From NCBI RefSeq assembly GCF_017301615.1, contig NZ_CP059066.1, forward strand, positions 2,277,001-2,341,000: a stretch of DNA of 64,000 bases. Reading direction: 5' to 3'. The notes below the pieces were generated by a model. The model was not told where the DNA came from and did no database searches. It saw only the letters and a program-made list of their open reading frames with translations. A program made the translations under genes and the position numbers. Position 1 is the first letter of the stretch; each line of letters opens with the position of its first letter. This document shows, in pieces, positions 1 through 64,000 of this stretch. Origin of the DNA: Koleobacter methoxysyntrophicus. Its GTDB lineage: Bacteria > Bacillota > Thermosediminibacteria > Koleobacterales > Koleobacteraceae.

Positions 1-428
1 TCTTCGCAGGCACTGGGAATATTGGAATTGAAGCATTAAGCCGGGGTGCCCAAAAAGCTGTTTTTGTGGACAACAATTTTAGAAGTGTAAAGCTTATAAA
101 ATACAATTTGGTTATGACCGGTTTCGCTGATCGATCTATGGTTATTCAAAAAAATAGTTTTAAAGTAATTGAGGTCCTAGGGAAAAAACATGAAAAATTT
201 GATATAATCTTTATGGATCCTCCGTACGATATGGAAGGAATTTCGGGCCTGCTGGAAGAAATATATGAAAAAAGGATACTCAAAGATTCAGGGATAATTT
301 TAATAGAACATCGTAATAATAAAAAATTGCCGGAACAGGTAAAAGGCTTTATAAAGATTAGAGAAAAATTGTACGGAGATACCTGTATTTCATTTTTTAT
401 GTATGATAGGGAGGAACATAATGATTAG
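1..428 (+). CDS. rsmD: 16S rRNA (guanine(966)-N2)-methyltransferase RsmD, 5'-truncated
   Basis: RsmD transfers a methyl group from S-adenosylmethionine to N2 of G966 in 16S rRNA. The gene is cut by the window edge and is open from base 3. The first visible residues, FAGTG followed by EALSRGA, are the SAM-binding motif I of this family, and the catalytic DPPY motif lies at bases 215-226. About 140 C-terminal residues are present; the N-terminal residues before motif I are missing. The stop overlaps the start of coaD by eight bases, and rsmD-coaD is a classic bacterial gene pair, so the two are probably cotranscribed. Confidence 0.93.
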
Positions 429-900
429 GGTAATATATCCGGGGAGCTTTGATCCGGTTACGAATGGGCATATTGATATTATTTTGCGATGCAGTAACAT
501 TTTTGATCATCTGATTATAGCCGTTTTAAAAAATCCCCGGAAAAATCCGTTGTTTACGGTTGAAGAAAGGGTAATACTGCTTGAAGAAGTTACTAAGGGT
601 ATTAAGAACGTTTCAGTTGATTCTTTTGAAGGCTTATTAGTAGATTATGCAAAGGAAAAGAAGGCAGCAGCTATTGTTAAAGGTTTAAGGGCTATTTCTG
701 ATTTTGAATCAGAATTTCAAATGGCATTAATGAACAGGAAATTAAACTCTAAAATTGAAACAATTTTTATGATGACTAACAGCAAATATTCATATATTAG
801 TTCGAGTTTGATAAAGGAAATAGCGAGTTTTGGGGGCTGTATAGATGAGTTTGTGCCCCCTATAGTCAAAGAAAAATTGATCGAGAAGTTTAAGGGGTAA
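421..900 (+). CDS. coaD: phosphopantetheine adenylyltransferase CoaD
   Basis: CoaD makes dephospho-CoA from 4'-phosphopantetheine and ATP, the fourth step of coenzyme A synthesis, in the cytosol. The 159-residue product has the usual length. It begins with the nucleotidyltransferase signature [12 protein letters not shown] (T/HxGH-type motif near residues 6-17) and has the conserved KGLR and SSSLIKEIA segments near the middle and C-terminus. I chose the ATG at 421 because GGGAGG lies just upstream and the protein then begins MIRVIYPG as in homologues; an in-frame codon 18 bases earlier would add residues not usual for the family. It overlaps the end of rsmD. Confidence 0.96.
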
Positions 901-912
901 GGGGGGATCGAG

Positions 913-1362
913 TTGGACATTTTAGATCTACTGCAAGATTTAAGGAAGAAAATAAATGAGGGCTCAAGTATCCCTTTTGCAGGGAAGGTGATATTAAATA
1001 AGAATGAAATCCTTCCTATTATAGATAATATCGAAACCCTTCTTCCCGAGGAATTGAAAAAGGCAAATTGGATTATTAATGAAAGGCAGAGGATTCTGAT
1101 TGAAGCTCAAAGGGAAGGAGAAAATATAATAAAAGAAGCAGAAGATAGAATTAAGAAAATGGTTGATGAAAGCGAAATAAGTAGAAGAGCATATGAGAAG
1201 GCAGATGAGATCGTATCTAATGCAAAGAAACATGCAAGGGAGATCAGATTAGGTGCCAATGAATATGCGGAAGAAGTCCTGAGAAATTTATACACCTATC
1301 TTGAAAAGACGATGAATACTGTGAAAAAAGGCATGGATGAATTAAGGGGTGTGAAAGATTAA
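913..1362 (+). CDS. coiled-coil protein of unknown function
   Basis: The 149-residue protein has a TTG start preceded by a strong GGGGGG-type ribosome site. Residues about 50-145 are rich in Glu, Lys and Ala and look like one long helical coiled coil, resembling the stalk of ATP synthase subunit b; automatic annotation may call such proteins ATPase or ATP synthase subunit b on that basis alone. I see no membrane helix, no nucleotide-binding motif and no signal peptide. It sits 12 bases after coaD and is followed by a terminator, so it is the last gene of the rsmD-coaD unit. The position beside coaD and ylbJ suggests a conserved clostridial family, but I cannot assign a role. Confidence 0.8.
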   Translation: MDILDLLQDLRKKINEGSSIPFAGKVILNKNEILPIIDNIETLLPEELKKANWIINERQRILIEAQREGENIIKEAEDRIKKMVDESEISRRAYEKADEIVSNAKKHAREIRLGANEYAEEVLRNLYTYLEKTMNTVKKGMDELRGVKD

Positions 1363-1367
1363 GATAA

Positions 1368-1395
1368 AGCAGTCTTAGGACTGCTATTATTTATT
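1368..1395. terminator. bidirectional intrinsic terminator between coaD unit and ylbJ
   Basis: The stem AGCAGTC / GACTGCT with a TTAG loop lies between two convergent genes. On the plus strand it is followed by ATTATTTATT, and on the minus strand by TTTATC, so it could stop transcription in both directions. The T runs are imperfect. Confidence 0.6.
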
Positions 1396-2622
1396 AACAA
1401 CCTTAAAGGTTATTATATTAATATTTTTTATTAGATGAAAAATAAAAGAAATAATTATAAGGCTGAAAACGATAAATAGAAATGTTTTAAAGGAAGATTT
1501 TAAAATCAGTAACCAGTTTAGAAAAGGATTTATCGAATATTTAGTTGCAAAAACGGGTATTAAATATACATTAAAACTTTGTGTCTTTGGGTTCATTAAA
1601 ATATATGTTATTAAAGCTGCCAGGAAAGCATGAATTAGCCGTGATACTATATAAGGTAACATACTTATATCCGTTCCGCTTATCATACTTGCCACCTGGG
1701 CATGAACGGATAAACCGCTCCATGCTATAATTGCACTTGCTATCATGACTTTCTGATATAAGTAGGGTATTATTACTTCACCGGCCATTTTTGTGCCCAG
1801 GGTTATTTCAAATATACCGCTGATGACTGCCGGAACTAATGACTTATCCAGTTTAAAAAGTGTAAAAATCAATTCAAATGGTTTTGATAAAACATCAACG
1901 AATCCTATAATAATTAAAATATTAATTATAACAGAGAAAAGAATAATAAAACCTCCTATAAGGAGAAGAGTGTTTACGGAATCCTTTATACAATCACCTA
2001 ATAGCTCACCAAAGGGTCTCCCATCTTTTTTTCGAGCTTTATAGAGCTCATTAAAAGCTCTAAAAATGATTGACCTGGATTTATTTGAATTCAAGGATAA
2101 GCTGGATTTTTCTTTAAACCTGTAAAATCTTAATAATAAACCCAAAATAAGGCATGATATATAATGAGATATGGATATAATGCCTCCGAGGGATTGATTA
2201 TGAAACATACCTACAGCTACTGCCCCAAACATAAAAAGAGGGTCGGCAGTATTTGTGAAGGACATCAGACGTTCTGCTTCTACCTTATTGATCAAATTCT
2301 GTTTTCTCAATTTTCCTGTTAACATCGCTCCGATTGGGTATCCGGAAGCTAATCCCATAGCCATAACAAATGAACCCACTCCGGGTACGTTAAAAAACGG
2401 CCTCATTAAGGGCTCTAAAAGAACGCCCATAAAATGCACAACACCCAGACCCATCAGCAACTGTGAACCTATAAAAAAAGGGAGGAGAGCAGGAAATACG
2501 ATGTTAAACCAAATGTCCAGTCCTTTTAAGGCCGAATTAAAGGCTATTTCAGGGTATGCTACTATTGAAATAGTAATAAAAATTGCAATAAATGCTAACA
2601 CAAATGCGTTTAGTCGGTTCAT
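1387..2622 (-). CDS. ylbJ: sporulation integral membrane protein YlbJ
   Basis: YlbJ is a polytopic membrane protein needed for normal spore cortex formation in Bacillus subtilis, where it is made in the mother cell. The 411-residue product has the family length and many hydrophobic segments: an N-terminal helix at about residues 6-26, further helices along the chain, and a last one near residues 370-395. It has the glycine-rich gate/nucleoside-recognition type core (GSFVMAMGLASGYPIGAMLTG). The ATG follows AGGGAGG by eight bases. It is one of only two minus-strand genes here and is divergent from the patatin gene. A clear sigma-E promoter was not found upstream. Transported substrate, if any, is unknown. 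Confidence 0.92.
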   Translation of the reverse strand: MNRLNAFVLAFIAIFITISIVAYPEIAFNSALKGLDIWFNIVFPALLPFFIGSQLLMGLGVVHFMGVLLEPLMRPFFNVPGVGSFVMAMGLASGYPIGAMLTGKLRKQNLINKVEAERLMSFTNTADPLFMFGAVAVGMFHNQSLGGIISISHYISCLILGLLLRFYRFKEKSSLSLNSNKSRSIIFRAFNELYKARKKDGRPFGELLGDCIKDSVNTLLLIGGFIILFSVIINILIIIGFVDVLSKPFELIFTLFKLDKSLVPAVISGIFEITLGTKMAGEVIIPYLYQKVMIASAIIAWSGLSVHAQVASMISGTDISMLPYIVSRLIHAFLAALITYILMNPKTQSFNVYLIPVFATKYSINPFLNWLLILKSSFKTFLFIVFSLIIISFIFHLIKNINIITFKVVNK

Positions 2623-2730
2623 GAAAACTTACCTCCCTAATATGGTAATAATATTACTTGCCCGTATATATATATTTATTGTTTGATTTCTATATTCTTA
2701 AATCGGCGAAATAAAAGTGAGGTGAAGATT

Positions 2731-3495
2731 ATGGAACCTAAATTAGGTTTAGCTTTAGGGGGAGGGGCAGCTAAAGGTTATGCCCATATTGGAGTTTTAA
2801 AAGTCTTGGAGAAAGAAAAAATTCCAATAAGTTTTATTGCGGGGACAAGTATAGGAGGATTGATAGGAGCGTTGTATGCAGCAGGGTTAAATGCAGATAT
2901 GTTAGAAAAATTAGCTTTAAATATAAAAAGAGAACAATGGATTGACCTGACCATACCTAGAAGAGGCCTGATTGCCGGGAAAAAGATTGAGGAGATTATA
3001 AGATTATTGACCAAAAACAAGACTTTTGATCAGCTTAATATCCCCCTTGCAGTTACAGCTACAGACCTGAAAAAGGGTGAAGAGGTAGTAATAAAAGAGG
3101 GAAATGTAGCCAGAGCGGTAAGGGCGACAATATCCATACCGGGTATTTTTAACCCGGTTGTTACTGAGGATAAAATCCTGGTAGACGGTGGTGTGCTAAA
3201 TAAGGTTCCCGCAGATCTTGTAAGGGAAATGGGGGCAGATTATGTCATTGCTGTTGACCTTGGGTCTGGAAGCATGTCCAAAATCAGGTCAATTTACGAT
3301 ATTATAATTCAGACTTTTGATGTAATGGGAAGAGAGATCCTTAAAAATAAAATTACAGGCGCAGATGTTGTTGTCAGGCCAAAACTAGGCCATATTAGTC
3401 TAAGTCAATTCGATCAGGCAGAAGAATGTATTAAGGAAGGGATACGCGCTGCCTTGGAGGTTGTGCCGGAGATTATGAAATTACTGAACAAATAA
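2731..3495 (+). CDS. patatin-like phospholipase family protein (RssA/YlbK type)
   Basis: This is a predicted serine lipid hydrolase of the patatin family with a Ser-Asp dyad. The oxyanion-hole motif LGGGAAKG is near residues 9-16, the nucleophile elbow GTSIGG is near residues 38-43, and the catalytic Asp lies in VDGGVLNKVP. The 254-residue length is that of the short bacterial RssA/YlbK group, and YlbK lies in the ylbJ-ylbM region of B. subtilis, which fits the neighbours. I chose the ATG at 2731 because it follows GAGGTGA; an upstream in-frame start would add 16 residues without a ribosome site. The natural substrate is not known from sequence. Confidence 0.9.
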   Translation: MEPKLGLALGGGAAKGYAHIGVLKVLEKEKIPISFIAGTSIGGLIGALYAAGLNADMLEKLALNIKREQWIDLTIPRRGLIAGKKIEEIIRLLTKNKTFDQLNIPLAVTATDLKKGEEVVIKEGNVARAVRATISIPGIFNPVVTEDKILVDGGVLNKVPADLVREMGADYVIAVDLGSGSMSKIRSIYDIIIQTFDVMGREILKNKITGADVVVRPKLGHISLSQFDQAEECIKEGIRAALEVVPEIMKLLNK

Positions 3496-3528
3496 GGCAC
3501 TGCCTTAAAAACATATTATATCTATTTA

Positions 3529-4785
3529 TCATTCTAAAATGATTGGATTCATAAAAAAGTCCCGACCCTGTTCTCTTTTTTCGGGATTCTTGTATGCAAG
3601 ACTGTATATATCTGTAGCCAGGATGTCATATTCGAACATTTTTTTTAAAAAAGGGGATTTTATTTTTTTGTAATGGGCGGCCTTTGTGATAATAGGAATC
3701 CTTGATGTTATTTTCATTTTACTTATGAGTTCTTTCCCTTTAGAAGAAAATCCTAAAACCCTGAGATATTGAGGGCCTTTTTGATATGATTCATAAACAT
3801 CATTTTTATTTATGCCCAAAAGGAAGTTAAAAAGGATTCTCTGAATTCGTGTTCTGGTATACCTTTTGGTCTTTATTCCCGTTATTAATTCCGAAAGACT
3901 TTTACATCGAAATGATTCACGTACAATACGGTTTTCCAGGCCCTCGGAAACATCAAAAACTTTTAATAATTCCTCCTTTGATGTACGTCTGAGCAGATAT
4001 AAAATAAACGGGTAAAAGTTTTCTGATGAAATAGGTCCCGTACCCTTTGAAAATTCCCTGTTTAGTATCATAAAGGTTTCTTTTGGCACGATTTTGGCGA
4101 CATTTAGCCCATTGTTGCAAAAGATTTCTTTTCTAATAGCCGTTGCACTGGCAATTTTTCCTTTGATTCTGTCTGAGTGATAATCAGCTTTAATTCTTTT
4201 GATACTTATTGGTTCTATTGGGCTGTTCAAAACAGCGAGGGCTTTTAGGTATTCGATACCTAAAATATTATTAGGATTATGGGTTAATTTATGTATATCA
4301 AATTCATCAAGATGAAAATCTGTATGTTTATTAATGTAATTAATTAAAGAATTTGCCTGTGCTTTTGGATAAGGGATTCCCTTATTAAGTTCTGATTTTA
4401 AATACCACCTAAATTCTTCCGGTTCATTTAACAGAATTCCTGCAATTGCTTTTAACAGCGGTAAATTTCCTGATTCACTGCCAAAACAGAGATAATCAGC
4501 TATCCCGGTTAAATGGAGGGAACTAACAGCGCCATATGCAAAGAACTGGGCTGTTTGAAGGGAATAACAAACGGGGAGTTCAAGAACAAGGTCAGCACCT
4601 TGATAAATAGCCATTTCAGCCCTTGCCCATTTATTTACAATAGCGGGTTCACCCCTTTGCATAAAATTTCCGCTCATTATACATACAACGTGAGTTGCCC
4701 CTGAGATTTCTTTTGCTTTTTTCAAATGATATAAATGACCGAAATGAAAGGGATTATATTCTACGACAAGACCTACTACTTTCAT
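3529..4785 (-). CDS. tmcAL: tRNA(Met) cytidine acetate ligase TmcAL (YlbM)
   Basis: TmcAL (formerly YlbM) forms N4-acetylcytidine at the wobble base of elongator tRNA-Met, using acetate and ATP through acetyl-AMP. The 418-residue protein starts with the nucleotidyltransferase fold signature VVEYNPFHFGH and has the MSGNFMQRGEP motif near residues 38-48, both typical of the family. I prefer the ATG at 4785, which follows AAAGGTG by six bases, over a GTG nine bases upstream that sits inside that ribosome site. It is transcribed on its own, away from pta. Using acetate as substrate suits a cell that makes acetate through pta-ackA next door, though that link is only an inference. Confidence 0.93.
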   Translation of the reverse strand: MKVVGLVVEYNPFHFGHLYHLKKAKEISGATHVVCIMSGNFMQRGEPAIVNKWARAEMAIYQGADLVLELPVCYSLQTAQFFAYGAVSSLHLTGIADYLCFGSESGNLPLLKAIAGILLNEPEEFRWYLKSELNKGIPYPKAQANSLINYINKHTDFHLDEFDIHKLTHNPNNILGIEYLKALAVLNSPIEPISIKRIKADYHSDRIKGKIASATAIRKEIFCNNGLNVAKIVPKETFMILNREFSKGTGPISSENFYPFILYLLRRTSKEELLKVFDVSEGLENRIVRESFRCKSLSELITGIKTKRYTRTRIQRILFNFLLGINKNDVYESYQKGPQYLRVLGFSSKGKELISKMKITSRIPIITKAAHYKKIKSPFLKKMFEYDILATDIYSLAYKNPEKREQGRDFFMNPIILE

Positions 4786-4828
4786 GTTTTTCACCTTTGT
4801 TTTTAGTTTTTAAGTATTATTCGATGAT

Positions 4829-4857
4829 TGTATATTATATTCCTTTTAGACATTCAA
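4829..4857 (-). promoter_or_regulatory. candidate sigma-A promoter of ylbM/tmcAL
   Basis: Read on the minus strand, TTGAAT and TATACA are separated by 17 bases, about 45 bases before the ATG. Only sequence similarity supports it. Confidence 0.4.
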
Positions 4858-4873
4858 AAAAAGGACAAAATAT

Positions 4874-4902
4874 TTGCTGAAGGCAGGAATTTTTGTTTTA
4901 AT
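4874..4902 (+). promoter_or_regulatory. candidate sigma-A promoter of pta
   Basis: TTGCTG and TTTAAT lie 17 bases apart. The resulting leader before pta would be about 185 bases, which is long; a nearer start cannot be excluded. Confidence 0.35.
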
Positions 4903-5092
4903 ATAGAAGTATAATCTGGTCGTTATTTTTCCCGTTTTCGTGAGATTAAATGACCTATATATGTGAAATATTTTATAAATTAAATCTGTTACTAAAATGA
5001 CACAGCGGATGATGAATCATAGCCTATACATTTATCATAGCTGTGAACTATAAAAAGCTTAATTTATAAATTTATAGAAAGGGGTTTCTTAT

Positions 5093-6082
5093 ATGAGTTT
5101 TGTAGAAAGAATCAAAAACAAAGCCAAGACCCTTAATAAGACAATAGTATTGCCGGAAGGGTCAGAAGAAAGAGTTGTAAAAGCAGCTGAGATTATAACA
5201 AAACAAAGGATTGCCAGGGTTATCCTCCTAGGGAGTGAAGAAGACATAAAAAAGACTGCCGGAGGAGTAAATCTGTCTGGGATAGATATAATTAACCCCA
5301 GGACATCGAAGAAATTAGAAGAGTATGCTGAACAGTTTTACGAAATGAGGAAGAATAAAGGCATAACTAAGGATGAGGCATTACAGCTTATGGAAAATCC
5401 CCTTTATTATGGAACGATGATGGTTAAATTAGGAGATGCTGACGGTTTGGTAGCGGGATCAATTAATACAACTGGAGATGTGTTTAGACCTGCATTTCAG
5501 ATTGTTAAAACAGCTCCGGGGATATCGGTTGTATCCAGTGCTTTTATTATGATTGTTCCTAACTGCGAATATGGTGCTAATGGTATCATGCTTTTTGCTG
5601 ACTGTGCAGTTAATCCTAATCCAACAGCAGAACAGCTCGCTGAAATAGCAATAGCTTCTGCTAAAACTGCCAGGGTATTGGCTGATATTGAACCCAAAAT
5701 AGCTATGCTATCTTTTTCAACTAGAGGAAGCGCGGACCATGAATTGGTAGATAAAGTCAAGAAAGCAACTGAATTAGTTAAACAAAAAGCTCCTGATCTT
5801 GATGTAGACGGTGAATTACAAGCTGATGCAGCATTGGTCCCAAAGGTTGCAGCAACAAAGGTTCCCAATAGCCCCGTTGCCGGCAATGCCAATGTATTAA
5901 TTTTCCCTGATCTCCAGGCAGGCAATATTGGTTATAAACTTGTTCAAAGGTTGGCTAAAGCTGAAGCTGTTGGTCCGGTTTCCCAAGGTCTAGCAAAACC
6001 AATAAATGACCTTTCAAGGGGATGTAGTGTAGAAGATATAGTTAATGTTGTTGCAATAACAGCTGTACAGTCACTTAAATAG
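5093..6082 (+). CDS. pta: phosphate acetyltransferase
   Basis: Pta converts acetyl-CoA and phosphate to acetyl phosphate and CoA; together with acetate kinase it yields ATP from acetyl-CoA during fermentation. The 329-residue length matches the short single-domain class found in Firmicutes, without the N-terminal regulatory domains of the E. coli enzyme. Family signatures include [10 protein letters not shown] near residue 20, [17 protein letters not shown] near residues 121-137, and the [13 protein letters not shown] segment near residues 206-218. The ATG follows AAAGGGG. ackA lies 170 bases downstream in the same direction, so cotranscription is likely but the gap is larger than usual. Confidence 0.96.
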
Positions 6083-6252
6083 ATAAAACGGGTAATAAGA
6101 TTCTGGCAAAGATCCCGATCCCGGATGTGAAGCAAACGGGATTCCATTGTCCTGTACCTGGAGAGCCGGTGCTTGTGCCGGTAAAGCTGGTAATAGAAAT
6201 TAGGTTAATTATTTAAATTAAAAATAAATAAAGTTTAGGGGGAATTAGGATA
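6083..6252 (+). other. 170-base structured spacer between pta and ackA
   Basis: The middle of this spacer is more GC-rich than its surroundings and has two inverted repeats: ATCCCG with CGGGAT about 15 bases apart, then CCGG with CCGG around TGCTTGTG. The last 60 bases are AT-rich and lead to the GGGGG ribosome site of ackA. No T run follows either hairpin, so it is not a convincing terminator. I do not recognise an RNA family. Confidence 0.4.
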
Positions 6253-7446
6253 ATGAAGATATTGGTAATCAATTGTGGGAGTTCATCTTTAAAATATCAG
6301 CTGTTCGACATGAAAGATGAAAGTGTTATGGCTAAAGGTATTGTTGAGAGAATTAAGCTTGACGGTTCTTTTTTAAAGCATGAACCTGCAGGAGGGGATA
6401 AGGTAGAGATAAAAGCTGAAATAACGGACCATCAAATTGCACTTAAAATGGTTTTAGAGGCTCTTACACATCCCGAATATGGAGTAATAAAAGACCTGTC
6501 AGAAATATCAGCTGTTGGCCATAGGGTAGTACATGCGGGGGAGAAATTTTCAGGTTCTGTAAAGATAACTGAAGAAGTAATGGATGCCCTTAAAGAGTGT
6601 ATCGATTTGGCACCATTACATAATCCTCCGAACATAATGGGAATCGAAGCAACAAAGGAGTTAATGCCTGATGTCCCAATGGTAGGGGTTTTTGATACCG
6701 CATTTCACCAAACAATGCCTGAATATGCTTTTCTATACGGGTTACCATATGAATTGTATAAAAAATACGGCATCAGGAGATATGGATTTCACGGAACTTC
6801 TCATAAGTATGTGTCCCTGAGAGCGGCAGCTATATTGAATAGACCGATACAAGAGTTAAAAATCGTTACGTGTCATTTAGGGAACGGTTCTAGTATTGCA
6901 GCTGTAAAGGGAGGAAAGTCAATCGATACGAGTATGGGATTTACTCCTTTAGAAGGCCTGGTTATGGGGACGAGATGTGGAGATATTGATCCGGCTATCG
7001 TATTTTTTATTATGGAAAAAGAAAAAATGACTGCGGCGGAAATAAATAATTTCCTCAATAAAAAATGTGGTGTTTTAGGGATATCCAATGTAAGCAGTGA
7101 CTTTAGAGATATTGAAGAAGCAGCAGCCCGGGGGAATTACCGCGCACAGCTTGCCCTTGATATATTTGCATATAATGTGAAGAAATATATAGGGGCGTAT
7201 GCTGCAGCTATGGGAGGCATCGATGCTGTTGTATTTACAGCAGGTATTGGCGAAAACTCAAGCAGCATGAGGAAGAAGATATGTGATGGGCTTGAATTTC
7301 TTGGAATAAAAATTGACCCGGAAAAGAATAATACAAGAGGAAGAGAAATAGATGTTTCAAGTGAGACAGCGAAAGTGAGGGTTTTGGTAATTCCCACTAA
7401 TGAGGAATTGATGATAGCTAGGGAAACTATGGCATTAGTTAAGTAA
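6253..7446 (+). CDS. ackA: acetate kinase
   Basis: AckA transfers the phosphate of acetyl phosphate to ADP, giving acetate and ATP. The 397-residue protein is full length for the ASKHA fold family. Visible signatures are [12 protein letters not shown] at residues 7-18, [11 protein letters not shown] near residue 90, [10 protein letters not shown] with the catalytic Asp near residue 147, [11 protein letters not shown] near residue 208, GTRCGDIDP near residue 240, FTAGIGENS near residue 328 and the metal-binding Glu in PTNEELMI near the end. The start ATG follows TAGGGGGAATTAGGATA. It completes the substrate-level phosphorylation pathway begun by Pta. Confidence 0.97.
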
Positions 7447-7451
7447 TTATC

Positions 7452-7481
7452 TTGACAAAAGCAAAATATTTTTTGTATAAT
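7452..7481 (+). promoter_or_regulatory. sigma-A promoter of yceD-rpmF
   Basis: A consensus TTGACA and a consensus TATAAT are separated by 18 bases, starting just after the ackA stop. The ATG of the next gene lies about 30 bases past the -10 box. Confidence 0.7.
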
Positions 7482-7510
7482 TAAACACAGTTGTTTTGTA
7501 AGGTGAGAAT

Positions 7511-8026
7511 ATGAAAATCGATATTTCTGAAATAGAAAAAGAAATTGGAACATATATAGATATTAATATCGAGAGGGAAATTTCACCCCTAGAATTTTTA
7601 GGGGAAGATATAAAATTCTTAGAACCCATTTATTTTATTGGGAAAGCAGTAAATACAGGGGACTTCATTGTAATAGAAGGAACTATTAAATCCCTTTTAG
7701 AGCTTCAGTGTCACAGATGTTTAGAAAAATTTAAGCTTCCCATTAAAGTCGAACTCAATGAAGAATGTCCTTTGAATAGTAGAATTCAAAGTGATGAAGT
7801 GCATTTAGAGGTAAAAGACCATATAATTGATATTATGGATGTTATTAAAAATGCTGTTTTATTAAACCTTCCCATGAAAAGGTTATGTGATGAGAAATGC
7901 AAAGGTATTTGTGAACAATGTGGAAGGAATCTGAATAAAGAAGAATGCAATTGTAGAAAAGATGAGATTGATCCCAGATTAGATATTTTAAAGAAGTTGT
8001 TTGTAGAAGGAGAAGATGTCGATTGA
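7511..8026 (+). CDS. YceD/DUF177 family protein
   Basis: The YceD family is linked to 23S rRNA accumulation and is nearly always encoded just before rpmF, as here. The 171-residue protein has a CHRC motif near residue 68 and a C-terminal cluster (CDEKCKGICEQCGRN then ECNC, about residues 123-145) that looks like a zinc-binding site. The ATG follows AAGGTGAGAAT and lies just after a strong promoter. Its stop is 12 bases from rpmF, so the two form a short operon. The molecular role is not settled for the family. Confidence 0.88.
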   Translation: MKIDISEIEKEIGTYIDINIEREISPLEFLGEDIKFLEPIYFIGKAVNTGDFIVIEGTIKSLLELQCHRCLEKFKLPIKVELNEECPLNSRIQSDEVHLEVKDHIIDIMDVIKNAVLLNLPMKRLCDEKCKGICEQCGRNLNKEECNCRKDEIDPRLDILKKLFVEGEDVD

Positions 8027-8038
8027 GGAGGTGTTTTT

Positions 8039-8215
8039 ATGGCTAATCCTAAACGAAGACATTCAAAATCCCGCAGGGACAAACGAAGAGCTAACTGGAA
8101 ATTGAGCCTTCCAGGGCTAGTAGAATGCCCCCAATGTCATTCACCGAAGTTGCCCCACAGGGTTTGTGCGGAATGCGGATATTACAAGAACCGGGAAGTT
8201 ATTGCAGTGAAATAA
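8039..8215 (+). CDS. rpmF: 50S ribosomal protein L32
   Basis: L32 is a small zinc-ribbon protein of the large ribosomal subunit. The product of 58 residues begins [18 protein letters not shown], the usual basic N-terminus, and has the zinc site as CPQC near residues 30-33 and CAEC near residues 43-46, so this is the zinc-binding (C+) form. GAGGAGG lies upstream of the ATG. It follows yceD and is closed by a terminator. Confidence 0.97.
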
Positions 8216-8280
8216 AAAGATATATATCTTCAATGAGGTCGAATAAAAATCGCAGGGTTTATTTTATAATGGATAAACTG

Positions 8281-8322
8281 AAAAAACAGCAAGGTAGTTT
8301 AATACTGTCTTGCTGTTTTTTT
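8281..8322 (+). terminator. intrinsic terminator after rpmF
   Basis: AAAAACAGCAAG pairs with CTTGCTGTTTTT around an imperfect inner stem, ending in a run of seven T. It isolates yceD-rpmF from the fatty acid operon. Confidence 0.85.
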
Positions 8323-8406
8323 GCATTAAATTATTGAGTATTTGAAAAAAAATTTTTACCATTCATGTTCCTAATTGTTTGTATAAATTGCTGATTATTG
8401 TTTATC

Positions 8407-8435
8407 TTGATTTATCATTTTTTTTGTTATATAAT
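8407..8435 (+). promoter_or_regulatory. sigma-A promoter of the fapR fatty acid operon
   Basis: TTGATT and a consensus TATAAT are 17 bases apart. The -10 box ends 45 bases before the fapR ATG. Confidence 0.65.
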
Positions 8436-8447
8436 TTTTATAGCTGC

Positions 8448-8468
8448 TCATAATAGGTAGTATTGATT
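8448..8468 (+). promoter_or_regulatory. candidate FapR operator
   Basis: The site has the partly palindromic core AATA-GGTAG-TATT and begins 12 bases after the -10 box, at the likely transcription start. It resembles the AT-flanked TAGTACCT-type operators known for FapR when read on the minus strand (ATACTACCTATTAT). FapR represses its own operon in Bacillus until malonyl-CoA binds; the match here is by eye only. Confidence 0.4.
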
Positions 8469-8480
8469 TGAGGTGGTAAA

Positions 8481-9053
8481 ATGGCTAAAAGGGGTTTGCC
8501 GAAATACCAAAGACAGAAATACCTTAGCCAGAAAATAAAGGAAGACCCTTTTTTAACTGACGAAGAATTAGCTGAGAAGTTTTCCGTTAGTGTTCAAACA
8601 ATAAGATTAGACCGTATGGAATTGGGAATCCCGGAACTCAGGGAAAGAATAAAATCTGTTGCTGAACAATCTTATTCTAAAGTGAAATCTATTGCCGGCA
8701 GAGAAATATTAGGAGAACTCGTGGATATAGTATTAGGGGAAAGAGGTATTTCTATTTTAGAAACAACAGAAGATATGGTTTTTGAGAAAACAAGAATTGT
8801 CAGGGGACATTACATCTTTGCTCAAGCAAATTCCCTGGCAATAGCTGTAATTGATGCAGAAGTTGCTCTAACGGGAGTTGCTAACATAAAATATAAGGTT
8901 CCTGTTTATGCAGGGGAAAAACTAATAGCTAAAGCTCAAGTTATCAGGAAAAGGGGAAATAAATACTTTGTGTGGGTTAAAATATATGTAAAACAAAAGG
9001 AAGTGTTTAGAGGCAAGTTTATTCTGGTTTCTATGGAGGGGGGAATGTCGTGA
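8481..9053 (+). CDS. fapR: transcription factor FapR, malonyl-CoA-responsive repressor of fatty acid synthesis
   Basis: FapR represses fatty acid and phospholipid genes and is released when malonyl-CoA binds. The 190-residue length is typical. Residues about 21-50 form a DeoR-like helix-turn-helix ([31 protein letters not shown]), and residues about 70-185 form the hot-dog effector domain with [22 protein letters not shown] precedes the ATG. It heads the operon plsX-fabH-fabK-fabD-fabG-acpP-fabF, its known target set, and overlaps plsX by four bases. Confidence 0.95.
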
Positions 9054-10057
9054 AGATTGCGGTAGATGCTATGGGAGGGGATAATGCCCCTAAGGAAATA
9101 ATAAAAGGGGGGATAGATGCTGCTAGATTACTTCGAAAAGGAGTAGAAATAGTTTTTATTGGCCCAAAGGAGAGAATTCAAAGGGAAATAGAAGAGAATA
9201 ATGGATACAACCTGCCAATCAGCACAGTTAATGCGGAGGAAGTGATAGATAATAATGAATCTCCCGTAAAAGCAATAAAAAACAAAAAAAATTCTTCGAT
9301 GGTAATAGGTTTAAATTTACTTAAAAATAAGGAAGTAGATGCTTTTATTTCGGCCGGTAGTACAGGAGCATTTATGGCAGGTGCCCTTTTAATAACAGGC
9401 AGAATAAAAGGAATCGATAGACCGGCATTGGCTTCTGTTATACCCACGATAAAGGGAGGAATTCTGCTCTTAGATATGGGGGCAAATACAGATGTTAAGC
9501 CGAAAAATCTCCTTCAATTTGCCGTTATGGGGTCCATTTATTCTAATAAGGTATTAGGAATTAAAAATCCAAAGATTGCTCTGCTAAATGTAGGAAAAGA
9601 ACAAGAAAAGGGAAATTTGGTGACAAAAGAGGCATATAAGCTCCTATGTAATGAGCCGTCCATACATTTTATCGGCAACATGGAAGCGAGGGAAATCTTG
9701 CAGGGTAATGCCGATATCTTAGTATGTGATGGGTTTTCGGGTAATATACTTTTAAAAGCTATTGAAGGTGTTGCAACTACATTTTTTAGTGTTTTGAAAG
9801 AAGAAATAAAAACCTCATACATATCCCAACTCGGCGGGCTGTTAATAAAATCTCACTTAAAAAAATTTAAAAAGAAATTCGATTATTCGGAGCATGGCGG
9901 TGCACCATTTTTAGGAATCAAAGGGGTTTGCATAAAATGCCACGGGTCTTCCGATGCTTCAGCTATTAAAAACGCTATACTAAAAGGGGAGACTTATGTG
10001 GAGAAAAATATTATAGAAAGTTTTATTAAAGAATTTAGCGACGAAGGAGCGATATGA
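9050..10057 (+). CDS. plsX: phosphate acyltransferase PlsX
   Basis: PlsX makes acyl phosphate from acyl-ACP and phosphate, the first step of phospholipid assembly in most Gram-positive bacteria. It is a peripheral membrane enzyme. The 335-residue product begins [16 protein letters not shown], the family hallmark, and carries [13 protein letters not shown] near residue 104 and [11 protein letters not shown] near residue 226. The GTG start overlaps the fapR stop and GGAGGGGGG lies just upstream. It overlaps fabH by four bases (ATGA), suggesting translational coupling. Confidence 0.97.
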
Positions 10058-11043
10058 TTTTGAAAAGGGCTGGTATAATAGGAACGGGTTCTTATGTACC
10101 TGAACAGATTATAACAAATGCCGATTTAGAGAAATTAGTTGATACCTCGGATGAATGGATAAAAACAAGGACGGGAATAGAGGAACGTCGTATAACAGAC
10201 AAAAATACGGCTTGTTCAGATATAGCCACAATAGCTGCAAAAAGGGCTATAGAGACGGCTAATATACCTCCGCGGGATATAGACTTAATCATCGTTGCAA
10301 CTGTAACACCGGATATGAATTTTCCTGCTACGGCATGTTTGATTCAAAATAACATAGGTGCTGATAAGAGTGCTGCCTTTGACCTTGAAGCCGGTTGCAC
10401 AGGGTTTATCTACGCTTTTGCCGTTGCTACTCAATTCATTATGACGGGAGCTTCTAAAAATGCTCTGGTAATTGGAGCCGATGTCCTTTCGAAGATAATG
10501 GATTGGTCTGACAGAAATACATGTGTTCTTTTTGGTGACGGAGCGGGTGCTGTTATACTGAGTAATGTCGAAGGAGACGGAGTTTTATCTAACTATTTAA
10601 GGGCAGATGGTTCAGGAGGGGATCTTCTTTATATGCCTGGAGGTGGTTCGAGGAATCCGGCAACTGGTGAAACTGTTAAACAGAAATTACATTACATAAA
10701 GATGAATGGAAATGAGGTATTTAAATTTGCTGTTAGGGCAATGAATGATGCTGCTGAGGCCGTTTTAAAGGAAGCGGGTCTATCTGTTGACGAAATAGAC
10801 CTTATGATACCTCATCAAGCTAATAAACGGATAGTTGATGCTGCTGCAAAGAGACTGGATATAACACCTGAAAAGATATATGTTAACTTAAACAGGTATG
10901 GCAATATGTCAGGGGCATCTATTCCGGTTGCTCTGGATGAGGCAGTTAAAGAGGGGAAAATTAAAAAAGGAGACTACATCCTTATGGTTGGATTTGGCGC
11001 TGGATTGACATGGGGAGCTAGTCTAGTCAAATGGAATTATTAG
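10054..11043 (+). CDS. fabH: beta-ketoacyl-ACP synthase III
   Basis: FabH starts fatty acid chains by condensing an acyl-CoA primer with malonyl-ACP. The 329-residue thiolase-fold protein has the active-site Cys in EAGCTGF near residue 113, the catalytic His in PHQANKRI near residue 255, and Asn in NLNRYGNMSGAS near residue 285. AAGGAG lies six bases before the ATG, which overlaps the plsX stop. Primer preference (acetyl or branched) cannot be read with confidence from sequence alone. Confidence 0.97.
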   Translation: MILKRAGIIGTGSYVPEQIITNADLEKLVDTSDEWIKTRTGIEERRITDKNTACSDIATIAAKRAIETANIPPRDIDLIIVATVTPDMNFPATACLIQNNIGADKSAAFDLEAGCTGFIYAFAVATQFIMTGASKNALVIGADVLSKIMDWSDRNTCVLFGDGAGAVILSNVEGDGVLSNYLRADGSGGDLLYMPGGGSRNPATGETVKQKLHYIKMNGNEVFKFAVRAMNDAAEAVLKEAGLSVDEIDLMIPHQANKRIVDAAAKRLDITPEKIYVNLNRYGNMSGASIPVALDEAVKEGKIKKGDYILMVGFGAGLTWGASLVKWNY

Positions 11044-11061
11044 TATAAAAGGGGGAATTTG

Positions 11062-11910
11062 ATGCCCGAGAAGATAGGAATTGTTACAGACAGTACCGCT
11101 GATATACCCAAAGGATATATAGAGAGGTACGGTATAGAAGTTGTTCCTCTCAAAGTTTTTTTTGGTGAGGAAGAGTTTAGAGACGGTATTGACCTTACTT
11201 CGGAGGAATTTTATAATAAATTACAAACTTCTCCTTATCACCCCAGGACATCGCAACCTTCTCCATCGGACTTCATAAATACTTACAGAAAACTGGGGAA
11301 AGAGGTTGATACAATAGTATCGATTCATATTTCCGGGAAGCTAAGTGGTACATATCAATCAGCTTTAATTGCTAAATCGAACCTTGAAGAGTTAGATATA
11401 AATGTAATTGATTCGAAAGTTACTTCAATGGTGCTGGGAATAGTGGTTATTCAGGCTGCCAGGGCTGTAGAACAGGGTAAAGGGAAAAATGAAGTAATAG
11501 ATCTTATACACGGAATTTTAAGTAAAATGAAGATTTATTTCGTAGTAGATAGCTTGGATTATCTTCAAAAAGGAGGCAGAATAGGTAAGGCCGCGGCTTT
11601 TATGGGCAATTTACTCAATATAAAGCCATTATTGAGCTTGGGTGACGGGGAAGTTATTCCTGTTGAGAAAGTAAGAGGCAAGTCAAAGGCCGTGAAGAAA
11701 TTGCTCGAAAAAATGAGAGAAAATATCAAACCAACAAAGCCTGTGAGGGTTTCTGTTCTTGGCGCCCGAGCTGATAAAGAAATGGAAAAATTATCTAAGG
11801 AGATTAAAGAGCAGTTTAACGTTATAGAGATTATTAAAGCTTCAATCGGGGCAGTGATCGGGACATATGTGGGGCCGGGAACGGTAGGTGTGGCCTTTTA
11901 TCAAGAGTAA
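11062..11910 (+). CDS. DegV family fatty acid-binding protein
   Basis: DegV (FakB-like) proteins bind a fatty acid in an internal pocket and can present it to the kinase FakA for phosphorylation. The 282-residue product begins with the EDD-fold signature KIGIVTDSTADIP, has TSQPSPSDF near residue 62 and ISGKLSGTYQSA near residues 95-106, and the DSLDYLQKGGRIGKA segment near residues 165-180. The ATG follows GGGGGAATTTG. Its location between fabH and fabK supports a role in fatty acid handling. A fakA partner is not in this window. Confidence 0.9.
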   Translation: MPEKIGIVTDSTADIPKGYIERYGIEVVPLKVFFGEEEFRDGIDLTSEEFYNKLQTSPYHPRTSQPSPSDFINTYRKLGKEVDTIVSIHISGKLSGTYQSALIAKSNLEELDINVIDSKVTSMVLGIVVIQAARAVEQGKGKNEVIDLIHGILSKMKIYFVVDSLDYLQKGGRIGKAAAFMGNLLNIKPLLSLGDGEVIPVEKVRGKSKAVKKLLEKMRENIKPTKPVRVSVLGARADKEMEKLSKEIKEQFNVIEIIKASIGAVIGTYVGPGTVGVAFYQE

Positions 11911-11926
11911 GCAAGGAGGAAAGAGA

Positions 11927-12865
11927 ATGTTTCATACAGAAATATGCGACATTTTAGGAATAGAATACCCCATTTTACAAGGCGGCATGGCATGGGTAGC
12001 TACAGGCGAACTTGCGGCTGCTGTATCCAATGGCGGTGGATTGGGTATTATAGGAGCAGGAAATGCTCCACCAGATATTGTAGAAAAGGAGATTAAAAAA
12101 GCAAAATCCCTTACAAACAAACCTTTCGGCGTTAACGTGTATTATATGTCACCCTTTGTAGATGAGGTTATTGATGTTGTTATAAAAGAAAAGGTGTCAG
12201 TAATTACTACTGGTGCAGGAAACCCTGGTAAACATATAGACAGGCTTAAAGAAGCCGGGGTTAAAATAATTCCGGTAGTAGCCTCGGTTGCCCTTGCAAG
12301 GAGATTAGAGCGTATGGGAGTTGATGCTATAATAGCGGAAGGTATGGAATGCGGAGGGCATATTGGTGATTTAACTACCATGGCTTTAGTTCCACAGGTA
12401 GTTGATGCTGTTAATGTACCCGTTATAGCTGCGGGTGGTATTGCAGATGGGAGAGGACTAGCAGCAGCTTTTATGCTGGGGGCGAAGGGCGTTCAGATGG
12501 GTACCCGTTTTATCTGTTCTGAAGAATGCACGGTCCACGACAATTACAAAATGGCGATAATTAAAGCAAAGGATAGAGAAACCGTTGTTACAGGGAGAAC
12601 AACCGGGCACCCGGTAAGGGTCCTTAAAAATAAACTTTCTAGACAATTTGAATTATTGGAGAAGCAGGGAGCAGATATAAAACAATTGGAAGAGCTGGGC
12701 ACAGGCAAATTAAAATCTGCTGCCATAGATGGTGATGTTGAAACCGGTTCTCTTATGGCAGGTCAGATTGCAGGTCTTATAGATAATATTATGCCAGCCG
12801 GCAGGATAATACATGGGATAATAAAAGAGGCAGAAGAAATTATAAAAAAGTTGGCAGCAAAATAA
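11927..12865 (+). CDS. fabK: enoyl-ACP reductase II (FMN-dependent) FabK
   Basis: FabK reduces trans-2-enoyl-ACP with NAD(P)H and FMN in the last step of each elongation cycle. The 312-residue TIM-barrel protein belongs to the nitronate monooxygenase-like family; the start LGIEYPILQGGMAWV, the EGMECGGHIGD motif with the conserved His near residue 144, and AAGGIADGRG near residue 180 are visible. Membership in the fab operon favours FabK over nitronate monooxygenase. The ATG follows AAGGAGGAAAGAGA; an upstream start would overlap degV. No fabI is present in the cluster. Confidence 0.94.
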   Translation: MFHTEICDILGIEYPILQGGMAWVATGELAAAVSNGGGLGIIGAGNAPPDIVEKEIKKAKSLTNKPFGVNVYYMSPFVDEVIDVVIKEKVSVITTGAGNPGKHIDRLKEAGVKIIPVVASVALARRLERMGVDAIIAEGMECGGHIGDLTTMALVPQVVDAVNVPVIAAGGIADGRGLAAAFMLGAKGVQMGTRFICSEECTVHDNYKMAIIKAKDRETVVTGRTTGHPVRVLKNKLSRQFELLEKQGADIKQLEELGTGKLKSAAIDGDVETGSLMAGQIAGLIDNIMPAGRIIHGIIKEAEEIIKKLAAK

Positions 12866-12883
12866 TAAATTGGAGGTAATAAG

Positions 12884-13825
12884 ATGAAAACAGCTTTTAT
12901 TTTCCCGGGTCAGGGAGCACAATATGTAGGCATGGGAAAGGAGCTTTCAGCATATTATAAAGAAGCAGACGATATTTTTTCTATGGCAGATAGCATTTTA
13001 AAAATGCAGTTAAAGAAATTATGTTTTGAAGGACCGGAAGAAGAATTAAAAAGGACCGAAATAACTCAACCAGCCATCCTTACGGTAAGCACCGCTGCTT
13101 TAGAGGTATTAAAAAAGGAAGGCATATCTCCCGATGTGGTAGCAGGGTTAAGTTTAGGAGAATATTCTGCTCTAGTTGCTGCAGGAGTCATTTCCTTTAA
13201 AGATGCTTTGCCTTTAGTTCAAAAGAGAGGTAAATTTATGCAGGAAGCAGTGCCGGAAGGCAAAGGCACAATGGCAGCAATAATCGGACTGAAGAGATTT
13301 GAGGTTTTAAGAATATGCAAGGAAGCCAGTGCGGAAGGGATTGTAGAAGCAGCGAATTTTAACTGCCCTACTCAGATAGTCATAGCAGGAGATATCCAAG
13401 GTGTAAGGCGGGCAATGGCTTTAGCTAAAGAGAGAGGAGCCAAGAAAGTTGTTGAACTGCCCGTTAGTGCTCCTTTTCATACAAGCATGTTAGAACCTGC
13501 AGGTGAAAAACTGTTTCTTGAATTAGAAAAAATAGATTTTTATTCTCCCCAAATACCCTTTATTTCGAATGTTACAGGGGATTATGTTTCCGATCCAGAA
13601 CAAATTAAAGTTTTATTAAAAAAACAAGTCAATTCTCCGGTGCTGTGGGAAGACATTATTAAAAGGATGATAAAGGACGGAGTAAAGGTTTTTATAGAAG
13701 TGGGGCCGGGAAAATCGTTATCTTCTTTTGTAAAAAAAATCGATAGAAATTCCGCTGTAATAAATATAGAAGACCTTAAGACATTAGAAAAGGTTAAACA
13801 TACCCTTAAGGAGGTTGCGGTGTGA
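12884..13825 (+). CDS. fabD: malonyl-CoA:ACP transacylase
   Basis: FabD moves malonyl groups from CoA to the acyl carrier protein. The 313-residue protein has the family start IFPGQGAQYVGMGKEL, the nucleophile motif GLSLGEYSAL near residue 89 (Leu in place of the usual His of GHSLGE), Arg in VQKRGKFMQEA, and the catalytic His in SAPFHTSML near residue 200. TTGGAGGTAATAAG precedes the ATG. It overlaps fabG by four bases. Confidence 0.97.
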   Translation: MKTAFIFPGQGAQYVGMGKELSAYYKEADDIFSMADSILKMQLKKLCFEGPEEELKRTEITQPAILTVSTAALEVLKKEGISPDVVAGLSLGEYSALVAAGVISFKDALPLVQKRGKFMQEAVPEGKGTMAAIIGLKRFEVLRICKEASAEGIVEAANFNCPTQIVIAGDIQGVRRAMALAKERGAKKVVELPVSAPFHTSMLEPAGEKLFLELEKIDFYSPQIPFISNVTGDYVSDPEQIKVLLKKQVNSPVLWEDIIKRMIKDGVKVFIEVGPGKSLSSFVKKIDRNSAVINIEDLKTLEKVKHTLKEVAV

Positions 13826-14568
13826 AAGAATTATCAGGCAGAATTGCTGTTGTTACTGGAGGTTCTAGAGGGATAGGAAAGGCTATAGCTTTAGAATTAG
13901 CTGAAAACGGTGCAAATGTTGTGATAAATTATTCGAAGGATTCCAAGGGTGCACAGGAAGTGGCCGAATATATACGAAATAAAGGAATAGATTGTTTAAC
14001 TATTAAAGCTAATGTTTCATTAGCTTCAGAAGTTGAGAATATGGTAGAAACGATAATAGAGAAATACGGGCGAATTGATATTCTTGTGAATAATGCAGGC
14101 ATTACAAGAGATAGCCTTTTGGCCAGAATGAAAGAAAAAGATTGGGATGATGTTATTGATATTAATTTAAAAGGTGTTTATAATTGTACTAAAAGTGTTG
14201 TGAAGGTCATGATGAAACAAAGGTGGGGAAGGGTAGTTAATATATCGTCAGTAGTAGGAATTACCGGAAATCCAGGACAGACCAACTATTCTGCTGCAAA
14301 GGCAGGTATAATAGGATTTACCAAATCATGTGCAAGAGAGCTGGCTTCCAGGGGAATAACCGTTAATGCTGTTGCCCCTGGATTTATACGGACTGACATG
14401 ACCGACAAGCTGAGAAATGAAATAAAGAAAGAGCTGGAGTCAAAAATTCCTGTTGGTAGACTGGGTAAACCCGAAGATGTAGCTCATACGGTTTTGTTCC
14501 TGGTTTCTTCTAAGGCTGATTATATCACGGGCCAGGTTATTAACGTGGATGGGGGAATGGTAATGTAA
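13822..14568 (+). CDS. fabG: 3-oxoacyl-ACP reductase FabG
   Basis: FabG reduces 3-ketoacyl-ACP with NADPH. The 248-residue short-chain dehydrogenase has the dinucleotide motif TGGSRGIGKAI near residues 12-22, NNAG near residue 89, the catalytic Ser in NISSVVG near residue 141 and the YxxxK pair in NYSAAKAG near residues 155-162. The GTG start is within the fabD stop region and follows AAGGAGGTTGCG. The C-terminus ends with the usual NVDGGMVM. Confidence 0.97.
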   Translation: MKELSGRIAVVTGGSRGIGKAIALELAENGANVVINYSKDSKGAQEVAEYIRNKGIDCLTIKANVSLASEVENMVETIIEKYGRIDILVNNAGITRDSLLARMKEKDWDDVIDINLKGVYNCTKSVVKVMMKQRWGRVVNISSVVGITGNPGQTNYSAAKAGIIGFTKSCARELASRGITVNAVAPGFIRTDMTDKLRNEIKKELESKIPVGRLGKPEDVAHTVLFLVSSKADYITGQVINVDGGMVM

Positions 14569-14670
14569 GTATAAAATCAAGCAGGAATAATTTATATTTT
14601 TTTAAATAATAATATTCAAAGGTATACAAAAATAAAATTATAACTTTCGTCATAGAAGGGGGGTGAAATA

Positions 14671-14901
14671 ATGGAGATTTTGGATAAGATTAAACAAATA
14701 GTGGCAGATCAGTTAGGAATTGATGAAGATGAAGTTGTGCCAGAGGCTTCCTTTATAGATGATCTGGGTGCTGATTCCCTTGATATCGTGGAGTTAATAA
14801 TGGCCTTTGAAGAAGAATTTGATTTAGAGATTCCTGATGAAGATGCTGAAAAGATAACAACGGTAAAGGATGCTATTGAATACATAAAGAATAATACTTA
14901 A
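14671..14901 (+). CDS. acpP: acyl carrier protein
   Basis: ACP carries growing acyl chains on a phosphopantetheine arm. The acidic 76-residue protein has the attachment site [10 protein letters not shown] with Ser near residue 37. AAGGGGGGTGA precedes the ATG. About 100 AT-rich bases separate it from fabG; a weak TTCAAA-18-TATAAC pair there could be an additional promoter, which would suit the high demand for ACP, but this is a guess. A hairpin follows the gene. Confidence 0.97.
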
Positions 14902-14911
14902 TTGAAAAGAT

Positions 14912-14940
14912 GTCCCGCATAACCTTTGCGGGACTTTCTT
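14912..14940 (+). terminator. hairpin after acpP, possible partial terminator
   Basis: GTCCCGCA pairs exactly with TGCGGGAC around a seven-base loop and is followed by TTTCTTT. The short, broken T run suggests partial termination or mRNA end protection, which would raise acpP over fabF expression. Confidence 0.6.
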
Positions 14941-15001
14941 TAAAACATATATTATCGCTAAATTTATTATTTACATAATAAACCGAACCGGAGGAGCGAT
15001 A

Positions 15002-16246
15002 TTGGTGATGAAAAAAAGGGTTGTAGTTACAGGAATAGGTGTAATAACACCGGTAGGCATTGGCAAAGAGCAATTTTGGAAATCATTGATTAACGGACAG
15101 TCAGGGATAGAAAGGATTACTAAATTCGATACTTCCGAATACCCTGTAAAGATAGCTGGAGAAGTAAAGGGGTTTATTCCTGAAGATTATATAGACAAAA
15201 AAGAAGTCAGGAGAATGGATAGATTTTCCCAATTCGCCGTGGCATCAGCAGCAATGGCTGTTGAAGACTCAGGTTTAAAGATTGGGGAACTAGATTCCAA
15301 TAAAATAGGTGTGATTTTAGGATCTGGTATAGGCGGTATAGAAACCTTAGAAGAACAGCATAAGATACTGTTAGAAAAAGGCCCTAAAAGAATAAGCCCC
15401 TTTTTCATTCCGATGCTGATTTCAAATATGGGTGCGGGTCATATTTCCATGAATTTCAATGCAAAAGGTCCAAATTTTACAATTGTAACTGCATGTGCTT
15501 CAGGGACCAATGCTATAGGTGAGGCTTTCAGGCTGATCGAGAGAGGGGATGCAGAAATAGTTTTGGCAGGAGGGTCAGAAGCTCCCATAACTCCATTGGC
15601 TTTAGCAGGATTCGCTTCAATGAAAGCATTATCTACAAATAATGACAAACCAAAAGAAGCTTCCAGACCTTTTGATGCTGAAAGAGACGGTTTTATAATG
15701 AGTGAGGGGGCTGGTATTGTTGTTTTAGAATCTTTAGAACATGCTGAAAAAAGAGGGGCCGCGATTTATGGAGAAATTATAGGATATGGAAATACATCGG
15801 ATGCATATCATGTGACCCAACCTGCACCTGAGGGTGAAGGTGCTGCACGGGCAATGAAACAGGCAATAATCGATGGAGATATTCATCCTGAAATGGTAGA
15901 TTATATCAATGCTCATGGAACATCCACACCATTAAATGATAAATTTGAAACAATGGCCATTAAAGCAGTGTTTAAGGAATATTCGTATAAAATTTCAATT
16001 AGCTCAACAAAATCTATGACAGGTCATCTCTTAGGTGCAGCTGGAGCAGTAGAGTTTATAGCTACGATATTGGCGGTTAAAGAAGGAATAATACCTCCGA
16101 CAATAAATTATTATAACCCTGATCCGGATTGTGATTTAGATTATACACCGAATAAAGCTAAATATAAAGAAATTCAATATGCCTTAACCAATTCTTTAGG
16201 GTTTGGAGGCCATAATGCGACGATTCTCGTGAAAAAATTTACTTAG
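15002..16246 (+). CDS. fabF: beta-ketoacyl-ACP synthase II
   Basis: FabF elongates acyl-ACP by condensation with malonyl-ACP. The 414-residue thiolase-fold enzyme has the active-site Cys in [11 protein letters not shown] near residue 165 and the two catalytic His in [11 protein letters not shown] and [10 protein letters not shown]. Three starts are in frame: TTG at 15002, GTG at 15005 and ATG at 15008. GGAGGAG ends at 14996, so spacing fits the first two best; homologues begin close to MKKRVVVTG, so the true start may be 15005 or 15008. It is followed 15 bases later by rnc. Confidence 0.96.
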
Positions 16247-16261
16247 AAGTGGTGAAGGACG

Positions 16262-16972
16262 TTGAAAATAAATAAAAGAAGATGGGCTATTTTGAAGGAA
16301 TATCAAAAGAGCATAGGTTATACCTTCAAAGATTTGGAACTACTTAATAGGGCTTTAATCCACACATCTTATGCTAATGAAAATAACTTACCGCATTTCA
16401 AAAGTAATCAGAGGTTGGAATTTTTAGGGGATGCAGTATTGGATCTGATTATCAGTGAATTTATATATATAGAATATCCTGATTTTCCTGAAGGGGAACT
16501 AACCAAAATAAGGGCAAATGTGGTATGTGAATCCACTTTAGTAAAAATAGCCCTTCAATTAGGTTTAGGAAATTACATTTTTTTAGGAAAGGGCGAGGAA
16601 AGTACAGGGGGAAAGGAAAGGCCTTCTATTTTAGCGGATGCCTTAGAAGCCTTAATTGGAGCCATTTATTTGGACGGTGGGCTGCAAGAGGCTAGAGCCT
16701 TTATCATGAGGCTATTTTATGATGAAGTTGTTGATACAGCCGAAAAGCAAAATTACAGAGATTATAAAACTGCACTTCAAGAATTGATACAAAGGGATTA
16801 TGGTGATAGACTATATTATGAAGTTATCAGTGAATCAGGGCCTGATCACGATAAAGTTTTTACGGTACAAGTTAAATTAAAAAATAATATATTGGGGAGG
16901 GGGACAGGTAAAAGCAAAAAAGAAGCCGAGCAAATTGCAGCAAAAGCTGCCCTTGAGGAACTTAAAGGATAA
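16262..16972 (+). CDS. rnc: ribonuclease III
   Basis: RNase III cuts double-stranded RNA, including rRNA precursors. The 236-residue protein has the signature RLEFLGDAVLDL near residues 43-54, the second acidic cluster in ADALEALIGAIYLDGG near residue 120, and a C-terminal double-stranded RNA-binding domain from about residue 160 (YKTALQELIQ to KKEAEQIAAKAAL). The start is TTG at 16262 after GGTGAAGGAC. The fabF-rnc junction is common in Firmicutes, and rnc is the last gene of the fatty acid operon here. Confidence 0.96.
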   Translation: MKINKRRWAILKEYQKSIGYTFKDLELLNRALIHTSYANENNLPHFKSNQRLEFLGDAVLDLIISEFIYIEYPDFPEGELTKIRANVVCESTLVKIALQLGLGNYIFLGKGEESTGGKERPSILADALEALIGAIYLDGGLQEARAFIMRLFYDEVVDTAEKQNYRDYKTALQELIQRDYGDRLYYEVISESGPDHDKVFTVQVKLKNNILGRGTGKSKKEAEQIAAKAALEELKG

Positions 16973-17001
16973 AATATAGGTATAGGAAATTTTCAATTAA
17001 G

Positions 17002-17030
17002 GAAGGATTTTCTAATATATTATCGAATAT
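17002..17030 (+). promoter_or_regulatory. sigma-H promoter of spoVS
   Basis: GAAGGATTT, 11 bases, then ATCGAATAT match the sigma-H consensus RnAGGAwWW-N11/12-RnnGAATww at every fixed position. In B. subtilis spoVS is transcribed by sigma-H, so the target fits. Confidence 0.75.
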
Positions 17031-17103
17031 ATTAATATTACAATATTGTATATAACTAATTTTACTACAAAATACTCAAGAAAATTAAGGAGGGGTTCGC
17101 GAG

Positions 17104-17364
17104 ATGGAAGTACTAAAAGTATCAGCTCAATCCAAACCTAAATCTGTAGCTGGCGCCCTTGCTGCAGTTTTAAGAGAAAAGGGAGTTGCCGAACTCCAGG
17201 CAGTAGGTGCCGGAGCTGTTAATCAGGCAGTAAAAGCTATAGCTATTACAAGAGGTTATGTTGCTCCTAATGGTATTGACCTTGTAGCGGTACCGGCTTT
17301 TGCCGAAATTCAAATTGATGGCGAGGAAAGAACAGCAATAAAATTTATTGTAGGACCCCGGTAG
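17104..17364 (+). CDS. spoVS: stage V sporulation protein S
   Basis: SpoVS is a small, highly conserved protein of the Alba-like fold that affects septation and spore coat and cortex formation. The 86-residue product begins MEVLKVSAQSKPKSVAGALA and ends VGPR, both family hallmarks. AAGGAGGGG precedes the ATG. It has its own sigma-H-like promoter and its own terminator, so it is a single-gene unit between rnc and smc. Confidence 0.97.
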   Translation: MEVLKVSAQSKPKSVAGALAAVLREKGVAELQAVGAGAVNQAVKAIAITRGYVAPNGIDLVAVPAFAEIQIDGEERTAIKFIVGPR

Positions 17365-17387
17365 AAGAGAAATAACGTAATCGAGAG

Positions 17388-17420
17388 AAAAACCTGTTCT
17401 AACAAGGGACAGGTTTTTCT
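17388..17420 (+). terminator. intrinsic terminator after spoVS
   Basis: AAAAACCTGTTC pairs with GGACAGGTTTTT (one G-T pair) around a loop of seven bases, followed by CTTATT. Confidence 0.85.
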
Positions 17421-17422
17421 TA

Positions 17423-17450
17423 TTGATTTTACTTTAACGTATGGTAAAAT
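17423..17450 (+). promoter_or_regulatory. candidate sigma-A promoter of smc-ftsY
   Basis: TTGATT and TAAAAT are 16 bases apart, directly after the spoVS terminator and about 40 bases before smc. Confidence 0.45.
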
Positions 17451-17489
17451 ATCTAAGGGGAAATGATATAAGCTGGAAGGGTGATGAAT

Positions 17490-20400
17490 TTGTACTTGAA
17501 AGCCCTTGAAATGTACGGATTTAAATCCTTTGCTGATAAAATCAGGTTGGAGTTTAATCCCGGGATAACGGCTATAGTAGGTCCTAATGGAAGCGGAAAA
17601 AGCAATATAGCTGATGCCGTTAGATGGGTATTAGGGGAGCAAAGTGCAAAGGTGTTGAGGGGTTCTAAGATGGAAGATGTGATTTTTGCAGGGAGTGATA
17701 GAAGAAAGCCTCTTGGAATTGCAGAGGTTTCTATTACAATCGATAATTCCAGCGGGTTTCTCCCAGTAGATTATAGTGAAGTAACTATAACGAGAAGGGT
17801 ATTCAGGTCAGGAGAAAGTGAATATTATCTGAATAAAACGAACTGCCGTCTTAAAGACATAAACGAATTGTTGATGGATACTGGCATAGGCAAAGAAGGT
17901 TATTCTATAATCGGCCAGGGGAAGATAGAAGAAATACTAAGTGTTAAATCTGAAGACAGGAGGCATATTTTTGAGGAAGTAGCGGGCATAGTCAAATACA
18001 AATCGAGGAAAGAAGAGGCAGAAAAAAAATTGGAGGATACAAAACAAAATATTATAAGGATAAATGACATTATTGAAGAACTACAGTTTCAATTAATCCC
18101 TTTAAAAGAACAGGCAGAAAGAGCCAGAAGGTATAATGAATTGTCAGCTAAGCTAAAAACATTAGAAGTCAATTTATACATAAATAGGTTAGAAGAACTC
18201 AAAGATGTTTTACAAGAATATGAAAAGAATTCTGCGGAAATAAAAAGCGAATATGAAAAAACAAAAGATTATATCCATAAGCTGGAAGCAGAAGTGATAG
18301 AGAAATCCAAGGAATTAAATGCTGTAGAAGGAGAAATTTATGGAATCCAGAGTAAAATGTATAATTATTCAGGAGAATTTGAAAAAGTACAGGCCCAAAT
18401 AGAAAGAAGCCTCGAAAAGCTTAAAGATTTTAAAAACCATATTTCAGAGAATCAAAAAAGAAAAGAGGCATTGGAGAATAAGCTTGAAGATTTAAAAAAA
18501 GACTTAGATAATCAGGCTGCTGAGTTTGAGGATTTAATAACAAAGTTAAATAAGAAAGAACTGGCTTTAGAAACTAAAACAGAAGAACTAGAGGAAATAG
18601 AAAAATCCCTGTTCGAAGAGGAACGATGGATTGAGGATAACAAAGGTGAGATTATAGAGCTCTTAAATGCTATTTCAGAAAAAAAGAACAACCTAGTAGG
18701 CAGTCAAACCTTTTTGGATGGTTTAATTAAAAGGCGCTGCAGCATCGAAGAAGAGTTGCAGAAATTGGCTAAAAATAAGAAAAACCTGAAGAGTTCTTTA
18801 GGTAAGAACAAGAGCAGATTAGAACATCTTAAGGAACTAATTGGTAAAATCTCGAATACAAATAGTGATTACGAGAATGAACAAAGAAAAATCGAGAGAC
18901 TTTTAAAAGACCTAGAAACTGAAATAAAAGACCTGAATATAAAGAAAAACCAAAAAGAATCCAGATTAAAGCTTTTGAATGAAATGGAACAGGATTATAT
19001 GGGGTTTAATAAAGGTGTTAGGAATTTATTAAAGGAAATACATAAAGAACCCCATTTAATGAAAGGGTTTTGTGGTGTAATTGCCCAATTGATAAATACA
19101 GAAAAAAAATATGAATTAGCCATTGAGACAGCCCTTGGTTCTTCTTTGCAAAATGTTGTAACAGATACTGAGGAAGATGCAAAAAAGATAATAGATTTTT
19201 TGAAAAGGAAGCATTTAGGTCGAGTTACCTTTTTGCCCATTAATGTAATCAAACCGAAAGATTTTGGCGATAAAGAGAACAGTTTTAAAAATATTAGAGG
19301 ATACATAGCTGTTGCTGCAGATATTGTTAAGTATGACTTAAAGTATGCATCTGTAATTAGGAATCTTTTAGGAAGGGTCGTTGTTGCTGAAGATCTGGAT
19401 GCAGCTCTTAATATAGCCAAAAAAAGCGGCTTTAATTTCAAAATTGTAACCCTGGAAGGAGATGTCATAAACCCAGGGGGGGCTATGACAGGTGGCAGCA
19501 GGATTAAACATACTTATTTACTAGGCAGAAACAGGGAGATAAAGGAAATAAAGAAATATTTACAGGAATTAAATGTTAAGATTGATAATTGTGAAATGAA
19601 AAAAAATAATCTTGTAAGCAAATTAGATTCAATTAAATCAAGTATATCAGCGAATAATGATAAGATTTATGAATTAGAATTAGAATTTAATATTTTGCAA
19701 AAAGAAAATCAGGGCATTTTGAAAGAACAGCAGGATATAGAAGAGAGGCAGCATATTTTAACTAAAGAATTAAACCAACTAAAGCAGGAATGTACCGATA
19801 CTAATAGTTATATTTCATCATTAACAAGTGAATTGCAATTTAAAGAAACGGAAAGTAAAAAACTGCAGGAAAGGGTAATTGAATCTCAAAGTAGATTAAG
19901 AATCAAAAGGGAAAGTAGAGAAAAAATTTCCCAGGAAAAGACTGAATTAAAAATACAAATTGCTTCATTAAAACAAGAGGAAGTGAGATTAACTGAAAAC
20001 TTAAAAAGGTTGGAAAGAGAAATAGAAGGTATAAAAGATGAACTTAACAGAACGAAAAAGGAAATCGATAATAGCCATTTATTAATGAGGGTTATTCAAG
20101 AAAATTTAAAGAATTATGAGAAACAAAAAAATGATATTACAAACAAGATAAACACATTTAACAAATCTTTTGATGAGTTTAATTCAAAGAAACAGGAATA
20201 TAAGGATGAGATAGCCAGGATAAATTTTCAGATCAAAAAATTAAACAATAGTTTAAACCAATTACAGGACAAGTTGCATAAAGTTGAAATGAACCAAACT
20301 AAGTATCAAATAGAAGCCCAGAATCTGGAAAACGCCTTATGGGAAAAGTATAATTTGAATTGTATAGATGCATTAAGTTTTAAAAAGGAAATAACTTCAA

Positions 20401-21053
20401 AAAAAGGATCAATAAAAGAAATAGAGGACTTAAAATCAAGGATGAAGGATTTAGGTCAGGTAAATCTGGGAGCAATAGAGGAGTATAACCGCCTTAAAGA
20501 AAGGTATGAATTTTTAAATAAGCAGAAGATGGATTTGATAGATGCACAAAATTATCTATATGAAGTTATAAAGGAAATTACTAAAAAGATGGAAATACAA
20601 TTTGTTGAATGCTTTAAAATCCTGAATAATAATTTCAATGATGTTTTTAAAGAGCTTTTTGATGGGGGAAAAGCAATGATAATCTTGGATGACCCGGAGA
20701 ACCCTTTAGAATCAGGTATAGAAATTGCCGCACAGCCTCCGGGGAAAAAACTTCAAAACCTGTCTCTGCTTTCTGGAGGAGAAAGGGCATTAACGGCAAT
20801 AGCGTTGTTATTTGCAATTTTAAAGTATAAACCTACTCCTTTTTGTATCCTAGATGAAATTGAAGCGTCTCTGGATGACACAAATGTGGAGCGGTTTGCA
20901 AAATATTTGGTTGAATTTTCTAAAGAGACTCAGTTTATCGTTATAACCCACAGAAAAGGTACCATGGAAGTAGCGGAAACCTTATACGGTATTACAATGG
21001 AAGAGACAGCAACATCTAAATTAGTATCTGTAAAATTGGAAGAGGCCAGTTAA
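17490..21053 (+). CDS. smc: chromosome segregation protein SMC
   Basis: SMC is the ATPase of the condensin complex with ScpA and ScpB and compacts and aligns the chromosome arms. The 1187-residue protein has the Walker A GPNGSGKSN near residues 31-39, a long coiled coil to about residue 500, a hinge near residues 515-670 (GFCGVIAQLI to NPGGAMTGGS), a second coiled coil, the signature LLSGGERALTA and Walker B FCILDEIEASLDD near the end. I favour TTG at 17490 (YLKALEMYGFKSF); AAGGGTGAT is well placed for it, while a GTG at 17481 and an ATG at 17484 lie inside that site. Confidence 0.97.
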   Translation: MYLKALEMYGFKSFADKIRLEFNPGITAIVGPNGSGKSNIADAVRWVLGEQSAKVLRGSKMEDVIFAGSDRRKPLGIAEVSITIDNSSGFLPVDYSEVTITRRVFRSGESEYYLNKTNCRLKDINELLMDTGIGKEGYSIIGQGKIEEILSVKSEDRRHIFEEVAGIVKYKSRKEEAEKKLEDTKQNIIRINDIIEELQFQLIPLKEQAERARRYNELSAKLKTLEVNLYINRLEELKDVLQEYEKNSAEIKSEYEKTKDYIHKLEAEVIEKSKELNAVEGEIYGIQSKMYNYSGEFEKVQAQIERSLEKLKDFKNHISENQKRKEALENKLEDLKKDLDNQAAEFEDLITKLNKKELALETKTEELEEIEKSLFEEERWIEDNKGEIIELLNAISEKKNNLVGSQTFLDGLIKRRCSIEEELQKLAKNKKNLKSSLGKNKSRLEHLKELIGKISNTNSDYENEQRKIERLLKDLETEIKDLNIKKNQKESRLKLLNEMEQDYMGFNKGVRNLLKEIHKEPHLMKGFCGVIAQLINTEKKYELAIETALGSSLQNVVTDTEEDAKKIIDFLKRKHLGRVTFLPINVIKPKDFGDKENSFKNIRGYIAVAADIVKYDLKYASVIRNLLGRVVVAEDLDAALNIAKKSGFNFKIVTLEGDVINPGGAMTGGSRIKHTYLLGRNREIKEIKKYLQELNVKIDNCEMKKNNLVSKLDSIKSSISANNDKIYELELEFNILQKENQGILKEQQDIEERQHILTKELNQLKQECTDTNSYISSLTSELQFKETESKKLQERVIESQSRLRIKRESREKISQEKTELKIQIASLKQEEVRLTENLKRLEREIEGIKDELNRTKKEIDNSHLLMRVIQENLKNYEKQKNDITNKINTFNKSFDEFNSKKQEYKDEIARINFQIKKLNNSLNQLQDKLHKVEMNQTKYQIEAQNLENALWEKYNLNCIDALSFKKEITSKKGSIKEIEDLKSRMKDLGQVNLGAIEEYNRLKERYEFLNKQKMDLIDAQNYLYEVIKEITKKMEIQFVECFKILNNNFNDVFKELFDGGKAMIILDDPENPLESGIEIAAQPPGKKLQNLSLLSGGERALTAIALLFAILKYKPTPFCILDEIEASLDDTNVERFAKYLVEFSKETQFIVITHRKGTMEVAETLYGITMEETATSKLVSVKLEEAS

Positions 21054-21069
21054 AAGGAGGTTTTGCGAA

Positions 21070-21978
21070 TTGCCCAAAATTTTTTTTGAGAAATTAAAAG
21101 ATAGCCTGTTAAAAACAAAAAAGAATATAATAGAAAAAATAGAAGGGCTTTTTTCATTGCACCCTACTATAAATGACGATTTCCTTGAGGAGTTAGAAGA
21201 AATATTAATATACTGTGATATAGGAGTAAATGCAACTCTGCAGATTATAGAAAAATTGAAGGATAGAGTGAAAGAATCAGGAGTAAAAACCCCGGATGAA
21301 GTAGTTGAAACATTGAAAACAATCATAAGAGAACTGTTAGAAACGAAATACCGCGGTATTTCTAAAGATTATCCATTAGTGATTATGGTAGTAGGGGTAA
21401 ATGGAGTAGGGAAGACAACGACTATAGGTAAGTTGGCTTATAAATACAAAAAAGAAGGGAAAAAGGTATTATTGGCAGCAGGAGACACCTTTAGGGCTGC
21501 TGCTGTTGATCAGCTTGAAATATGGAGCCAGAGGGCAGGTATTAACATGATCAAACACAGTGAGGGTTCTGACCCTGCGGCGGTTATCTATGATGCCATT
21601 TATGCTGCAAAAGCAAGAAATGTGGATGTATTAATTTGTGATACAGCGGGGAGACTTCATAACAAAAAGAATTTGATGGAAGAACTCAAGAAAATAAAAA
21701 GGGTTATTATGAGGGAATTCCCGGAAGCATCAAAAGAAACGTTGTTAGTTATCGATGCTACTACAGGTCAAAATGCCCTTGCCCAGGCGAGGTTATTTAA
21801 AGACTCTGTTGGCATAGACGGAATTGCTTTAACAAAACTAGATGGAACAGCTAAAGGCGGGATTATAATAGCAGTTGCACTAGAATTAGATATTCCTGTA
21901 AAACTGGTTGGAATAGGAGAGAACATTGATGACCTTCAAGAATTTAGTCCAGAAGATTTTGTTAATGCTTTGTTTTGA
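21070..21978 (+). CDS. ftsY: signal recognition particle receptor FtsY
   Basis: FtsY is the SRP-GTPase receptor that docks ribosome-nascent chain complexes at the membrane. The 302-residue product has a short N-terminal part, an N domain, then G motifs VNGVGKTTTIGKL near residue 117, DTFRAAAVDQL near residue 142, DTAGRLHNK near residue 192 and TKLDGTAKGG near residue 256. The long acidic A domain of E. coli is absent, as in most Firmicutes. The TTG start follows AAGGAGG by nine bases. It is 16 bases after smc, a conserved pair. Confidence 0.97.
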   Translation: MPKIFFEKLKDSLLKTKKNIIEKIEGLFSLHPTINDDFLEELEEILIYCDIGVNATLQIIEKLKDRVKESGVKTPDEVVETLKTIIRELLETKYRGISKDYPLVIMVVGVNGVGKTTTIGKLAYKYKKEGKKVLLAAGDTFRAAAVDQLEIWSQRAGINMIKHSEGSDPAAVIYDAIYAAKARNVDVLICDTAGRLHNKKNLMEELKKIKRVIMREFPEASKETLLVIDATTGQNALAQARLFKDSVGIDGIALTKLDGTAKGGIIIAVALELDIPVKLVGIGENIDDLQEFSPEDFVNALF

Positions 21979-21995
21979 TGGATTCTAAATATATA

Positions 21996-22024
21996 TTGAC
22001 TTTTTTATGTTATGAGGATAAAAT
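21996..22024 (+). promoter_or_regulatory. candidate sigma-A promoter of ylxM-ffh
   Basis: TTGACT and TAAAAT are 17 bases apart, about 27 bases before the ylxM ATG. Confidence 0.55.
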
Positions 22025-22051
22025 AACAATGTAAAGGAGTTTACCTTAACA

Positions 22052-22441
22052 ATGGCCGGAAATAGGGGCAGTGAGAATAAAGATGAAAGAATACAAAAAT
22101 TTTTAGAGATTAATCTTTTATATGATTTTTATGGAAAACTGTTAACTAAAAGGCAATCAGAATTTATTGAGTTATACTATAACCACGATTTATCTCTCGG
22201 TGAAATTGCAGAACAGTATTCAATAAGCAGACAGGGTGTTTATGATATATTAAAACGGGCAGAGAAAATTTTAGAAAACTACGAAAAAAAATTAGGGTTA
22301 GTAGAAAAATTCCAATTGCAAAAACAAAAATTATCAAAGCTCTATAAAATGTTGATAAAACTTCAGAATGTAATAGAGGAAAAGGAAAAGGCCTTAGAGG
22401 AAATTAGCAGGATAAAAGAATATTTGGAAGAGGTCATATAG
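22052..22441 (+). CDS. ylxM: YlxM/p13-like helix-turn-helix protein
   Basis: The YlxM (UPF0122) family is found just before ffh in Firmicutes and Mollicutes and has been linked to SRP function. The 129-residue protein has a sigma-70 region-4-like helix-turn-helix near residues 33-70 (LTKRQSEFIELYYNHDLSLGEIAE then SISRQGVYDILKRAE), followed by a charged helical C-terminal half. AAAGGAG lies upstream of the ATG. Thirty-four bases separate it from ffh. DNA binding is plausible from the fold but not shown by sequence. Confidence 0.92.
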   Translation: MAGNRGSENKDERIQKFLEINLLYDFYGKLLTKRQSEFIELYYNHDLSLGEIAEQYSISRQGVYDILKRAEKILENYEKKLGLVEKFQLQKQKLSKLYKMLIKLQNVIEEKEKALEEISRIKEYLEEVI

Positions 22442-22475
22442 AAATCGTATGATTACCTAAACAGGGGGTAAAAAA

Positions 22476-23807
22476 ATGCTTTTTGAAGGATTAGCCCATA
22501 AACTCCAGGAGACATTAAGAAAATTAAAGGGAAAAGGGAAACTCTCTGAAGCTGATGTAAAGCAAGCTATGAGGGAAGTTAAGCTTGCATTACTGGAAGC
22601 AGATGTAAACTTTAAGGTTGTAAAGGACTTTATAAATTCTGTAACCGAAAGGGCTGTTGGTCAGGAAGTTATGATGAGTTTAACACCTGGTCAGCAAGTA
22701 ATAAAAGTTGTTAATGAAGCCCTTACAGAACTTATGGGCAAAACTAAAACAGATATAAATATTTCTTCAAAAGATTTAACAGTATTGATGTTGGTTGGTT
22801 TGCAAGGTTCCGGGAAAACAACTACTGCGGGCAAATTGGCTAATTACCTTAAAAAACAAGGACATTCCCCTTTACTGGTAGCAGGTGATATCTACAGGCC
22901 TGCAGCTATAAAACAGCTGCAGATAATTGGAGAAAAAGCTGAAATACCCGTGTTTGCCATGGGTGATAAAAATAAACCGGTAAATATTATTAAAAGGTCT
23001 TTAGAATTTGCCAGGTCAAAAGGTTTAAATATCGTTATCATAGATACAGCAGGTAGACTTCATATCAATGACGAATTAATGGAAGAATTAAAAGAAATCA
23101 AATTAGAAGTGGAGCCTGATGAAATTTTATTAGTGGTAGATGCAATGACAGGTCAGGATGCTGTAAATATAGCTCAAACCTTTAATTATCAACTGAGTCT
23201 GGATGGTGTAATTTTGACTAAACTGGATGGAGACACCAGAGGAGGGGCAGCTCTTTCCATTAAAGCAGTTACTAATTGCCCTATTAAATTTATAGGAGTT
23301 GGAGAAAAACTTGAAGATATTGAACCGTTTCATCCGGACAGAATGGCATCCAGAATATTGGGTATGGGTGATGTGCTGACTTTAATCGAAAAGGCTCAGG
23401 TTAACATTGATTTAGAAAAGGCTAAGGAATTTGAGAAACGATTAAAAAACCAACAATTTACTTTCGAAGATTTTCTGGAACAATTACAATATGTTAAAGA
23501 AATGGGACCTATAAGTCATATCATGGAAATGATACCGGGTTTTAATTCCGGTAAATTAAAAGGGTTAAATGTTGATGATAAGGAACTGGTAAAAATTGAA
23601 GCGATTATTAATTCTATGACAAAACAGGAACGAATGGATCCATCAATAATAAACGGAAGCAGGAGGAAAAGAATTGCTCGTGGGAGCGGCACTAAAGTTC
23701 AGGATGTAAACAGATTATTAAAACAGTTTTTCCAAACAAAAAAGATTATAAAGCAATTTGGAGAAATGGAAAAGGGATATAAAAAACGGAAATTCCCATT
23801 TTTTTAA
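22476..23807 (+). CDS. ffh: signal recognition particle protein Ffh
   Basis: Ffh is the GTPase of the signal recognition particle; it binds signal sequences and the 4.5S/6S RNA and interacts with FtsY. The 443-residue protein has an N domain, G motifs [15 protein letters not shown] near residue 107, DTAGRLHIN near residue 190 and [10 protein letters not shown] near residue 248, and a Met-rich M domain from about residue 300 with the RNA-binding segment [12 protein letters not shown] near residue 392. It starts at the ATG after AGGGGGTAAAAA. Confidence 0.98.
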
Positions 23808-23860
23808 GCAACGTACAGATTATGTTCAATAAATTCAGATTTAAAAAGGAGGTGAAAGGT

Positions 23861-24142
23861 TTGGCCGTTAAAATTAGGTTAAAGAGGATGGGAGCTAAAA
23901 AAGCCCCTTTTTATCGGTTAGTTGTAGCCGATTCAAGAATGCCTAGGGATGGCAGGTTTATTGAGGAAATTGGATATTATAATCCCGTTTCTCAACCTGC
24001 TCAACTCAATATAAATAGCGAAAAAGCTATCGAATGGCTGAAAAAAGGTGCTCAACCATCTGATACCGTAAAAAACCTTTTTAGAAAGAACGGTATATAT
24101 AAGGAACTACAGGAGTTAAAAAATAGGGAAGAAGACATATAG
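23861..24142 (+). CDS. rpsP: 30S ribosomal protein S16
   Basis: S16 is a small-subunit protein needed for 30S assembly. The 93-residue product begins [19 protein letters not shown], the family signature. I chose the TTG at 23861 because AAGGAGGTGAAAGG lies just before it and homologues start there; the frame stays open upstream for 13 codons, which are not part of the protein. ffh-rpsP-khpA-ylqD-rimM-trmD-rplS is a conserved order. Confidence 0.97.
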
Positions 24143-24158
24143 TTAGGGGGTGTACTTA

Positions 24159-24389
24159 TTGAAGGACCTTGTAGAAATCCTTGCGAAGGCTCTTGTAGAT
24201 CATCCTGAAGAAGTTCAGGTGAACCAGGTTGAAGGAGAACAATCGATTATACTGGAATTAAGGGTATCCCAGGAGGATATGGGTAAGGTAATTGGGAAAC
24301 AAGGCAGGATTGCCAAGGCTATAAGAACACTGGTTAAAGCAGCTGCAGCAAAAGAAGGTAAAAGGGTTGTCGTTGAAATAATACAATGA
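24159..24389 (+). CDS. khpA: KH-domain RNA-binding protein KhpA
   Basis: KhpA (YlqC) is a single KH-domain RNA-binding protein that works with KhpB and affects cell size in Gram-positive bacteria. The 76-residue product has the KH loop GKVIGKQGRIAKAIRTL near residues 42-58. TTG at 24159 (MKDLVEILAKALVDHP) has AGGGGGTG at good distance; an in-frame GTG at 24150 overlaps that ribosome site. It follows rpsP by 16 bases and is followed by a strong terminator. Confidence 0.94.
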   Translation: MKDLVEILAKALVDHPEEVQVNQVEGEQSIILELRVSQEDMGKVIGKQGRIAKAIRTLVKAAAAKEGKRVVVEIIQ

Positions 24390-24408
24390 AATCCCTAAGA
24401 TTACAGCC

Positions 24409-24437
24409 AAGGGTTAGGAAAAACCTAACCCTTTTTA
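24409..24437 (+). terminator. intrinsic terminator after khpA
   Basis: AAGGGTTAGG pairs perfectly with CCTAACCCTT around a five-A loop and is followed by TTT. It lies inside the conserved rpsP-rimM cluster, so it may attenuate rather than end transcription. Confidence 0.85.
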
Positions 24438-24458
24438 TTCAGGGAGGTGAATGGTGTT

Positions 24459-24833
24459 TTGGAGGTAATGAAGGTGATCTGTCCTGTAAATGTAAAGGTT
24501 AGGGTAACACCAAATTTCAAATCAGCGTTAACTAGTGAGATACAGGATGCCCTTAAAAAGCTAGAACTGGAAATACAGCAGTTAGATTTTCAGCTGAAAA
24601 GACAAAAATCATCCCAAACAAAAGAAGCCCTGGAAAAGGAGAAACAAAAGAGGTTAGATACAAAATTAAACCTAATGGAAAAGCTAAAAAAAATACCCGA
24701 AATAGAGGACGGTGAAGAGATTATCCAGGGAACTATTAATGGAATAATAGAAGTTAAGCCGGGAGATAGCTGGAGTTCACTGTTAGGACGGGAAATTGTT
24801 TTGCAAGATGGTTTGGTAAAAGAACTCAGGTAA
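24459..24833 (+). CDS. ylqD: YlqD family protein
   Basis: YlqD proteins are small, of unknown function, and encoded between khpA and rimM in Firmicutes. The product of about 124 residues has a short N-terminal strand region, a charged coiled coil near residues 20-80, and a C-terminal small beta domain ending EIVLQDGLVKELR. GGGAGGTGA is eight bases before TTG at 24459; an in-frame GTG at 24447 overlaps that site, and ATG at 24468 is also possible. The stop precedes rimM by about ten bases. Confidence 0.82.
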   Translation: MEVMKVICPVNVKVRVTPNFKSALTSEIQDALKKLELEIQQLDFQLKRQKSSQTKEALEKEKQKRLDTKLNLMEKLKKIPEIEDGEEIIQGTINGIIEVKPGDSWSSLLGREIVLQDGLVKELR

Positions 24834-24844
24834 GGGTGGAGAAA

Positions 24845-25348
24845 ATGAATTATTTAATTGTAGGGAAGATATTATCTACCCAAGGCAATAAAGGGGAAGT
24901 AAAGGTTTGGCCATTAACTGATGATATAACCCGGTTTGAGAAGCTTAAAACTGTTTATATAGATATAGAAAACAAACTTCAGCCCTTCGGAATTGAAAGG
25001 GTTTGGTACCATAAAAATTTTATTATATTAAAGTTTTTGAGCATAAATACAATAGAAGAAGGCCAAAAACTTAAAAACTGTTATATTAAAATCAGAAAAG
25101 AAGATGCAATAAAGCTGCCTCCGGGTCATTATTTCTTATTTGAGATAATTGATAGTAAAGTGATAACTGTAAATGGGGAATTTCTTGGTATAATAACGGA
25201 AATAATCAAGACAGGAAGCAATGATGTATATGTAGTAAAACAAAGAAGTGGCAAAGAAATATATATTCCTGCTATAAAAGAAGTTGTGAAAGAAATCGAT
25301 ATAAAAAACAAGATAGTTAAAATAGAACTTCTTGAGGGGCTGGTTTAA
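24845..25348 (+). CDS. rimM: ribosome maturation factor RimM
   Basis: RimM binds S19 and helps fold the 30S head. The 167-residue protein has the N-terminal motif YLIVGKILSTQGNKGEVKVWPLTD near residues 3-26 and a C-terminal PRC-barrel-like half (YVVKQRSGKEIYIPAI). ATG at 24845 follows AAGGGTGGAG; GTG at 24836 is an alternative that lies inside that site. Its stop touches the trmD start, so the two are coupled. Confidence 0.95.
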   Translation: MNYLIVGKILSTQGNKGEVKVWPLTDDITRFEKLKTVYIDIENKLQPFGIERVWYHKNFIILKFLSINTIEEGQKLKNCYIKIRKEDAIKLPPGHYFLFEIIDSKVITVNGEFLGIITEIIKTGSNDVYVVKQRSGKEIYIPAIKEVVKEIDIKNKIVKIELLEGLV

Positions 25349-26116
25349 ATGCTCATTATTGATATTTTGACCCTTTTCCCTCAGATGTTTTCGGGACCAT
25401 TTAGCGAAAGCATAATTAAAAGGGGCCAGGAAAAGGGCCTTATTAAAATAAATATTACTAACATAAGAGACTTTTCCAGGGATAAACATAAAAAAGTAGA
25501 TGATTACCCCTATGGTGGGGGTCCTGGAATGGTGATAAAACCAGAACCTGTTTTTGAAGCTGTAGAGTCTATACTAAAACAGCACAAGAGAGATGAGCAC
25601 TATCAGAAATGGATTATTTTAATGACTCCACAAGGTAAAGTATTCAATCAGAAAAAGGCAATGGAATTAGCGCAAAAACAGCACCTCATTATAATTTGTG
25701 GTCACTATGAAGGTATAGATGAAAGGGTTAGGCAATTTTTGGTTGATGAAGAAATTTCTATAGGGGATTATATACTGACAGGGGGAGAATTACCTGCAAT
25801 GGTCGTGGTGGATTGTGTGGCGCGACTTATACCGGGAATGTTAGGTGAAGAACAGTCCATAAAAGATGAATCTTTTACAAAAGGTATACTGGAATATCCC
25901 CAGTATACGAGACCAGAAGTTTATAGAGGATATAGGGTACCGGATATTCTTCTTTCGGGGAATCATAGAAAAATTTCCGAATGGAGAAGGTTAGAAGCAA
26001 TAAGAAGAACCTTTTTAAGAAGGCCCGATCTCCTTGATGATTACCCTTTAACACCAGAAGAAAAGGAATTCCTTATTCAATTGAGCCGAGAAGTGAAAAA
26101 AAACAAAAGTGGCTGA
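25349..26116 (+). CDS. trmD: tRNA (guanine(37)-N1)-methyltransferase TrmD
   Basis: TrmD methylates G37 next to the anticodon and so prevents +1 frameshifting. The 255-residue SPOUT enzyme has GGGPGMVIKPEP near residues 57-68, CGHYEGIDERV near residue 114 and the knot motif DYILTGGELPAMVVVD near residue 137. It begins at the ATG directly after the rimM stop. A promoter and leader for rplS follow. Confidence 0.97.
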   Translation: MLIIDILTLFPQMFSGPFSESIIKRGQEKGLIKINITNIRDFSRDKHKKVDDYPYGGGPGMVIKPEPVFEAVESILKQHKRDEHYQKWIILMTPQGKVFNQKKAMELAQKQHLIIICGHYEGIDERVRQFLVDEEISIGDYILTGGELPAMVVVDCVARLIPGMLGEEQSIKDESFTKGILEYPQYTRPEVYRGYRVPDILLSGNHRKISEWRRLEAIRRTFLRRPDLLDDYPLTPEEKEFLIQLSREVKKNKSG

Positions 26117-26123
26117 TTTCTGG

Positions 26124-26152
26124 TTGTTTTTTAAAAAGCAATGTGTTATAAT
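26124..26152 (+). promoter_or_regulatory. candidate sigma-A promoter of rplS
   Basis: TTGTTT and a consensus TATAAT are 17 bases apart. It would give an rplS leader of about 80 bases. Confidence 0.6.
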
Positions 26153-26159
26153 TATCCTT

Positions 26160-26239
26160 GGTTTTATAACGGGCGGTCCGCTATTCATCTGTATTTAGGT
26201 GGTGAATAAGAACGTCTATGATGGAAGGAGGTAAGGAAT
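26160..26239 (+). promoter_or_regulatory. candidate L19 autoregulatory leader RNA
   Basis: Between the promoter and the GTG of rplS lies an 80-base leader with a hairpin, ATTCATC pairing with GGTGAAT around about ten bases, and an upstream GCGGTCCGC inverted repeat. A conserved L19 leader RNA is known before rplS in Firmicutes. I judge by position and structure; the family was not confirmed. Confidence 0.4.
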
Positions 26240-26584
26240 GTGGATTTAATCAAAACTATCGAGATGGAGCATATGAAAAAAGAATTACCCGACTTTGCGC
26301 CAGGGGATACGGTAAAAGTTAATGTGAAAGTTATTGAAGGCGGAAAAGAAAGGATTCAGGCATATCAGGGAGTAGTAATCAGGAGAAGGGGTAGTGGTTT
26401 AAACGAAACCTTTACCGTTAGACGGATCTCATATGGAATAGGAATTGAAAGGACTTTTCCGATACATTCTCCAAAGATAGATAATATTGAAGTGATTAGA
26501 AAAGGAAAGGTAAGGAGAGCGAGGTTATATTACTTGAGAGAAAGGTCAGGAAAAGCTGCGAAGATTAAAGAAAAGAGGATATAA
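26240..26584 (+). CDS. rplS: 50S ribosomal protein L19
   Basis: L19 sits at the subunit interface. The 114-residue product has the family core [20 protein letters not shown] and [17 protein letters not shown]. The start is GTG at 26240 after GGAAGGAGGTAAGGAAT. It ends the rimM-trmD-rplS group and is followed by a perfect hairpin. Confidence 0.97.
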
Positions 26585-26593
26585 TATGCAATA

Positions 26594-26625
26594 TAGGGAC
26601 TGGATACAGTCCCTAATTATTATTT
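26594..26625 (+). terminator. hairpin after rplS
   Basis: TAGGGACTG pairs perfectly with CAGTCCCTA around a GATA loop. The tail is ATTATTATTT rather than a pure T run, so termination may be partial. Confidence 0.6.
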
Positions 26626-26664
26626 CAAATTTACTTTATAGCAATTTTGTTCGGAGGGATAATA

Positions 26665-27189
26665 ATGAATATAAAGAAAAAAAGTGAAGTTTTTGAATGG
26701 CTTCAGGCTATTTTAATTGCCGTAATATTAGCTTTGTTTATCAGGGCCTTTGTAGTAGAGATATTTCAAGTAGAAGGGGAATCTATGTTTCCCACCCTTT
26801 ATGATGGTGAAAGGCTTGCTGTGAATAAATTTATTTACAGGATAGGTTCTCCACAAAAAGGTGATATAATTGTATTTAAGTACCCTTCCGATCCTCGATT
26901 GGATTATATAAAAAGGGTAATAGCTGTGGAAGGAGACACCATTGAGATAAAAGAAGGAAAAGTGATAGTGAATGGTCAGGTTATGAAAGAAGAATATATA
27001 CAGGGAGAAACTCCTGGGAATTTTGGGCCGGAAAAGGTTCCGGAAAATCATGTATTTGTATTGGGGGATAACAGGAAAAATAGCAAAGATAGCAGATTCC
27101 CTTCAGTCGGCTATATACCTTTTAGAAACCTTAAAGGAAAAGCGTTTTTTGTTATATGGCCTATTAACAGATGGAGGATGCTAAATTAA
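26665..27189 (+). CDS. lepB: type I signal peptidase
   Basis: Signal peptidase I removes signal peptides from secreted proteins at the outer face of the membrane. The 174-residue protein has one N-terminal membrane helix near residues 12-32, the catalytic Ser in GESMFPTLYDGERLAV near residue 40, and the catalytic Lys in DYIKRVIAVEGDTIE near residue 82, followed by the LGDNRKNSKDSR box. ATG at 26665 follows CGGAGGGATAATA; an upstream in-frame start would add six residues and lacks a ribosome site. Confidence 0.96.
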   Translation: MNIKKKSEVFEWLQAILIAVILALFIRAFVVEIFQVEGESMFPTLYDGERLAVNKFIYRIGSPQKGDIIVFKYPSDPRLDYIKRVIAVEGDTIEIKEGKVIVNGQVMKEEYIQGETPGNFGPEKVPENHVFVLGDNRKNSKDSRFPSVGYIPFRNLKGKAFFVIWPINRWRMLN

Positions 27190-27210
27190 TGCAGGATCGG
27201 AGGGAATAAA

Positions 27211-28035
27211 GTGGGAGTTCATTGGTACCCCGGCCATATGGCCAAAGCTAAAAGAAACCTGCAAAAGGCCTTAAAACTTGTTGACATAGTGATAGAGGTA
27301 TTAGATGCCCGGATTCCCTATAGTAGTAGAAATCCAGATATTAAAAAATTGATAAATGATAAAAAGGCCGTAGTAGTACTCAATAAAGAAGATCTTGCTG
27401 ATGAAGATGTGACTTTCCGGTGGATGGAATATTTAAATAAAAAGAGAGAAAAGGCAGTAGCCGTTAATTCTTTAACTTCAAAGGGAATTGAACAGATAAT
27501 AAATTATATTGATGAAATCCAAGGACATGATAAAGGTTTTAAAAAAATTGTAAAGGGAATTATTATTGGTATACCTAATGTTGGGAAGTCATCTTTAATA
27601 AATCAGCTAAGCAAAAAAAGCAGTGCAAAGACCGGGAACAGACCGGGGATTACAAAAGGAGAACAATGGATCAATGTTAAGAAAGGCTTTAGACTTTTAG
27701 ATACCCCGGGAATTTTATGGCCAAAGTTTCAAAGTCCCGATATCGGTGTAAAATTGGCAATAACCGGTGCAATAAGGGATGAATTGTTTGATGCGGAAGA
27801 GGTAGCTGTCGGCTTTATTAATATTGTTTTAAAGCTGAATTATTTGAATAAATTGGAAGAGAGATACGGTCTATGCCTTAAAGGAATGGAAAGCTTTAAG
27901 ATTTTAGAAGAAGTAGGCAGAAAGAGAGGGTGTTTATTAAAGGGTGGTTGTATAGATACGTTGAAAGCAGCAGGGCTGCTGTTAAAAGATTACCGCATGG
28001 GTAAACTGGGCAGGTTATCTTTAGAAATACCGTGA
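27211..28035 (+). CDS. rbgA: ribosome biogenesis GTPase RbgA (YlqF)
   Basis: RbgA is a GTPase needed for late 50S subunit assembly. The 274-residue protein has the circularly permuted order of G motifs: NKEDL (G4) near residue 59, then G1 GIPNVGKSSLINQL near residue 118 and G3 DTPGILWP near residue 162, and a C-terminal RNA-binding helical domain. It begins WYPGHMAKAKR, the family start. The GTG follows CGGAGGGAATAAA. The lepB-rbgA-rnhB order is conserved in Firmicutes. Confidence 0.96.
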   Translation: MGVHWYPGHMAKAKRNLQKALKLVDIVIEVLDARIPYSSRNPDIKKLINDKKAVVVLNKEDLADEDVTFRWMEYLNKKREKAVAVNSLTSKGIEQIINYIDEIQGHDKGFKKIVKGIIIGIPNVGKSSLINQLSKKSSAKTGNRPGITKGEQWINVKKGFRLLDTPGILWPKFQSPDIGVKLAITGAIRDELFDAEEVAVGFINIVLKLNYLNKLEERYGLCLKGMESFKILEEVGRKRGCLLKGGCIDTLKAAGLLLKDYRMGKLGRLSLEIP

Positions 28036-28058
28036 TATGAACATAAGACTGCTTATGC

Positions 28059-28082
28059 CGGGCTTAAAAGCCTGTTTTTTAA
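28059..28082 (+). terminator. intrinsic terminator after rbgA
   Basis: CGGGCT pairs with AGCCTG (one G-T pair) around a TAAA loop, followed by six T. The remaining bases up to rnhB show no other feature I can name. Confidence 0.75.
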
Positions 28083-28177
28083 TTTACAAAAAAGGACTTT
28101 TTCGATGTCTATAGAAAATAATCATAGAACAAAAATTCTATTTTATCATCACATAAATTAATAGGCGGTGTTTTCTA

Positions 28178-28936
28178 GTGTTGGATTTGAATATAAAAGA
28201 GATTAGAGAACTCCTTAAAAGAGCAAAACCTGAAGAATATGAGGACCATATTAACATCTTGTCAAAAGATCCGCGAAAAGGTGTCCAGGACATTGTAAAA
28301 AGTAAAAAGAAGAAACTTGAGGAAGAAAAGGAGCGCCTAAAAAAGTTATTGTTTTATGAAGAAAAGGCCTATAAAAAAGGCTACAGACTAATAGCAGGGG
28401 TCGATGAAGCAGGAAGGGGCCCTATTGCCGGCCCAGTTGTTGCGGCTGCTGTAATTTTGCCTATAGGGGTTACGATACAGGGTATAAATGATTCAAAACA
28501 GCTTACAGCTGTTGAAAGGGAAGAACTCTATTGTGAAATTAAAAGGAAAGCCCTTTACATAAATTTCGATATAATTGATGAAAGATATATTGATGAAAAT
28601 AATATCCTTAATGCCAGTTTAAAAGCTATGGTAAATGCCATAAAAGGGTTAAAAGTAGTTCCCGATTTTGTTTTAATAGATGGGAAGGAAAATAGCATCT
28701 TTAACTTTCCCCATGAGTGTATAATTAAGGGAGATTGTCTTAGTATGTCAATTGCAGCTGCATCTATTATAGCCAAGGTAGAAAGAGATGCCATAATGAA
28801 GGAATATGATAAAATTTATCCTGAATATGGATTTGCTAAACATAAGGGCTATGCCACAAAAGAACACCTTGAAAGAATTAAACAATACGGATTGTGTCCG
28901 ATTCACAGAAGAACCTTTAAAATAAAACTATATTAA
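28178..28936 (+). CDS. rnhB: ribonuclease HII
   Basis: RNase HII removes RNA from RNA-DNA hybrids and single ribonucleotides from DNA. The 252-residue product has an N-terminal helical extension of about 70 residues, then the catalytic motif GVDEAGRGPIAGPVVAAAV near residues 73-91, a second Asp in DGKENS near residue 169 and a third acidic residue in AAASIIAKVERD near residue 195. The start is GTG at 28178 after GGCGGTG; a TTG follows directly. yraN lies 24 bases downstream. Confidence 0.95.
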   Translation: MLDLNIKEIRELLKRAKPEEYEDHINILSKDPRKGVQDIVKSKKKKLEEEKERLKKLLFYEEKAYKKGYRLIAGVDEAGRGPIAGPVVAAAVILPIGVTIQGINDSKQLTAVEREELYCEIKRKALYINFDIIDERYIDENNILNASLKAMVNAIKGLKVVPDFVLIDGKENSIFNFPHECIIKGDCLSMSIAAASIIAKVERDAIMKEYDKIYPEYGFAKHKGYATKEHLERIKQYGLCPIHRRTFKIKLY

Positions 28937-28960
28937 TAATAAAAACGGGTAGGGGGTATA

Positions 28961-29311
28961 ATGAAGAATATTGAAAAAGGTAAAAAAGGTGAGGATTTAT
29001 GTGTGGAGTTTTTAAAAAAACATAATTATATAATACTAGAACAAAATTTCAGGTGTCCTTTAGGAGAAATTGATATTATTGCAAAAGAAAAATCGGTCTA
29101 TGTTTTCATTGAGGTTAAAACGAGAACCTCATCAAAATATGGGCTTCCTCAAGAGGCAGTTAATATAAAAAAACAAAGAAAGATAAAGAAGATTGCCCTT
29201 TACTATTTAAAGAGCAGGGATATAAGAGATTTTAATTGCAGGTTTGATGTAGTAACAGTTTTTTTAAACGGTAATACAACTGAAATACAGCAAATTAAGA
29301 ATGCTTTTTGA
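28961..29311 (+). CDS. yraN: UPF0102 family endonuclease-like protein YraN
   Basis: YraN proteins have a restriction-endonuclease-like fold and unknown role; they are usually encoded near rnhB and comM. The 116-residue product has the KKGEDLCVEFLKKHNY start, the LGEIDIIA motif near residue 45 and FIEVKTRTS near residue 60, matching the D-ExK nuclease core. AGGGGGTATA precedes the ATG. It lies between rnhB and the comM-like gene in one unit. Confidence 0.92.
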   Translation: MKNIEKGKKGEDLCVEFLKKHNYIILEQNFRCPLGEIDIIAKEKSVYVFIEVKTRTSSKYGLPQEAVNIKKQRKIKKIALYYLKSRDIRDFNCRFDVVTVFLNGNTTEIQQIKNAF

Positions 29312-29329
29312 AAGAAGGGGGAACATAAT

Positions 29330-30859
29330 GTGCTTGCCCGTGTATTTAGCTGTGCTCTGATAGGAATAGATGGATATATAATAGATGTGGAAGTAGATAT
29401 ATCCAGTGGGCTTCCCTCCTTTGACCTTGTAGGATTGCCCGATACGTCAGTAAGGGAATCGAAAGAAAGGGTAAGGGCAGCTATAAAAAACTCTGCACTG
29501 GAATTTCCGATAAAAAGAATTACTATAAACCTGGCTCCTGCAGATACTAGAAAAGAAGGGCCAAGCCTTGACCTGCCTATTGCTATTGGAATATTAGCTG
29601 CCACAAATCAAATCCGGTATGAAAGATTACAGGGTATTGCATCTGTGGGGGAATTATCTTTAAATGGAGAAATCCGGCCGGTTAATGGGGTTTTACCTAT
29701 GGCTGTAGAAGTTAAAAATAGGGGATTTAGAGGCTTTATTGTTCCGAAAGAAAATGCTGAAGAGGCGGCTGTTGTCAAGGATTTGAAGGTTTACCCGATA
29801 AAAAATCTAAGGGAAGCTGTTAATTTCTTTAATAATGAAAAACTTCCTCCAAGTTATGCTATAAATGAGAGGAAAATTGAACCGCCAGCAATTGATAATC
29901 TTGACTTTAGCGATATAAAGGGTCAAGAGAGTTTGAAAAGGGCCTTTGAAGTGGCAGCTGCAGGGCATCACAATTTATTGATGATTGGGCCGCCGGGTTC
30001 AGGTAAAACAATGATAGCTAGACGCATGCCTACAATTTTACCTTCTATGACTTTCAAAGAAGCCCTGGAAGTAACAAAAATTTATAGTATTGCAGGTCTT
30101 TTACCTAAAAAGAGTGCATTGGTAAAAGCGAGACCCTTTCGAGCTCCTCACCACACTATTTCAACAGCAAGTTTGGTTGGAGGAGGGCGTATTCCCAAAC
30201 CAGGGGAAATTAGTTTGGCTCACTATGGTGTTCTCTTTCTAGATGAGCTTCCTGAATTTAGTCGGGAAGCCCTGGAAGTTTTAAGACAACCCCTGGAAGA
30301 TGAAATGGTTACAATTTCAAGATTAAACGCAACAATAACTTATCCGGCAAAGTTTCTATTAATCGGTGCCATGAACCCCTGTAGTTGTGGGTATTATGGG
30401 GACCCGGTAAAGGAGTGCACGTGTTCCCTTGCACAAATTCAACGTTATCAAGGAAGGATTTCGGGGCCTCTATTGGATAGGATAGATATACATATAGAAG
30501 TTCCTGCGGTGAAATATAAAGATTTAGAAAGCCGGCGTCAGGGGGAGAAATCTGAGACAATTAAGAAACGGGTTGAAAAGGCTAGGGAATTACAAATTGA
30601 ACGGTATAGAAGTGAAAATATATATTATAATTCCCAGTTAACCATTAATCATATCTATAAATTCTGTCTTCTGGGAGACAAAGAAAAGAAATTGATGAAA
30701 AGTGCTTTTGATAATTTAGGTCTAAGTGCTAGGGCATATAAGAGTATTTTAAAGTTAGCCAGAACTATCGCAGATCTAGATGGTTCATCTAACATTAAGG
30801 AAGAACATATTTTGGAAGCCCTTCAATACCGGAAATTAGATAGACAGTATTGGCTATAA
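29330..30859 (+). CDS. comM: YifB/ComM family Mg chelatase-like AAA+ ATPase
   Basis: ComM is a hexameric branch-migration helicase that aids integration of imported DNA in naturally competent bacteria; the role in Firmicutes is less clear. The 509-residue protein has an N-terminal Lon-protease-like S5 fold (FDLVGLPDTSVRESKERVRAAI), Walker A GPPGSGKTMIARRMP near residues 223-237, Walker B VLFLDELPEF near residue 302, a zinc-like cysteine group CSCGYYGDPVKECTC near residue 350, and a C-terminal Mg-chelatase domain. The GTG follows AAGGGGGAACATAAT. dprA, also a DNA-uptake gene, lies two genes downstream. Confidence 0.93.
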   Translation: MLARVFSCALIGIDGYIIDVEVDISSGLPSFDLVGLPDTSVRESKERVRAAIKNSALEFPIKRITINLAPADTRKEGPSLDLPIAIGILAATNQIRYERLQGIASVGELSLNGEIRPVNGVLPMAVEVKNRGFRGFIVPKENAEEAAVVKDLKVYPIKNLREAVNFFNNEKLPPSYAINERKIEPPAIDNLDFSDIKGQESLKRAFEVAAAGHHNLLMIGPPGSGKTMIARRMPTILPSMTFKEALEVTKIYSIAGLLPKKSALVKARPFRAPHHTISTASLVGGGRIPKPGEISLAHYGVLFLDELPEFSREALEVLRQPLEDEMVTISRLNATITYPAKFLLIGAMNPCSCGYYGDPVKECTCSLAQIQRYQGRISGPLLDRIDIHIEVPAVKYKDLESRRQGEKSETIKKRVEKARELQIERYRSENIYYNSQLTINHIYKFCLLGDKEKKLMKSAFDNLGLSARAYKSILKLARTIADLDGSSNIKEEHILEALQYRKLDRQYWL

Positions 30860-30960
30860 TTATAATATTTTCTGGTGCATTGCTATAGAAACAATGATTT
30901 TATATTATATAGTAAAGAACTATACAGGTTGTAACAAAAGTATTACAGGAGGTAATGTAT

Positions 30961-31485
30961 ATGACCAAAGGTCTGGTTATGGTGTATACAGGAAATGGAA
31001 AGGGCAAAACAACAGCTGCCTTAGGATTAGCCCTAAGGGCAGTAGGTCATGGAAAAAAGGTGTTAATGATTCAGTTCATGAAGGGGGATAAAAACTATGG
31101 CGAAATTAAAGCTGTTGAAAGGTATCTACCCGGCTTTAAAATCATTCAATCGGGGCTCGATACTTTCGTAGACAAGAATAATCCTTCAAAAGAGGATATA
31201 TACCTTGCTCAAGAGGGATATAATATTGCATTAAAAGAAATAAAGAGTGCTAAATATGACATGATTATTCTGGATGAGGTTAATGTAGCTGTAGAATATA
31301 ACCTTCTTAGCCTTGACCAGATTATTGATCTAATTAAAGAAAAACCCGATAACCTTGATTTAGTGTTAACGGGAAGATATGCCCCCTATAAAGTCATTGA
31401 TATTGCGGATATGGTGAGTGAGATTAAAGAAATAAAGCATCATTATAGTAAAGGGATAAAGGCTAAGGAAGGGGTTGAGTTTTAA
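30961..31485 (+). CDS. cobO: cob(I)yrinic acid a,c-diamide adenosyltransferase (CobO/BtuR type)
   Basis: This enzyme transfers the 5'-deoxyadenosyl group of ATP to reduced corrinoids to make adenosylcobalamin. The 174-residue product has the P-loop TGNGKGKTTAALGLALRA near residues 10-27, the FMKGDKNYGE loop near residue 42 and the IILDEVNVAVEY acidic strand near residue 103. ATG at 30961 stands eight bases after AGGAGG; ATG at 30955 is too close. It lies between comM and dprA, with no other cobalamin gene nearby and no B12 riboswitch in the 100 bases upstream. Confidence 0.94.
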   Translation: MTKGLVMVYTGNGKGKTTAALGLALRAVGHGKKVLMIQFMKGDKNYGEIKAVERYLPGFKIIQSGLDTFVDKNNPSKEDIYLAQEGYNIALKEIKSAKYDMIILDEVNVAVEYNLLSLDQIIDLIKEKPDNLDLVLTGRYAPYKVIDIADMVSEIKEIKHHYSKGIKAKEGVEF

Positions 31486-31489
31486 ATTA

Positions 31490-32593
31490 ATGTTGAGTAA
31501 AAGAGATGATTTAAAATTCCTTCTCTCCCTAAATAAGATACCGGGAATAGGAAGTAGAAGATTTTTATCTATAATAGAATACTTCGAAAACGGAGAGAAT
31601 TTCTGGCACTCTTCAGCAAAAGAATTAATGAGGGTTCCGGGAATAGATAAAAGGTTATGTGAGGCTATTTTTTCTTACAGGAGCTTCATAAACCCTGATA
31701 GAGAACTTGAAATAATAATAAAAAAAGGAATCAATGTAATTACAATTTATGACAGTGAATATCCCTACCTGTTAAAAAATATTTATGATCCTCCTCCATT
31801 ATTATATTTTTTAGGAAAACTTTCCGATAATGACAGAGGGACCATTGCCGTAGTTGGTTCCAGGAAAGCTACATCTTATGGTAAATATACTGCCGAAAAA
31901 ATATCGCGAGAATTAGCCGGTGAAGGTATTACTATTATCAGCGGTATGGCTGTTGGCATAGACACATTTGCCCACAAAGGTGCATTGTCCGGGGGCGGCA
32001 GTACAATAGCAGTGCTGGGAAGTGGTGTGGATGTAATATACCCTAAGAGAAATGCAGGTTTAATGCAGGAGATAATAAAGAATGGGGCTGTTATATCTGA
32101 GTTCCCCCCAGGAACCCAACCCGTTCAAAGTAATTTTCCGGCTAGAAACAGGGTTATAAGCGGGCTGGCTCTAGGAACTGTAGTTGTTGAGGCCGGAGAA
32201 CGAAGCGGAGCTTTAATTACTGCTGATTTTGCACTAGAACAGGGCAGAGAAGTTTTTGCTGTTCCGGGTAATATAAACAGCATATATAGTAAAGGGACAA
32301 ATAAATTAATTAAACAGGGAGCGAAATTAGTGGATTCCGTTTATGACATTTTAGATGAATTAGGCATTTCAAGCAGGAAAAGTCAGATTCCCGCTAAAGG
32401 ATGTACAGGTGAAGGAGAATTATCTTTAGAGGAACAGGATATTTTGAAAAATATTTCCGGGCAAGGCACAACGGTGGATTATATAATAAACATAACCGGC
32501 TTTACTGCTCAGAAGGTTAATCTTATCTTAACAAAATTAGAGCTAAAAGGTAAAATAAAGCACGTACCGGGGAATACTTTTATTAGAATCTAA
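31490..32593 (+). CDS. dprA: DNA-processing protein DprA
   Basis: DprA loads RecA onto incoming single-stranded DNA during transformation. The 367-residue protein has an N-terminal helix-hairpin-helix region (LNKIPGIGSRRF then MRVPGIDKRL), a Rossmann-like core with VGSRKATSYG near residue 118, ISGMAVGIDTFAHKGAL near residue 145 and SGALITADFALEQGREVFAVPG near residue 240, and a C-terminal winged helix. I chose ATG at 31490 just after the cobO stop; TTG at 31475 lies inside the AAGGGG site. Confidence 0.95.
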   Translation: MLSKRDDLKFLLSLNKIPGIGSRRFLSIIEYFENGENFWHSSAKELMRVPGIDKRLCEAIFSYRSFINPDRELEIIIKKGINVITIYDSEYPYLLKNIYDPPPLLYFLGKLSDNDRGTIAVVGSRKATSYGKYTAEKISRELAGEGITIISGMAVGIDTFAHKGALSGGGSTIAVLGSGVDVIYPKRNAGLMQEIIKNGAVISEFPPGTQPVQSNFPARNRVISGLALGTVVVEAGERSGALITADFALEQGREVFAVPGNINSIYSKGTNKLIKQGAKLVDSVYDILDELGISSRKSQIPAKGCTGEGELSLEEQDILKNISGQGTTVDYIINITGFTAQKVNLILTKLELKGKIKHVPGNTFIRI

Positions 32594-32620
32594 ACTTTAA
32601 CAGTACAGGAAGGTGATGAC

Positions 32621-34759
32621 ATGCCCAAATCTCTTGTTATCGTAGAATCACCGGCTAAGGCAAAAACCATTGGTAAATTTTTGGGGAAGAATTATAAAGT
32701 GTCGGCTTCTATGGGTCATGTAAGGGATCTTCCCAAAAGCCAGCTGGGGGTTAATATAAAGGAAGGATTTAAACCTAAATATATAACAATCAGGGGAAAA
32801 GGGTCTATAATAAACCGTTTAAAGAACGAGGCCAGAAAGGCGGATAATATACTTTTGGCTACGGATCCAGATAGAGAAGGAGAAGCCATCTCATGGCATC
32901 TAGCTTATCTCTTAGGTTTAGATGAAAATAAGGAATGCAGGATTGTATTTCGTGAAATTACAAAAAATGCTGTAGTTAAAGCAATAGAGGAGCCAAGAAA
33001 AATAGATAAGGACCTGGTTAATGCCCAGCAAGCGAGGAGGATCCTTGATAGGCTGGTGGGATATAAAATAAGCCCGTTATTATGGAAAAAAGTAAAAAAA
33101 GGGTTAAGTGCAGGCCGCGTCCAATCAGTTGCAGTAAGGCTGATCTGTGATAGGGAAAAAGAAATACTGGATTATGTTCCCCAGGAATATTGGTCTTTAA
33201 CAGCGGAATTAGAGGAGCGTAAATATAAAAAAACCTTTGAAGCAAAGCTTTTTAAAATCAAGAACGATAAAGCTGAGATCAAGAATAAAGAGGAAATGGA
33301 TGAAATCCTCCATAGATTAGTGGGCAGTAATTTTGTGGTTGCGAAAGTGGTAAGGGGGCAAAGGAAAAAAAATCCGTCTCCTCCTTTTACTACTAGCAGT
33401 TTACAACAGGAAGCTTCTAGGAAGTTAGGGTTTACTGCAAAAAAAACTATGTTAATAGCCCAGCAATTATACGAAGGTTTAGATATTAAGGGCGAAGGTT
33501 CAGTGGGTCTGGTTACTTATATTAGAACAGATTCGACTAGAGTTTCAGAAACTGCAGTAGAGGAAGCCAACGAATACATAAGAAAGAAGTATGGGGAAGA
33601 ATTTGCATTAGGAAAAAGAAAGAGTGTAAAAGATAATAAGTCAAAGATGAATGTTCAAGACGCCCATGAAGCTATAAGGCCTACGGCTATAATAAGAGAA
33701 CCGGATAGCATAAAAGGGTCTTTAACAAAAGATCAGTATAAATTATATAAACTTATATGGGAGCGCTTTGTAGCAAGCCAAATGAAGGAAGCTTTATATG
33801 ATACGGTTTCTGTCGATATATATCCATGCGGATACAATTGTGGACCTAAAAATGGACAAAGCATCATAAAAGATTATTTATTTAGAGCAACAGGTTCAAA
33901 TATTAAGTTTCCGGGATTTATGTTAGTTTATATAGAAGGTGAGGACGAGGATAAGGAAGAAGAAGGTCAGATTCCAGAATTAAACGAAGGGGAAGTTCTT
34001 GATTTAAAGCAACTGAAACCGAAACAGCATTTTACTCAACCACCACCGAGATATACTGAATCAATGTTAGTAAAGGCATTGGAGGAAAAGGGTATTGGCA
34101 GGCCGAGCACCTATGCTCCTATCATTGACACGATTCAACAAAGGGGATATGTTGAAAAAGAGAACAATCGATTCAAACCAACGGAATTGGGAATAATTGT
34201 TGTGGATATATTGAAGGAATATTTTCCAGATATAATAGATATTGATTTTACCGCAGATTTAGAAGATAAATTGGATAAAATAGAAGAAGGAAAGGTGAAA
34301 TGGGATGAAGTTCTTACTGAATTCTTTAAATCCTTTAAAGTCAAACTGGATAATGCAGAAAAAGAGCTAGAAACAATAGAAATCCAAGAAGAAGTTACGG
34401 ATGAAGTTTGCGAGTTCTGCGGCAGAAATATGGTTGTAAAACATGGAAGATACGGAAAATTCCTTGCTTGCCCGGGTTTCCCCGATTGTAAGAATACAAG
34501 ACCCTTTGTTGAAGAAATAGGTGTGGAATGTCCCGAATGCAAGGGGGATATTGTATTAAGAAGAACTAAAAAGGGGAGGAAATTTTACGGTTGCAGCAAT
34601 TATCCGGAATGCAATTTTGTAAGCTGGGAGGAACCTGTTAAAGAAAAATGCCCTGAATGTGGTGGATTGCTTGTTAAAAGGACGACAAAGACAAAGGGTA
34701 GTGTTTTAAAATGTATAAACAAGGAATGTAATTATGAAAAGATACTCTCCAGTCAATAA
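32621..34759 (+). CDS. topA: DNA topoisomerase I (type IA)
   Basis: TopA relaxes negative supercoils by passing strands through a transient single-strand break. The 712-residue protein has the TOPRIM domain ([19 protein letters not shown] near residues 4-22, [15 protein letters not shown] near residues 88-102), the active-site Tyr near residue 300 in [10 protein letters not shown], and three C-terminal cysteine-rich zinc ribbons, CEFC near residue 597, CPEC near 640 and CPEC near 683, each with a second Cys pair. AAGGTGATGAC precedes the ATG. dprA-topA-trmFO-xerC is the B. subtilis order. Confidence 0.98.
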
Positions 34760-34779
34760 AAAAAAGAGGGGTGAAGCCC

Positions 34780-36102
34780 TTGACAAAAGAAATTGCTGTA
34801 GTAGGTGGTGGGCTGGCGGGGAGCGAAGCTGCATGGCAGATAGCTCAGCGTGGGATTAAAGTGCGTTTATATGAAATGCGGCCGGAAAAATTTACTCCTG
34901 CTCATAGAACAAGCTATTTGGCAGAACTGGTATGCAGTAATTCTTTTAGATCGAATTCATTGGAAAATGCAGCCGGCATATTAAAACAAGAAATGAGAAT
35001 GCTGAAGTCCATAATAATGCATTGTGCTGACAGCACAAAGGTGCCTGCAGGTTCTGCTCTGGCCGTGGACAGAGAAAGGTTTTCTGTAATGGTAACAGAG
35101 AAATTAAAGCATCATCCTAATATTGAGATAATAAGAAAGGAGATAAAGGAAATCCCTGTTGACGGTTTAATAACTATTATAGCTACTGGACCATTAACAT
35201 CAGATGCATTAGCAGAAAATGTAAAAAAGATTACAGGTTCTGAATATCTTTATTTTTATGATGCCGCTGCTCCTATTGTTTTTAAAGATTCCATCGATTT
35301 TAATAAGGCATTTTGGGCATCCAGGTATAATAAAGGGGGAGCCCATTATATCAATTGCCCTATGAATAAAAAGGAATATTATGATTTTTACAGGGAGCTG
35401 CTTTCAGGAGAGCGGTATGGAGTAAAGGAGTTCGAAAAAGAAATATATTTTGAAGGTTGTATGCCGATTGAGGTTATGGCCGAGAGAGGGCCTGATACCC
35501 TATTATTTGGTCCGCTTAAACCCGTAGGGATTAAGGACCCCAAAACGAATACTCAGCCATTTGCTGTTGTTCAGCTAAGACAGGATAACAAAGAGGGTTC
35601 CCTTTTTAATTTAGTAGGTTTTCAAACAAGTTTAAAGTGGGGAGAACAAAAGAGGATCTTTAGAATGATTCCAGGTCTTGAAAAAGCGGAATTTGCCCGC
35701 TATGGTTTTATTCATAGAAATACTTTTATTTCCAGCCCGAAGGTCTTGATGCCAACAATGCAGGTAAAACAAAATAAGAATCTTTTCTTTGCAGGTCAAA
35801 TTACAGGGGTAGAGGGGTATATAGAATCGGCTGCTAACGGCCTTGTAGCAGGCATAAATGCAGCGAGATTATTAATAGGTATCGAACCGCTTGTTTTCCC
35901 TAAAGAAACTATCATAGGAGCCCTTTGTTCATATATAACTGAGTCAGATCCTGAAAATTTTCAGCCGATGAAATCAAATTTTGGAATTTTACCGCAAGCA
36001 GAAATGGGTAAGCTGAGCAAGTCAGAAAAAAAACGGATATTATCCCGATATGCTCTGGATAAAATGGCCTGTTTTATTGACAAAAAAATAACAAAAAATT
36101 AA
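34780..36102 (+). CDS. trmFO: methylenetetrahydrofolate-tRNA-(uracil(54)-C5)-methyltransferase TrmFO
   Basis: TrmFO makes ribothymidine at position 54 of tRNAs using methylenetetrahydrofolate and FADH2. The 440-residue flavoprotein begins with the FAD motif [16 protein letters not shown] near residues 7-22 and has [15 protein letters not shown] near residue 50 and [25 protein letters not shown] near residues 340-365. TTG at 34780 lies well behind GAGGGGTGA; the in-frame GTG at 34771 is part of that site. xerC follows after 90 bases. Confidence 0.95.
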
Positions 36103-36193
36103 AATAAATTAATTAATATTTAGAATTTTCCCCTTGCATTAAATTTAACAATATGTTAGTATAATTATGTTATAAAATGCGAGGAGACCTCAA

Positions 36194-37090
36194 ATGCAGT
36201 ATTTAGACCATTTCTTGGTATACTTAAAGATTGAAAAAAATGCATCCATTAACACTGTAAAGAGTTATTCGACAGATATTATCCAGTTCTTGAATTTTTT
36301 AAATGATATCAAAGGAATAAAAATTGAATCGTCCAACAAAAAGGAAGTTAGCCACACTGTTATAAGAGAATATTTAGGAGTATTATATAAAAACAAATAT
36401 TCTAAAAGGACTATTACAAGGAAGCTGGCAGCAATAAGGTCGTTTTATAAATTTTTATGTAGAGAAGGGTTTGTTGAACAAAATCCTGCTTTACAGGTTT
36501 ATACACCGAAGGTAGAGAAAAATATTCCTGATTTTCTTTATTTGCCTGAGATTGAATCCCTGCTGAGTTCTCCTGAAGACTCTATTATTGGTATGAGAGA
36601 TAAGGCTGTAATGGAACTTCTGTATGCAACAGGTATAAGGGTAGGAGAACTTGTGGGTCTTAACTGTTGTGATGTAGATATGGAAAGTGGCATCATTACA
36701 GTATTTGGGAAGGGAGCAAAAGAGCGGATTGTTCCCTTTGGGAAACAAGCAGCGGCTAGTATGGATAGATACTTAAAATATAGCCGTCCCCACTTAAAAC
36801 CTAGTAGTGAAGAAAAGGCTTTTTTTTTGAATAAAAACGGAACCAGATTATCTGATAGAAGTGTACGCAGATTACTTGATAAATATATAAAAAAAACCTC
36901 GATAAATAAACATATCAGTCCCCATACTTTGCGTCATACCTTTGCAACCCACATGCTAAATGCAGGAGCGGATCTTAGAACTGTTCAGGAACTACTTGGC
37001 CATACGAACATCTCTACAACTCAGGTTTATACTCATGTTACAAAAGAACGAATTAAGGAGGTTTATAGTAATTGTCACCCTAGGGCTTAA
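36194..37090 (+). CDS. xerC: tyrosine recombinase XerC (CodV)
   Basis: XerC-type recombinases resolve chromosome dimers at dif with a partner recombinase. The 298-residue product has an N-terminal SAM-like core-binding domain (FLVYLKIEKNASINTVKSYSTDI) and a catalytic domain with Arg in ATGIRVGELVGL near residue 148, HTLRHTFATHML near residues 244-255, His in ELLGHTNISTT near residue 271 and the nucleophile Tyr in QVYTHV near residue 280. GAGGAGACCTCAA precedes the ATG. Being in the topA-trmFO-xerC-hslVU-codY string marks it as the chromosomal Xer, not a phage integrase. Confidence 0.94.
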   Translation: MQYLDHFLVYLKIEKNASINTVKSYSTDIIQFLNFLNDIKGIKIESSNKKEVSHTVIREYLGVLYKNKYSKRTITRKLAAIRSFYKFLCREGFVEQNPALQVYTPKVEKNIPDFLYLPEIESLLSSPEDSIIGMRDKAVMELLYATGIRVGELVGLNCCDVDMESGIITVFGKGAKERIVPFGKQAAASMDRYLKYSRPHLKPSSEEKAFFLNKNGTRLSDRSVRRLLDKYIKKTSINKHISPHTLRHTFATHMLNAGADLRTVQELLGHTNISTTQVYTHVTKERIKEVYSNCHPRA

Positions 37091-37114
37091 CCCTTAAAGG
37101 AGGTTGTGGGATTC

Positions 37115-37642
37115 ATGAAAGGAACGACAATTGTAGCAGTAAAACATAAAGGTAAAGGCGCTATAGGAGGTGACGGCCAGGTTACTTTTGGCCAAAATAC
37201 GATTATGAAACACAATGCAAAAAAGGTCAGGCGTATATACAATGATAAGGTGATAGTTGGGTTTGCAGGCTCTGTTGCTGATGCTTTCACATTATTTGAA
37301 AAATTTGAAGGTAAACTGGAACAATATCATGGCAACCTAAAGAGGGCTGCCGTTGAGCTTGCCAAGGAATGGAGAATGGATAAGGTCTTAAGAAAATTAG
37401 AAGCCCTATTGATTGCAATGGATAAGGATTATCTCCTTATAATTTCAGGAAGTGGTGAGGTAATAGAACCAGATGATGATATTGCAGCTATAGGTTCAGG
37501 GGGAGCATATGCGCTTGCCGCGGCCCGTGCATTGGTAAAGGCTTCTGATCTTGAAGCAAAAGAAATTGTTCAAGAATCATTAAAAATAGCTGCATCTATA
37601 TGTGTATATACTAACGATCATATAACGGTAGAAGAAATTTAG
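37115..37642 (+). CDS. hslV: ATP-dependent protease subunit HslV (ClpQ)
   Basis: HslV is the proteolytic chamber of the HslUV protease. From ATG at 37115 the product has 175 residues and begins [13 protein letters not shown], so two or three residues must be removed to expose the N-terminal Thr. The [29 protein letters not shown] and [14 protein letters not shown] segments are typical. A GTG at 37106 is two bases from AAAGGAGG and less likely. B. subtilis ClpQ uses Ser; this protein has the Thr-Thr of the HslV type. hslU follows 13 bases later. Confidence 0.95.
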
Positions 37643-37655
37643 GAGGAGGAGTCTA

Positions 37656-39056
37656 ATGAAGGATTTAACTCCTAGGGAGATCGTTCAGGAGCTTGATAAA
37701 TATATTATTGGGCAGGAGAGTGCTAAAAAATCTGTTGCTGTTGCTTTAAGAAATCGTTATCGCTGGAATAAATTGCCAAAAAAATTACAGGAGGAAATAA
37801 TGCCTAAAAATATTATTATGATAGGACCTACAGGTGTTGGGAAAACGGAAATTGCTCGAAGGTTAGCAAAGATGGTAAATGCTCCTTTTGTTAAAGTAGA
37901 AGCTACTAAATTTACAGAGGTAGGTTATGTAGGTCGGGATGTAGAATCTATGGTCAGGGATCTAGTTGAGACATCTATTAGGATGATAAAAAACCATAAA
38001 ATGGAAAGAATTCAGGATAGGGCAAACCTTTTAGCAGAAACTCGAATAATTGAAATATTATGCCCCATGCCTCAAAAATCTAAAGGTTTTAAAAACCCCT
38101 TAGAATCCATTTTTAGCATATCTAGAGAAAAAAATAATGAAGAAGAAAATGAATATGAAGAGAAATTAAAGGCTATAAATGAAAAAAGGGAAAAAATAAA
38201 AAACAAGTTAGAAAAAGGAGAAATGGAAAATGATTATATAGAAATTGAAGTAGAAGATAATTCCCCACCTATGCTTGAGGTATTCTCTGGAACAGGTGTT
38301 GAGGAGATGGGAATAAACTTTCAGGACATTTTTGGAGGGATTTTTCCTAAAAAGAAAAAGAAAAGGAGGGTAACTATTAAAGAAGCAAGAAGAATTCTCG
38401 CTCAAGAAGAAGCACAGAAACTAATAGATATGGATGAAGTTATAAAAGAAGCCATTTCAAAGGCAGAGCAGTCAGGAATAATATTTATAGACGAAATTGA
38501 TAAGATCACAGGTAAGGAAGGAAGTGTAGGGCCAGATGTTTCACGAGAAGGAGTTCAAAGGGATATACTGCCAATAGTGGAAGGATGTACTGTGATGACA
38601 AAATATGGTCCTGTTAAAACCGATCATATCCTTTTCATTGCGGCAGGGGCTTTCCATTTATCAAAACCATCAGATTTAATTCCCGAACTGCAAGGGAGAT
38701 TCCCGATACGGGTTGAATTAAACAGCTTGAAAAAAGAGGATCTAAAGCGAATACTGACAGAACCCCAAAATGCATTGATAAAACAATACATTGCATTACT
38801 TGAAGTGGAAGGTGTTAAAGTAGTTTTTACAGATGATGCTGTAGATGAGATAGCACAAATTGCCTGTGATGTTAATGATAAGACGGAAAATATAGGAGCT
38901 CGACGTCTGTATACTATTTTAGAAAAACTATTTGAAGAGATTTCCTTTAATGCTCCGGATATGGAACAAAAAGAAATCATAATAGATGCCCAGTATGTTA
39001 CAAAAGTTCTAAAAGACATTGTAAAAGACAGGGATTTAAGTATGTATATACTATGA
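37656..39056 (+). CDS. hslU: ATP-dependent protease ATPase subunit HslU (ClpY)
   Basis: HslU unfolds substrates and feeds them to HslV. The 466-residue AAA+ protein starts [17 protein letters not shown], has Walker [16 protein letters not shown] near residues 52-66 followed by the pore motif [12 protein letters not shown], a charged I domain near residues 110-240, Walker [12 protein letters not shown] near residue 275 and the sensor [12 protein letters not shown] near residue 415. AGGAGGAGTCTA precedes the ATG. The end LSMYIL matches the C-terminus that docks into HslV. Confidence 0.97.
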
Positions 39057-39101
39057 AAAAAATTATTATAAAAATATTACTTTTAGAAGGAGGAAAATTT
39101 A

Positions 39102-39887
39102 ATGAGTAAAGATTTATTAGAAAAAACTAGAAGGATAAACAAACTGCTTCAAAGGTCTGCCGGCTATCCGGTAGATTTTAACGAGATGTGCAGGGAATTA
39201 AGTAATGTCCTTTCTGCAAATGTATATGTTGCAAGCAGGAAGGGAAAGGTTTTAGGGTTTGCTTTGGTTGAAGATTACAAATGCGAGGTAGTAAAAGATG
39301 AAGTTTTAGAGGAAAGAAAGTTTCCGCAAAAGTATAATGAAATGCTTTTGGAGATTCATGAAACAAGCCCGAATATAAAACCTGAAACATTAAACTGTGT
39401 ATTTGATAATATAACTGAATGTGTGTATCCTAATAAACTTACTACAATTGTTCCTATAAATGGCGGTGGTGAAAGATTAGGCACATTAGTGTTGGCGAGA
39501 TTCGGTGAAGAATTTACAGATGAAGACCTTATTTTAGCTGAGTACAGTGCGACGGTTGTCGGGATGGAAATCTTGAGGTCTAAAAGCGAAGAAATTGAAG
39601 AGGAAGCAAGGAAGAAGGCTGTAGTTCAGCTGGCTATAGGAACCTTATCATATTCTGAACTAGAAGCGGTTGAACATATATTTGAAGAACTGGATGGGAA
39701 TGAAGGGCTTTTGGTAGCAAGCAAGATTGCTGATAGAGTCGGAATAACCAGGTCTGTAATAGTTAATGCCCTTAGAAAATTTGAAAGTGCAGGTGTAATT
39801 GAATCAAGGTCATTGGGTATGAAAGGAACATATATAAAAATACTCAATGACAAACTTCTGGAGGAACTAAAAAAATTAAAATCATAA
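39102..39887 (+). CDS. codY: GTP-sensing transcriptional pleiotropic repressor CodY
   Basis: CodY senses GTP and branched-chain amino acids and represses nutrient-stress genes during growth. The 261-residue protein has an N-terminal GAF domain to about residue 155, a linker helix, and a winged helix-turn-helix with [21 protein letters not shown] near residues 205-225 and [13 protein letters not shown] near the end. GAAGGAGGAAAATTTA precedes the ATG. In B. subtilis it follows clpQY and precedes flgB, exactly as here; in this window a terminator and a riboswitch separate it from the flagellar operon. Confidence 0.97.
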
Positions 39888-39912
39888 AATGCGTGATATT
39901 CACGCATTTTTT
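39887..39912 (+). terminator. intrinsic terminator after codY
   Basis: AAAATGCGTGA pairs with TCACGCATTTT around a TAT loop and runs into nine or more T. It ends the hslVU-codY transcript before the flagellar leader. Confidence 0.9.
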
Positions 39913-39989
39913 TTTATAAAAAAACAAGGATTTTTTTATAACATGTCGAATTATTTCTATGATAAAATAACCAAATTGAATATAAAAAT

Positions 39990-40085
39990 CCCGAAAAGGC
40001 AAACTTTACCGAAAGGAAAGGACGCAAAGCCAAAGGGCTAAAGGTAGTTAACACTACTATGCTAGCTTGGCTACCGAAGGAGATC
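39990..40085 (+). promoter_or_regulatory. c-di-GMP-I (GEMM-I) riboswitch aptamer upstream of flgB
   Basis: The leader has the GEMM-I core in the right order: GGCAAAC, a hairpin CTTTaCC-GAAA-GGAAAG capped by a GNRA tetraloop, GGACGCAAAGCC, then GGGCTAA and a second stem closed by GGTAG and CTACC, ending CCGAAGG. These are the conserved segments that bind cyclic di-GMP. A terminator follows directly, so high c-di-GMP could stop transcription of the flagellar operon, as is known for the flgB leader of Clostridioides difficile. AGTTAA at 40046-40051 is complementary to TTAACT at 40086-40091 and may form part of an alternative fold. A weak TTTATA-17-TATGAT promoter lies at 39935-39963. Confidence 0.9.
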
Positions 40086-40092
40086 TTAACTG

Positions 40093-40120
40093 TTCAATAC
40101 CTTTTGGCATTGAATTTTTT
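40093..40120 (+). terminator. riboswitch expression-platform terminator
   Basis: TTCAATACC pairs with GGCATTGAA around a TTTT loop with one mismatch, then TTTTTTTATTTTTT. It lies 8 bases after the aptamer and 135 bases before flgB, as expected for transcriptional control. The 130 bases from here to flgB are AT-rich and hold only the ribosome site. Confidence 0.85.
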
Positions 40121-40254
40121 TATTTTTTGAAAAATATTTTCTTAAATTTATGTTAAAAAGAAGGGATATTAAAAAAAAAATCGAATTAAGTAATAATATG
40201 GTATTTAATGTTAAGTTACCCAAATAGAAAATTTTATTTCCAGGAGGGATTAAA

Positions 40255-40668
40255 TTGCCCCAAATTTATTCTAATATCGACCTGTTTGAGAAGGTATTAG
40301 ATGCCTTATGGCTTAGAAATGAAGTAATATCAAATAACATTGCGAATGTTAATACACCAGGATTTAAATCCTCTTCTGTAGTTTTTGAAGATATATTGAA
40401 AAAGGAGATAGAAGAAAAAGGGACCGGCATTAAAGGCTATATTACCCATAATAAACATATTCCTATAGGGAAAAAGGGATTAATGGATATAAGGCCACAG
40501 GTTGTTATAAATAAAAATACTGCTCTGCGCAATGACGGGAACAACGTAGATATAGATAATGAAATGGCTCAGCTTACAAAAAATACCCTCAAATATAATT
40601 CAATTGTACAACTGGTTATGAAGGAATTCAGCATATTAAAGAATATCGTAAATGAAGGGAGAAGATAA
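40255..40668 (+). CDS. flgB: flagellar basal body rod protein FlgB
   Basis: FlgB forms part of the proximal rod of the flagellum and is exported by the flagellar type III system. The 137-residue product has the rod/hook N-terminal motif SNNIANVNTPGFKS near residues 24-37 and a C-terminal helical part (NEMAQLTKNTLKYNSIVQL). The start is TTG at 40255 after CAGGAGGGATTAAA. It is the first gene of a flagellar operon controlled by the riboswitch. Confidence 0.95.
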   Translation: MPQIYSNIDLFEKVLDALWLRNEVISNNIANVNTPGFKSSSVVFEDILKKEIEEKGTGIKGYITHNKHIPIGKKGLMDIRPQVVINKNTALRNDGNNVDIDNEMAQLTKNTLKYNSIVQLVMKEFSILKNIVNEGRR

Positions 40669-40670
40669 AA

Positions 40671-41108
40671 GTGAAGATGTTCCATTCTATTGATATAAGT
40701 GCTTCGGGGTTAACTGCAGAACGGTTAAGAATGGATATAATTTCTAATAACATTGCAAATGTTAATTCTACAAGAACAGAAAATGGTGAGCCGTATAGAA
40801 GACAGATTCCGGTATTTCAAGAAAGGGGTCGTTCCTTCGGAGATATACTATCAGATAAACAATGGCGTATGCAAAAAAGAGGTGTAAGGGTAGTAGGAAT
40901 ACGACAGGATACATCTCCTTTTAAGCTCGTATTTGATCCCCATCATCCCGATGCCGATGAAAATGGTTATGTAAGGTTGCCAAATGTTAATATTGTAACT
41001 GAGATGGTAGATATGATTTCTGCTTCAAGGGGCTACGAGGCAAACGTAACAGCCATCAATTCTGCAAAGAATATGGCTATGAAGGCCCTGGAGATTGGGA
41101 GGATTTAG
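40671..41108 (+). CDS. flgC: flagellar basal body rod protein FlgC
   Basis: FlgC is the second proximal rod protein. The 145-residue product has ISASGLTAERLRMDIISNNIANVNST near residues 8-33 and the C-terminal VNIVTEMVDMISASRGYEANVTAINSAK helix set shared by rod and hook proteins. GTG at 40671 follows GGGAGAAGATAAAA; ATG at 40677 is also possible. Two bases separate it from flgB. Confidence 0.95.
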   Translation: MKMFHSIDISASGLTAERLRMDIISNNIANVNSTRTENGEPYRRQIPVFQERGRSFGDILSDKQWRMQKRGVRVVGIRQDTSPFKLVFDPHHPDADENGYVRLPNVNIVTEMVDMISASRGYEANVTAINSAKNMAMKALEIGRI

Positions 41109-41126
41109 TAAGGAGGAGTGGGTTAA

Positions 41127-41432
41127 ATGATGAATAATATAAAATTGACAGAAATAAGGGGAATAAACAATACAATTAATATGAAAGATATCAACAAAAA
41201 TGAAAAGGAAAAACATTCTTTTAGAGAATTGCTCGTAGAAGAATTACAAAAGGTTAATTCTTTGCAGAAAAATAGCGAGTATTTAAATAATAAATTGATA
41301 TTAGGAGAAGTAGAGAATATTCACCAGGTTATGATAGCAGCTGAGAAAGCGGATTTGGCCCTTCAATTAACACTGCAAATAAGAAATAAAATCCTTGATG
41401 CATATAACGAAATAATGCGGATGCAGATATAA
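41127..41432 (+). CDS. fliE: flagellar hook-basal body complex protein FliE
   Basis: FliE joins the MS ring to the rod. The 101-residue product shows the family pattern of a charged N-terminal region, FRELLVEELQKVNSLQ near residue 32, and a C-terminal helix LALQLTLQIRNKILDAYNEIMRMQI. AAGGAGGAGTGGGTTAA precedes the ATG at 41127; ATG at 41130 is also possible. It keeps the flgB-flgC-fliE-fliF order. Confidence 0.93.
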   Translation: MMNNIKLTEIRGINNTINMKDINKNEKEKHSFRELLVEELQKVNSLQKNSEYLNNKLILGEVENIHQVMIAAEKADLALQLTLQIRNKILDAYNEIMRMQI

Positions 41433-41466
41433 TTGAGATTTTTTGAGTAGCGAATGGGGTGGCCTT

Positions 41467-42999
41467 ATGGCAGAATTTTTATCAAAGCTATTGCAGCAGT
41501 TTAATAACTTCTGGACAAAGACAACACCTTTACAAAAAATTAAAATAGGAATAATAGTTATTGCAGCACTGGCCAGCATAATTTTGTTGGTTATATTTAC
41601 TTCCCAACCTGAATACGTTCCGCTTTTTACGAACTTAAATTTAAATGATGCAGGTGAAATCATAGCGAAACTTGAAGAACTTAAGATTCCTTATAAGATT
41701 TCTAATGAAGGCACATCCGTATTAGTTCCAATTAAAGATGTTTATAAAACCAGAATGCAATTAGCTAATGAAGGTTTACCAAGAGGAGGAATAGTAGGTT
41801 TTAGTGAAATTTTGGAAAAGACCAAGTTGGGGACCACGGATTGGGAAAGGCAAATACAGTATAATCATGCTCTACAGGGGGAGTTAACCAGAACAATAAA
41901 AGAAATAAGTGCTGTTCAGGATGCTAGAGTACATATTGTTATACCAAAGAAATCCCTTTTTGCAGATCCCCAGAAAAAGGATATAGCGACGGCTGCAATC
42001 TTTTTAAAACTAAAACCTACAATGAGACTTTCACAGGAACAGGTTAAGGGAATAATCCATCTTGTTTCAAATTCGGTTGAAGGTTTGACTCCGGAAAATG
42101 TTACTGTAATTGATGTTAATGGTAGAATCCTTAGCTCAGAGATAACAGATTCTCAACTTGCGGATTCACAATTAGTTAAGAACCAATTAGATCTTCAGAT
42201 GACCTTTCAGCAAAATTTGGAAAATAGCGTCCAGACGTTGCTCGAACAGGTATTTGGCCCCGGAAATGTTGTGGTAAGAGCAACGGCTCAAATGAATTTT
42301 GATAAAAAGGTTGTTGAAAAAAACCTATTTGAACCTGTTGTGAATGAGGAAGGGATAATACGGAGCATCCAGGAACTGGAAGAATATTTCAAGGGATCGG
42401 GAGGACAACCCGGAGGGGTTCCTGGGGTGGATAGCAATATTACCTATCAGGAGATACAAGAAGAAACCTCAGAATACGAAAAACGGGATGTTATAAAAAA
42501 CTATGAGATAAACGAAATAAGAGAAAATCTTGTAGTATCACCGGGGTCGGTTGAAAAATTATCTATTGCTGTTGTTATTAATAAAGAACTATCTGATGAA
42601 GATAAACAGAAAATATCCCAATTAGTTAGCTCAACTATAGGTGCTAATCCTGAACGGGATTCTATAACTATAGAAGGTATGAGTTTTGATGTTTCACTAC
42701 AGGAAGAAATAAACAAGCAAATGGAATTACAAAAAGAGCAAAGACAGCTTTTATTAAAGAGAGCCTTAATTATCGGAGCAGGGTTTTTAGCTTTATTGAT
42801 GATATTATATAATCGGTGGGCAGCTGCCAGAAGAAGGAAAGAACAAGAAGCCCTTTTGGCTCCATCTGAAATTGCATCAGAAGCAGCCATAGACCTGGGA
42901 GAAGAAAAAAATCAATCATTAAAAGACATAGAAAGGCTGGTTAAGAAAAAACCGGAAAATGTTGCACAATTATTGCGGACTTGGTTAACTGAAGATTAG
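41467..42999 (+). CDS. fliF: flagellar MS-ring protein FliF
   Basis: FliF builds the membrane-supramembrane ring on which the flagellum and its export gate assemble. The 510-residue product has an N-terminal membrane helix near residues 25-45, a YscJ-like domain (LPRGGIVGFSEILEKTKLGTTDWERQIQYNHALQGELTRTI), a beta-collar region and a second helix near residues 435-455, then a charged C-terminal FliG-binding tail. GGGGTGG stands four bases before ATG at 41467; an upstream TTG at 41443 is less likely. Transcription is continuous with fliG. Confidence 0.95.
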   Translation: MAEFLSKLLQQFNNFWTKTTPLQKIKIGIIVIAALASIILLVIFTSQPEYVPLFTNLNLNDAGEIIAKLEELKIPYKISNEGTSVLVPIKDVYKTRMQLANEGLPRGGIVGFSEILEKTKLGTTDWERQIQYNHALQGELTRTIKEISAVQDARVHIVIPKKSLFADPQKKDIATAAIFLKLKPTMRLSQEQVKGIIHLVSNSVEGLTPENVTVIDVNGRILSSEITDSQLADSQLVKNQLDLQMTFQQNLENSVQTLLEQVFGPGNVVVRATAQMNFDKKVVEKNLFEPVVNEEGIIRSIQELEEYFKGSGGQPGGVPGVDSNITYQEIQEETSEYEKRDVIKNYEINEIRENLVVSPGSVEKLSIAVVINKELSDEDKQKISQLVSSTIGANPERDSITIEGMSFDVSLQEEINKQMELQKEQRQLLLKRALIIGAGFLALLMILYNRWAAARRRKEQEALLAPSEIASEAAIDLGEEKNQSLKDIERLVKKKPENVAQLLRTWLTED

Positions 43000-43010
43000 G
43001 GGGAAATAAA

Positions 43011-44020
43011 ATGGGTCTTCAGCAACAGCTAAACGGAAAACAAAAAGCAGCTATTCTTTTGGTTACCCTTGGCCCTGATAAAGCTGCCGATATTTTTAGA
43101 CACCTTAGAGAAGATGAAATAGAACAGCTTACCCTGGAAATAGCGAATCTCAGAAAGGTTTCGAATGAGGAAAAACTGAAAGTGATTGAGGAGTTTCATC
43201 AAATGTGCGTTGCTCAAGAATATATAACTCAGGGTGGGATCGAATATGCCAAGGAAATCCTTGAAAAGGCTTTAGGTTCTCAAAAAGCCGTTGATATTAT
43301 AAACAAATTAACCGCTTCACTGCAGGTAAGACCCTTTGAATTTATAAGAAAAACAGAACCGGCTCAACTTATGAATTTCATACAAAATGAGCATTCTCAA
43401 ACAATTGCCCTTATTATGGCATATTTGAGACCGGAACAATCGGCTATTATCCTTTCATCACTCCCCCCGAGAAACAAGTAGATATAGCAAAAAGGATCGC
43501 CACAATGGATAGAACATCTCCTGATGTAATCCATCAGGTAGAAAAGGTTTTAGAAAAACAGCTTTCTTCTTTGGTTACCCTCGACTATACAAGTGCTGGC
43601 GGCATACAAAATGTTGTTGATATCTTAAATAATGTAGATAGAGGAACAGAAAAAAATATCCTTGAGGCATTGGAAGCAGAAGACCCCGAATTAGCTGAAG
43701 AGATTAAGAGAAGGATGTTTGTATTTGAAGATATTGTTACTCTTGATAACAGGTCAATTCAAAGGGTAATTCGAGAAATTGATAATAAAGAATTAGCTCT
43801 TGCACTAAAGGGTTCGAGCCATGAAGTTAATGAAGTTATTTTCAGAAATATGTCCAAACGTTTAGCCGAGATGATAAAAGAGGATATGGAATATATGGGA
43901 CCTGTTAGATTAAGAGATGTTGAAGAAGCCCAGCAGAAAATAGTGAATATAATCAGAAAACTAGAAGAAACTGGAGAGATTATTATATCTAGAGGTGGAG
44001 GCGATGAGATAATTGTCTAA
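43011..44020 (+). CDS. fliG: flagellar motor switch protein FliG, reading frame broken by a one-base shift
   Basis: FliG forms the C ring and transmits torque from MotA. The N-terminal part (MGLQQQLNGKQKAAILLVTLGPDKA) and the C-terminal part (torque helix near FEDIVTLDNRSIQRVIREID) are both intact but lie in different frames. The first frame ends at LSSLPPRNK and a stop at 43479-43481; the expected LSSLPPEKQVDIAKRIATMDRTSP is restored if one C is added to the C6 run at 43463-43468. The total would be 336 residues, normal for FliG. A sequencing or assembly error in the homopolymer is the simplest explanation; a real mutation or a -1 slip at CCCCCC is possible. Confidence 0.9.
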
Positions 44021-44768
44021 GGTATTTAAAAGCCCAATGTTATCCTTAGAGAACCCATATAGTATTTCAATACCTAAAAATAAGAAGGAATTGCATAAAC
44101 GCTATGAAAGGAATCCCGTTATTGAGGATTGTGAAGTAAATAATGTAAAATATCAGGCTAAAAAGCTCCTTGATGAAGCATATGCCAAGGCACAGCAAAT
44201 ATTAGAGCAAGCCGAAAAGGAAAGGAGAGAAATATTACAGAAACTTCAGGAAGAAATTAAGGCATTGAAAAAACAGGGGTATGATGAAGGGTTTTCTATT
44301 GGAAAGCAGGAAGGTTTTGAAAAGGGTTTACAAGAATATAAGGGTCATATAAAAGAAGCTATCGAATTAAAGAAACAGTTTTTGTTGGAGAAACAGAGGA
44401 TTGTTAAACTGGCTGAGAAGGATATTATCGAGTTGTCAATAAAAATAGTCGAGAAAGTGCTAGATAAAGCCTTAACAGAAAATAGAGATTATATTATAAA
44501 TCTAATATCAGCTGGATTAAATAAGTGTAATGAAAAGGAAGGTATAATTATAAGAGTACCACAGGAAAGTTATGAATTAGTAGATAACCAAAGGGAAAAT
44601 ATACTTAAATCCGTTGAGGGGATTAGTGAAGTGAACATAATAAGGGATATAACATTGAAACGAGGTCAATGTATTATAGAAACACCTTCTGAAAAAATAA
44701 ATACAAGTATATCTCAGCAGCTGAATGTTATATTAAACGCCTTATTAGGTGATAAATATGACAAATAA
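44013..44768 (+). CDS. fliH: flagellar assembly protein FliH
   Basis: FliH is the regulator of the export ATPase FliI. The 251-residue product has a long charged coiled coil near residues 45-145 (KAQQILEQAEKERREILQKLQEEIKALKK), including glycine-spaced helices (GYDEGFSIGKQEGFEKGLQEYK), and a C-terminal V-ATPase subunit E-like domain. The TTG start overlaps the end of fliG by eight bases and follows GGTGGAGG at a wide spacing, so translation may be coupled to fliG; the fliG frameshift, if real, would affect this coupling. Confidence 0.88.
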   Translation: MSKVFKSPMLSLENPYSISIPKNKKELHKRYERNPVIEDCEVNNVKYQAKKLLDEAYAKAQQILEQAEKERREILQKLQEEIKALKKQGYDEGFSIGKQEGFEKGLQEYKGHIKEAIELKKQFLLEKQRIVKLAEKDIIELSIKIVEKVLDKALTENRDYIINLISAGLNKCNEKEGIIIRVPQESYELVDNQRENILKSVEGISEVNIIRDITLKRGQCIIETPSEKINTSISQQLNVILNALLGDKYDK

Positions 44769-46071
44769 AATTAATTTTGATAGATATTTGGAAACCCTAG
44801 CGGAAATTGATCCGGTAAAAGTTACAGGTAGAATTGAACAAGTTGTTGGGCTTACAATTGAATCCTTTGGTCCAATGGTAGAGCTGGGGGAAATCTGTGA
44901 AATATATTCCGCAAGAAATAAACGGATTTTAGCAGAAGTAGTCGGCTTCAAAAGTAATAAAGTGCTGTTAATGCCTCTGGGAGAAATAGAAGGGATCGGC
45001 GCTGGGTCTGAAGTTGTTAAAACCGGGAGAAGACTTCAAGTACGAGTAGGAGAAGAACTTTTGGGAAGGGTGCTTGATGGGTTAGGTAACCCTATAGATG
45101 GGAAAAGCCCTATCAACACCAATAAAACATATCCTGTTTTTAATAATCCACCTCATCCCCTTGAGCGAAAGCGAATAGATTCTATTTTGAGTTTAGGAAT
45201 AAAAGCCATAGATGGTTTAATAACTTGTGCTAAAGGTCAGAGAATGGGTATTTTTTCTGGAAGCGGTGTAGGTAAAAGTACTTTATTGGGGATGATTGCA
45301 AGGAATACAGCAGCTGATTTAAATGTGATTGCCCTGGTAGGTGAAAGAGGTAGGGAGGTAAGAGAATTTCTTGAAAAAGACCTGGGTGAAGAGGGCTTAA
45401 AACGCTCTGTTGTGGTTGCTGCAACTTCAGATCAACCTGCCTTAATCAGGGCAAAGGGGGCTTTTGTAGCTACTGCAATAGCTGAATTTTTCCGAGATCA
45501 AGGTATGGATGTAATGCTGTTAATGGATTCCCTAACACGATTTGCGATGGCTCAGCGCGAAATAGGGCTGGCTGTGGGAGAACCTCCGGTTTCGAGAGGA
45601 TATACACCATCAGTATTTGCAATCTTACCCAAATTACTTGAAAGAGCCGGGACTGCAAAAAAGGGGAGTATTACCGGGTTTTATACAGTCCTAGTAGATG
45701 GTGATGATTTTGATGAACCCATAACAGATGCTGTTAGAGGCATTTTGGATGGCCACATAGTGTTGACAAGAGAATTGGCAAATAAAAACCATTACCCTGC
45801 TATAGATGTACTTAAAAGCATAAGCAGATTAATGCTTGATATTGTGAGTGAAGAACATAGAGAATGTGCCGGAATCATCAAAGATTTGATAGCTACCTAC
45901 AGAGAAGCAGAAGATTTAATAAATATAGGAGCATATTCAAAAGGCAGCAATCCCAAAATAGACCTATCGATTAAAAAGATCAATGAAATAAACGGGTTTT
46001 TAAAACAAGATGTTTTCGAGAAGGTGCCTTATGAAGTCACAATTAATTTACTTAGAAACTTGGTATCTTGA
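44758..46071 (+). CDS. fliI: flagellum-specific ATP synthase FliI
   Basis: FliI is the hexameric ATPase of the flagellar export apparatus, related to F1 beta. The 437-residue protein has an N-terminal beta-barrel (GRIEQVVGLTIESFGPMVELGE), the P-loop GIFSGSGVGKSTLLGMIAR near residues 160-178, Walker B VMLLMDSLTRFAMAQREIGLA near residue 246, and EPPVSRGYTPSVFA. ATG at 44758 follows TAGGTGA by five bases; GTG at 44749 lies inside that site. It overlaps fliH. Confidence 0.96.
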   Translation: MTNKINFDRYLETLAEIDPVKVTGRIEQVVGLTIESFGPMVELGEICEIYSARNKRILAEVVGFKSNKVLLMPLGEIEGIGAGSEVVKTGRRLQVRVGEELLGRVLDGLGNPIDGKSPINTNKTYPVFNNPPHPLERKRIDSILSLGIKAIDGLITCAKGQRMGIFSGSGVGKSTLLGMIARNTAADLNVIALVGERGREVREFLEKDLGEEGLKRSVVVAATSDQPALIRAKGAFVATAIAEFFRDQGMDVMLLMDSLTRFAMAQREIGLAVGEPPVSRGYTPSVFAILPKLLERAGTAKKGSITGFYTVLVDGDDFDEPITDAVRGILDGHIVLTRELANKNHYPAIDVLKSISRLMLDIVSEEHRECAGIIKDLIATYREAEDLINIGAYSKGSNPKIDLSIKKINEINGFLKQDVFEKVPYEVTINLLRNLVS

Positions 46072-46085
46072 TAGAGGGATAGAAA

Positions 46086-46541
46086 ATGAAATCCTTTAAA
46101 TTTAGATTACAGCAGGTACTAAAAACAAAGGGATATATTGAAGATATAAAAAGGAATGAATTTCAAAAAGCAAGGTCTGAACTGGATAATAAAATAAATG
46201 CCCTAAACAGCTTGGTAAAGGAACAGGATGAGAGATTCGATAATTTTGTTTATATGAAACAAAAGGGAACAAGGGCCATAGATTTAGTATTATCAAACAA
46301 TTATTTATTATCTCTTTCCCAATCTATACATATTAAAAAGAGAGAAATCGAAATTGCTTCTAAAGGTCTGGAAAAGAAAAGACTTGAATTAATAGAAGCA
46401 GTTAAGGAGAAGAAAGCCCTTGACAAGTTATATGTTAAACAGTTTGAAAGATATAGAGAAGAAATTCTGAAAGCAGATCAAAAAGCAGCTGATGGCAGGA
46501 CATTAGTTTCCTTTTCATTTAAAAATAGGGAGAGATATTGA
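46086..46541 (+). CDS. fliJ: flagellar export chaperone FliJ
   Basis: FliJ links the FliI ring to the FlhA gate and resembles F1 gamma. The 151-residue product is almost entirely charged helix, with FKFRLQQVLKTKGYIEDIKRNEF at the start, which is typical of the family, and no other domain. AGAGGGATAGAAA precedes the ATG. It overlaps the next gene by one base. Confidence 0.92.
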   Translation: MKSFKFRLQQVLKTKGYIEDIKRNEFQKARSELDNKINALNSLVKEQDERFDNFVYMKQKGTRAIDLVLSNNYLLSLSQSIHIKKREIEIASKGLEKKRLELIEAVKEKKALDKLYVKQFERYREEILKADQKAADGRTLVSFSFKNRERY

Positions 46542-47128
46542 TGGCCAGGAGTGTTGTAAAAAATTTATTCTTAATAGCTATTATAGTTTTTATTGCTTTA
46601 GTATTAACAGCGGGCGGTGTATTATATTTTAATTTATTTAATTCAAGGGATATTGTAACAACTTTTATAGTAGAAAAAACCGAAGGTCTACCTATAGTTG
46701 GGGAGTTTTTTGTTAAAACCTTCGGAACGACAGAAGAAGTTATATCGAAGGCAGAAGCTGAACTTATGAAGTTGGAAGAAGAAAAGAAAAAAATAGAGGA
46801 AGAATGGAAGATTATAAATCAACGAACTTCAGAACTCGATAAAAGGGAACAGGATATTTTGAAAAAGGAAGAAGAAATTAAGAAAAAAGAACAAGAGGTT
46901 GCAGAATTGAAAAAAAACCTTGAAATACAGCTGGAAAACGTTGAACAATTAGCAACCCTGTATAATGAAATAAAACCGTCCAAAGTAGTTGAGATTTTCA
47001 ATAATTTAGATGATGAATTAATAATACAAATAATCCAGAAAATGAATAGAAATCATGTAGCAGAAATATTGGGTGGCATGGACCCGAAACGGGTAGCTGA
47101 TATTACCAGGAAAATGTCCCAGAATTAA
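46541..47128 (+). CDS. ylxF: MotE/YlxF family protein with MgtE N-terminal-like domain
   Basis: The 195-residue product has one membrane helix near residues 10-30, a long charged coiled coil near residues 70-130, and a C-terminal segment with NEIKPSKVVEIFNNLDDELIIQIIQKM and ILGGMDPKRVADITRKM, which is the MgtE intracellular N-domain/FliG-like helical fold. In B. subtilis YlxF lies at this place between fliJ and fliK; relatives named MotE chaperone the stator protein MotC in rhizobia. ATG at 46541 follows AGGGAGAGATATTG. Its role here is not known; a stator or motor accessory role is an inference. Confidence 0.85.
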   Translation: MARSVVKNLFLIAIIVFIALVLTAGGVLYFNLFNSRDIVTTFIVEKTEGLPIVGEFFVKTFGTTEEVISKAEAELMKLEEEKKKIEEEWKIINQRTSELDKREQDILKKEEEIKKKEQEVAELKKNLEIQLENVEQLATLYNEIKPSKVVEIFNNLDDELIIQIIQKMNRNHVAEILGGMDPKRVADITRKMSQN

Positions 47129-47163
47129 AAATTTTAAAACTCAAATGAAAGGGGGTGAAACGG

Positions 47164-48465
47164 ATGAAGGGTATAGAACTCTTGAATCTTGATATAGGAA
47201 TTCAGCAGTCAAATAGTTCAAGTGGATTCAAACCGGTTGAAGAAAAAAACAGTTTTTTTGAAGTATTGGTCGCTGTTCAAAACAACAATAGAAGGGATTC
47301 TGAACAACAAAATGCAAACACCGAAGATGTACCTGTAGAAAGTGATGCAATTACCCTGTTATCCCTGCTGTGCAGTTTAGTAGCAGAGGATGTGGGAAAA
47401 ATTATTTACACGGATAATAAAGGTGGTGATACAGTTTTACTTGAAGAAAGTAATGCGCAGGAAGACTATATTAAAGACATCGAGACTATTGACTTGTCTG
47501 CTATATATCCGGGGAACAGTATGGGATTTACGAGCACCGATTATAATTCATTGAAACAGATTATATCAGAGATTGAGGTTAGCTATAGAGAAACAGGAGA
47601 AATTCCCATTTCTAAAATCGAGGAGTTAATAAACCAATTATCTCAAAAACAATATGCTGTAAATATAAAGCCAGAGGATTTGATAGGAGAGATAAAGAAA
47701 ATCTTTGAAAAAGATGACATAAACGTTAGCAGAATAAAGGAATATTACGAAACAATAAACTCAATTCAAAACCAGAGGGAGAATACTTCCCAAGGGGAAA
47801 ATAGAAATTATGAGAATATTAAAGAATTTCCTAATGATTTAATAAAAGGGCTTAATATGAGCAAAAACCCGGAAACTTACTTAGAAAATCGTGATATTTT
47901 CGAAAATCTGCTGATTCGCGAGAAGCAAGATGGGGAGGAAATAGCTGCTTTTGATAAAACACAACACCTGATTGAACAAATTGGGAAAAGCCCTAAAGAG
48001 GCAATTAACGCCGAAATTGACTTATCGCAAATAGATAGAGTAAAATTCATCCAGGAAATAGCGAATAAGATATCATATAGTTTAAGAGATAATAGGTCAG
48101 AAATAAAACTTCAGTTAAAACCTGAAATTTTAGGGAAGTTAACACTAGAAATGGTTTTAGAAAAAGGAGAATTAATTGCTAGATTTTCTGTACAGAATCA
48201 CCAGGTTAAGCACTTAATAGAGCAAAATCTTCCGCAACTAAAACAAAATCTGGAACAGCAGGGTATTTCGGTGGAAGGTTTTAATGTATTTATAGGTAGT
48301 GAAACCAAACAAAATCCTTATCACCGATCAGGAGGAAATAAATTGAATAATGATAATAAATTAGCACTGAATGAAGAAGATAATCAAATAATTACTCATA
48401 ACCTACGAGAAAAAATATATAGAATTTATCTAGGAGAAGAAAGCTTGATAAATTATATTATCTAA
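47164..48465 (+). CDS. fliK: flagellar hook-length control protein FliK
   Basis: FliK measures hook length and switches export specificity through FlhB. The 433-residue product has a long, poorly conserved N-terminal part and the conserved C-terminal hook-control domain near residues 300-385 (EIKLQLKPEILGKLTLEM, then FSVQNHQVKHLIEQNLPQLK and LEQQGISVEGFNV). AAAGGGGGTGA precedes the ATG at 47164; a GTG at 47155 lies inside that site. It precedes flgD, as in other Firmicutes. Confidence 0.9.
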   Translation: MKGIELLNLDIGIQQSNSSSGFKPVEEKNSFFEVLVAVQNNNRRDSEQQNANTEDVPVESDAITLLSLLCSLVAEDVGKIIYTDNKGGDTVLLEESNAQEDYIKDIETIDLSAIYPGNSMGFTSTDYNSLKQIISEIEVSYRETGEIPISKIEELINQLSQKQYAVNIKPEDLIGEIKKIFEKDDINVSRIKEYYETINSIQNQRENTSQGENRNYENIKEFPNDLIKGLNMSKNPETYLENRDIFENLLIREKQDGEEIAAFDKTQHLIEQIGKSPKEAINAEIDLSQIDRVKFIQEIANKISYSLRDNRSEIKLQLKPEILGKLTLEMVLEKGELIARFSVQNHQVKHLIEQNLPQLKQNLEQQGISVEGFNVFIGSETKQNPYHRSGGNKLNNDNKLALNEEDNQIITHNLREKIYRIYLGEESLINYII

Positions 48466-48480
48466 TAGGAGGTGAACAAT

Positions 48481-48969
48481 TTGGTTAATAGCATCAATTC
48501 TGCATATGGTACTGCCAATGATAGTTTGTCCGAAAGCACTGCCGGTGTTTTAGGAAAAGATGACTTCTTGAAATTACTGGTGGCAGAACTTAAGTATCAA
48601 GACCCGATGGATCCCATGAAAGATAGAGACTTTATTGCACAGATGGCCCAGTTCAGTTCTCTGGAACAAATGCAAAACCTAAATAATAATTTTGAATTGA
48701 TGGCACAGCTTAATCTAATGACAGTTTCTTTCAATACCGTTTCGATAATCGGGAAAAAGATTGTTTATGAAGATGATTCCGGACAGACGTGTAATGGTAT
48801 TGTAACGGGAGTAAATTTTTCTGAAACAGTACCCAGCATAATAGTTGATGAAAATGAGGAAATATCACTGGAGGCCGTATTGAAGGTAGTAGAAAATAAA
48901 ATACTGGAAAGCTCCGGATTAGCTGAAGATGACTCAAATACGGAAGGGGTAAATGAAGATGGGCAGTAA
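48481..48969 (+). CDS. flgD: flagellar hook capping protein FlgD
   Basis: FlgD caps the growing hook and promotes FlgE assembly. The 162-residue product has the N-terminal core LGKDDFLKLLVAELKYQDPMDPMKDRDFIAQMAQFSSLEQM, the hallmark of the family, and a short C-terminal beta part. AGGAGGTGA lies before TTG at 48481; GTG at 48472 is part of the ribosome site. The protein is shorter than E. coli FlgD and lacks most of the C-terminal Tudor/FnIII domain, which is common in Firmicutes. It overlaps the next gene. Confidence 0.93.
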   Translation: MVNSINSAYGTANDSLSESTAGVLGKDDFLKLLVAELKYQDPMDPMKDRDFIAQMAQFSSLEQMQNLNNNFELMAQLNLMTVSFNTVSIIGKKIVYEDDSGQTCNGIVTGVNFSETVPSIIVDENEEISLEAVLKVVENKILESSGLAEDDSNTEGVNEDGQ

Positions 48970-49354
48970 GATTCAATTGCACCGTCAACCTATACTTCCA
49001 TTAAGACCATTAGAAAAACCTGCAGAGGAAGCAAATAAAACTAAAAAAGATAAAACACCGTCCTTTAAAGAAATACTTCAGAGCAAAATATTTGAAAAAA
49101 GCGGTTTAAAATTTTCTAAACATGCTCAGGAGAGACTTATATCCAGAAATATAAATTTGAACGAGACCGATATTGTAAAAATAAACAATGCAGTAGATAA
49201 AGCTGCCGAAAAGGGTGTAAAGGATTCGTTAATCTTATTTAATGAAGTGGCTTTTGTCATAAGCATAAAAAACCGAACGGTAATCACAGCTGTAGATGGC
49301 GAAAACCTCAAAGAAAATGTTTTTACTAATATTGACGGTGCAGTAATAATATAA
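48953..49354 (+). CDS. small flagellar operon protein (TIGR02530-like)
   Basis: This 133-residue protein matches by eye the family described only as 'flagellar operon protein' and found between flgD and flgE in Firmicutes. Its conserved core is FSKHAQERLISRNINLNETDIVKINNAVDKAAEKGVKDSLIL. It has no signal peptide or membrane helix. GGAAGGGG precedes ATG at 48953; ATG at 48959 is also possible. It overlaps flgD by 17 bases. A hook-assembly role is inferred from position alone. Confidence 0.82.
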   Translation: MKMGSKIQLHRQPILPLRPLEKPAEEANKTKKDKTPSFKEILQSKIFEKSGLKFSKHAQERLISRNINLNETDIVKINNAVDKAAEKGVKDSLILFNEVAFVISIKNRTVITAVDGENLKENVFTNIDGAVII

Positions 49355-49384
49355 GGCTGGACCTCTAGTAGGAAGCCTTTTTAT
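49353..49384 (+). other. hairpin between the small flagellar gene and flgE
   Basis: AAGGCT pairs with AGCCTT, with an inner CCT/AGG pair around CTAGT, then TTTATCC. It could be a weak terminator or a processing site within the operon. Confidence 0.4.
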
Positions 49385-49429
49385 CCCTGAATGACAGAGG
49401 GGAAAACCATTAAGGAGGTCGAATTTAAT

Positions 49430-50683
49430 ATGATGCGTTCAATGTTTGCTGGTGTGTCAGGTTTGAGAAACCACCAGATTCGAATGGATGTAATCGCGAA
49501 TAACATTGCAAATGTAAATACTATCGGATTTAAGAAAAGCCGGGTTACGTTTCAAGAAATGCTGACACAGACAATGCAGGGTGCCTCTTCACCTCAGAAT
49601 AACAGGGGGGGGACAAATCCGCAGCAAATAGGTCTGGGAATGTCAATTGCAAGCATTGACACTATCCACACAGACGGAGGAACACAGTCAACAGGTCAGA
49701 TGACTGATCTTGCTATAGAAGGGGACGGGTTTTTTATAGTTAGAAGCGGGACAGACGAGTTCTATACAAGGGCGGGAAACTTCAGTTTTGATACAGAAGG
49801 GAATCTTGTAAACCCGGCTAACGGCTTAAAGGTAATGGGATGGATGGGGGATGTTGAAAAAATCCCTGAGAATTTATCAAGTATAGTAATAACGAAAGGC
49901 CAGCCGATAGGGGCGCAGGCAACAACTGAAATAGTATATATTAATAATCTCGATGCTGATACTCCTGATGGTTCTTCTTATCAGGTACCTATGAAAGTTT
50001 ACGATTCCCTCGGAAGATCCCATACAATATATATCGAGTTTACAAAAGTAGATACTTTAAATAACGAATGGTCGTATACAGTTACCAGCCCTACCTGGAC
50101 TATAAATGGAGCTGATACCGGAACCCTTATTTTTGATACCAGTGGTCAATTGGATATAGCAGCTACCAGAGCAGCAAATGGTGCTACTGATCCGGATATT
50201 GTAAACACCTTTTCCTTTGATCCGGATGGCGCAGATACTGTTACTATCATGCCCAACTTCTTCGGTTTGACACAAAATGCCCAGGAAACGACTGTTGTTG
50301 CTCATAGCCAGGATGGAAATCCGCCGGGTTCTTTAAGAACCATAACCATCGATACGACAGGAACAATAACAGGGGTTTTCAGTAATGGAATTAATAAGGA
50401 ATTAGCTCAGATTGCTCTTGCTGCCTTTGACAATCCCAGTGGATTATTAAAAGTTGGGGATAACCTTTACCAAAAGTCGAACAACTCAGGAGATAGCCGG
50501 ATAGGACAGGCAGCAACAGGCGGTAGGGGTTCAATTGCGCCGGGTTCCTTGGAAATGTCAAATGTTGACCTTTCAGAAGAATTTACGCAAATGATTATTA
50601 CCCAGCGGGGGTTCCAGGCGAACTCGCGGATAATAACCACATCGGATGAAATGCTTCAAGAACTGGTTAACCTTAAACGGTAA
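49430..50683 (+). CDS. flgE: flagellar hook protein FlgE
   Basis: FlgE is the hook subunit. The 417-residue product has the N-terminal rod/hook motif MFAGVSGLRNHQIRMDVIANNIANVNTIGFKK, a variable middle, and the C-terminal signature GSLEMSNVDLSEEFTQMIITQRGFQANSRIITT. AAGGAGG lies 11 bases before ATG at 49430, and another ATG follows directly. An upstream in-frame start at 49391 would add 13 residues ahead of the conserved N-terminus and is unlikely. It is followed by a perfect hairpin. Confidence 0.94.
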   Translation: MMRSMFAGVSGLRNHQIRMDVIANNIANVNTIGFKKSRVTFQEMLTQTMQGASSPQNNRGGTNPQQIGLGMSIASIDTIHTDGGTQSTGQMTDLAIEGDGFFIVRSGTDEFYTRAGNFSFDTEGNLVNPANGLKVMGWMGDVEKIPENLSSIVITKGQPIGAQATTEIVYINNLDADTPDGSSYQVPMKVYDSLGRSHTIYIEFTKVDTLNNEWSYTVTSPTWTINGADTGTLIFDTSGQLDIAATRAANGATDPDIVNTFSFDPDGADTVTIMPNFFGLTQNAQETTVVAHSQDGNPPGSLRTITIDTTGTITGVFSNGINKELAQIALAAFDNPSGLLKVGDNLYQKSNNSGDSRIGQAATGGRGSIAPGSLEMSNVDLSEEFTQMIITQRGFQANSRIITTSDEMLQELVNLKR

Positions 50684-50703
50684 GATCTAGGTATTTCATT
50701 ATT

Positions 50704-50730
50704 GCCTTTGGGCTTTTTTAGCCCAAAGGC
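50704..50730 (+). other. perfect hairpin without T tail after flgE
   Basis: GCCTTTGGGCT pairs exactly with AGCCCAAAGGC around a TTTTT loop. The 3' side continues TCACTTAAAA, so it lacks the T run of an intrinsic terminator. It may stabilise the 3' end of flgE mRNA or mark RNase processing inside the operon. Confidence 0.6.
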
Positions 50731-50759
50731 TCACTTAAAATACATAAAAGGGGAAAATT

Positions 50760-50945
50760 ATGATACAGTTAACAAAATTGAATGGAACAGGTTTTATTTT
50801 AAATGCAGACTTAATTGAAACAATTGATTATACTCCAGATACTGTTATAACCTTAATTAACAATAAAAAGATTGTCGTAAAGGAAAGCCCTCATGATATT
50901 ATAGAAAAGGTTATTAACTATCGTAGGAGGATTTTTGGTAGATAG
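50760..50945 (+). CDS. flbD: flagellar FlbD family protein
   Basis: FlbD (YlzI) is a short protein of unknown role encoded after flgE in Gram-positive flagellar operons. The 61-residue product has IQLTKLNGTGFILNADLIETID and TPDTVITLINNKKIVVKES, typical of the family. AAAGGGGAAAATT precedes the ATG. It is unrelated to the Caulobacter regulator of the same name. Confidence 0.93.
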   Translation: MIQLTKLNGTGFILNADLIETIDYTPDTVITLINNKKIVVKESPHDIIEKVINYRRRIFGR

Positions 50946-50972
50946 AGAGTAATATTGAGAGGGGTGCAGGTT

Positions 50973-51770
50973 GTGGATTTCGCAACAATTATAGGGGTTT
51001 TCAGTGGCATTGCATTATTTGTTATTGCTATTGCTTCAGATGGAAGCATCTTTGAATTTGTCCACTATCCATCAATATTAATAGTAATGGGGGGAACCTT
51101 AGCAGGGACCCTGATAAACTATCAATTACAAGACATATTGGGTGTTTTAAAAATCCTAAGAGTTGCCTTTATGAAAAAAACAAAAGACCCTAGAGAAATA
51201 ATCAAGATACTGGTTAACCTGGCGGAAACCGCTAGAAGGGAAGGGCTTCTAGCTCTGGAAGATACGGCATATCAAATGGATGATGAGTTTTTAAAAAAAG
51301 GTACTCTGCTGATAGTGGATGGTACAGATCCCGAACTGGTTCGAAATATTCTTGAGACGGAATTGGCTTTTCTAGAAGATAGGCATAAGAGCGGTCAGAG
51401 CATATTTGAGACAATGGGGACATTAGCTCCAGCCTTTGGTATGATAGGAACCCTGATCGGGTTGATTAAAATGCTGCAAAATTTGCAGAACCCTGAAGCC
51501 ATTGGCCCGGGGATGGCTGTTGCTTTAATAACTACCTTTTATGGTGCCCTTATGGCAAATTTAATTTTTATTCCTATAGCTGGGAAGTTGAAAGTTAGAA
51601 GCAATGAAGAAATTTTACTAAAAGAAGTAATGATTGAAGGGATGTTATCCATCCAGGCTGGAGAAAATCCCCGCATAATAGAGGAAAAGTTAAAGGCCTT
51701 TTTGTCGCCAAGGATTAGAAATGCATTGGAAAATGACAAAAAGGAGCAGGAATTTGGAGATGATGAGTGA
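50973..51770 (+). CDS. motA: flagellar motor stator protein MotA
   Basis: MotA forms with MotB the ion channel that drives rotation. The 265-residue product has four membrane helices, two near the N-terminus and two after the cytosolic loop (MGTLAPAFGMIGTLIGLIKML and GMAVALITTFYGALMANLIFIPIAGKL), and a cytosolic loop with charged residues near residues 65-130. I favour GTG at 50973 (MDFATIIGVFSG) after GAGGGG; TTG at 50955 would add six residues. It overlaps motB by one base. Confidence 0.94.
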   Translation: MDFATIIGVFSGIALFVIAIASDGSIFEFVHYPSILIVMGGTLAGTLINYQLQDILGVLKILRVAFMKKTKDPREIIKILVNLAETARREGLLALEDTAYQMDDEFLKKGTLLIVDGTDPELVRNILETELAFLEDRHKSGQSIFETMGTLAPAFGMIGTLIGLIKMLQNLQNPEAIGPGMAVALITTFYGALMANLIFIPIAGKLKVRSNEEILLKEVMIEGMLSIQAGENPRIIEEKLKAFLSPRIRNALENDKKEQEFGDDE

Positions 51771-52513
51771 TGAGCAGAAGGTTTAGAGGTAGCAGGGATG
51801 AAAAAAGACCGGGTTCTCCTGCATGGATGCTGACATACGGTGATATGGTAACCCTTATTTTAGCCTTTTTTGTGCTTTTATATTCTATGTCATCCATAGA
51901 TGTTCAAAAATTCAAACTGATAATTTCGTCATTTCAGAATTCCCTCGGAATATTAAGAGGCGGAGAAACCTTTATAGAGGAAGAACTTATAACCCCCGGT
52001 GCTGCTGAAATAAATATAAGTGAACAATCAACAGAGGAATTAGAACTTCAACATATATATAATGACATTCAGGAATTTATCCAGGAAGAACAATTGCAGG
52101 GAAAAATTCATTTAAAGATGGAGGAAAGAGGCTTAGTTATACATTTAATGGAAGGAGCTTTTTTTGATTCAGGACAGGCGGTATTAAAAAAGGATGCAGT
52201 TGAATTACTTAATGAATTGGCAAAAAAGCTGAAGAATATTGATAAACAGATAAGAATTGAAGGGCATACTGATAATGTTCCGATTAATACTGAAAAATAT
52301 CCTTCTAATTGGGAACTATCAGTTTCCAGGGCCGTTACCGTGGTTAGATTTTTAATAGAGAAACACGGATTCTCCCCTTTTCAATTATCAGCTGTAGGAT
52401 ATAGCGAATACAGACCTATTGTTCCAAATACAACACCTTCAAACAGGGCTTTAAATAGAAGGGTTGACATAGTAATTTTAAAATCAGAAGCCTCAATAAC
52501 CGAAGCAAAATGA
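51770..52513 (+). CDS. motB: flagellar motor stator protein MotB
   Basis: MotB anchors the stator to peptidoglycan and carries the ion-binding Asp. The 247-residue product has a short basic N-terminus, one membrane helix near residues 23-43 with the functional Asp in LTYGDMVTLILAFFVLL, a plug/linker region and a C-terminal OmpA-like domain with EGHTDNVPINTEKYPSNWELSVSRA near residues 163-187. The ATG overlaps the motA stop (TGATG). Whether it uses H+ or Na+ cannot be told securely from sequence. Confidence 0.94.
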   Translation: MSRRFRGSRDEKRPGSPAWMLTYGDMVTLILAFFVLLYSMSSIDVQKFKLIISSFQNSLGILRGGETFIEEELITPGAAEINISEQSTEELELQHIYNDIQEFIQEEQLQGKIHLKMEERGLVIHLMEGAFFDSGQAVLKKDAVELLNELAKKLKNIDKQIRIEGHTDNVPINTEKYPSNWELSVSRAVTVVRFLIEKHGFSPFQLSAVGYSEYRPIVPNTTPSNRALNRRVDIVILKSEASITEAK

Positions 52514-52531
52514 TTTTGGGAGGAAGATAGG

Positions 52532-52990
52532 ATGGCAGAAGAACAAAAAAATAGGGTTGGCAAAAAAGTAGTGTTAATTACTTTATTAATCATATTAGCA
52601 TTAATAATTACTTATGTTATAGCTTATTTTACAGCACTAAAGGTGATATCTAAACCTGAAGAGAATAAAGATTCTCAAGAAAAAGAGGTTATAAAAAGGG
52701 GAATTGTATATTCTTTGGGTGAGTTTTTGACAAATCTCAATGATAAAGGTTACATAAAGCTGCAACTTGAGTTAGAGGTTAAAGATAAAGAAACTGCTGC
52801 AAGTATGGAGAATAGAAAAGCAGAATTAAGGAATAAAATTAATGCTATTTTAAGAAGCAAAACTAAATCTGAAGTAAGCGGAAAAGAGGGAATGGATAAT
52901 TTAAGAACAACGATCAAAGTAGAATTAAACAGACTTTTAGGAGAAGAAGTTATTTTAGATGTATTCTTTACAGACATAATTGTCCACTAG
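52532..52990 (+). CDS. fliL: flagellar basal body-associated protein FliL
   Basis: FliL surrounds the stator and supports torque. The 152-residue product has a membrane helix near residues 12-34 and the C-terminal FliL domain (YSLGEFLTNLNDKGYIKLQLELEVKD and GMDNLRTTIKVELNRLL). GGGAGGAAGATAGG precedes the ATG. It lies between motB and fliM, consistent with its partners. Confidence 0.93.
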   Translation: MAEEQKNRVGKKVVLITLLIILALIITYVIAYFTALKVISKPEENKDSQEKEVIKRGIVYSLGEFLTNLNDKGYIKLQLELEVKDKETAASMENRKAELRNKINAILRSKTKSEVSGKEGMDNLRTTIKVELNRLLGEEVILDVFFTDIIVH

Positions 52991-53003
52991 GGAGGTGGAA
53001 AAT

Positions 53004-53999
53004 TTGGCGGAAATTCTCTCCCAAAAAGAAATTGATGCACTGCTTTCAGCATTATCTACAGGTGAAATTAGTGCTGAAGAGATGAAACAAGATAAAAAAG
53101 AAAAAAAAGTAAGGGTTTATGATTTCAAAAGGCCTAATAAATTTTCAAAAGAACAGCTTAGAACATTAAATATGATACATGAAAATTTTGCCAGGCTTCT
53201 TACTACATATCTTTCGGCCCATTTGAGAACCCTTGTTCAAATAAATGTTTTTTATGTTGAACAGATGTCATATTATGAGTTTATAAGTTCTGTTCCTAAT
53301 CCCTCTATAATAGGTATAACTGATTTTAATCCCTTAAAAGGTTCCGGCATCTTAGAGATTAATCCTAATATTGCCTTTGCTATTATAGATCGTTTATTGG
53401 GGGGACCAGGGGAATTTGAAGGTAAGATTAGGGGTTTAACGGAAATAGAGACAACAATAATAGAAAAGGTTATAAAAGATATTTTAAGAATCCTCAAAGA
53501 TGCATGGGATAATTTGATTAATCTGAATCTTGCTCTGGTAAATATAGAAACAAACGCACAGTTTATTCAACTTATAGCACCTAATGAAACCGTTGCCCTT
53601 ATAACCTTTAATGGAAAAATAGGCAAAACGGAAGGGATGCTTAACCTGTGTATACCACATATATTATTAGAGCCTATTATTAATAAATTATCGGCAAGAT
53701 ACTGGTTTTCCGATGTTAAGAAAGAATCATCTGGGGAAAATATTCAACAAATTGCTTATATTATGAAAAAAAGTTTGGTTCCTATAAATATTAACCTGGG
53801 AAGGTCTACAATTACTATTAGGGAGTTGTTAGAAATTCAAAAAGGAGATGTCATACAGCTAGATAAAAAAGTGAATGAAGCAGTAGACGTATATATTGGT
53901 AGCAGATTGAAATTCAGAGGTCATCCGGGTATTTTAAAAAATAAAATGGCGGTGGAAATTACCGATATTGTTGAGGAGGTTGAAAATGGATATGAATGA
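53004..53999 (+). CDS. fliM: flagellar motor switch protein FliM
   Basis: FliM is the CheY-binding part of the C ring. The 331-residue product begins with the CheY-binding peptide LSQKEIDALLSAL near residues 5-17, has a CheC-like middle domain (SYYEFISSVPNPSIIGITDFNPLKG, GGPGEF), and a C-terminal SpoA domain with LGRSTITIRELLEIQKGDVIQLD. GGGAGGTG lies before TTG at 53004; a TTG at 52980 within fliL would add eight residues and is less likely. It overlaps fliY. Confidence 0.95.
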   Translation: MAEILSQKEIDALLSALSTGEISAEEMKQDKKEKKVRVYDFKRPNKFSKEQLRTLNMIHENFARLLTTYLSAHLRTLVQINVFYVEQMSYYEFISSVPNPSIIGITDFNPLKGSGILEINPNIAFAIIDRLLGGPGEFEGKIRGLTEIETTIIEKVIKDILRILKDAWDNLINLNLALVNIETNAQFIQLIAPNETVALITFNGKIGKTEGMLNLCIPHILLEPIINKLSARYWFSDVKKESSGENIQQIAYIMKKSLVPININLGRSTITIRELLEIQKGDVIQLDKKVNEAVDVYIGSRLKFRGHPGILKNKMAVEITDIVEEVENGYE

Positions 54000-55083
54000 A
54001 AAAGACATGCTGTCACAGGAGGAAATAGATGCTTTATTAAATAATGACATTGATACAAATGATGTGGAAGCAAATTATGTAAATGAAGAAGAAAAAGATG
54101 CATTAGGAGAAATCGGGAATATATCTATGGGAGCTTCAGCTACTACCCTTTATACCATCCTGGGTAAAAGGGTAAGAATTACTACACCTAAAGTTGTTAC
54201 AACAACTGTAAAACAATTGAGAGAAGATTACCCTATTCCCTTTGTATCTGTGGAAGTACGTTATACCCATGGTATTAAAGGAACAAACATTCTAATAATA
54301 AAAGAAACCGATGCGAAAATAATTGCTGACCTTATGATGGGAGGGGACGGCAGAAATGTAGATAGTGTGGAACTCGATGAAATAAGATTTAGTGCTATAA
54401 GCGAGGCTATGAATCAAATGATGGGGGCAGCAGCAACTTCTATGTCTACAGTATTCAAAACAGATATAAATATATCCCCGCCCACATTAAAATTGATAAA
54501 TTTATCTAATGAAGCAGAAAAAATTGGGGCCTTTAACGCAGATGAAGAAATTGTCAGAGTCTCCTTTAAAATGGAAGTTGAAAATCTAATAAAAAGCGAG
54601 ATCATGCAGTTAATACCGGTTCCTTTTGCAAAACAGATGGTTAGAAATTTGATGTTTAAGGAATCAGAAGAAATAAGCTTTCAGTCAAAAACAGAACCCC
54701 AAACTGAAAAGAAATATCAAGAAACAGGAGAAGTAAGTGATGAAGGTTTTAATAATTCAACAAATATTCCTGTAAAACCGGTGCGTTTCGACAATTTACA
54801 AGATAGGAGTGCAAGTGTTAGCAATAATAAAATAGATTTACTTATGGATATTCCTCTTGAGGTAACAGTAGAATTAGGGCGAACATCCAAATTGATAAAG
54901 GATATATTAAAATTAGGCCCAGGTTCTATAATTGAATTGGAGAAACTGGCAGGTGAGCCTGTAGATATTTTAGTAAATGGGAAATTTATAGCAAAAGGTG
55001 AGGTGGTTGTAATAGACGAAAATTTTGGAGTAAGGATAACGGAAATTATAAAACCGATTGAACGAATAAATAACTTGCAATAA
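53986..55083 (+). CDS. fliY: flagellar motor switch phosphatase FliY
   Basis: FliY replaces FliN in many Gram-positive bacteria and also dephosphorylates CheY-P. The 365-residue product begins with a CheY-binding-like peptide LSQEEIDALLNN, has the CheC phosphatase repeats EIGNISMGASATTL near residue 44 and EAMNQMMGAAATSM near residue 143, and a C-terminal SpoA domain (IPLEVTVELGRTSKLIKDILKLGPGSIIELEKLAGEPVDILVNG). GAGGAGGTTGAAA precedes ATG at 53986. cheY follows after 16 bases. Confidence 0.95.
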   Translation: MDMNEKDMLSQEEIDALLNNDIDTNDVEANYVNEEEKDALGEIGNISMGASATTLYTILGKRVRITTPKVVTTTVKQLREDYPIPFVSVEVRYTHGIKGTNILIIKETDAKIIADLMMGGDGRNVDSVELDEIRFSAISEAMNQMMGAAATSMSTVFKTDINISPPTLKLINLSNEAEKIGAFNADEEIVRVSFKMEVENLIKSEIMQLIPVPFAKQMVRNLMFKESEEISFQSKTEPQTEKKYQETGEVSDEGFNNSTNIPVKPVRFDNLQDRSASVSNNKIDLLMDIPLEVTVELGRTSKLIKDILKLGPGSIIELEKLAGEPVDILVNGKFIAKGEVVVIDENFGVRITEIIKPIERINNLQ

Positions 55084-55099
55084 AAAGGAGGATCAACTA

Positions 55100-55462
55100 A
55101 TGGGTGGGGAAATACTTATTGTAGATGATGCTGCATTTATGAGAATGATGATTAAAGATATCTTAACAAAAAACGGATATAAAGTTGCAGGTGAAGCGGA
55201 GGACGGGAAAAAGGCCATTGATAAATATAATGAATTAAAGCCTGATTTAGTTATAATGGATATTACAATGCCTGAAATGGATGGTATTCAAGCGGTAAGG
55301 GAGATAAAGAAGATAGACTCAAATGCCAATATTATAATGTGTTCGGCTATGGGGCAGCAGGCTATGGTAATAGATGCAATTCAAGCCGGTGCCAAAGATT
55401 TTGTAGTAAAGCCTTTTCAGCCCGAAAGGGTTTTAGAAGCAGTCAAAAAAGCAATTGGTTGA
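55100..55462 (+). CDS. cheY: chemotaxis response regulator CheY
   Basis: CheY, when phosphorylated by CheA, binds FliM to change motor rotation. The 120-residue single-domain receiver has the acidic pair VDDAAFMRMM near residues 8-17, the phospho-Asp in VIMDITMPEMDG near residue 54, Ser in MCSAMG near residue 83 and Lys in VVKPFQPE near residue 104. AAAAGGAGGATCAACTA precedes the ATG. The cheY position between fliY and fliO(fliZ) is that of B. subtilis. No cheA is within the window. Confidence 0.97.
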   Translation: MGGEILIVDDAAFMRMMIKDILTKNGYKVAGEAEDGKKAIDKYNELKPDLVIMDITMPEMDGIQAVREIKKIDSNANIIMCSAMGQQAMVIDAIQAGAKDFVVKPFQPERVLEAVKKAIG

Positions 55463-55482
55463 TATAAAAAGGATTTGATAAG

Positions 55483-56097
55483 ATGAAAGGTTATTTTCTC
55501 AAAAAATATTATCTAATATTTTTTATATTAATTATTTTAAATATTATATTTTCGTTAGGATTCAATTTCCAACCTGATTTAGAAAAAATAAAACAGTATG
55601 ATTATAACGGTAATTCGGGAGAGGGGACTGGTTTTTCTTCTTCCCTATTACTGCAAATAGTTTTTTTCATAATTTTACTTGTTACAATCATTTTTATCAC
55701 TTTTTTGATAAACAAAATTGTAGGGAGAAGGAAACTATCTCCTTTTAACAAATCGAAATTCCTTGAAGTGGTGGATGTTCTGAACTTAGGATTAAACCAT
55801 AAAATATGCATGATAAAGGTGTTTGATCAAATAGTGTTGTTAGGGGTAAGTGAAAAAAATATAAATTATCTGATGGAGTTAAGTCAAAGCAATGCAGAGA
55901 AAATAAAAGAAATTCAAGATTTACAAAATCAAACCGAAAATTTTAAATCTTATTTAAATAATTTAAATAAAATTTTTGGCAAAAAGAATTATTCGAAAAC
56001 AACATCTATAAAAGACAATTTGGATAGGATTAGAAAAATCAAACAAACAAGGAGCAATATGGGAGAGGATGAAATTGAAATGGACGAAAAGGATTAG
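55483..56097 (+). CDS. fliO: flagellar biosynthetic protein FliO/FliZ
   Basis: FliO helps assemble FliP in the export gate. The 204-residue product has an N-terminal hydrophobic segment near residues 8-28, a second membrane helix near residues 50-77 (LLLQIVFFIILLVTIIFITFLI) and a cytosolic FliO domain (EVVDVLNLGLNHKICMIKVFDQIVLLGVSEKNINYL). AAAGGATTTGATAAG precedes the ATG. It overlaps fliP, its partner gene. Confidence 0.9.
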   Translation: MKGYFLKKYYLIFFILIILNIIFSLGFNFQPDLEKIKQYDYNGNSGEGTGFSSSLLLQIVFFIILLVTIIFITFLINKIVGRRKLSPFNKSKFLEVVDVLNLGLNHKICMIKVFDQIVLLGVSEKNINYLMELSQSNAEKIKEIQDLQNQTENFKSYLNNLNKIFGKKNYSKTTSIKDNLDRIRKIKQTRSNMGEDEIEMDEKD

Positions 56098-56848
56098 AAG
56101 GATATTCGCAATAGTATTTACTGTAACAATTTTTATAATGTGTATACATTCAACTGCCGAAGCACGAAGTGTTCCATTACCTAGATTTAATATAGACATA
56201 GATACATCTGAAGAACCACAGGATGTTGTTGCAAGTTTACAGATACTTTTGATTCTTACAATATTATCTATAGCCCCTGCTATATTGATCATGATGACCT
56301 CTTTTACGCGGATTATTATAGTATTCTCTTTTCTAAGGAGTGCTTTAGCTACACAGCAAATGCCTCCGAATCAAGTTTTAATAGGGTTAGCTCTCTTTAT
56401 AACCTTATTTATTATGATGCCGACTTTAACTCAAATTAACGAACAGGCATTACAGCCTTATTTGGCCGGTGAAATCAGTCAGGAAGAAGCGCTCGAGACA
56501 GCTTTAAAACCATTGAGGGATTTCATGTTAAAACAGACACGGGAAAAGGATTTGGCACTTTTTATAAATTATGCGAATGTAGAAGAGATAAATGATTATG
56601 ATGACATACCCACAAATATATTAATACCTTCCTTCATTATAAGTGAATTAAAGACAGCTTTTCAAATTGGGTTTGTACTGTTTATCCCGTTTTTAGTCAT
56701 AGATATGATTGTGGCAAGCACCCTGATGTCAATGGGCATGTTAATGTTGCCGCCTGTAATGATCTCCCTCCCATTTAAAATACTGCTTTTTATAATGGTA
56801 GATGGTTGGAATTTAGTGGTTAGATCACTTATACTTAGTTTTAGGTAA
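56069..56848 (+). CDS. fliP: flagellar type III secretion system pore protein FliP
   Basis: FliP forms the core of the export gate with FliQ and FliR. The 259-residue product has an N-terminal signal-like helix near residues 12-32, then the conserved MMTSFTRIIIVFSFLRSALATQQMPPNQVLIGLALFIT block and the C-terminal FKILLFIMVDGWNLVVRSL helix. ATG at 56069 directly abuts GGGAGAGG; TTG at 56075 has better spacing and may be the real start. It overlaps fliO. Confidence 0.95.
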   Translation: MKLKWTKRIRRIFAIVFTVTIFIMCIHSTAEARSVPLPRFNIDIDTSEEPQDVVASLQILLILTILSIAPAILIMMTSFTRIIIVFSFLRSALATQQMPPNQVLIGLALFITLFIMMPTLTQINEQALQPYLAGEISQEEALETALKPLRDFMLKQTREKDLALFINYANVEEINDYDDIPTNILIPSFIISELKTAFQIGFVLFIPFLVIDMIVASTLMSMGMLMLPPVMISLPFKILLFIMVDGWNLVVRSLILSFR

Positions 56849-56860
56849 TGGAGTGATATT

Positions 56861-57130
56861 ATGACAGAGGAAATGGTAATAACTTTAGCTCAGAATGCCC
56901 TGCTGACGGTTTTGCTAGTAGCGGCACCTATGTTAGGTTTAGGATTAATTGTTGGTTTAGCCGTAAGTATCTTTCAAGCTACAACACAAATTCAAGAGCA
57001 GACATTGACCTTTGTACCTAAAATAATAGCGGTTTTGGGAGCCATTGTGATTTTTGGGCCGTGGATGTTAAATACTATGATTCAATTTACGCAGAATCTT
57101 TATAACAATATTAATTCCTTTATTTATTAA
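56861..57130 (+). CDS. fliQ: flagellar biosynthesis protein FliQ
   Basis: FliQ is a two-helix component of the export gate. The 89-residue product has two hydrophobic helices, near residues 14-38 and 54-78, and the conserved GLIVGLAVSIFQATTQIQEQTL. GGAGTGATATT precedes the ATG. It keeps the fliP-fliQ-fliR order. Confidence 0.96.
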   Translation: MTEEMVITLAQNALLTVLLVAAPMLGLGLIVGLAVSIFQATTQIQEQTLTFVPKIIAVLGAIVIFGPWMLNTMIQFTQNLYNNINSFIY

Positions 57131-57143
57131 TCTTAGGGGATAA

Positions 57144-57929
57144 GTGTTTATGGAATTAATCGAGTTCGTTTTACAGAGATTAAACCTTATATTCATAATT
57201 TTTTCCAGGTTAACAGGTTTTTTTGCAATAGTGCCTATATTTGGACGAAGGAATTTTCCGACTATAGCAAAGATAGTCCTTGCTTTCTTTTGCTCTCTCA
57301 TAATTCTTCCAATTATAAATCTAGATAATGAAATACCTGACCAAATCTTACCTTATGCTGCTATCATCTTGAAGGAGTTTTTTATAGGATTTATTATAGG
57401 GTTTTGTGTATTCCTAATGTTTACAGCCATATATGTGGCCGGTCAGCTTATAGATATGAAAATAGGCTTTGGAATTGTAAACGTATTGGACCCTCAGATA
57501 AATATTCAAGTTCCGATAATGGGGAATTTTCAATATATAATAACTATGTTAATATTTTTAACAATAAATGGTCATCACCTGCTATTAGATGCCTTAATAA
57601 AGAGTTATACTATCATTTCTATAGGTGAAGGGTTCTTTTCTGAAGCGTTTTTTGAAAAAATCATTGAAATGTTTAGTGAGATGTTTTTAATTGCTTTTAA
57701 GATAAGCCTGCCTGTTATAGGAGCAGTTTTTTTAGCAGATGTTGCACTGGGAATAGTTGCAAGGACCGTTCCTCAAATGAACGTATTTATTGTAGGGCTT
57801 CCGATAAAGGTCGCTCTTGGCATTTTTGTAATGGTTTTTTATCTTCCTATGTATCTTATTATCATTGATGTTATGTTCAACGGTGCATATAACAATATTT
57901 TTTCAGTCATTAGGGCGATGCTGTTATGA
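57144..57929 (+). CDS. fliR: flagellar type III secretion system protein FliR
   Basis: FliR completes the FliPQR export gate. The 261-residue product is highly hydrophobic with about six membrane segments and has the family start LIFIIFSRLTGFFAIVPIFGRRNFP. GTG at 57144 and ATG at 57150 are both possible; AGGGGATAAG suits the latter slightly better. Its end overlaps flhB by four bases. Confidence 0.94.
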   Translation: MFMELIEFVLQRLNLIFIIFSRLTGFFAIVPIFGRRNFPTIAKIVLAFFCSLIILPIINLDNEIPDQILPYAAIILKEFFIGFIIGFCVFLMFTAIYVAGQLIDMKIGFGIVNVLDPQINIQVPIMGNFQYIITMLIFLTINGHHLLLDALIKSYTIISIGEGFFSEAFFEKIIEMFSEMFLIAFKISLPVIGAVFLADVALGIVARTVPQMNVFIVGLPIKVALGIFVMVFYLPMYLIIIDVMFNGAYNNIFSVIRAMLL

Positions 57930-59023
57930 AATTAGAAAATTTTAAAATGAATTTACAGCTCTTTGCTCAGGAAAAAACAGAAAAAGCGACTCCTAGAAGA
58001 AGACAGGAAGCGAGAAAAAAAGGGCAGGTCGTCAAGAGCCGGGAACTCAATTCAGCAGTAATTCTTCTGATGATGACAATTGTATTAAGATATACCTTAC
58101 CGCGTAAAGTAACGGATTTTATATCTTTTAGCAAATCTATTTTTATAGATTATACTGTAAAAAATGATTTGTATAGTCCGGTTAATTTGATTTCATTTTC
58201 AAAAGTTATTTTATTACAATTTACTTTTTTCTTATTGCCTATTATTGGTACTGCTTTCATTGCCGGCCTTATTGTAAATTATATTCAGGTCGGATTTGTG
58301 TTTACCACGGACTCTATCAGCTTTAGATTAGACCGTTTAAACCCGGTAGAAGGTTTTAAAAGGATTTTTTCGAAAAGGGCCTTGGTAGAATTGTTAAAGA
58401 GTTTTGTAAAGATATTTGTTGTGACTTATGTTGTATATTCTGTTTTAAAAAACCAGGTGAAAGCAATTCCTATTTTAACTGATATGGATATTCGGGCAAG
58501 CATAGCTTATATAGGCAATTTAGTTTTTGATGTGGTTGTTAAATCCGGTATTGCCATCCTTATATTATCGATTCTTGATTATTTATATCAATGGTGGGAA
58601 TATGAACAGAATTTAAGGATGTCTAAAGAAGATATTAAAGAAGAATTCAAGCAAACGGAAGGAAATCCTCAGATAAAATCGAGAATAAAACAGGTTCAAA
58701 GGCAGATGGCAATGAGAAGAATGATGCAGGAAATACCCAAAGCCGATGTAGTAATAACAAACCCTATTCATCTGGCAGTAGCGATTAAATATGATAGTGA
58801 AAAACATCATGCTCCGGTAGTCGTAGCTAAGGGAGCTAATATAATAGCAGAAAAAATAAAGGAGATAGCAAAGTTAAATAACATTATAATTTTGGAAAAT
58901 AAGCCTTTAGCCCAAATATTATACAAAGACGTGGACATCGGGGAGGCAATCCCTGAAAGTTTATATCATGCTGTAGCTGAAGTTTTGGCCTTTGTCTATA
59001 GTTTGAAACAGCAAGGAGGATAA
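57926..59023 (+). CDS. flhB: flagellar export switch protein FlhB, with NPIH at the cleavage site
   Basis: FlhB sets the substrate specificity of the export apparatus. The 365-residue product has four membrane helices up to about residue 225 and a cytosolic C-terminal domain. EKTEKATPRRRQEARKKGQV near the N-terminus and RMMQEIPKADVVITNPIHLAVAIKYD near residues 263-288 are typical, but the autocleavage motif reads NPIH, with Ile where NPTH is usual. The Asn-Pro pair and His are kept. The ATG overlaps the fliR stop. Confidence 0.94.
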   Translation: MKLENFKMNLQLFAQEKTEKATPRRRQEARKKGQVVKSRELNSAVILLMMTIVLRYTLPRKVTDFISFSKSIFIDYTVKNDLYSPVNLISFSKVILLQFTFFLLPIIGTAFIAGLIVNYIQVGFVFTTDSISFRLDRLNPVEGFKRIFSKRALVELLKSFVKIFVVTYVVYSVLKNQVKAIPILTDMDIRASIAYIGNLVFDVVVKSGIAILILSILDYLYQWWEYEQNLRMSKEDIKEEFKQTEGNPQIKSRIKQVQRQMAMRRMMQEIPKADVVITNPIHLAVAIKYDSEKHHAPVVVAKGANIIAEKIKEIAKLNNIIILENKPLAQILYKDVDIGEAIPESLYHAVAEVLAFVYSLKQQGG

Positions 59024-59028
59024 CTGGA

Positions 59029-61062
59029 GTGAAATTTGGAGATATTTTAGTTGTGATTGCAGTAATTGCCATCGTTATAATGATGATTATTCCATTACCT
59101 ACTTTTATCCTTGATTTGTTACTGACCTTTAACATAACACTGGCATTAGTTATTTTGCTAGTTTCCATGTATACTTTGGAACCTTTACAATTTTCTATAT
59201 TTCCTTCTTTATTATTGCTTACTACATTATTCCGTCTGGCTTTAAATGTTTCATCAACAAGATTGATTTTAATCAATGGCTTTGCGGGCAATGTCATTAG
59301 AGCCTTTGGAGAATTTGTAATAGGCAGTAATGCCCTTGTAGGATTTATAATATTCCTTATCCTTATAGTTATTCAATTCATAGTTATAACAAAAGGTGCT
59401 GAACGGGTTGCCGAAGTTGCAGCGCGATTTACACTTGATGGTATGCCGGGCAAACAAATGAGCATTGATGCGGATTTAAATGCAGGGTTGATTACGGATG
59501 CCGAAGTCAGAAAAAGGAGATTAGATATTCAGAGGGAAGCGGATTTTTACGGTGCAATGGACGGAGCAAGCAAATTCGTAAAAGGTGATGCCATTGCTGC
59601 TATAATTATTACGATTATAAACATAATTGGCGGCTTGATAACAGGGATGATATTTAAAAATATGGATTTTTCTACTGCCGTATCCCATTATACACTGTTA
59701 ACGGTAGGAGATGGACTGGTTAGTCAGATTCCTGCCCTACTTATATCGACTGCAACAGGTATAATTGTTACTCGAGCTGCTTCAGATTCTAATCTTGGGG
59801 AAGACCTTTTAAAACAGATCCTATCTCATCCGAAGGTGCTATTAATAGCCTCAGCTGCATTAGCTTTTTTAGGTATTATGCCGGGGCTGCCGACAATTCC
59901 TTTCTTTGTGTTATCAGCCATAATGGGTTTTAGCGGATATTCGATGTATCATACGGGTAAAAAGGAGATTTCAAAGGTTGAGGAAGAGGAAATTGAAAAG
60001 GAAACAGATTATTTAAAGAAACCAGAGAATGTTGTTTCATTATTACAGGTGGACCCAATTGAACTAGAGTTTGGATATGGAATAATACCTTTGGCTGATG
60101 TTAATCAAGGAGGAGACCTGCTGGACAGGGTCATCATGATAAGGAGACAATGTGCTGTTGAAATGGGTATAATCGTTCCTGTAATTCGCATTAGAGATAA
60201 TATTCAATTAAGGCCCAATGAATACGTTATAAAGATAAAAGGGGTAGAGGTATCGAGAGGAGAGTTAAAACCGGACCACTATCTGGCAATGAATCCTGGA
60301 ACGGTTGAAGAGGAAATAGAAGGGGTGCAGACAGTAGAACCTGCTTTTGGCTTACCCGCTGTGTGGATATCTAAGGAAAAAAAGGATAAAGCTGAGATGT
60401 TGGGTTATACAGTTGTTGATTCTCCATCTGTAATTGCAACCCATTTAACTGAAGTTATAAAAAGATATGCCCATGAATTACTGGGTAGACAGGAAGTAAA
60501 GATGCTTGCTGACAGTGTTAAAGAAAGCCACCCCGCTTTAATTGAAGAATTAGTTCCTAAGGTGCTTTCGCTGGGAGAGATACAAAAGGTTTTAGCAAAT
60601 CTCCTTAAGGAAGGAATATCTATACGGGATTTAGTTACCATTTTTGAAACCCTGGCTGATTATGGTAATATAACAAAAGACCCGGATATGCTTACAGAGT
60701 ATGTAAGGCAGGCTTTGAGCAGGGTTATTACGAAAAAATATGTATATGATAATCGGCTTAAAGTAATTACACTGGACCCTAAATTAGAAGAATTGATCCG
60801 AGATTCCATTCAACAGACAGACCACGGCAATTATCTTTCTATTAACCCTGAAATAACCCAAAAAATATTTACAAGCCTGTCAAATGAAATTAAAAAATTC
60901 AGTTCAATAAACCAAGAACCTGTAATACTAACTTCTCCTGTTGTCAGATTATTTTTCAGAAGGCTTATTGAACATACATTTCCAAGCCTTGCAGTTCTGT
61001 CATTTAATGAAATAGAACCGAGAGTGGAAGTCCAGTCTATTGGGATGGTGAGCATTAAATGA
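59029..61062 (+). CDS. flhA: flagellar biosynthesis protein FlhA
   Basis: FlhA is the large gate protein of the export apparatus. The 677-residue product has about eight N-terminal membrane helices up to residue 315, the FHIPEP signature region (GKQMSIDADLNAGLITDAEVRKRR and QREADFYGAMDGASKFVKGDAIAA near residues 142-188), and a large cytosolic C-terminal domain. The start is GTG at 59029 after AAGGAGGATAACTGGA. It overlaps flhF by four bases. Confidence 0.97.
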   Translation: MKFGDILVVIAVIAIVIMMIIPLPTFILDLLLTFNITLALVILLVSMYTLEPLQFSIFPSLLLLTTLFRLALNVSSTRLILINGFAGNVIRAFGEFVIGSNALVGFIIFLILIVIQFIVITKGAERVAEVAARFTLDGMPGKQMSIDADLNAGLITDAEVRKRRLDIQREADFYGAMDGASKFVKGDAIAAIIITIINIIGGLITGMIFKNMDFSTAVSHYTLLTVGDGLVSQIPALLISTATGIIVTRAASDSNLGEDLLKQILSHPKVLLIASAALAFLGIMPGLPTIPFFVLSAIMGFSGYSMYHTGKKEISKVEEEEIEKETDYLKKPENVVSLLQVDPIELEFGYGIIPLADVNQGGDLLDRVIMIRRQCAVEMGIIVPVIRIRDNIQLRPNEYVIKIKGVEVSRGELKPDHYLAMNPGTVEEEIEGVQTVEPAFGLPAVWISKEKKDKAEMLGYTVVDSPSVIATHLTEVIKRYAHELLGRQEVKMLADSVKESHPALIEELVPKVLSLGEIQKVLANLLKEGISIRDLVTIFETLADYGNITKDPDMLTEYVRQALSRVITKKYVYDNRLKVITLDPKLEELIRDSIQQTDHGNYLSINPEITQKIFTSLSNEIKKFSSINQEPVILTSPVVRLFFRRLIEHTFPSLAVLSFNEIEPRVEVQSIGMVSIK

Positions 61063-62303
61063 AGATAAAAAGGTATATAGCTGCTGATATGCAGCAGGCG
61101 ATGATAAAAATCAAACAAGATATGGGGAATAATGCTATTATATTAAATACAAAACGCATTAAAAAAGGCGGGCTTTTAGGTTTATTCGCAAAGAGTATGA
61201 TAGAAGTTACAGCAGCTAGTGATTTTCAGAATGACCTTTTCAGGAAAAAGGAAAATGAACACCTATCTTTAAAAGATGCAGGGTTTAAAACTACCTATCA
61301 ACCTAATAAAGATGGTGATTACGATAAATCTAGTCCATTAGGCTATAGAATAAAGGAAAGTCAAACTTTTACAGGCTATAATTATAAAAAAAGTGATGAG
61401 ATTGAAGAATTAAGGCAAGAATTAAATGAATTAAAGGAAATGTTAAGGTATTTAACCAAAACCGGTGGAATGCCTTATGATGAGCAGATCGCCCGTAACA
61501 TCGGCGCTTTGGATGAAGTTTATCAAACCCTCATTCAAAATGAAGTGGAACCGGATATTGCAAAACGGCTTATAGAAAAGACTGCTGACAGCCTTAGCGG
61601 CAAAGACCTCAAAGATAAGGTAAAAATAAAAAATGAGATAAAAGGAGAGATTTCCAATAAAATAAAAGATACCTTTCTAAAGGTGAAAAAAAATAACAGG
61701 CAGATAATGGCTTTTATCGGCCCTACAGGAGTTGGTAAAACAACAAGTATTGCTAAACTCGCCGCAAATTTTGCATTATATGAAAATAGAAGAGTTGGAT
61801 TGATTACGGCAGATACTTATAGAATAGCTGCAGTTGAGCAGTTAAAAACTTATGCGGAAATAATGGAAGTCCCTCTGGAGGTAATTTATACTCCTGACGA
61901 AATGAAAAGGGCCTTGGACTTATACGAAAGTTTCGACACCATATTGATTGATACAGCAGGTACGAGTTCAAGGAATAAGATGCAGATAAATGAGCTTAAA
62001 AATTTACTTGAAGCTATTCCGTTAACTGATACATTCTTAGTATTGAGTGCAACTACTAGGAATAAAGACCTTATAGAGGTCATAGACAACTACAGCATAA
62101 TTAAAACTAACAGGATACTATTTACGAAGTTAGATGAAACCTCCACATATGGGTGTCTTTTAAATGTTATTAACTACACGAATAATGCATTATCATATAT
62201 AACAATAGGCCAGAGCGTGCCTGAAGATATTGAAGAAGCTGACCCAGATAGAATTGCAAGTCTTGTTTTGGGGGAGTATGCTTATGGTAGATCAAGCAAA
62301 TAG
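61059..62303 (+). CDS. flhF: flagellar biosynthesis GTPase FlhF
   Basis: FlhF is an SRP-type GTPase that fixes where flagella form. The 414-residue product has an N-terminal basic B domain (MKIKRYIAADMQQAMIKIKQDMG), a charged linker near residues 95-140, an N domain, and G motifs [18 protein letters not shown] near residues 217-234, DTYRIAAVEQLK near residue 250, IDTAGTSSRNK near residue 297 and TKLDETSTYG near residue 362. ATG overlaps the flhA stop. It is paralogous to ffh and ftsY in this window. flhG, its activating partner, overlaps its end by 20 bases. Confidence 0.96.
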   Translation: MKIKRYIAADMQQAMIKIKQDMGNNAIILNTKRIKKGGLLGLFAKSMIEVTAASDFQNDLFRKKENEHLSLKDAGFKTTYQPNKDGDYDKSSPLGYRIKESQTFTGYNYKKSDEIEELRQELNELKEMLRYLTKTGGMPYDEQIARNIGALDEVYQTLIQNEVEPDIAKRLIEKTADSLSGKDLKDKVKIKNEIKGEISNKIKDTFLKVKKNNRQIMAFIGPTGVGKTTSIAKLAANFALYENRRVGLITADTYRIAAVEQLKTYAEIMEVPLEVIYTPDEMKRALDLYESFDTILIDTAGTSSRNKMQINELKNLLEAIPLTDTFLVLSATTRNKDLIEVIDNYSIIKTNRILFTKLDETSTYGCLLNVINYTNNALSYITIGQSVPEDIEEADPDRIASLVLGEYAYGRSSK

Positions 62304-63435
62304 TTTGCGCGAAATAGTAAAGAGAGAAAAAGAAATAAAGGAAAATCAAAAATTAAAAATTATCATAGAAGATGAAAAAGAAAGAAAAGAATTAGCCAGC
62401 AGAATAAGAGCGGTCTATGATGATACAATAATCATCAGTATGCCGGCGATGGACAATTATTTAATCCCATTAGAAAACTTATCATCAATAAAGGTTATAA
62501 TCAATGGAAATGATGGAGATATATCATTTTTTGCAAAAATATTAGAAAGAAAATTTGCCCCTGTACCCATTCTTGTTATAACTCATCCTAATCATTTTAG
62601 GGGGATAAATGTTTCTAAAAATAGGTCATCCAGGGTAGTTGCTATTACTAGTGGAAAAGGAGGAGTAGGTAAAACAAATATTTCAGTAAATTTAGCTATA
62701 GCCCTTTCTCAGATGGGTAAACGTATAGTTGTATTTGATGCTGATTTAGGTCTGGCTAACATAGATGTAGCTTTAGGGCTTAAACCGAAGTATAGTGTAG
62801 CTGATTTAATAAAAAACAATAAAAAAATGAGAGATATAATCTATGATGGCCCAATGGGCATTAAATTAATAGCAGCAGGTTCTGGAGCAGACGAACTTTT
62901 AAATATGAAGGACTGGGAGCTAAATAGATTTATAATGGGTTTAAGCGAATTAGAAGATATGGCTGATATTATTTTAATTGATACAGGTGCAGGAATATCC
63001 AATAAGGTAACTAATTTTCTATTTGCTTCAGATGAAATTATAATTGTTACTACACCTGAACCAACATCAATTACTGATTCGTATGCTTTGATTAAAGTAA
63101 TAGTGAGGAATGAAAAAAACAAGGATATAAAACTTTTAATAAACAGGGCTGAAAACGAGAAAGAAGCCCAAAAAACAGCTGATAAGTTGAGGTTAGTTTG
63201 TGATAGGTTTTTAAATATAAAACTTAATGTAATAGGCTATATTCTTGAAGACAAGAATATATCAAAGGCTATTAAAGAACAAAAGGCCTTGGTAGTAAAT
63301 TATCCGAACAGTGAAGCATCTCAAGGTATTAGGAAAATAGCTCAGTATTTGGTGGAAAGCAGGAATCAAAAGGAAGATAATAATTACTCGAACTTAAATG
63401 GTTTTATAAGAAGATTAAGGTCGTTATTTAGTTGA
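62284..63435 (+). CDS. flhG: FlhG (YlxH) MinD-like ATPase with a YcgR-N-like domain inserted after the activator helix
   Basis: FlhG is a ParA/MinD-type ATPase that stimulates FlhF and limits flagellar number. From ATG at 62284 it has 383 residues, against about 300 in B. subtilis. Residues 3-9 read DQANSLR, the DQAxxLR activator motif. The ATPase begins near residue 117 (VVAITSGKGGVGKTNISVNLA, FDADLGLANIDVALG, LIDTGAGI). Between them, residues about 24-112 resemble the N-terminal domain of YcgR encoded next: IIIEDE aligns with IRIEDQ, DTIIISMPA with DYLLISIPI, and ILERKFAPVPILVI with VLYKILVNIPLMVV. ATG at 62278 is an alternative start but is too close to GGGGGAG. The PilZ c-di-GMP motifs themselves are absent here. 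Confidence 0.93.
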   Translation: MVDQANSLREIVKREKEIKENQKLKIIIEDEKERKELASRIRAVYDDTIIISMPAMDNYLIPLENLSSIKVIINGNDGDISFFAKILERKFAPVPILVITHPNHFRGINVSKNRSSRVVAITSGKGGVGKTNISVNLAIALSQMGKRIVVFDADLGLANIDVALGLKPKYSVADLIKNNKKMRDIIYDGPMGIKLIAAGSGADELLNMKDWELNRFIMGLSELEDMADIILIDTGAGISNKVTNFLFASDEIIIVTTPEPTSITDSYALIKVIVRNEKNKDIKLLINRAENEKEAQKTADKLRLVCDRFLNIKLNVIGYILEDKNISKAIKEQKALVVNYPNSEASQGIRKIAQYLVESRNQKEDNNYSNLNGFIRRLRSLFS

Positions 63436-63448
63436 AGGATGTGGAAAA

Positions 63449-64000
63449 ATGGACATAAAAAAGGTTTTAAAAATTGGCACTAAACTTGAAATACGTATTG
63501 AAGACCAAAATGAAGATGAAGAAGTGTATATAACTCAACTAGAGGATTTTAAAGAGGACTATTTGTTAATAAGCATACCTATCAAAAAGGGAAACTTAAT
63601 GTTTATTAAGAATGGAGAGAAAATAAAGATTTCTTTTTTACATAAAAATAATTATTACTATTTTTGTGGAGAGGTTTTATATAAGATATTAGTTAATATT
63701 CCTTTAATGGTTGTAAGAAAAACCGGGGATCTAAAGAAAATACAGAGGAGGGATTTCTATCGCTTCAAAACTCTGATTGAAGTGTGCATTAAATACAATG
63801 AAGAAACAATCGATGGAATAGGAAAAGATATTAGTGGAAGCGGAATGCTACTTGCATTAAGGCAGAACATTAAAAAGGGAGTTCTTTTAGATTTAGAATT
63901 AAATCTGAAGGAATTTGGTGTTATACGTCTAAAGGGGCAGGTAATTAGGGTAACAGTGAAGAAAGATGATGTTTATCCCTATGAAGTTGGAATCAAATTT
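63449..64000 (+). CDS. ycgR: YcgR-type flagellar brake protein with PilZ domain, 3'-truncated
   Basis: YcgR proteins bind c-di-GMP through a PilZ domain and slow the flagellar motor. The window ends inside the gene after 184 codons. Residues about 5-95 form the YcgR N-terminal domain, and the PilZ domain follows with the c-di-GMP motifs RDFYR (RxxxR, residues 101-105) and DISGSG (D/NxSxxG, residues 127-132), both intact. AAGGATGTGG precedes the ATG. It is the last gene seen in the flagellar operon and lies 13 bases after flhG, whose inserted domain it resembles. Confidence 0.92.
   Translation, partial: MDIKKVLKIGTKLEIRIEDQNEDEEVYITQLEDFKEDYLLISIPIKKGNLMFIKNGEKIKISFLHKNNYYYFCGEVLYKILVNIPLMVVRKTGDLKKIQRRDFYRFKTLIEVCIKYNEETIDGIGKDISGSGMLLALRQNIKKGVLLDLELNLKEFGVIRLKGQVIRVTVKKDDVYPYEVGIKF

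What the first reader, a model, noticed from the sequence alone, without database searches (positions are those of the whole stretch)
39990..40120. c-di-GMP-I riboswitch plus terminator at the head of the flagellar operon
The leader holds all GEMM-I core segments and a following intrinsic terminator, placed between the codY terminator and flgB. This would put about 24 kb or more of flagellar and motor genes under c-di-GMP control at transcription elongation. The arrangement is like that known in C. difficile, but the host here appears to be a different lineage, and AGTTAA/TTAACT complementarity hints at the switching helix.
Basis: partly seen in the sequence, partly recalled or inferred. Interest (0 to 1): 0.6.

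Follow-up and report, generated by a model that had tools for sequence, protein, structure and literature searches.

The report
c-di-GMP riboswitch-terminator before flagellar operon
A standard RNA sensor for the bacterial signal c-di-GMP sits just before the flagellar operon and probably stops its transcription when the signal is high; it is a real but ordinary member of an arrangement known from C. difficile and found here in many other related bacteria.

Summary
Rfam's c-di-GMP-I (GEMM-I) model hits window 39988-40078 at 74.8 bits (cut-off 35), full length. A hairpin with a U-tract follows (40092-40122); flgB starts at 40255. The gene cluster runs on past the window, about 32 kb in all, through sigD and a PilZ/YcgR gene. 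The genome has four such aptamers and seven GGDEF matches.

Most likely it is a transcriptional OFF switch. Better is aptamer strand GCCAAAGGG (40029-40037) with the terminator apex CCUUUUGGC (40100-40108): nine contiguous pairs excluding both aptamer core and terminator. Holding the aptamer raises predicted terminator pairing from 0.43 to 0.98 (0.30 to 0.46 for a longer 5' end).

In the only other held genome of the family the aptamer is gone, while the terminator remains, without the mismatch and the aptamer-mimicking apex seen here.

It is not new in kind. The aptamer is intact at 6 of 22 same-class codY-flgB junctions, and lies before flgB, always in sense, at 25 of 93 other flgB loci of the phylum (14 families) and in two Bacillaceae. 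C. difficile Cdi1_3 is the tested precedent. Nothing was measured here.

The parts
39102..39887 (+). codY, upstream neighbour
   Evidence: TIGR02787, 397 bits
39886..39910 (+). codY intrinsic terminator
   Evidence: 11-pair hairpin plus T-tract
39935..39963 (+). weak sigma-70-like promoter candidate TTTATA-17-TATGAT; would start transcription near 39970
   Evidence: 9 of 12 matches; promoter-like sites in the region are no more frequent than in shuffles; inferred
39975..39981 (+). 5'-leader AUUGAAU, able to pair with the terminator 5' arm
   Evidence: helix of up to 8 pairs including G-U; 4% of leader shuffles reach it
39988..40078 (+). c-di-GMP-I (GEMM-I) aptamer
   Evidence: RF01051, 74.8 bits, full length
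40029..40037 (+). switching strand GCCAAAGGG: aptamer core helix 5' strand, or antiterminator 5' strand
40043..40051 (+). GGUAGUUAA: in the predicted ligand-free fold pairs with UUGGCUACC (40067-40075), freeing the switching strand
   Evidence: minimum-energy folds
40079..40084 (+). P1 3' strand GGAGAU, pairs with AUCCC (39988-39992) with one bulge
40086..40091 (+).
   Evidence: enforced-helix fold -29.4 against -30.6 kcal/mol for the preferred ON fold
40092..40122 (+). intrinsic terminator: hairpin 40092-40115 and U-tract
   Evidence: about -7 kcal/mol; hairpin and T-tract conserved in same-family G001
40100..40108 (+). antiterminator 3' strand CCUUUUGGC, the terminator apex
   Evidence: nine contiguous pairs with 40029-40037
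40255..40668 (+). flgB, first gene of the flagellar cluster
   Evidence: TIGR01396, 109 bits
40671..63435 (+). flagellar and motor genes flgC to an flhG-like gene; the cluster continues beyond the window through PilZ/YcgR, cheB, cheA, cheW, cheC, cheD, sigD and fapA

Best explanation
It is a c-di-GMP class I riboswitch with an intrinsic terminator, working as a transcriptional OFF switch for the early flagellar operon. When c-di-GMP is high the aptamer folds and keeps GCCAAAGGG (40029-40037) paired inside its core; the terminator at 40092-40122 can then form and most transcripts end after roughly 135-150 nt. When c-di-GMP is low, the aptamer 3' strand can pair with GGUAGUUAA (40043-40051) instead; GCCAAAGGG is then free to pair with CCUUUUGGC (40100-40108), which breaks the terminator, and polymerase reads into flgB and on towards sigD. 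Shown: the aptamer match, the hairpin and U-tract, the competing complementarities and the gene order. Inferred: ligand binding, direction of the switch, the exact antiterminator, the start site and operon-length transcription.
For: Full-length RF01051 match far above cut-off; intact conserved segments in an alignment with 19 other aptamers. Antiterminator of nine contiguous pairs; aptamer-terminator duplex energy reached by 1.9% of shuffled terminators and 0.17% of random apices that keep the hairpin. Holding the aptamer raises terminator pairing from 0.43 to 0.98, or from 0.30 to 0.46 with the longer 5' end, and removes the antiterminator. In same-family G001, where no sense aptamer is found, the terminator is kept but the A.C mismatch and CCUUUUGGC are absent. 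Class relatives G008, G011, G013 and G014 have their own antiterminators next to the same aptamer. The genome encodes GGDEF proteins. The aptamer recurs in sense before flgB in 25 of 93 sampled loci outside the class. The C. difficile counterpart is a tested OFF switch (PMC6200980, PMC3649979).
Against: Predicted ligand-free energies of the antiterminated and terminated folds are nearly equal (-30.6 and -31.4), so the basal state is uncertain. Nine-pair helices alone arise in 20% of shuffles. With a 5' end at 39970 the leader AUUGAAU competes and the predicted effect is small. The terminator stem is weak. One C. difficile class I switch (Cdi1_1) showed induction rather than repression (PMC3649979), so OFF is not universal. 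The comparison with G001 is a single case.
Confidence: 0.82

Rival explanations
1. Same OFF switch, but the switching helix is the reader's: GGUAGUUAA (40043-40051) with UUAACUGUU (40086-40094).
For: Nine pairs including three G-U; 2% of loop shuffles reach this length. The enforced fold, -29.4 kcal/mol, also contains the GCCAAAGGG/CCUUUUGGC helix, so both could act together.
Against: It covers only the foot of the terminator stem (40092-40094), so alone it does not exclude the terminator; the fold with GGUAGUUAA/UUGGCUACC is slightly more stable.
Confidence: 0.12
2. ON switch: the 5' tail AUUGAAU (39975-39981) pairs with the terminator 5' arm around a folded aptamer, so that ligand favours read-through.
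For: A helix of up to 8 pairs with the 40091-40098 region; 4% of leader shuffles reach it. Folds from 39970 prefer it, also with the aptamer held.
Against: With the aptamer held, terminator pairing still rises rather than falls (0.30 to 0.46). By eye the segment is missing from the aptamer-bearing leaders of the class. Class I switches at flgB in C. difficile are OFF. The start site is unknown.
Confidence: 0.05
3. The riboswitch no longer matters: it is decaying, or flgB is mainly transcribed from a promoter downstream of the terminator.
For: The junction often lacks the aptamer: intact in 6 of 22 class leaders, decayed in G004, not found in the rest. Weak promoter-like sites lie at 40127 and 40169. 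fliG is frameshifted in this assembly.
Against: All conserved aptamer segments are intact at 74.8 bits. Terminator and antiterminator complementarity are both present. Promoter-like sites are no more frequent than in shuffles.
Confidence: 0.06

Closest known systems
C. difficile Cdi1_3 (Cd1), c-di-GMP-I riboswitch of the flgB operon (PMC6200980, PMC3649979, PMC11477304)
   Same: Class I aptamer upstream of flgB with premature termination before the gene; the operon includes sigD. There c-di-GMP causes termination.
   Different: Other host lineage. In C. difficile the promoter lies 496 bp upstream of the start codon and the terminated RNA is about 160 nt; here the leader is shorter (about 285 nt if the start is near 39970). 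C. difficile also has an invertible flagellar switch upstream of flgB (PMC7446863 abstract); none was looked for in detail here. The Cdi1_3 sequence was not compared.
c-di-GMP-I leaders of flgB in other Bacillota found here (G013, G014, G008, G011, G005 in the class; 25 loci in 14 families outside it; Neobacillus soli and a Bacillus MAG)
   Same: Aptamer in sense orientation closely upstream of flgB, in most cases with a hairpin and T-tract after it.
   Different: Terminator sequences and the strand best able to break the terminator differ between lineages.
B. [quoted passage not shown]
   Same: A c-di-GMP riboswitch in a 5' UTR in Bacillota.
   Different: Controls an adhesin gene rather than flagellar genes; only the abstract was seen.

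Membership tests
c-di-GMP-I riboswitch (RF01051) | Covariance-model score above the curated gathering score over the full aptamer | tested here: met
   74.8 bits against 35, positions 1-87 of 87
c-di-GMP-I riboswitch (RF01051) | Conserved ligand-pocket segments GGCAAAC and CGCAAAG, and the C of the 3' strand | tested here: met
   GGCAAAC 39998-40004, CGCAAAG in 40023-40029 and C40074 present; assignment to Vc2 residues G20, A47 and C92 is from memory
c-di-GMP-I riboswitch (RF01051) | c-di-GMP rather than cAMP-GMP selectivity (G at position 20) | tested here: inconclusive
   The sequence has G at the inferred position 20; position and rule are from memory and selectivity needs binding assays
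c-di-GMP-I riboswitch (RF01051) | Binds c-di-GMP | not testable with these tools
   Needs in-line probing or calorimetry
Transcription-terminating OFF riboswitch of flgB (Cdi1_3 type) | Intrinsic terminator between aptamer and flgB | tested here: met
   Hairpin 40092-40115 and U-tract, conserved in G001
Transcription-terminating OFF riboswitch of flgB (Cdi1_3 type) | Antiterminator that excludes both aptamer and terminator | tested here: met
   GCCAAAGGG/CCUUUUGGC, by sequence and folding only
Transcription-terminating OFF riboswitch of flgB (Cdi1_3 type) | c-di-GMP increases termination | not testable with these tools
   Predicted direction is OFF; needs transcription assays

The most novel reading that the evidence does not exclude
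The 5'-terminal AUUGAAU, not seen by eye in the aptamer-bearing leaders of the class, acts as a third strand competing for the terminator, so that start-site choice tunes or even reverses the response of this riboswitch to c-di-GMP.
Probability: 0.08. Interest if true: 0.45.

Novelty: new member of a known kind. Interest (0 to 1): 0.22.

Why it matters
Riboswitch control of the flagellar operon is best known from C. difficile. The element here, and the recurrence of the same arrangement in many Bacillota families with frequent absence and with different antiterminator strands around one aptamer, suggest that it is a general but evolutionarily labile way to tie motility to c-di-GMP. In this genome c-di-GMP may act on motility twice from one gene cluster: on the RNA through this switch, and on the motor through the YcgR-type PilZ protein encoded in it.

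Tried and rejected
Inverted riboswitch in same-family G001: a 12.2-bit minus-strand match to RF01051 had no support from a class-specific model, with no hit at E up to 10; rejected. AGUUAA/UUAACU as the main switching helix: demoted. The minimum free energy of the whole leader has a z-score of only -1.59; the energy model does not favour the native aptamer fold, so this was not used as evidence. Constraint folds used a wrong register for the terminator and were redone. No paper on flgB-linked c-di-GMP-I switches outside C. difficile turned up in the held library, which is not proof that none exists. The host could not be named by the tools; a paper search for Koleobacter gave nothing useful.

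Full report
Observation. The Rfam c-di-GMP-I model matches window 39988-40078 (+) over its full length at 74.8 bits against a gathering score of 35. It is the only Rfam hit in the window. It lies between codY (39102-39887) with its terminator (39886-39910) and flgB (40255-40668). A hairpin, GUUCAAUACC-UUUU-GGCAUUGAAU (40092-40115, about -7 kcal/mol, one A.C mismatch), and the tract TTTTTTTATTTTTT follow the aptamer.

Gene context. Within the window, genes on the + strand run from flgB through flgC, fliE, fliF, fliG, fliH, fliI, fliJ, flgD, flgE, motA, motB, fliL, fliM, fliY, cheY, fliO, fliP, fliQ, fliR, flhB, flhA and flhF to a MinD-like gene in the flhG position. Beyond the window follow a YcgR-type PilZ protein, cheB, cheA, cheW, cheC, cheD, a sigma factor in the sigD position and a FapA protein, up to a transposase gene. 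From flgB to the last small ORF before the transposase is about 31.9 kb. Terminator-like sites inside the part within the window are no more frequent than in shuffles. That it is one transcript is inferred from gene order.

c-di-GMP in this genome. Four c-di-GMP-I aptamers and seven GGDEF matches are present. Of the other three aptamers, one precedes a gene with Cache and HAMP domains, a chemotaxis-receptor architecture. One precedes a gene for a protein with IPT/TIG-like repeats (by eye), and one, on the minus strand of L002, precedes a small sigma-like ORF (by eye).

Mechanism. In the aptamer, AGCC/GGCU, AAG/CUU and GGC/GCU form the core helix. The same 5' strand, GCCAAAGGG (40029-40037), can pair with CCUUUUGGC (40100-40108) through nine contiguous pairs with one G-U. 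That helix excludes both the aptamer core and the terminator. The aptamer-terminator duplex energy is -16.7 kcal/mol; 1.9% of dinucleotide shuffles of the terminator, and 0.17% of random apices that keep the hairpin, do as well. By helix length alone the match is not striking, since 20% of shuffles reach nine pairs. In the best ON fold the aptamer 3' strand is taken up by GGUAGUUAA/UUGGCUACC. With the aptamer held, terminator pairing rises from 0.43 to 0.98 for RNA starting at 39985 and from 0.30 to 0.46 for RNA starting at 39970, and the antiterminator disappears. This predicts an OFF switch. The ligand-free energies of the two end states are close (-30.6 and -31.4), so the prediction leans on the aptamer being stabilised by ligand.

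Nearest relative. In G001, the only other held genome of the family, codY and flgB flank a leader in which no sense-strand aptamer is found by Rfam or by a class-specific model. The terminator is conserved as UUUCAAUACUUUCGGGUAUUGAA with a similar T-tract; it has U opposite the A that is mismatched here, and it lacks CCUUUUGGC. This fits the view that the mismatch and the apex are kept here for the antiterminator, but it is one comparison only.

Class and phylum. Among 22 codY-flgB junctions in the class, the aptamer is intact in six (G000, G005, G008, G011, G013, G014) and decayed in G004 (33.0 bits with RF01051; 41.1 with the class model). The class model finds none in the rest. G020 keeps the upstream flank AAAAAATCCCTAAAAA without the aptamer (by eye). 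Of 93 flgB loci sampled elsewhere in the phylum, 25 carry it within about 600 nt upstream (flanks of 1,500 nt were searched in 13 of them), all in sense and in 14 families (families counted by hand). The sample is the best-scoring part of a FlgB search, so the fraction is not an unbiased frequency. Two named contigs, Neobacillus soli and a Bacillus MAG, carry it about 110-130 nt before flgB. Among 29 leaders with a scored hairpin, the strand best able to break it was the core 5' strand in 9, the core 3' strand in 11 and the P1/linker strand in 9; this is a rough energy ranking that includes weak cases and hand-picked hairpins.

Host. Two same-class genomes have the sizes I remember for Thermosediminibacter oceani (2,280,035) and Tepidanaerobacter acetatoxydans (2,761,252), so the host is probably in that class and outside the C. 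difficile family. The closest named FlgB relatives are a Tepidanaerobacteraceae MAG and a Clostridiaceae MAG. This rests partly on memory and does not carry the argument.

What is known. In C. difficile, c-di-GMP binding to Cdi1_3 terminates transcription before flgB, most class I switches are OFF switches, and the operon includes sigD (PMC6200980, PMC3649979, PMC11477304). The present element is a new member of that kind.

Verdict. Real, well placed and very probably functional, but not new in kind. The additions are a revised antiterminator, the extent of the gene cluster, the recurrence and absence of the aptamer at this junction, and an enriched TG(G/T)C(G/T)AA motif in the same intergenic regions (33 found, 1.9 expected over 22 leaders).

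Noticed in passing
window 43011-43481 and 43505-44020: fliG is split into two ORFs in different frames: the first matches FliG positions 7-157, the second 169-338. The break lies just after a run of six C, and fliG is intact in same-family G001 (346 aa), so this is a sequencing error or a real frameshift.
   Followed up: partly
window 39944-39950, and the codY-flgB intergenic regions of 22 same-class genomes: A TG(G/T)C(G/T)AA motif resembling the Spo0A box occurs in every one of the 22 intergenic regions, 33 copies against 1.9 expected from shuffles, with or without a riboswitch. In the genome, the longer form AAGGA-N8-18-TGTCGAAT occurs 7 times against 2 for the reversed control. The Spo0A reading is from memory.
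   Followed up: partly
L087 1020-1131 (G001, same family): Between codY and flgB the aptamer is replaced by unrelated sequence of unknown nature while the terminator remains; only a 12-bit minus-strand match to c-di-GMP-I was seen, which a second model did not support.
   Followed up: partly
L134 1303-1406 (G004): A decayed c-di-GMP-I aptamer (33.0 bits, below cut-off) with GGAAAAC in place of GGCAAAC, still followed by a hairpin and T-tract before flgB.
   Followed up: partly
L292 449-1087 (genome 2340449-2341087): A YcgR-type PilZ protein (PF12945 and PF07238) is encoded in the same gene cluster, so a c-di-GMP-binding motor brake and the riboswitch may belong to one operon.
   Followed up: no
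L292 9402-11147: A DDE transposase gene sits at the 3' end of the flagellar-chemotaxis cluster, before rpsB (rpsB by eye).
   Followed up: no
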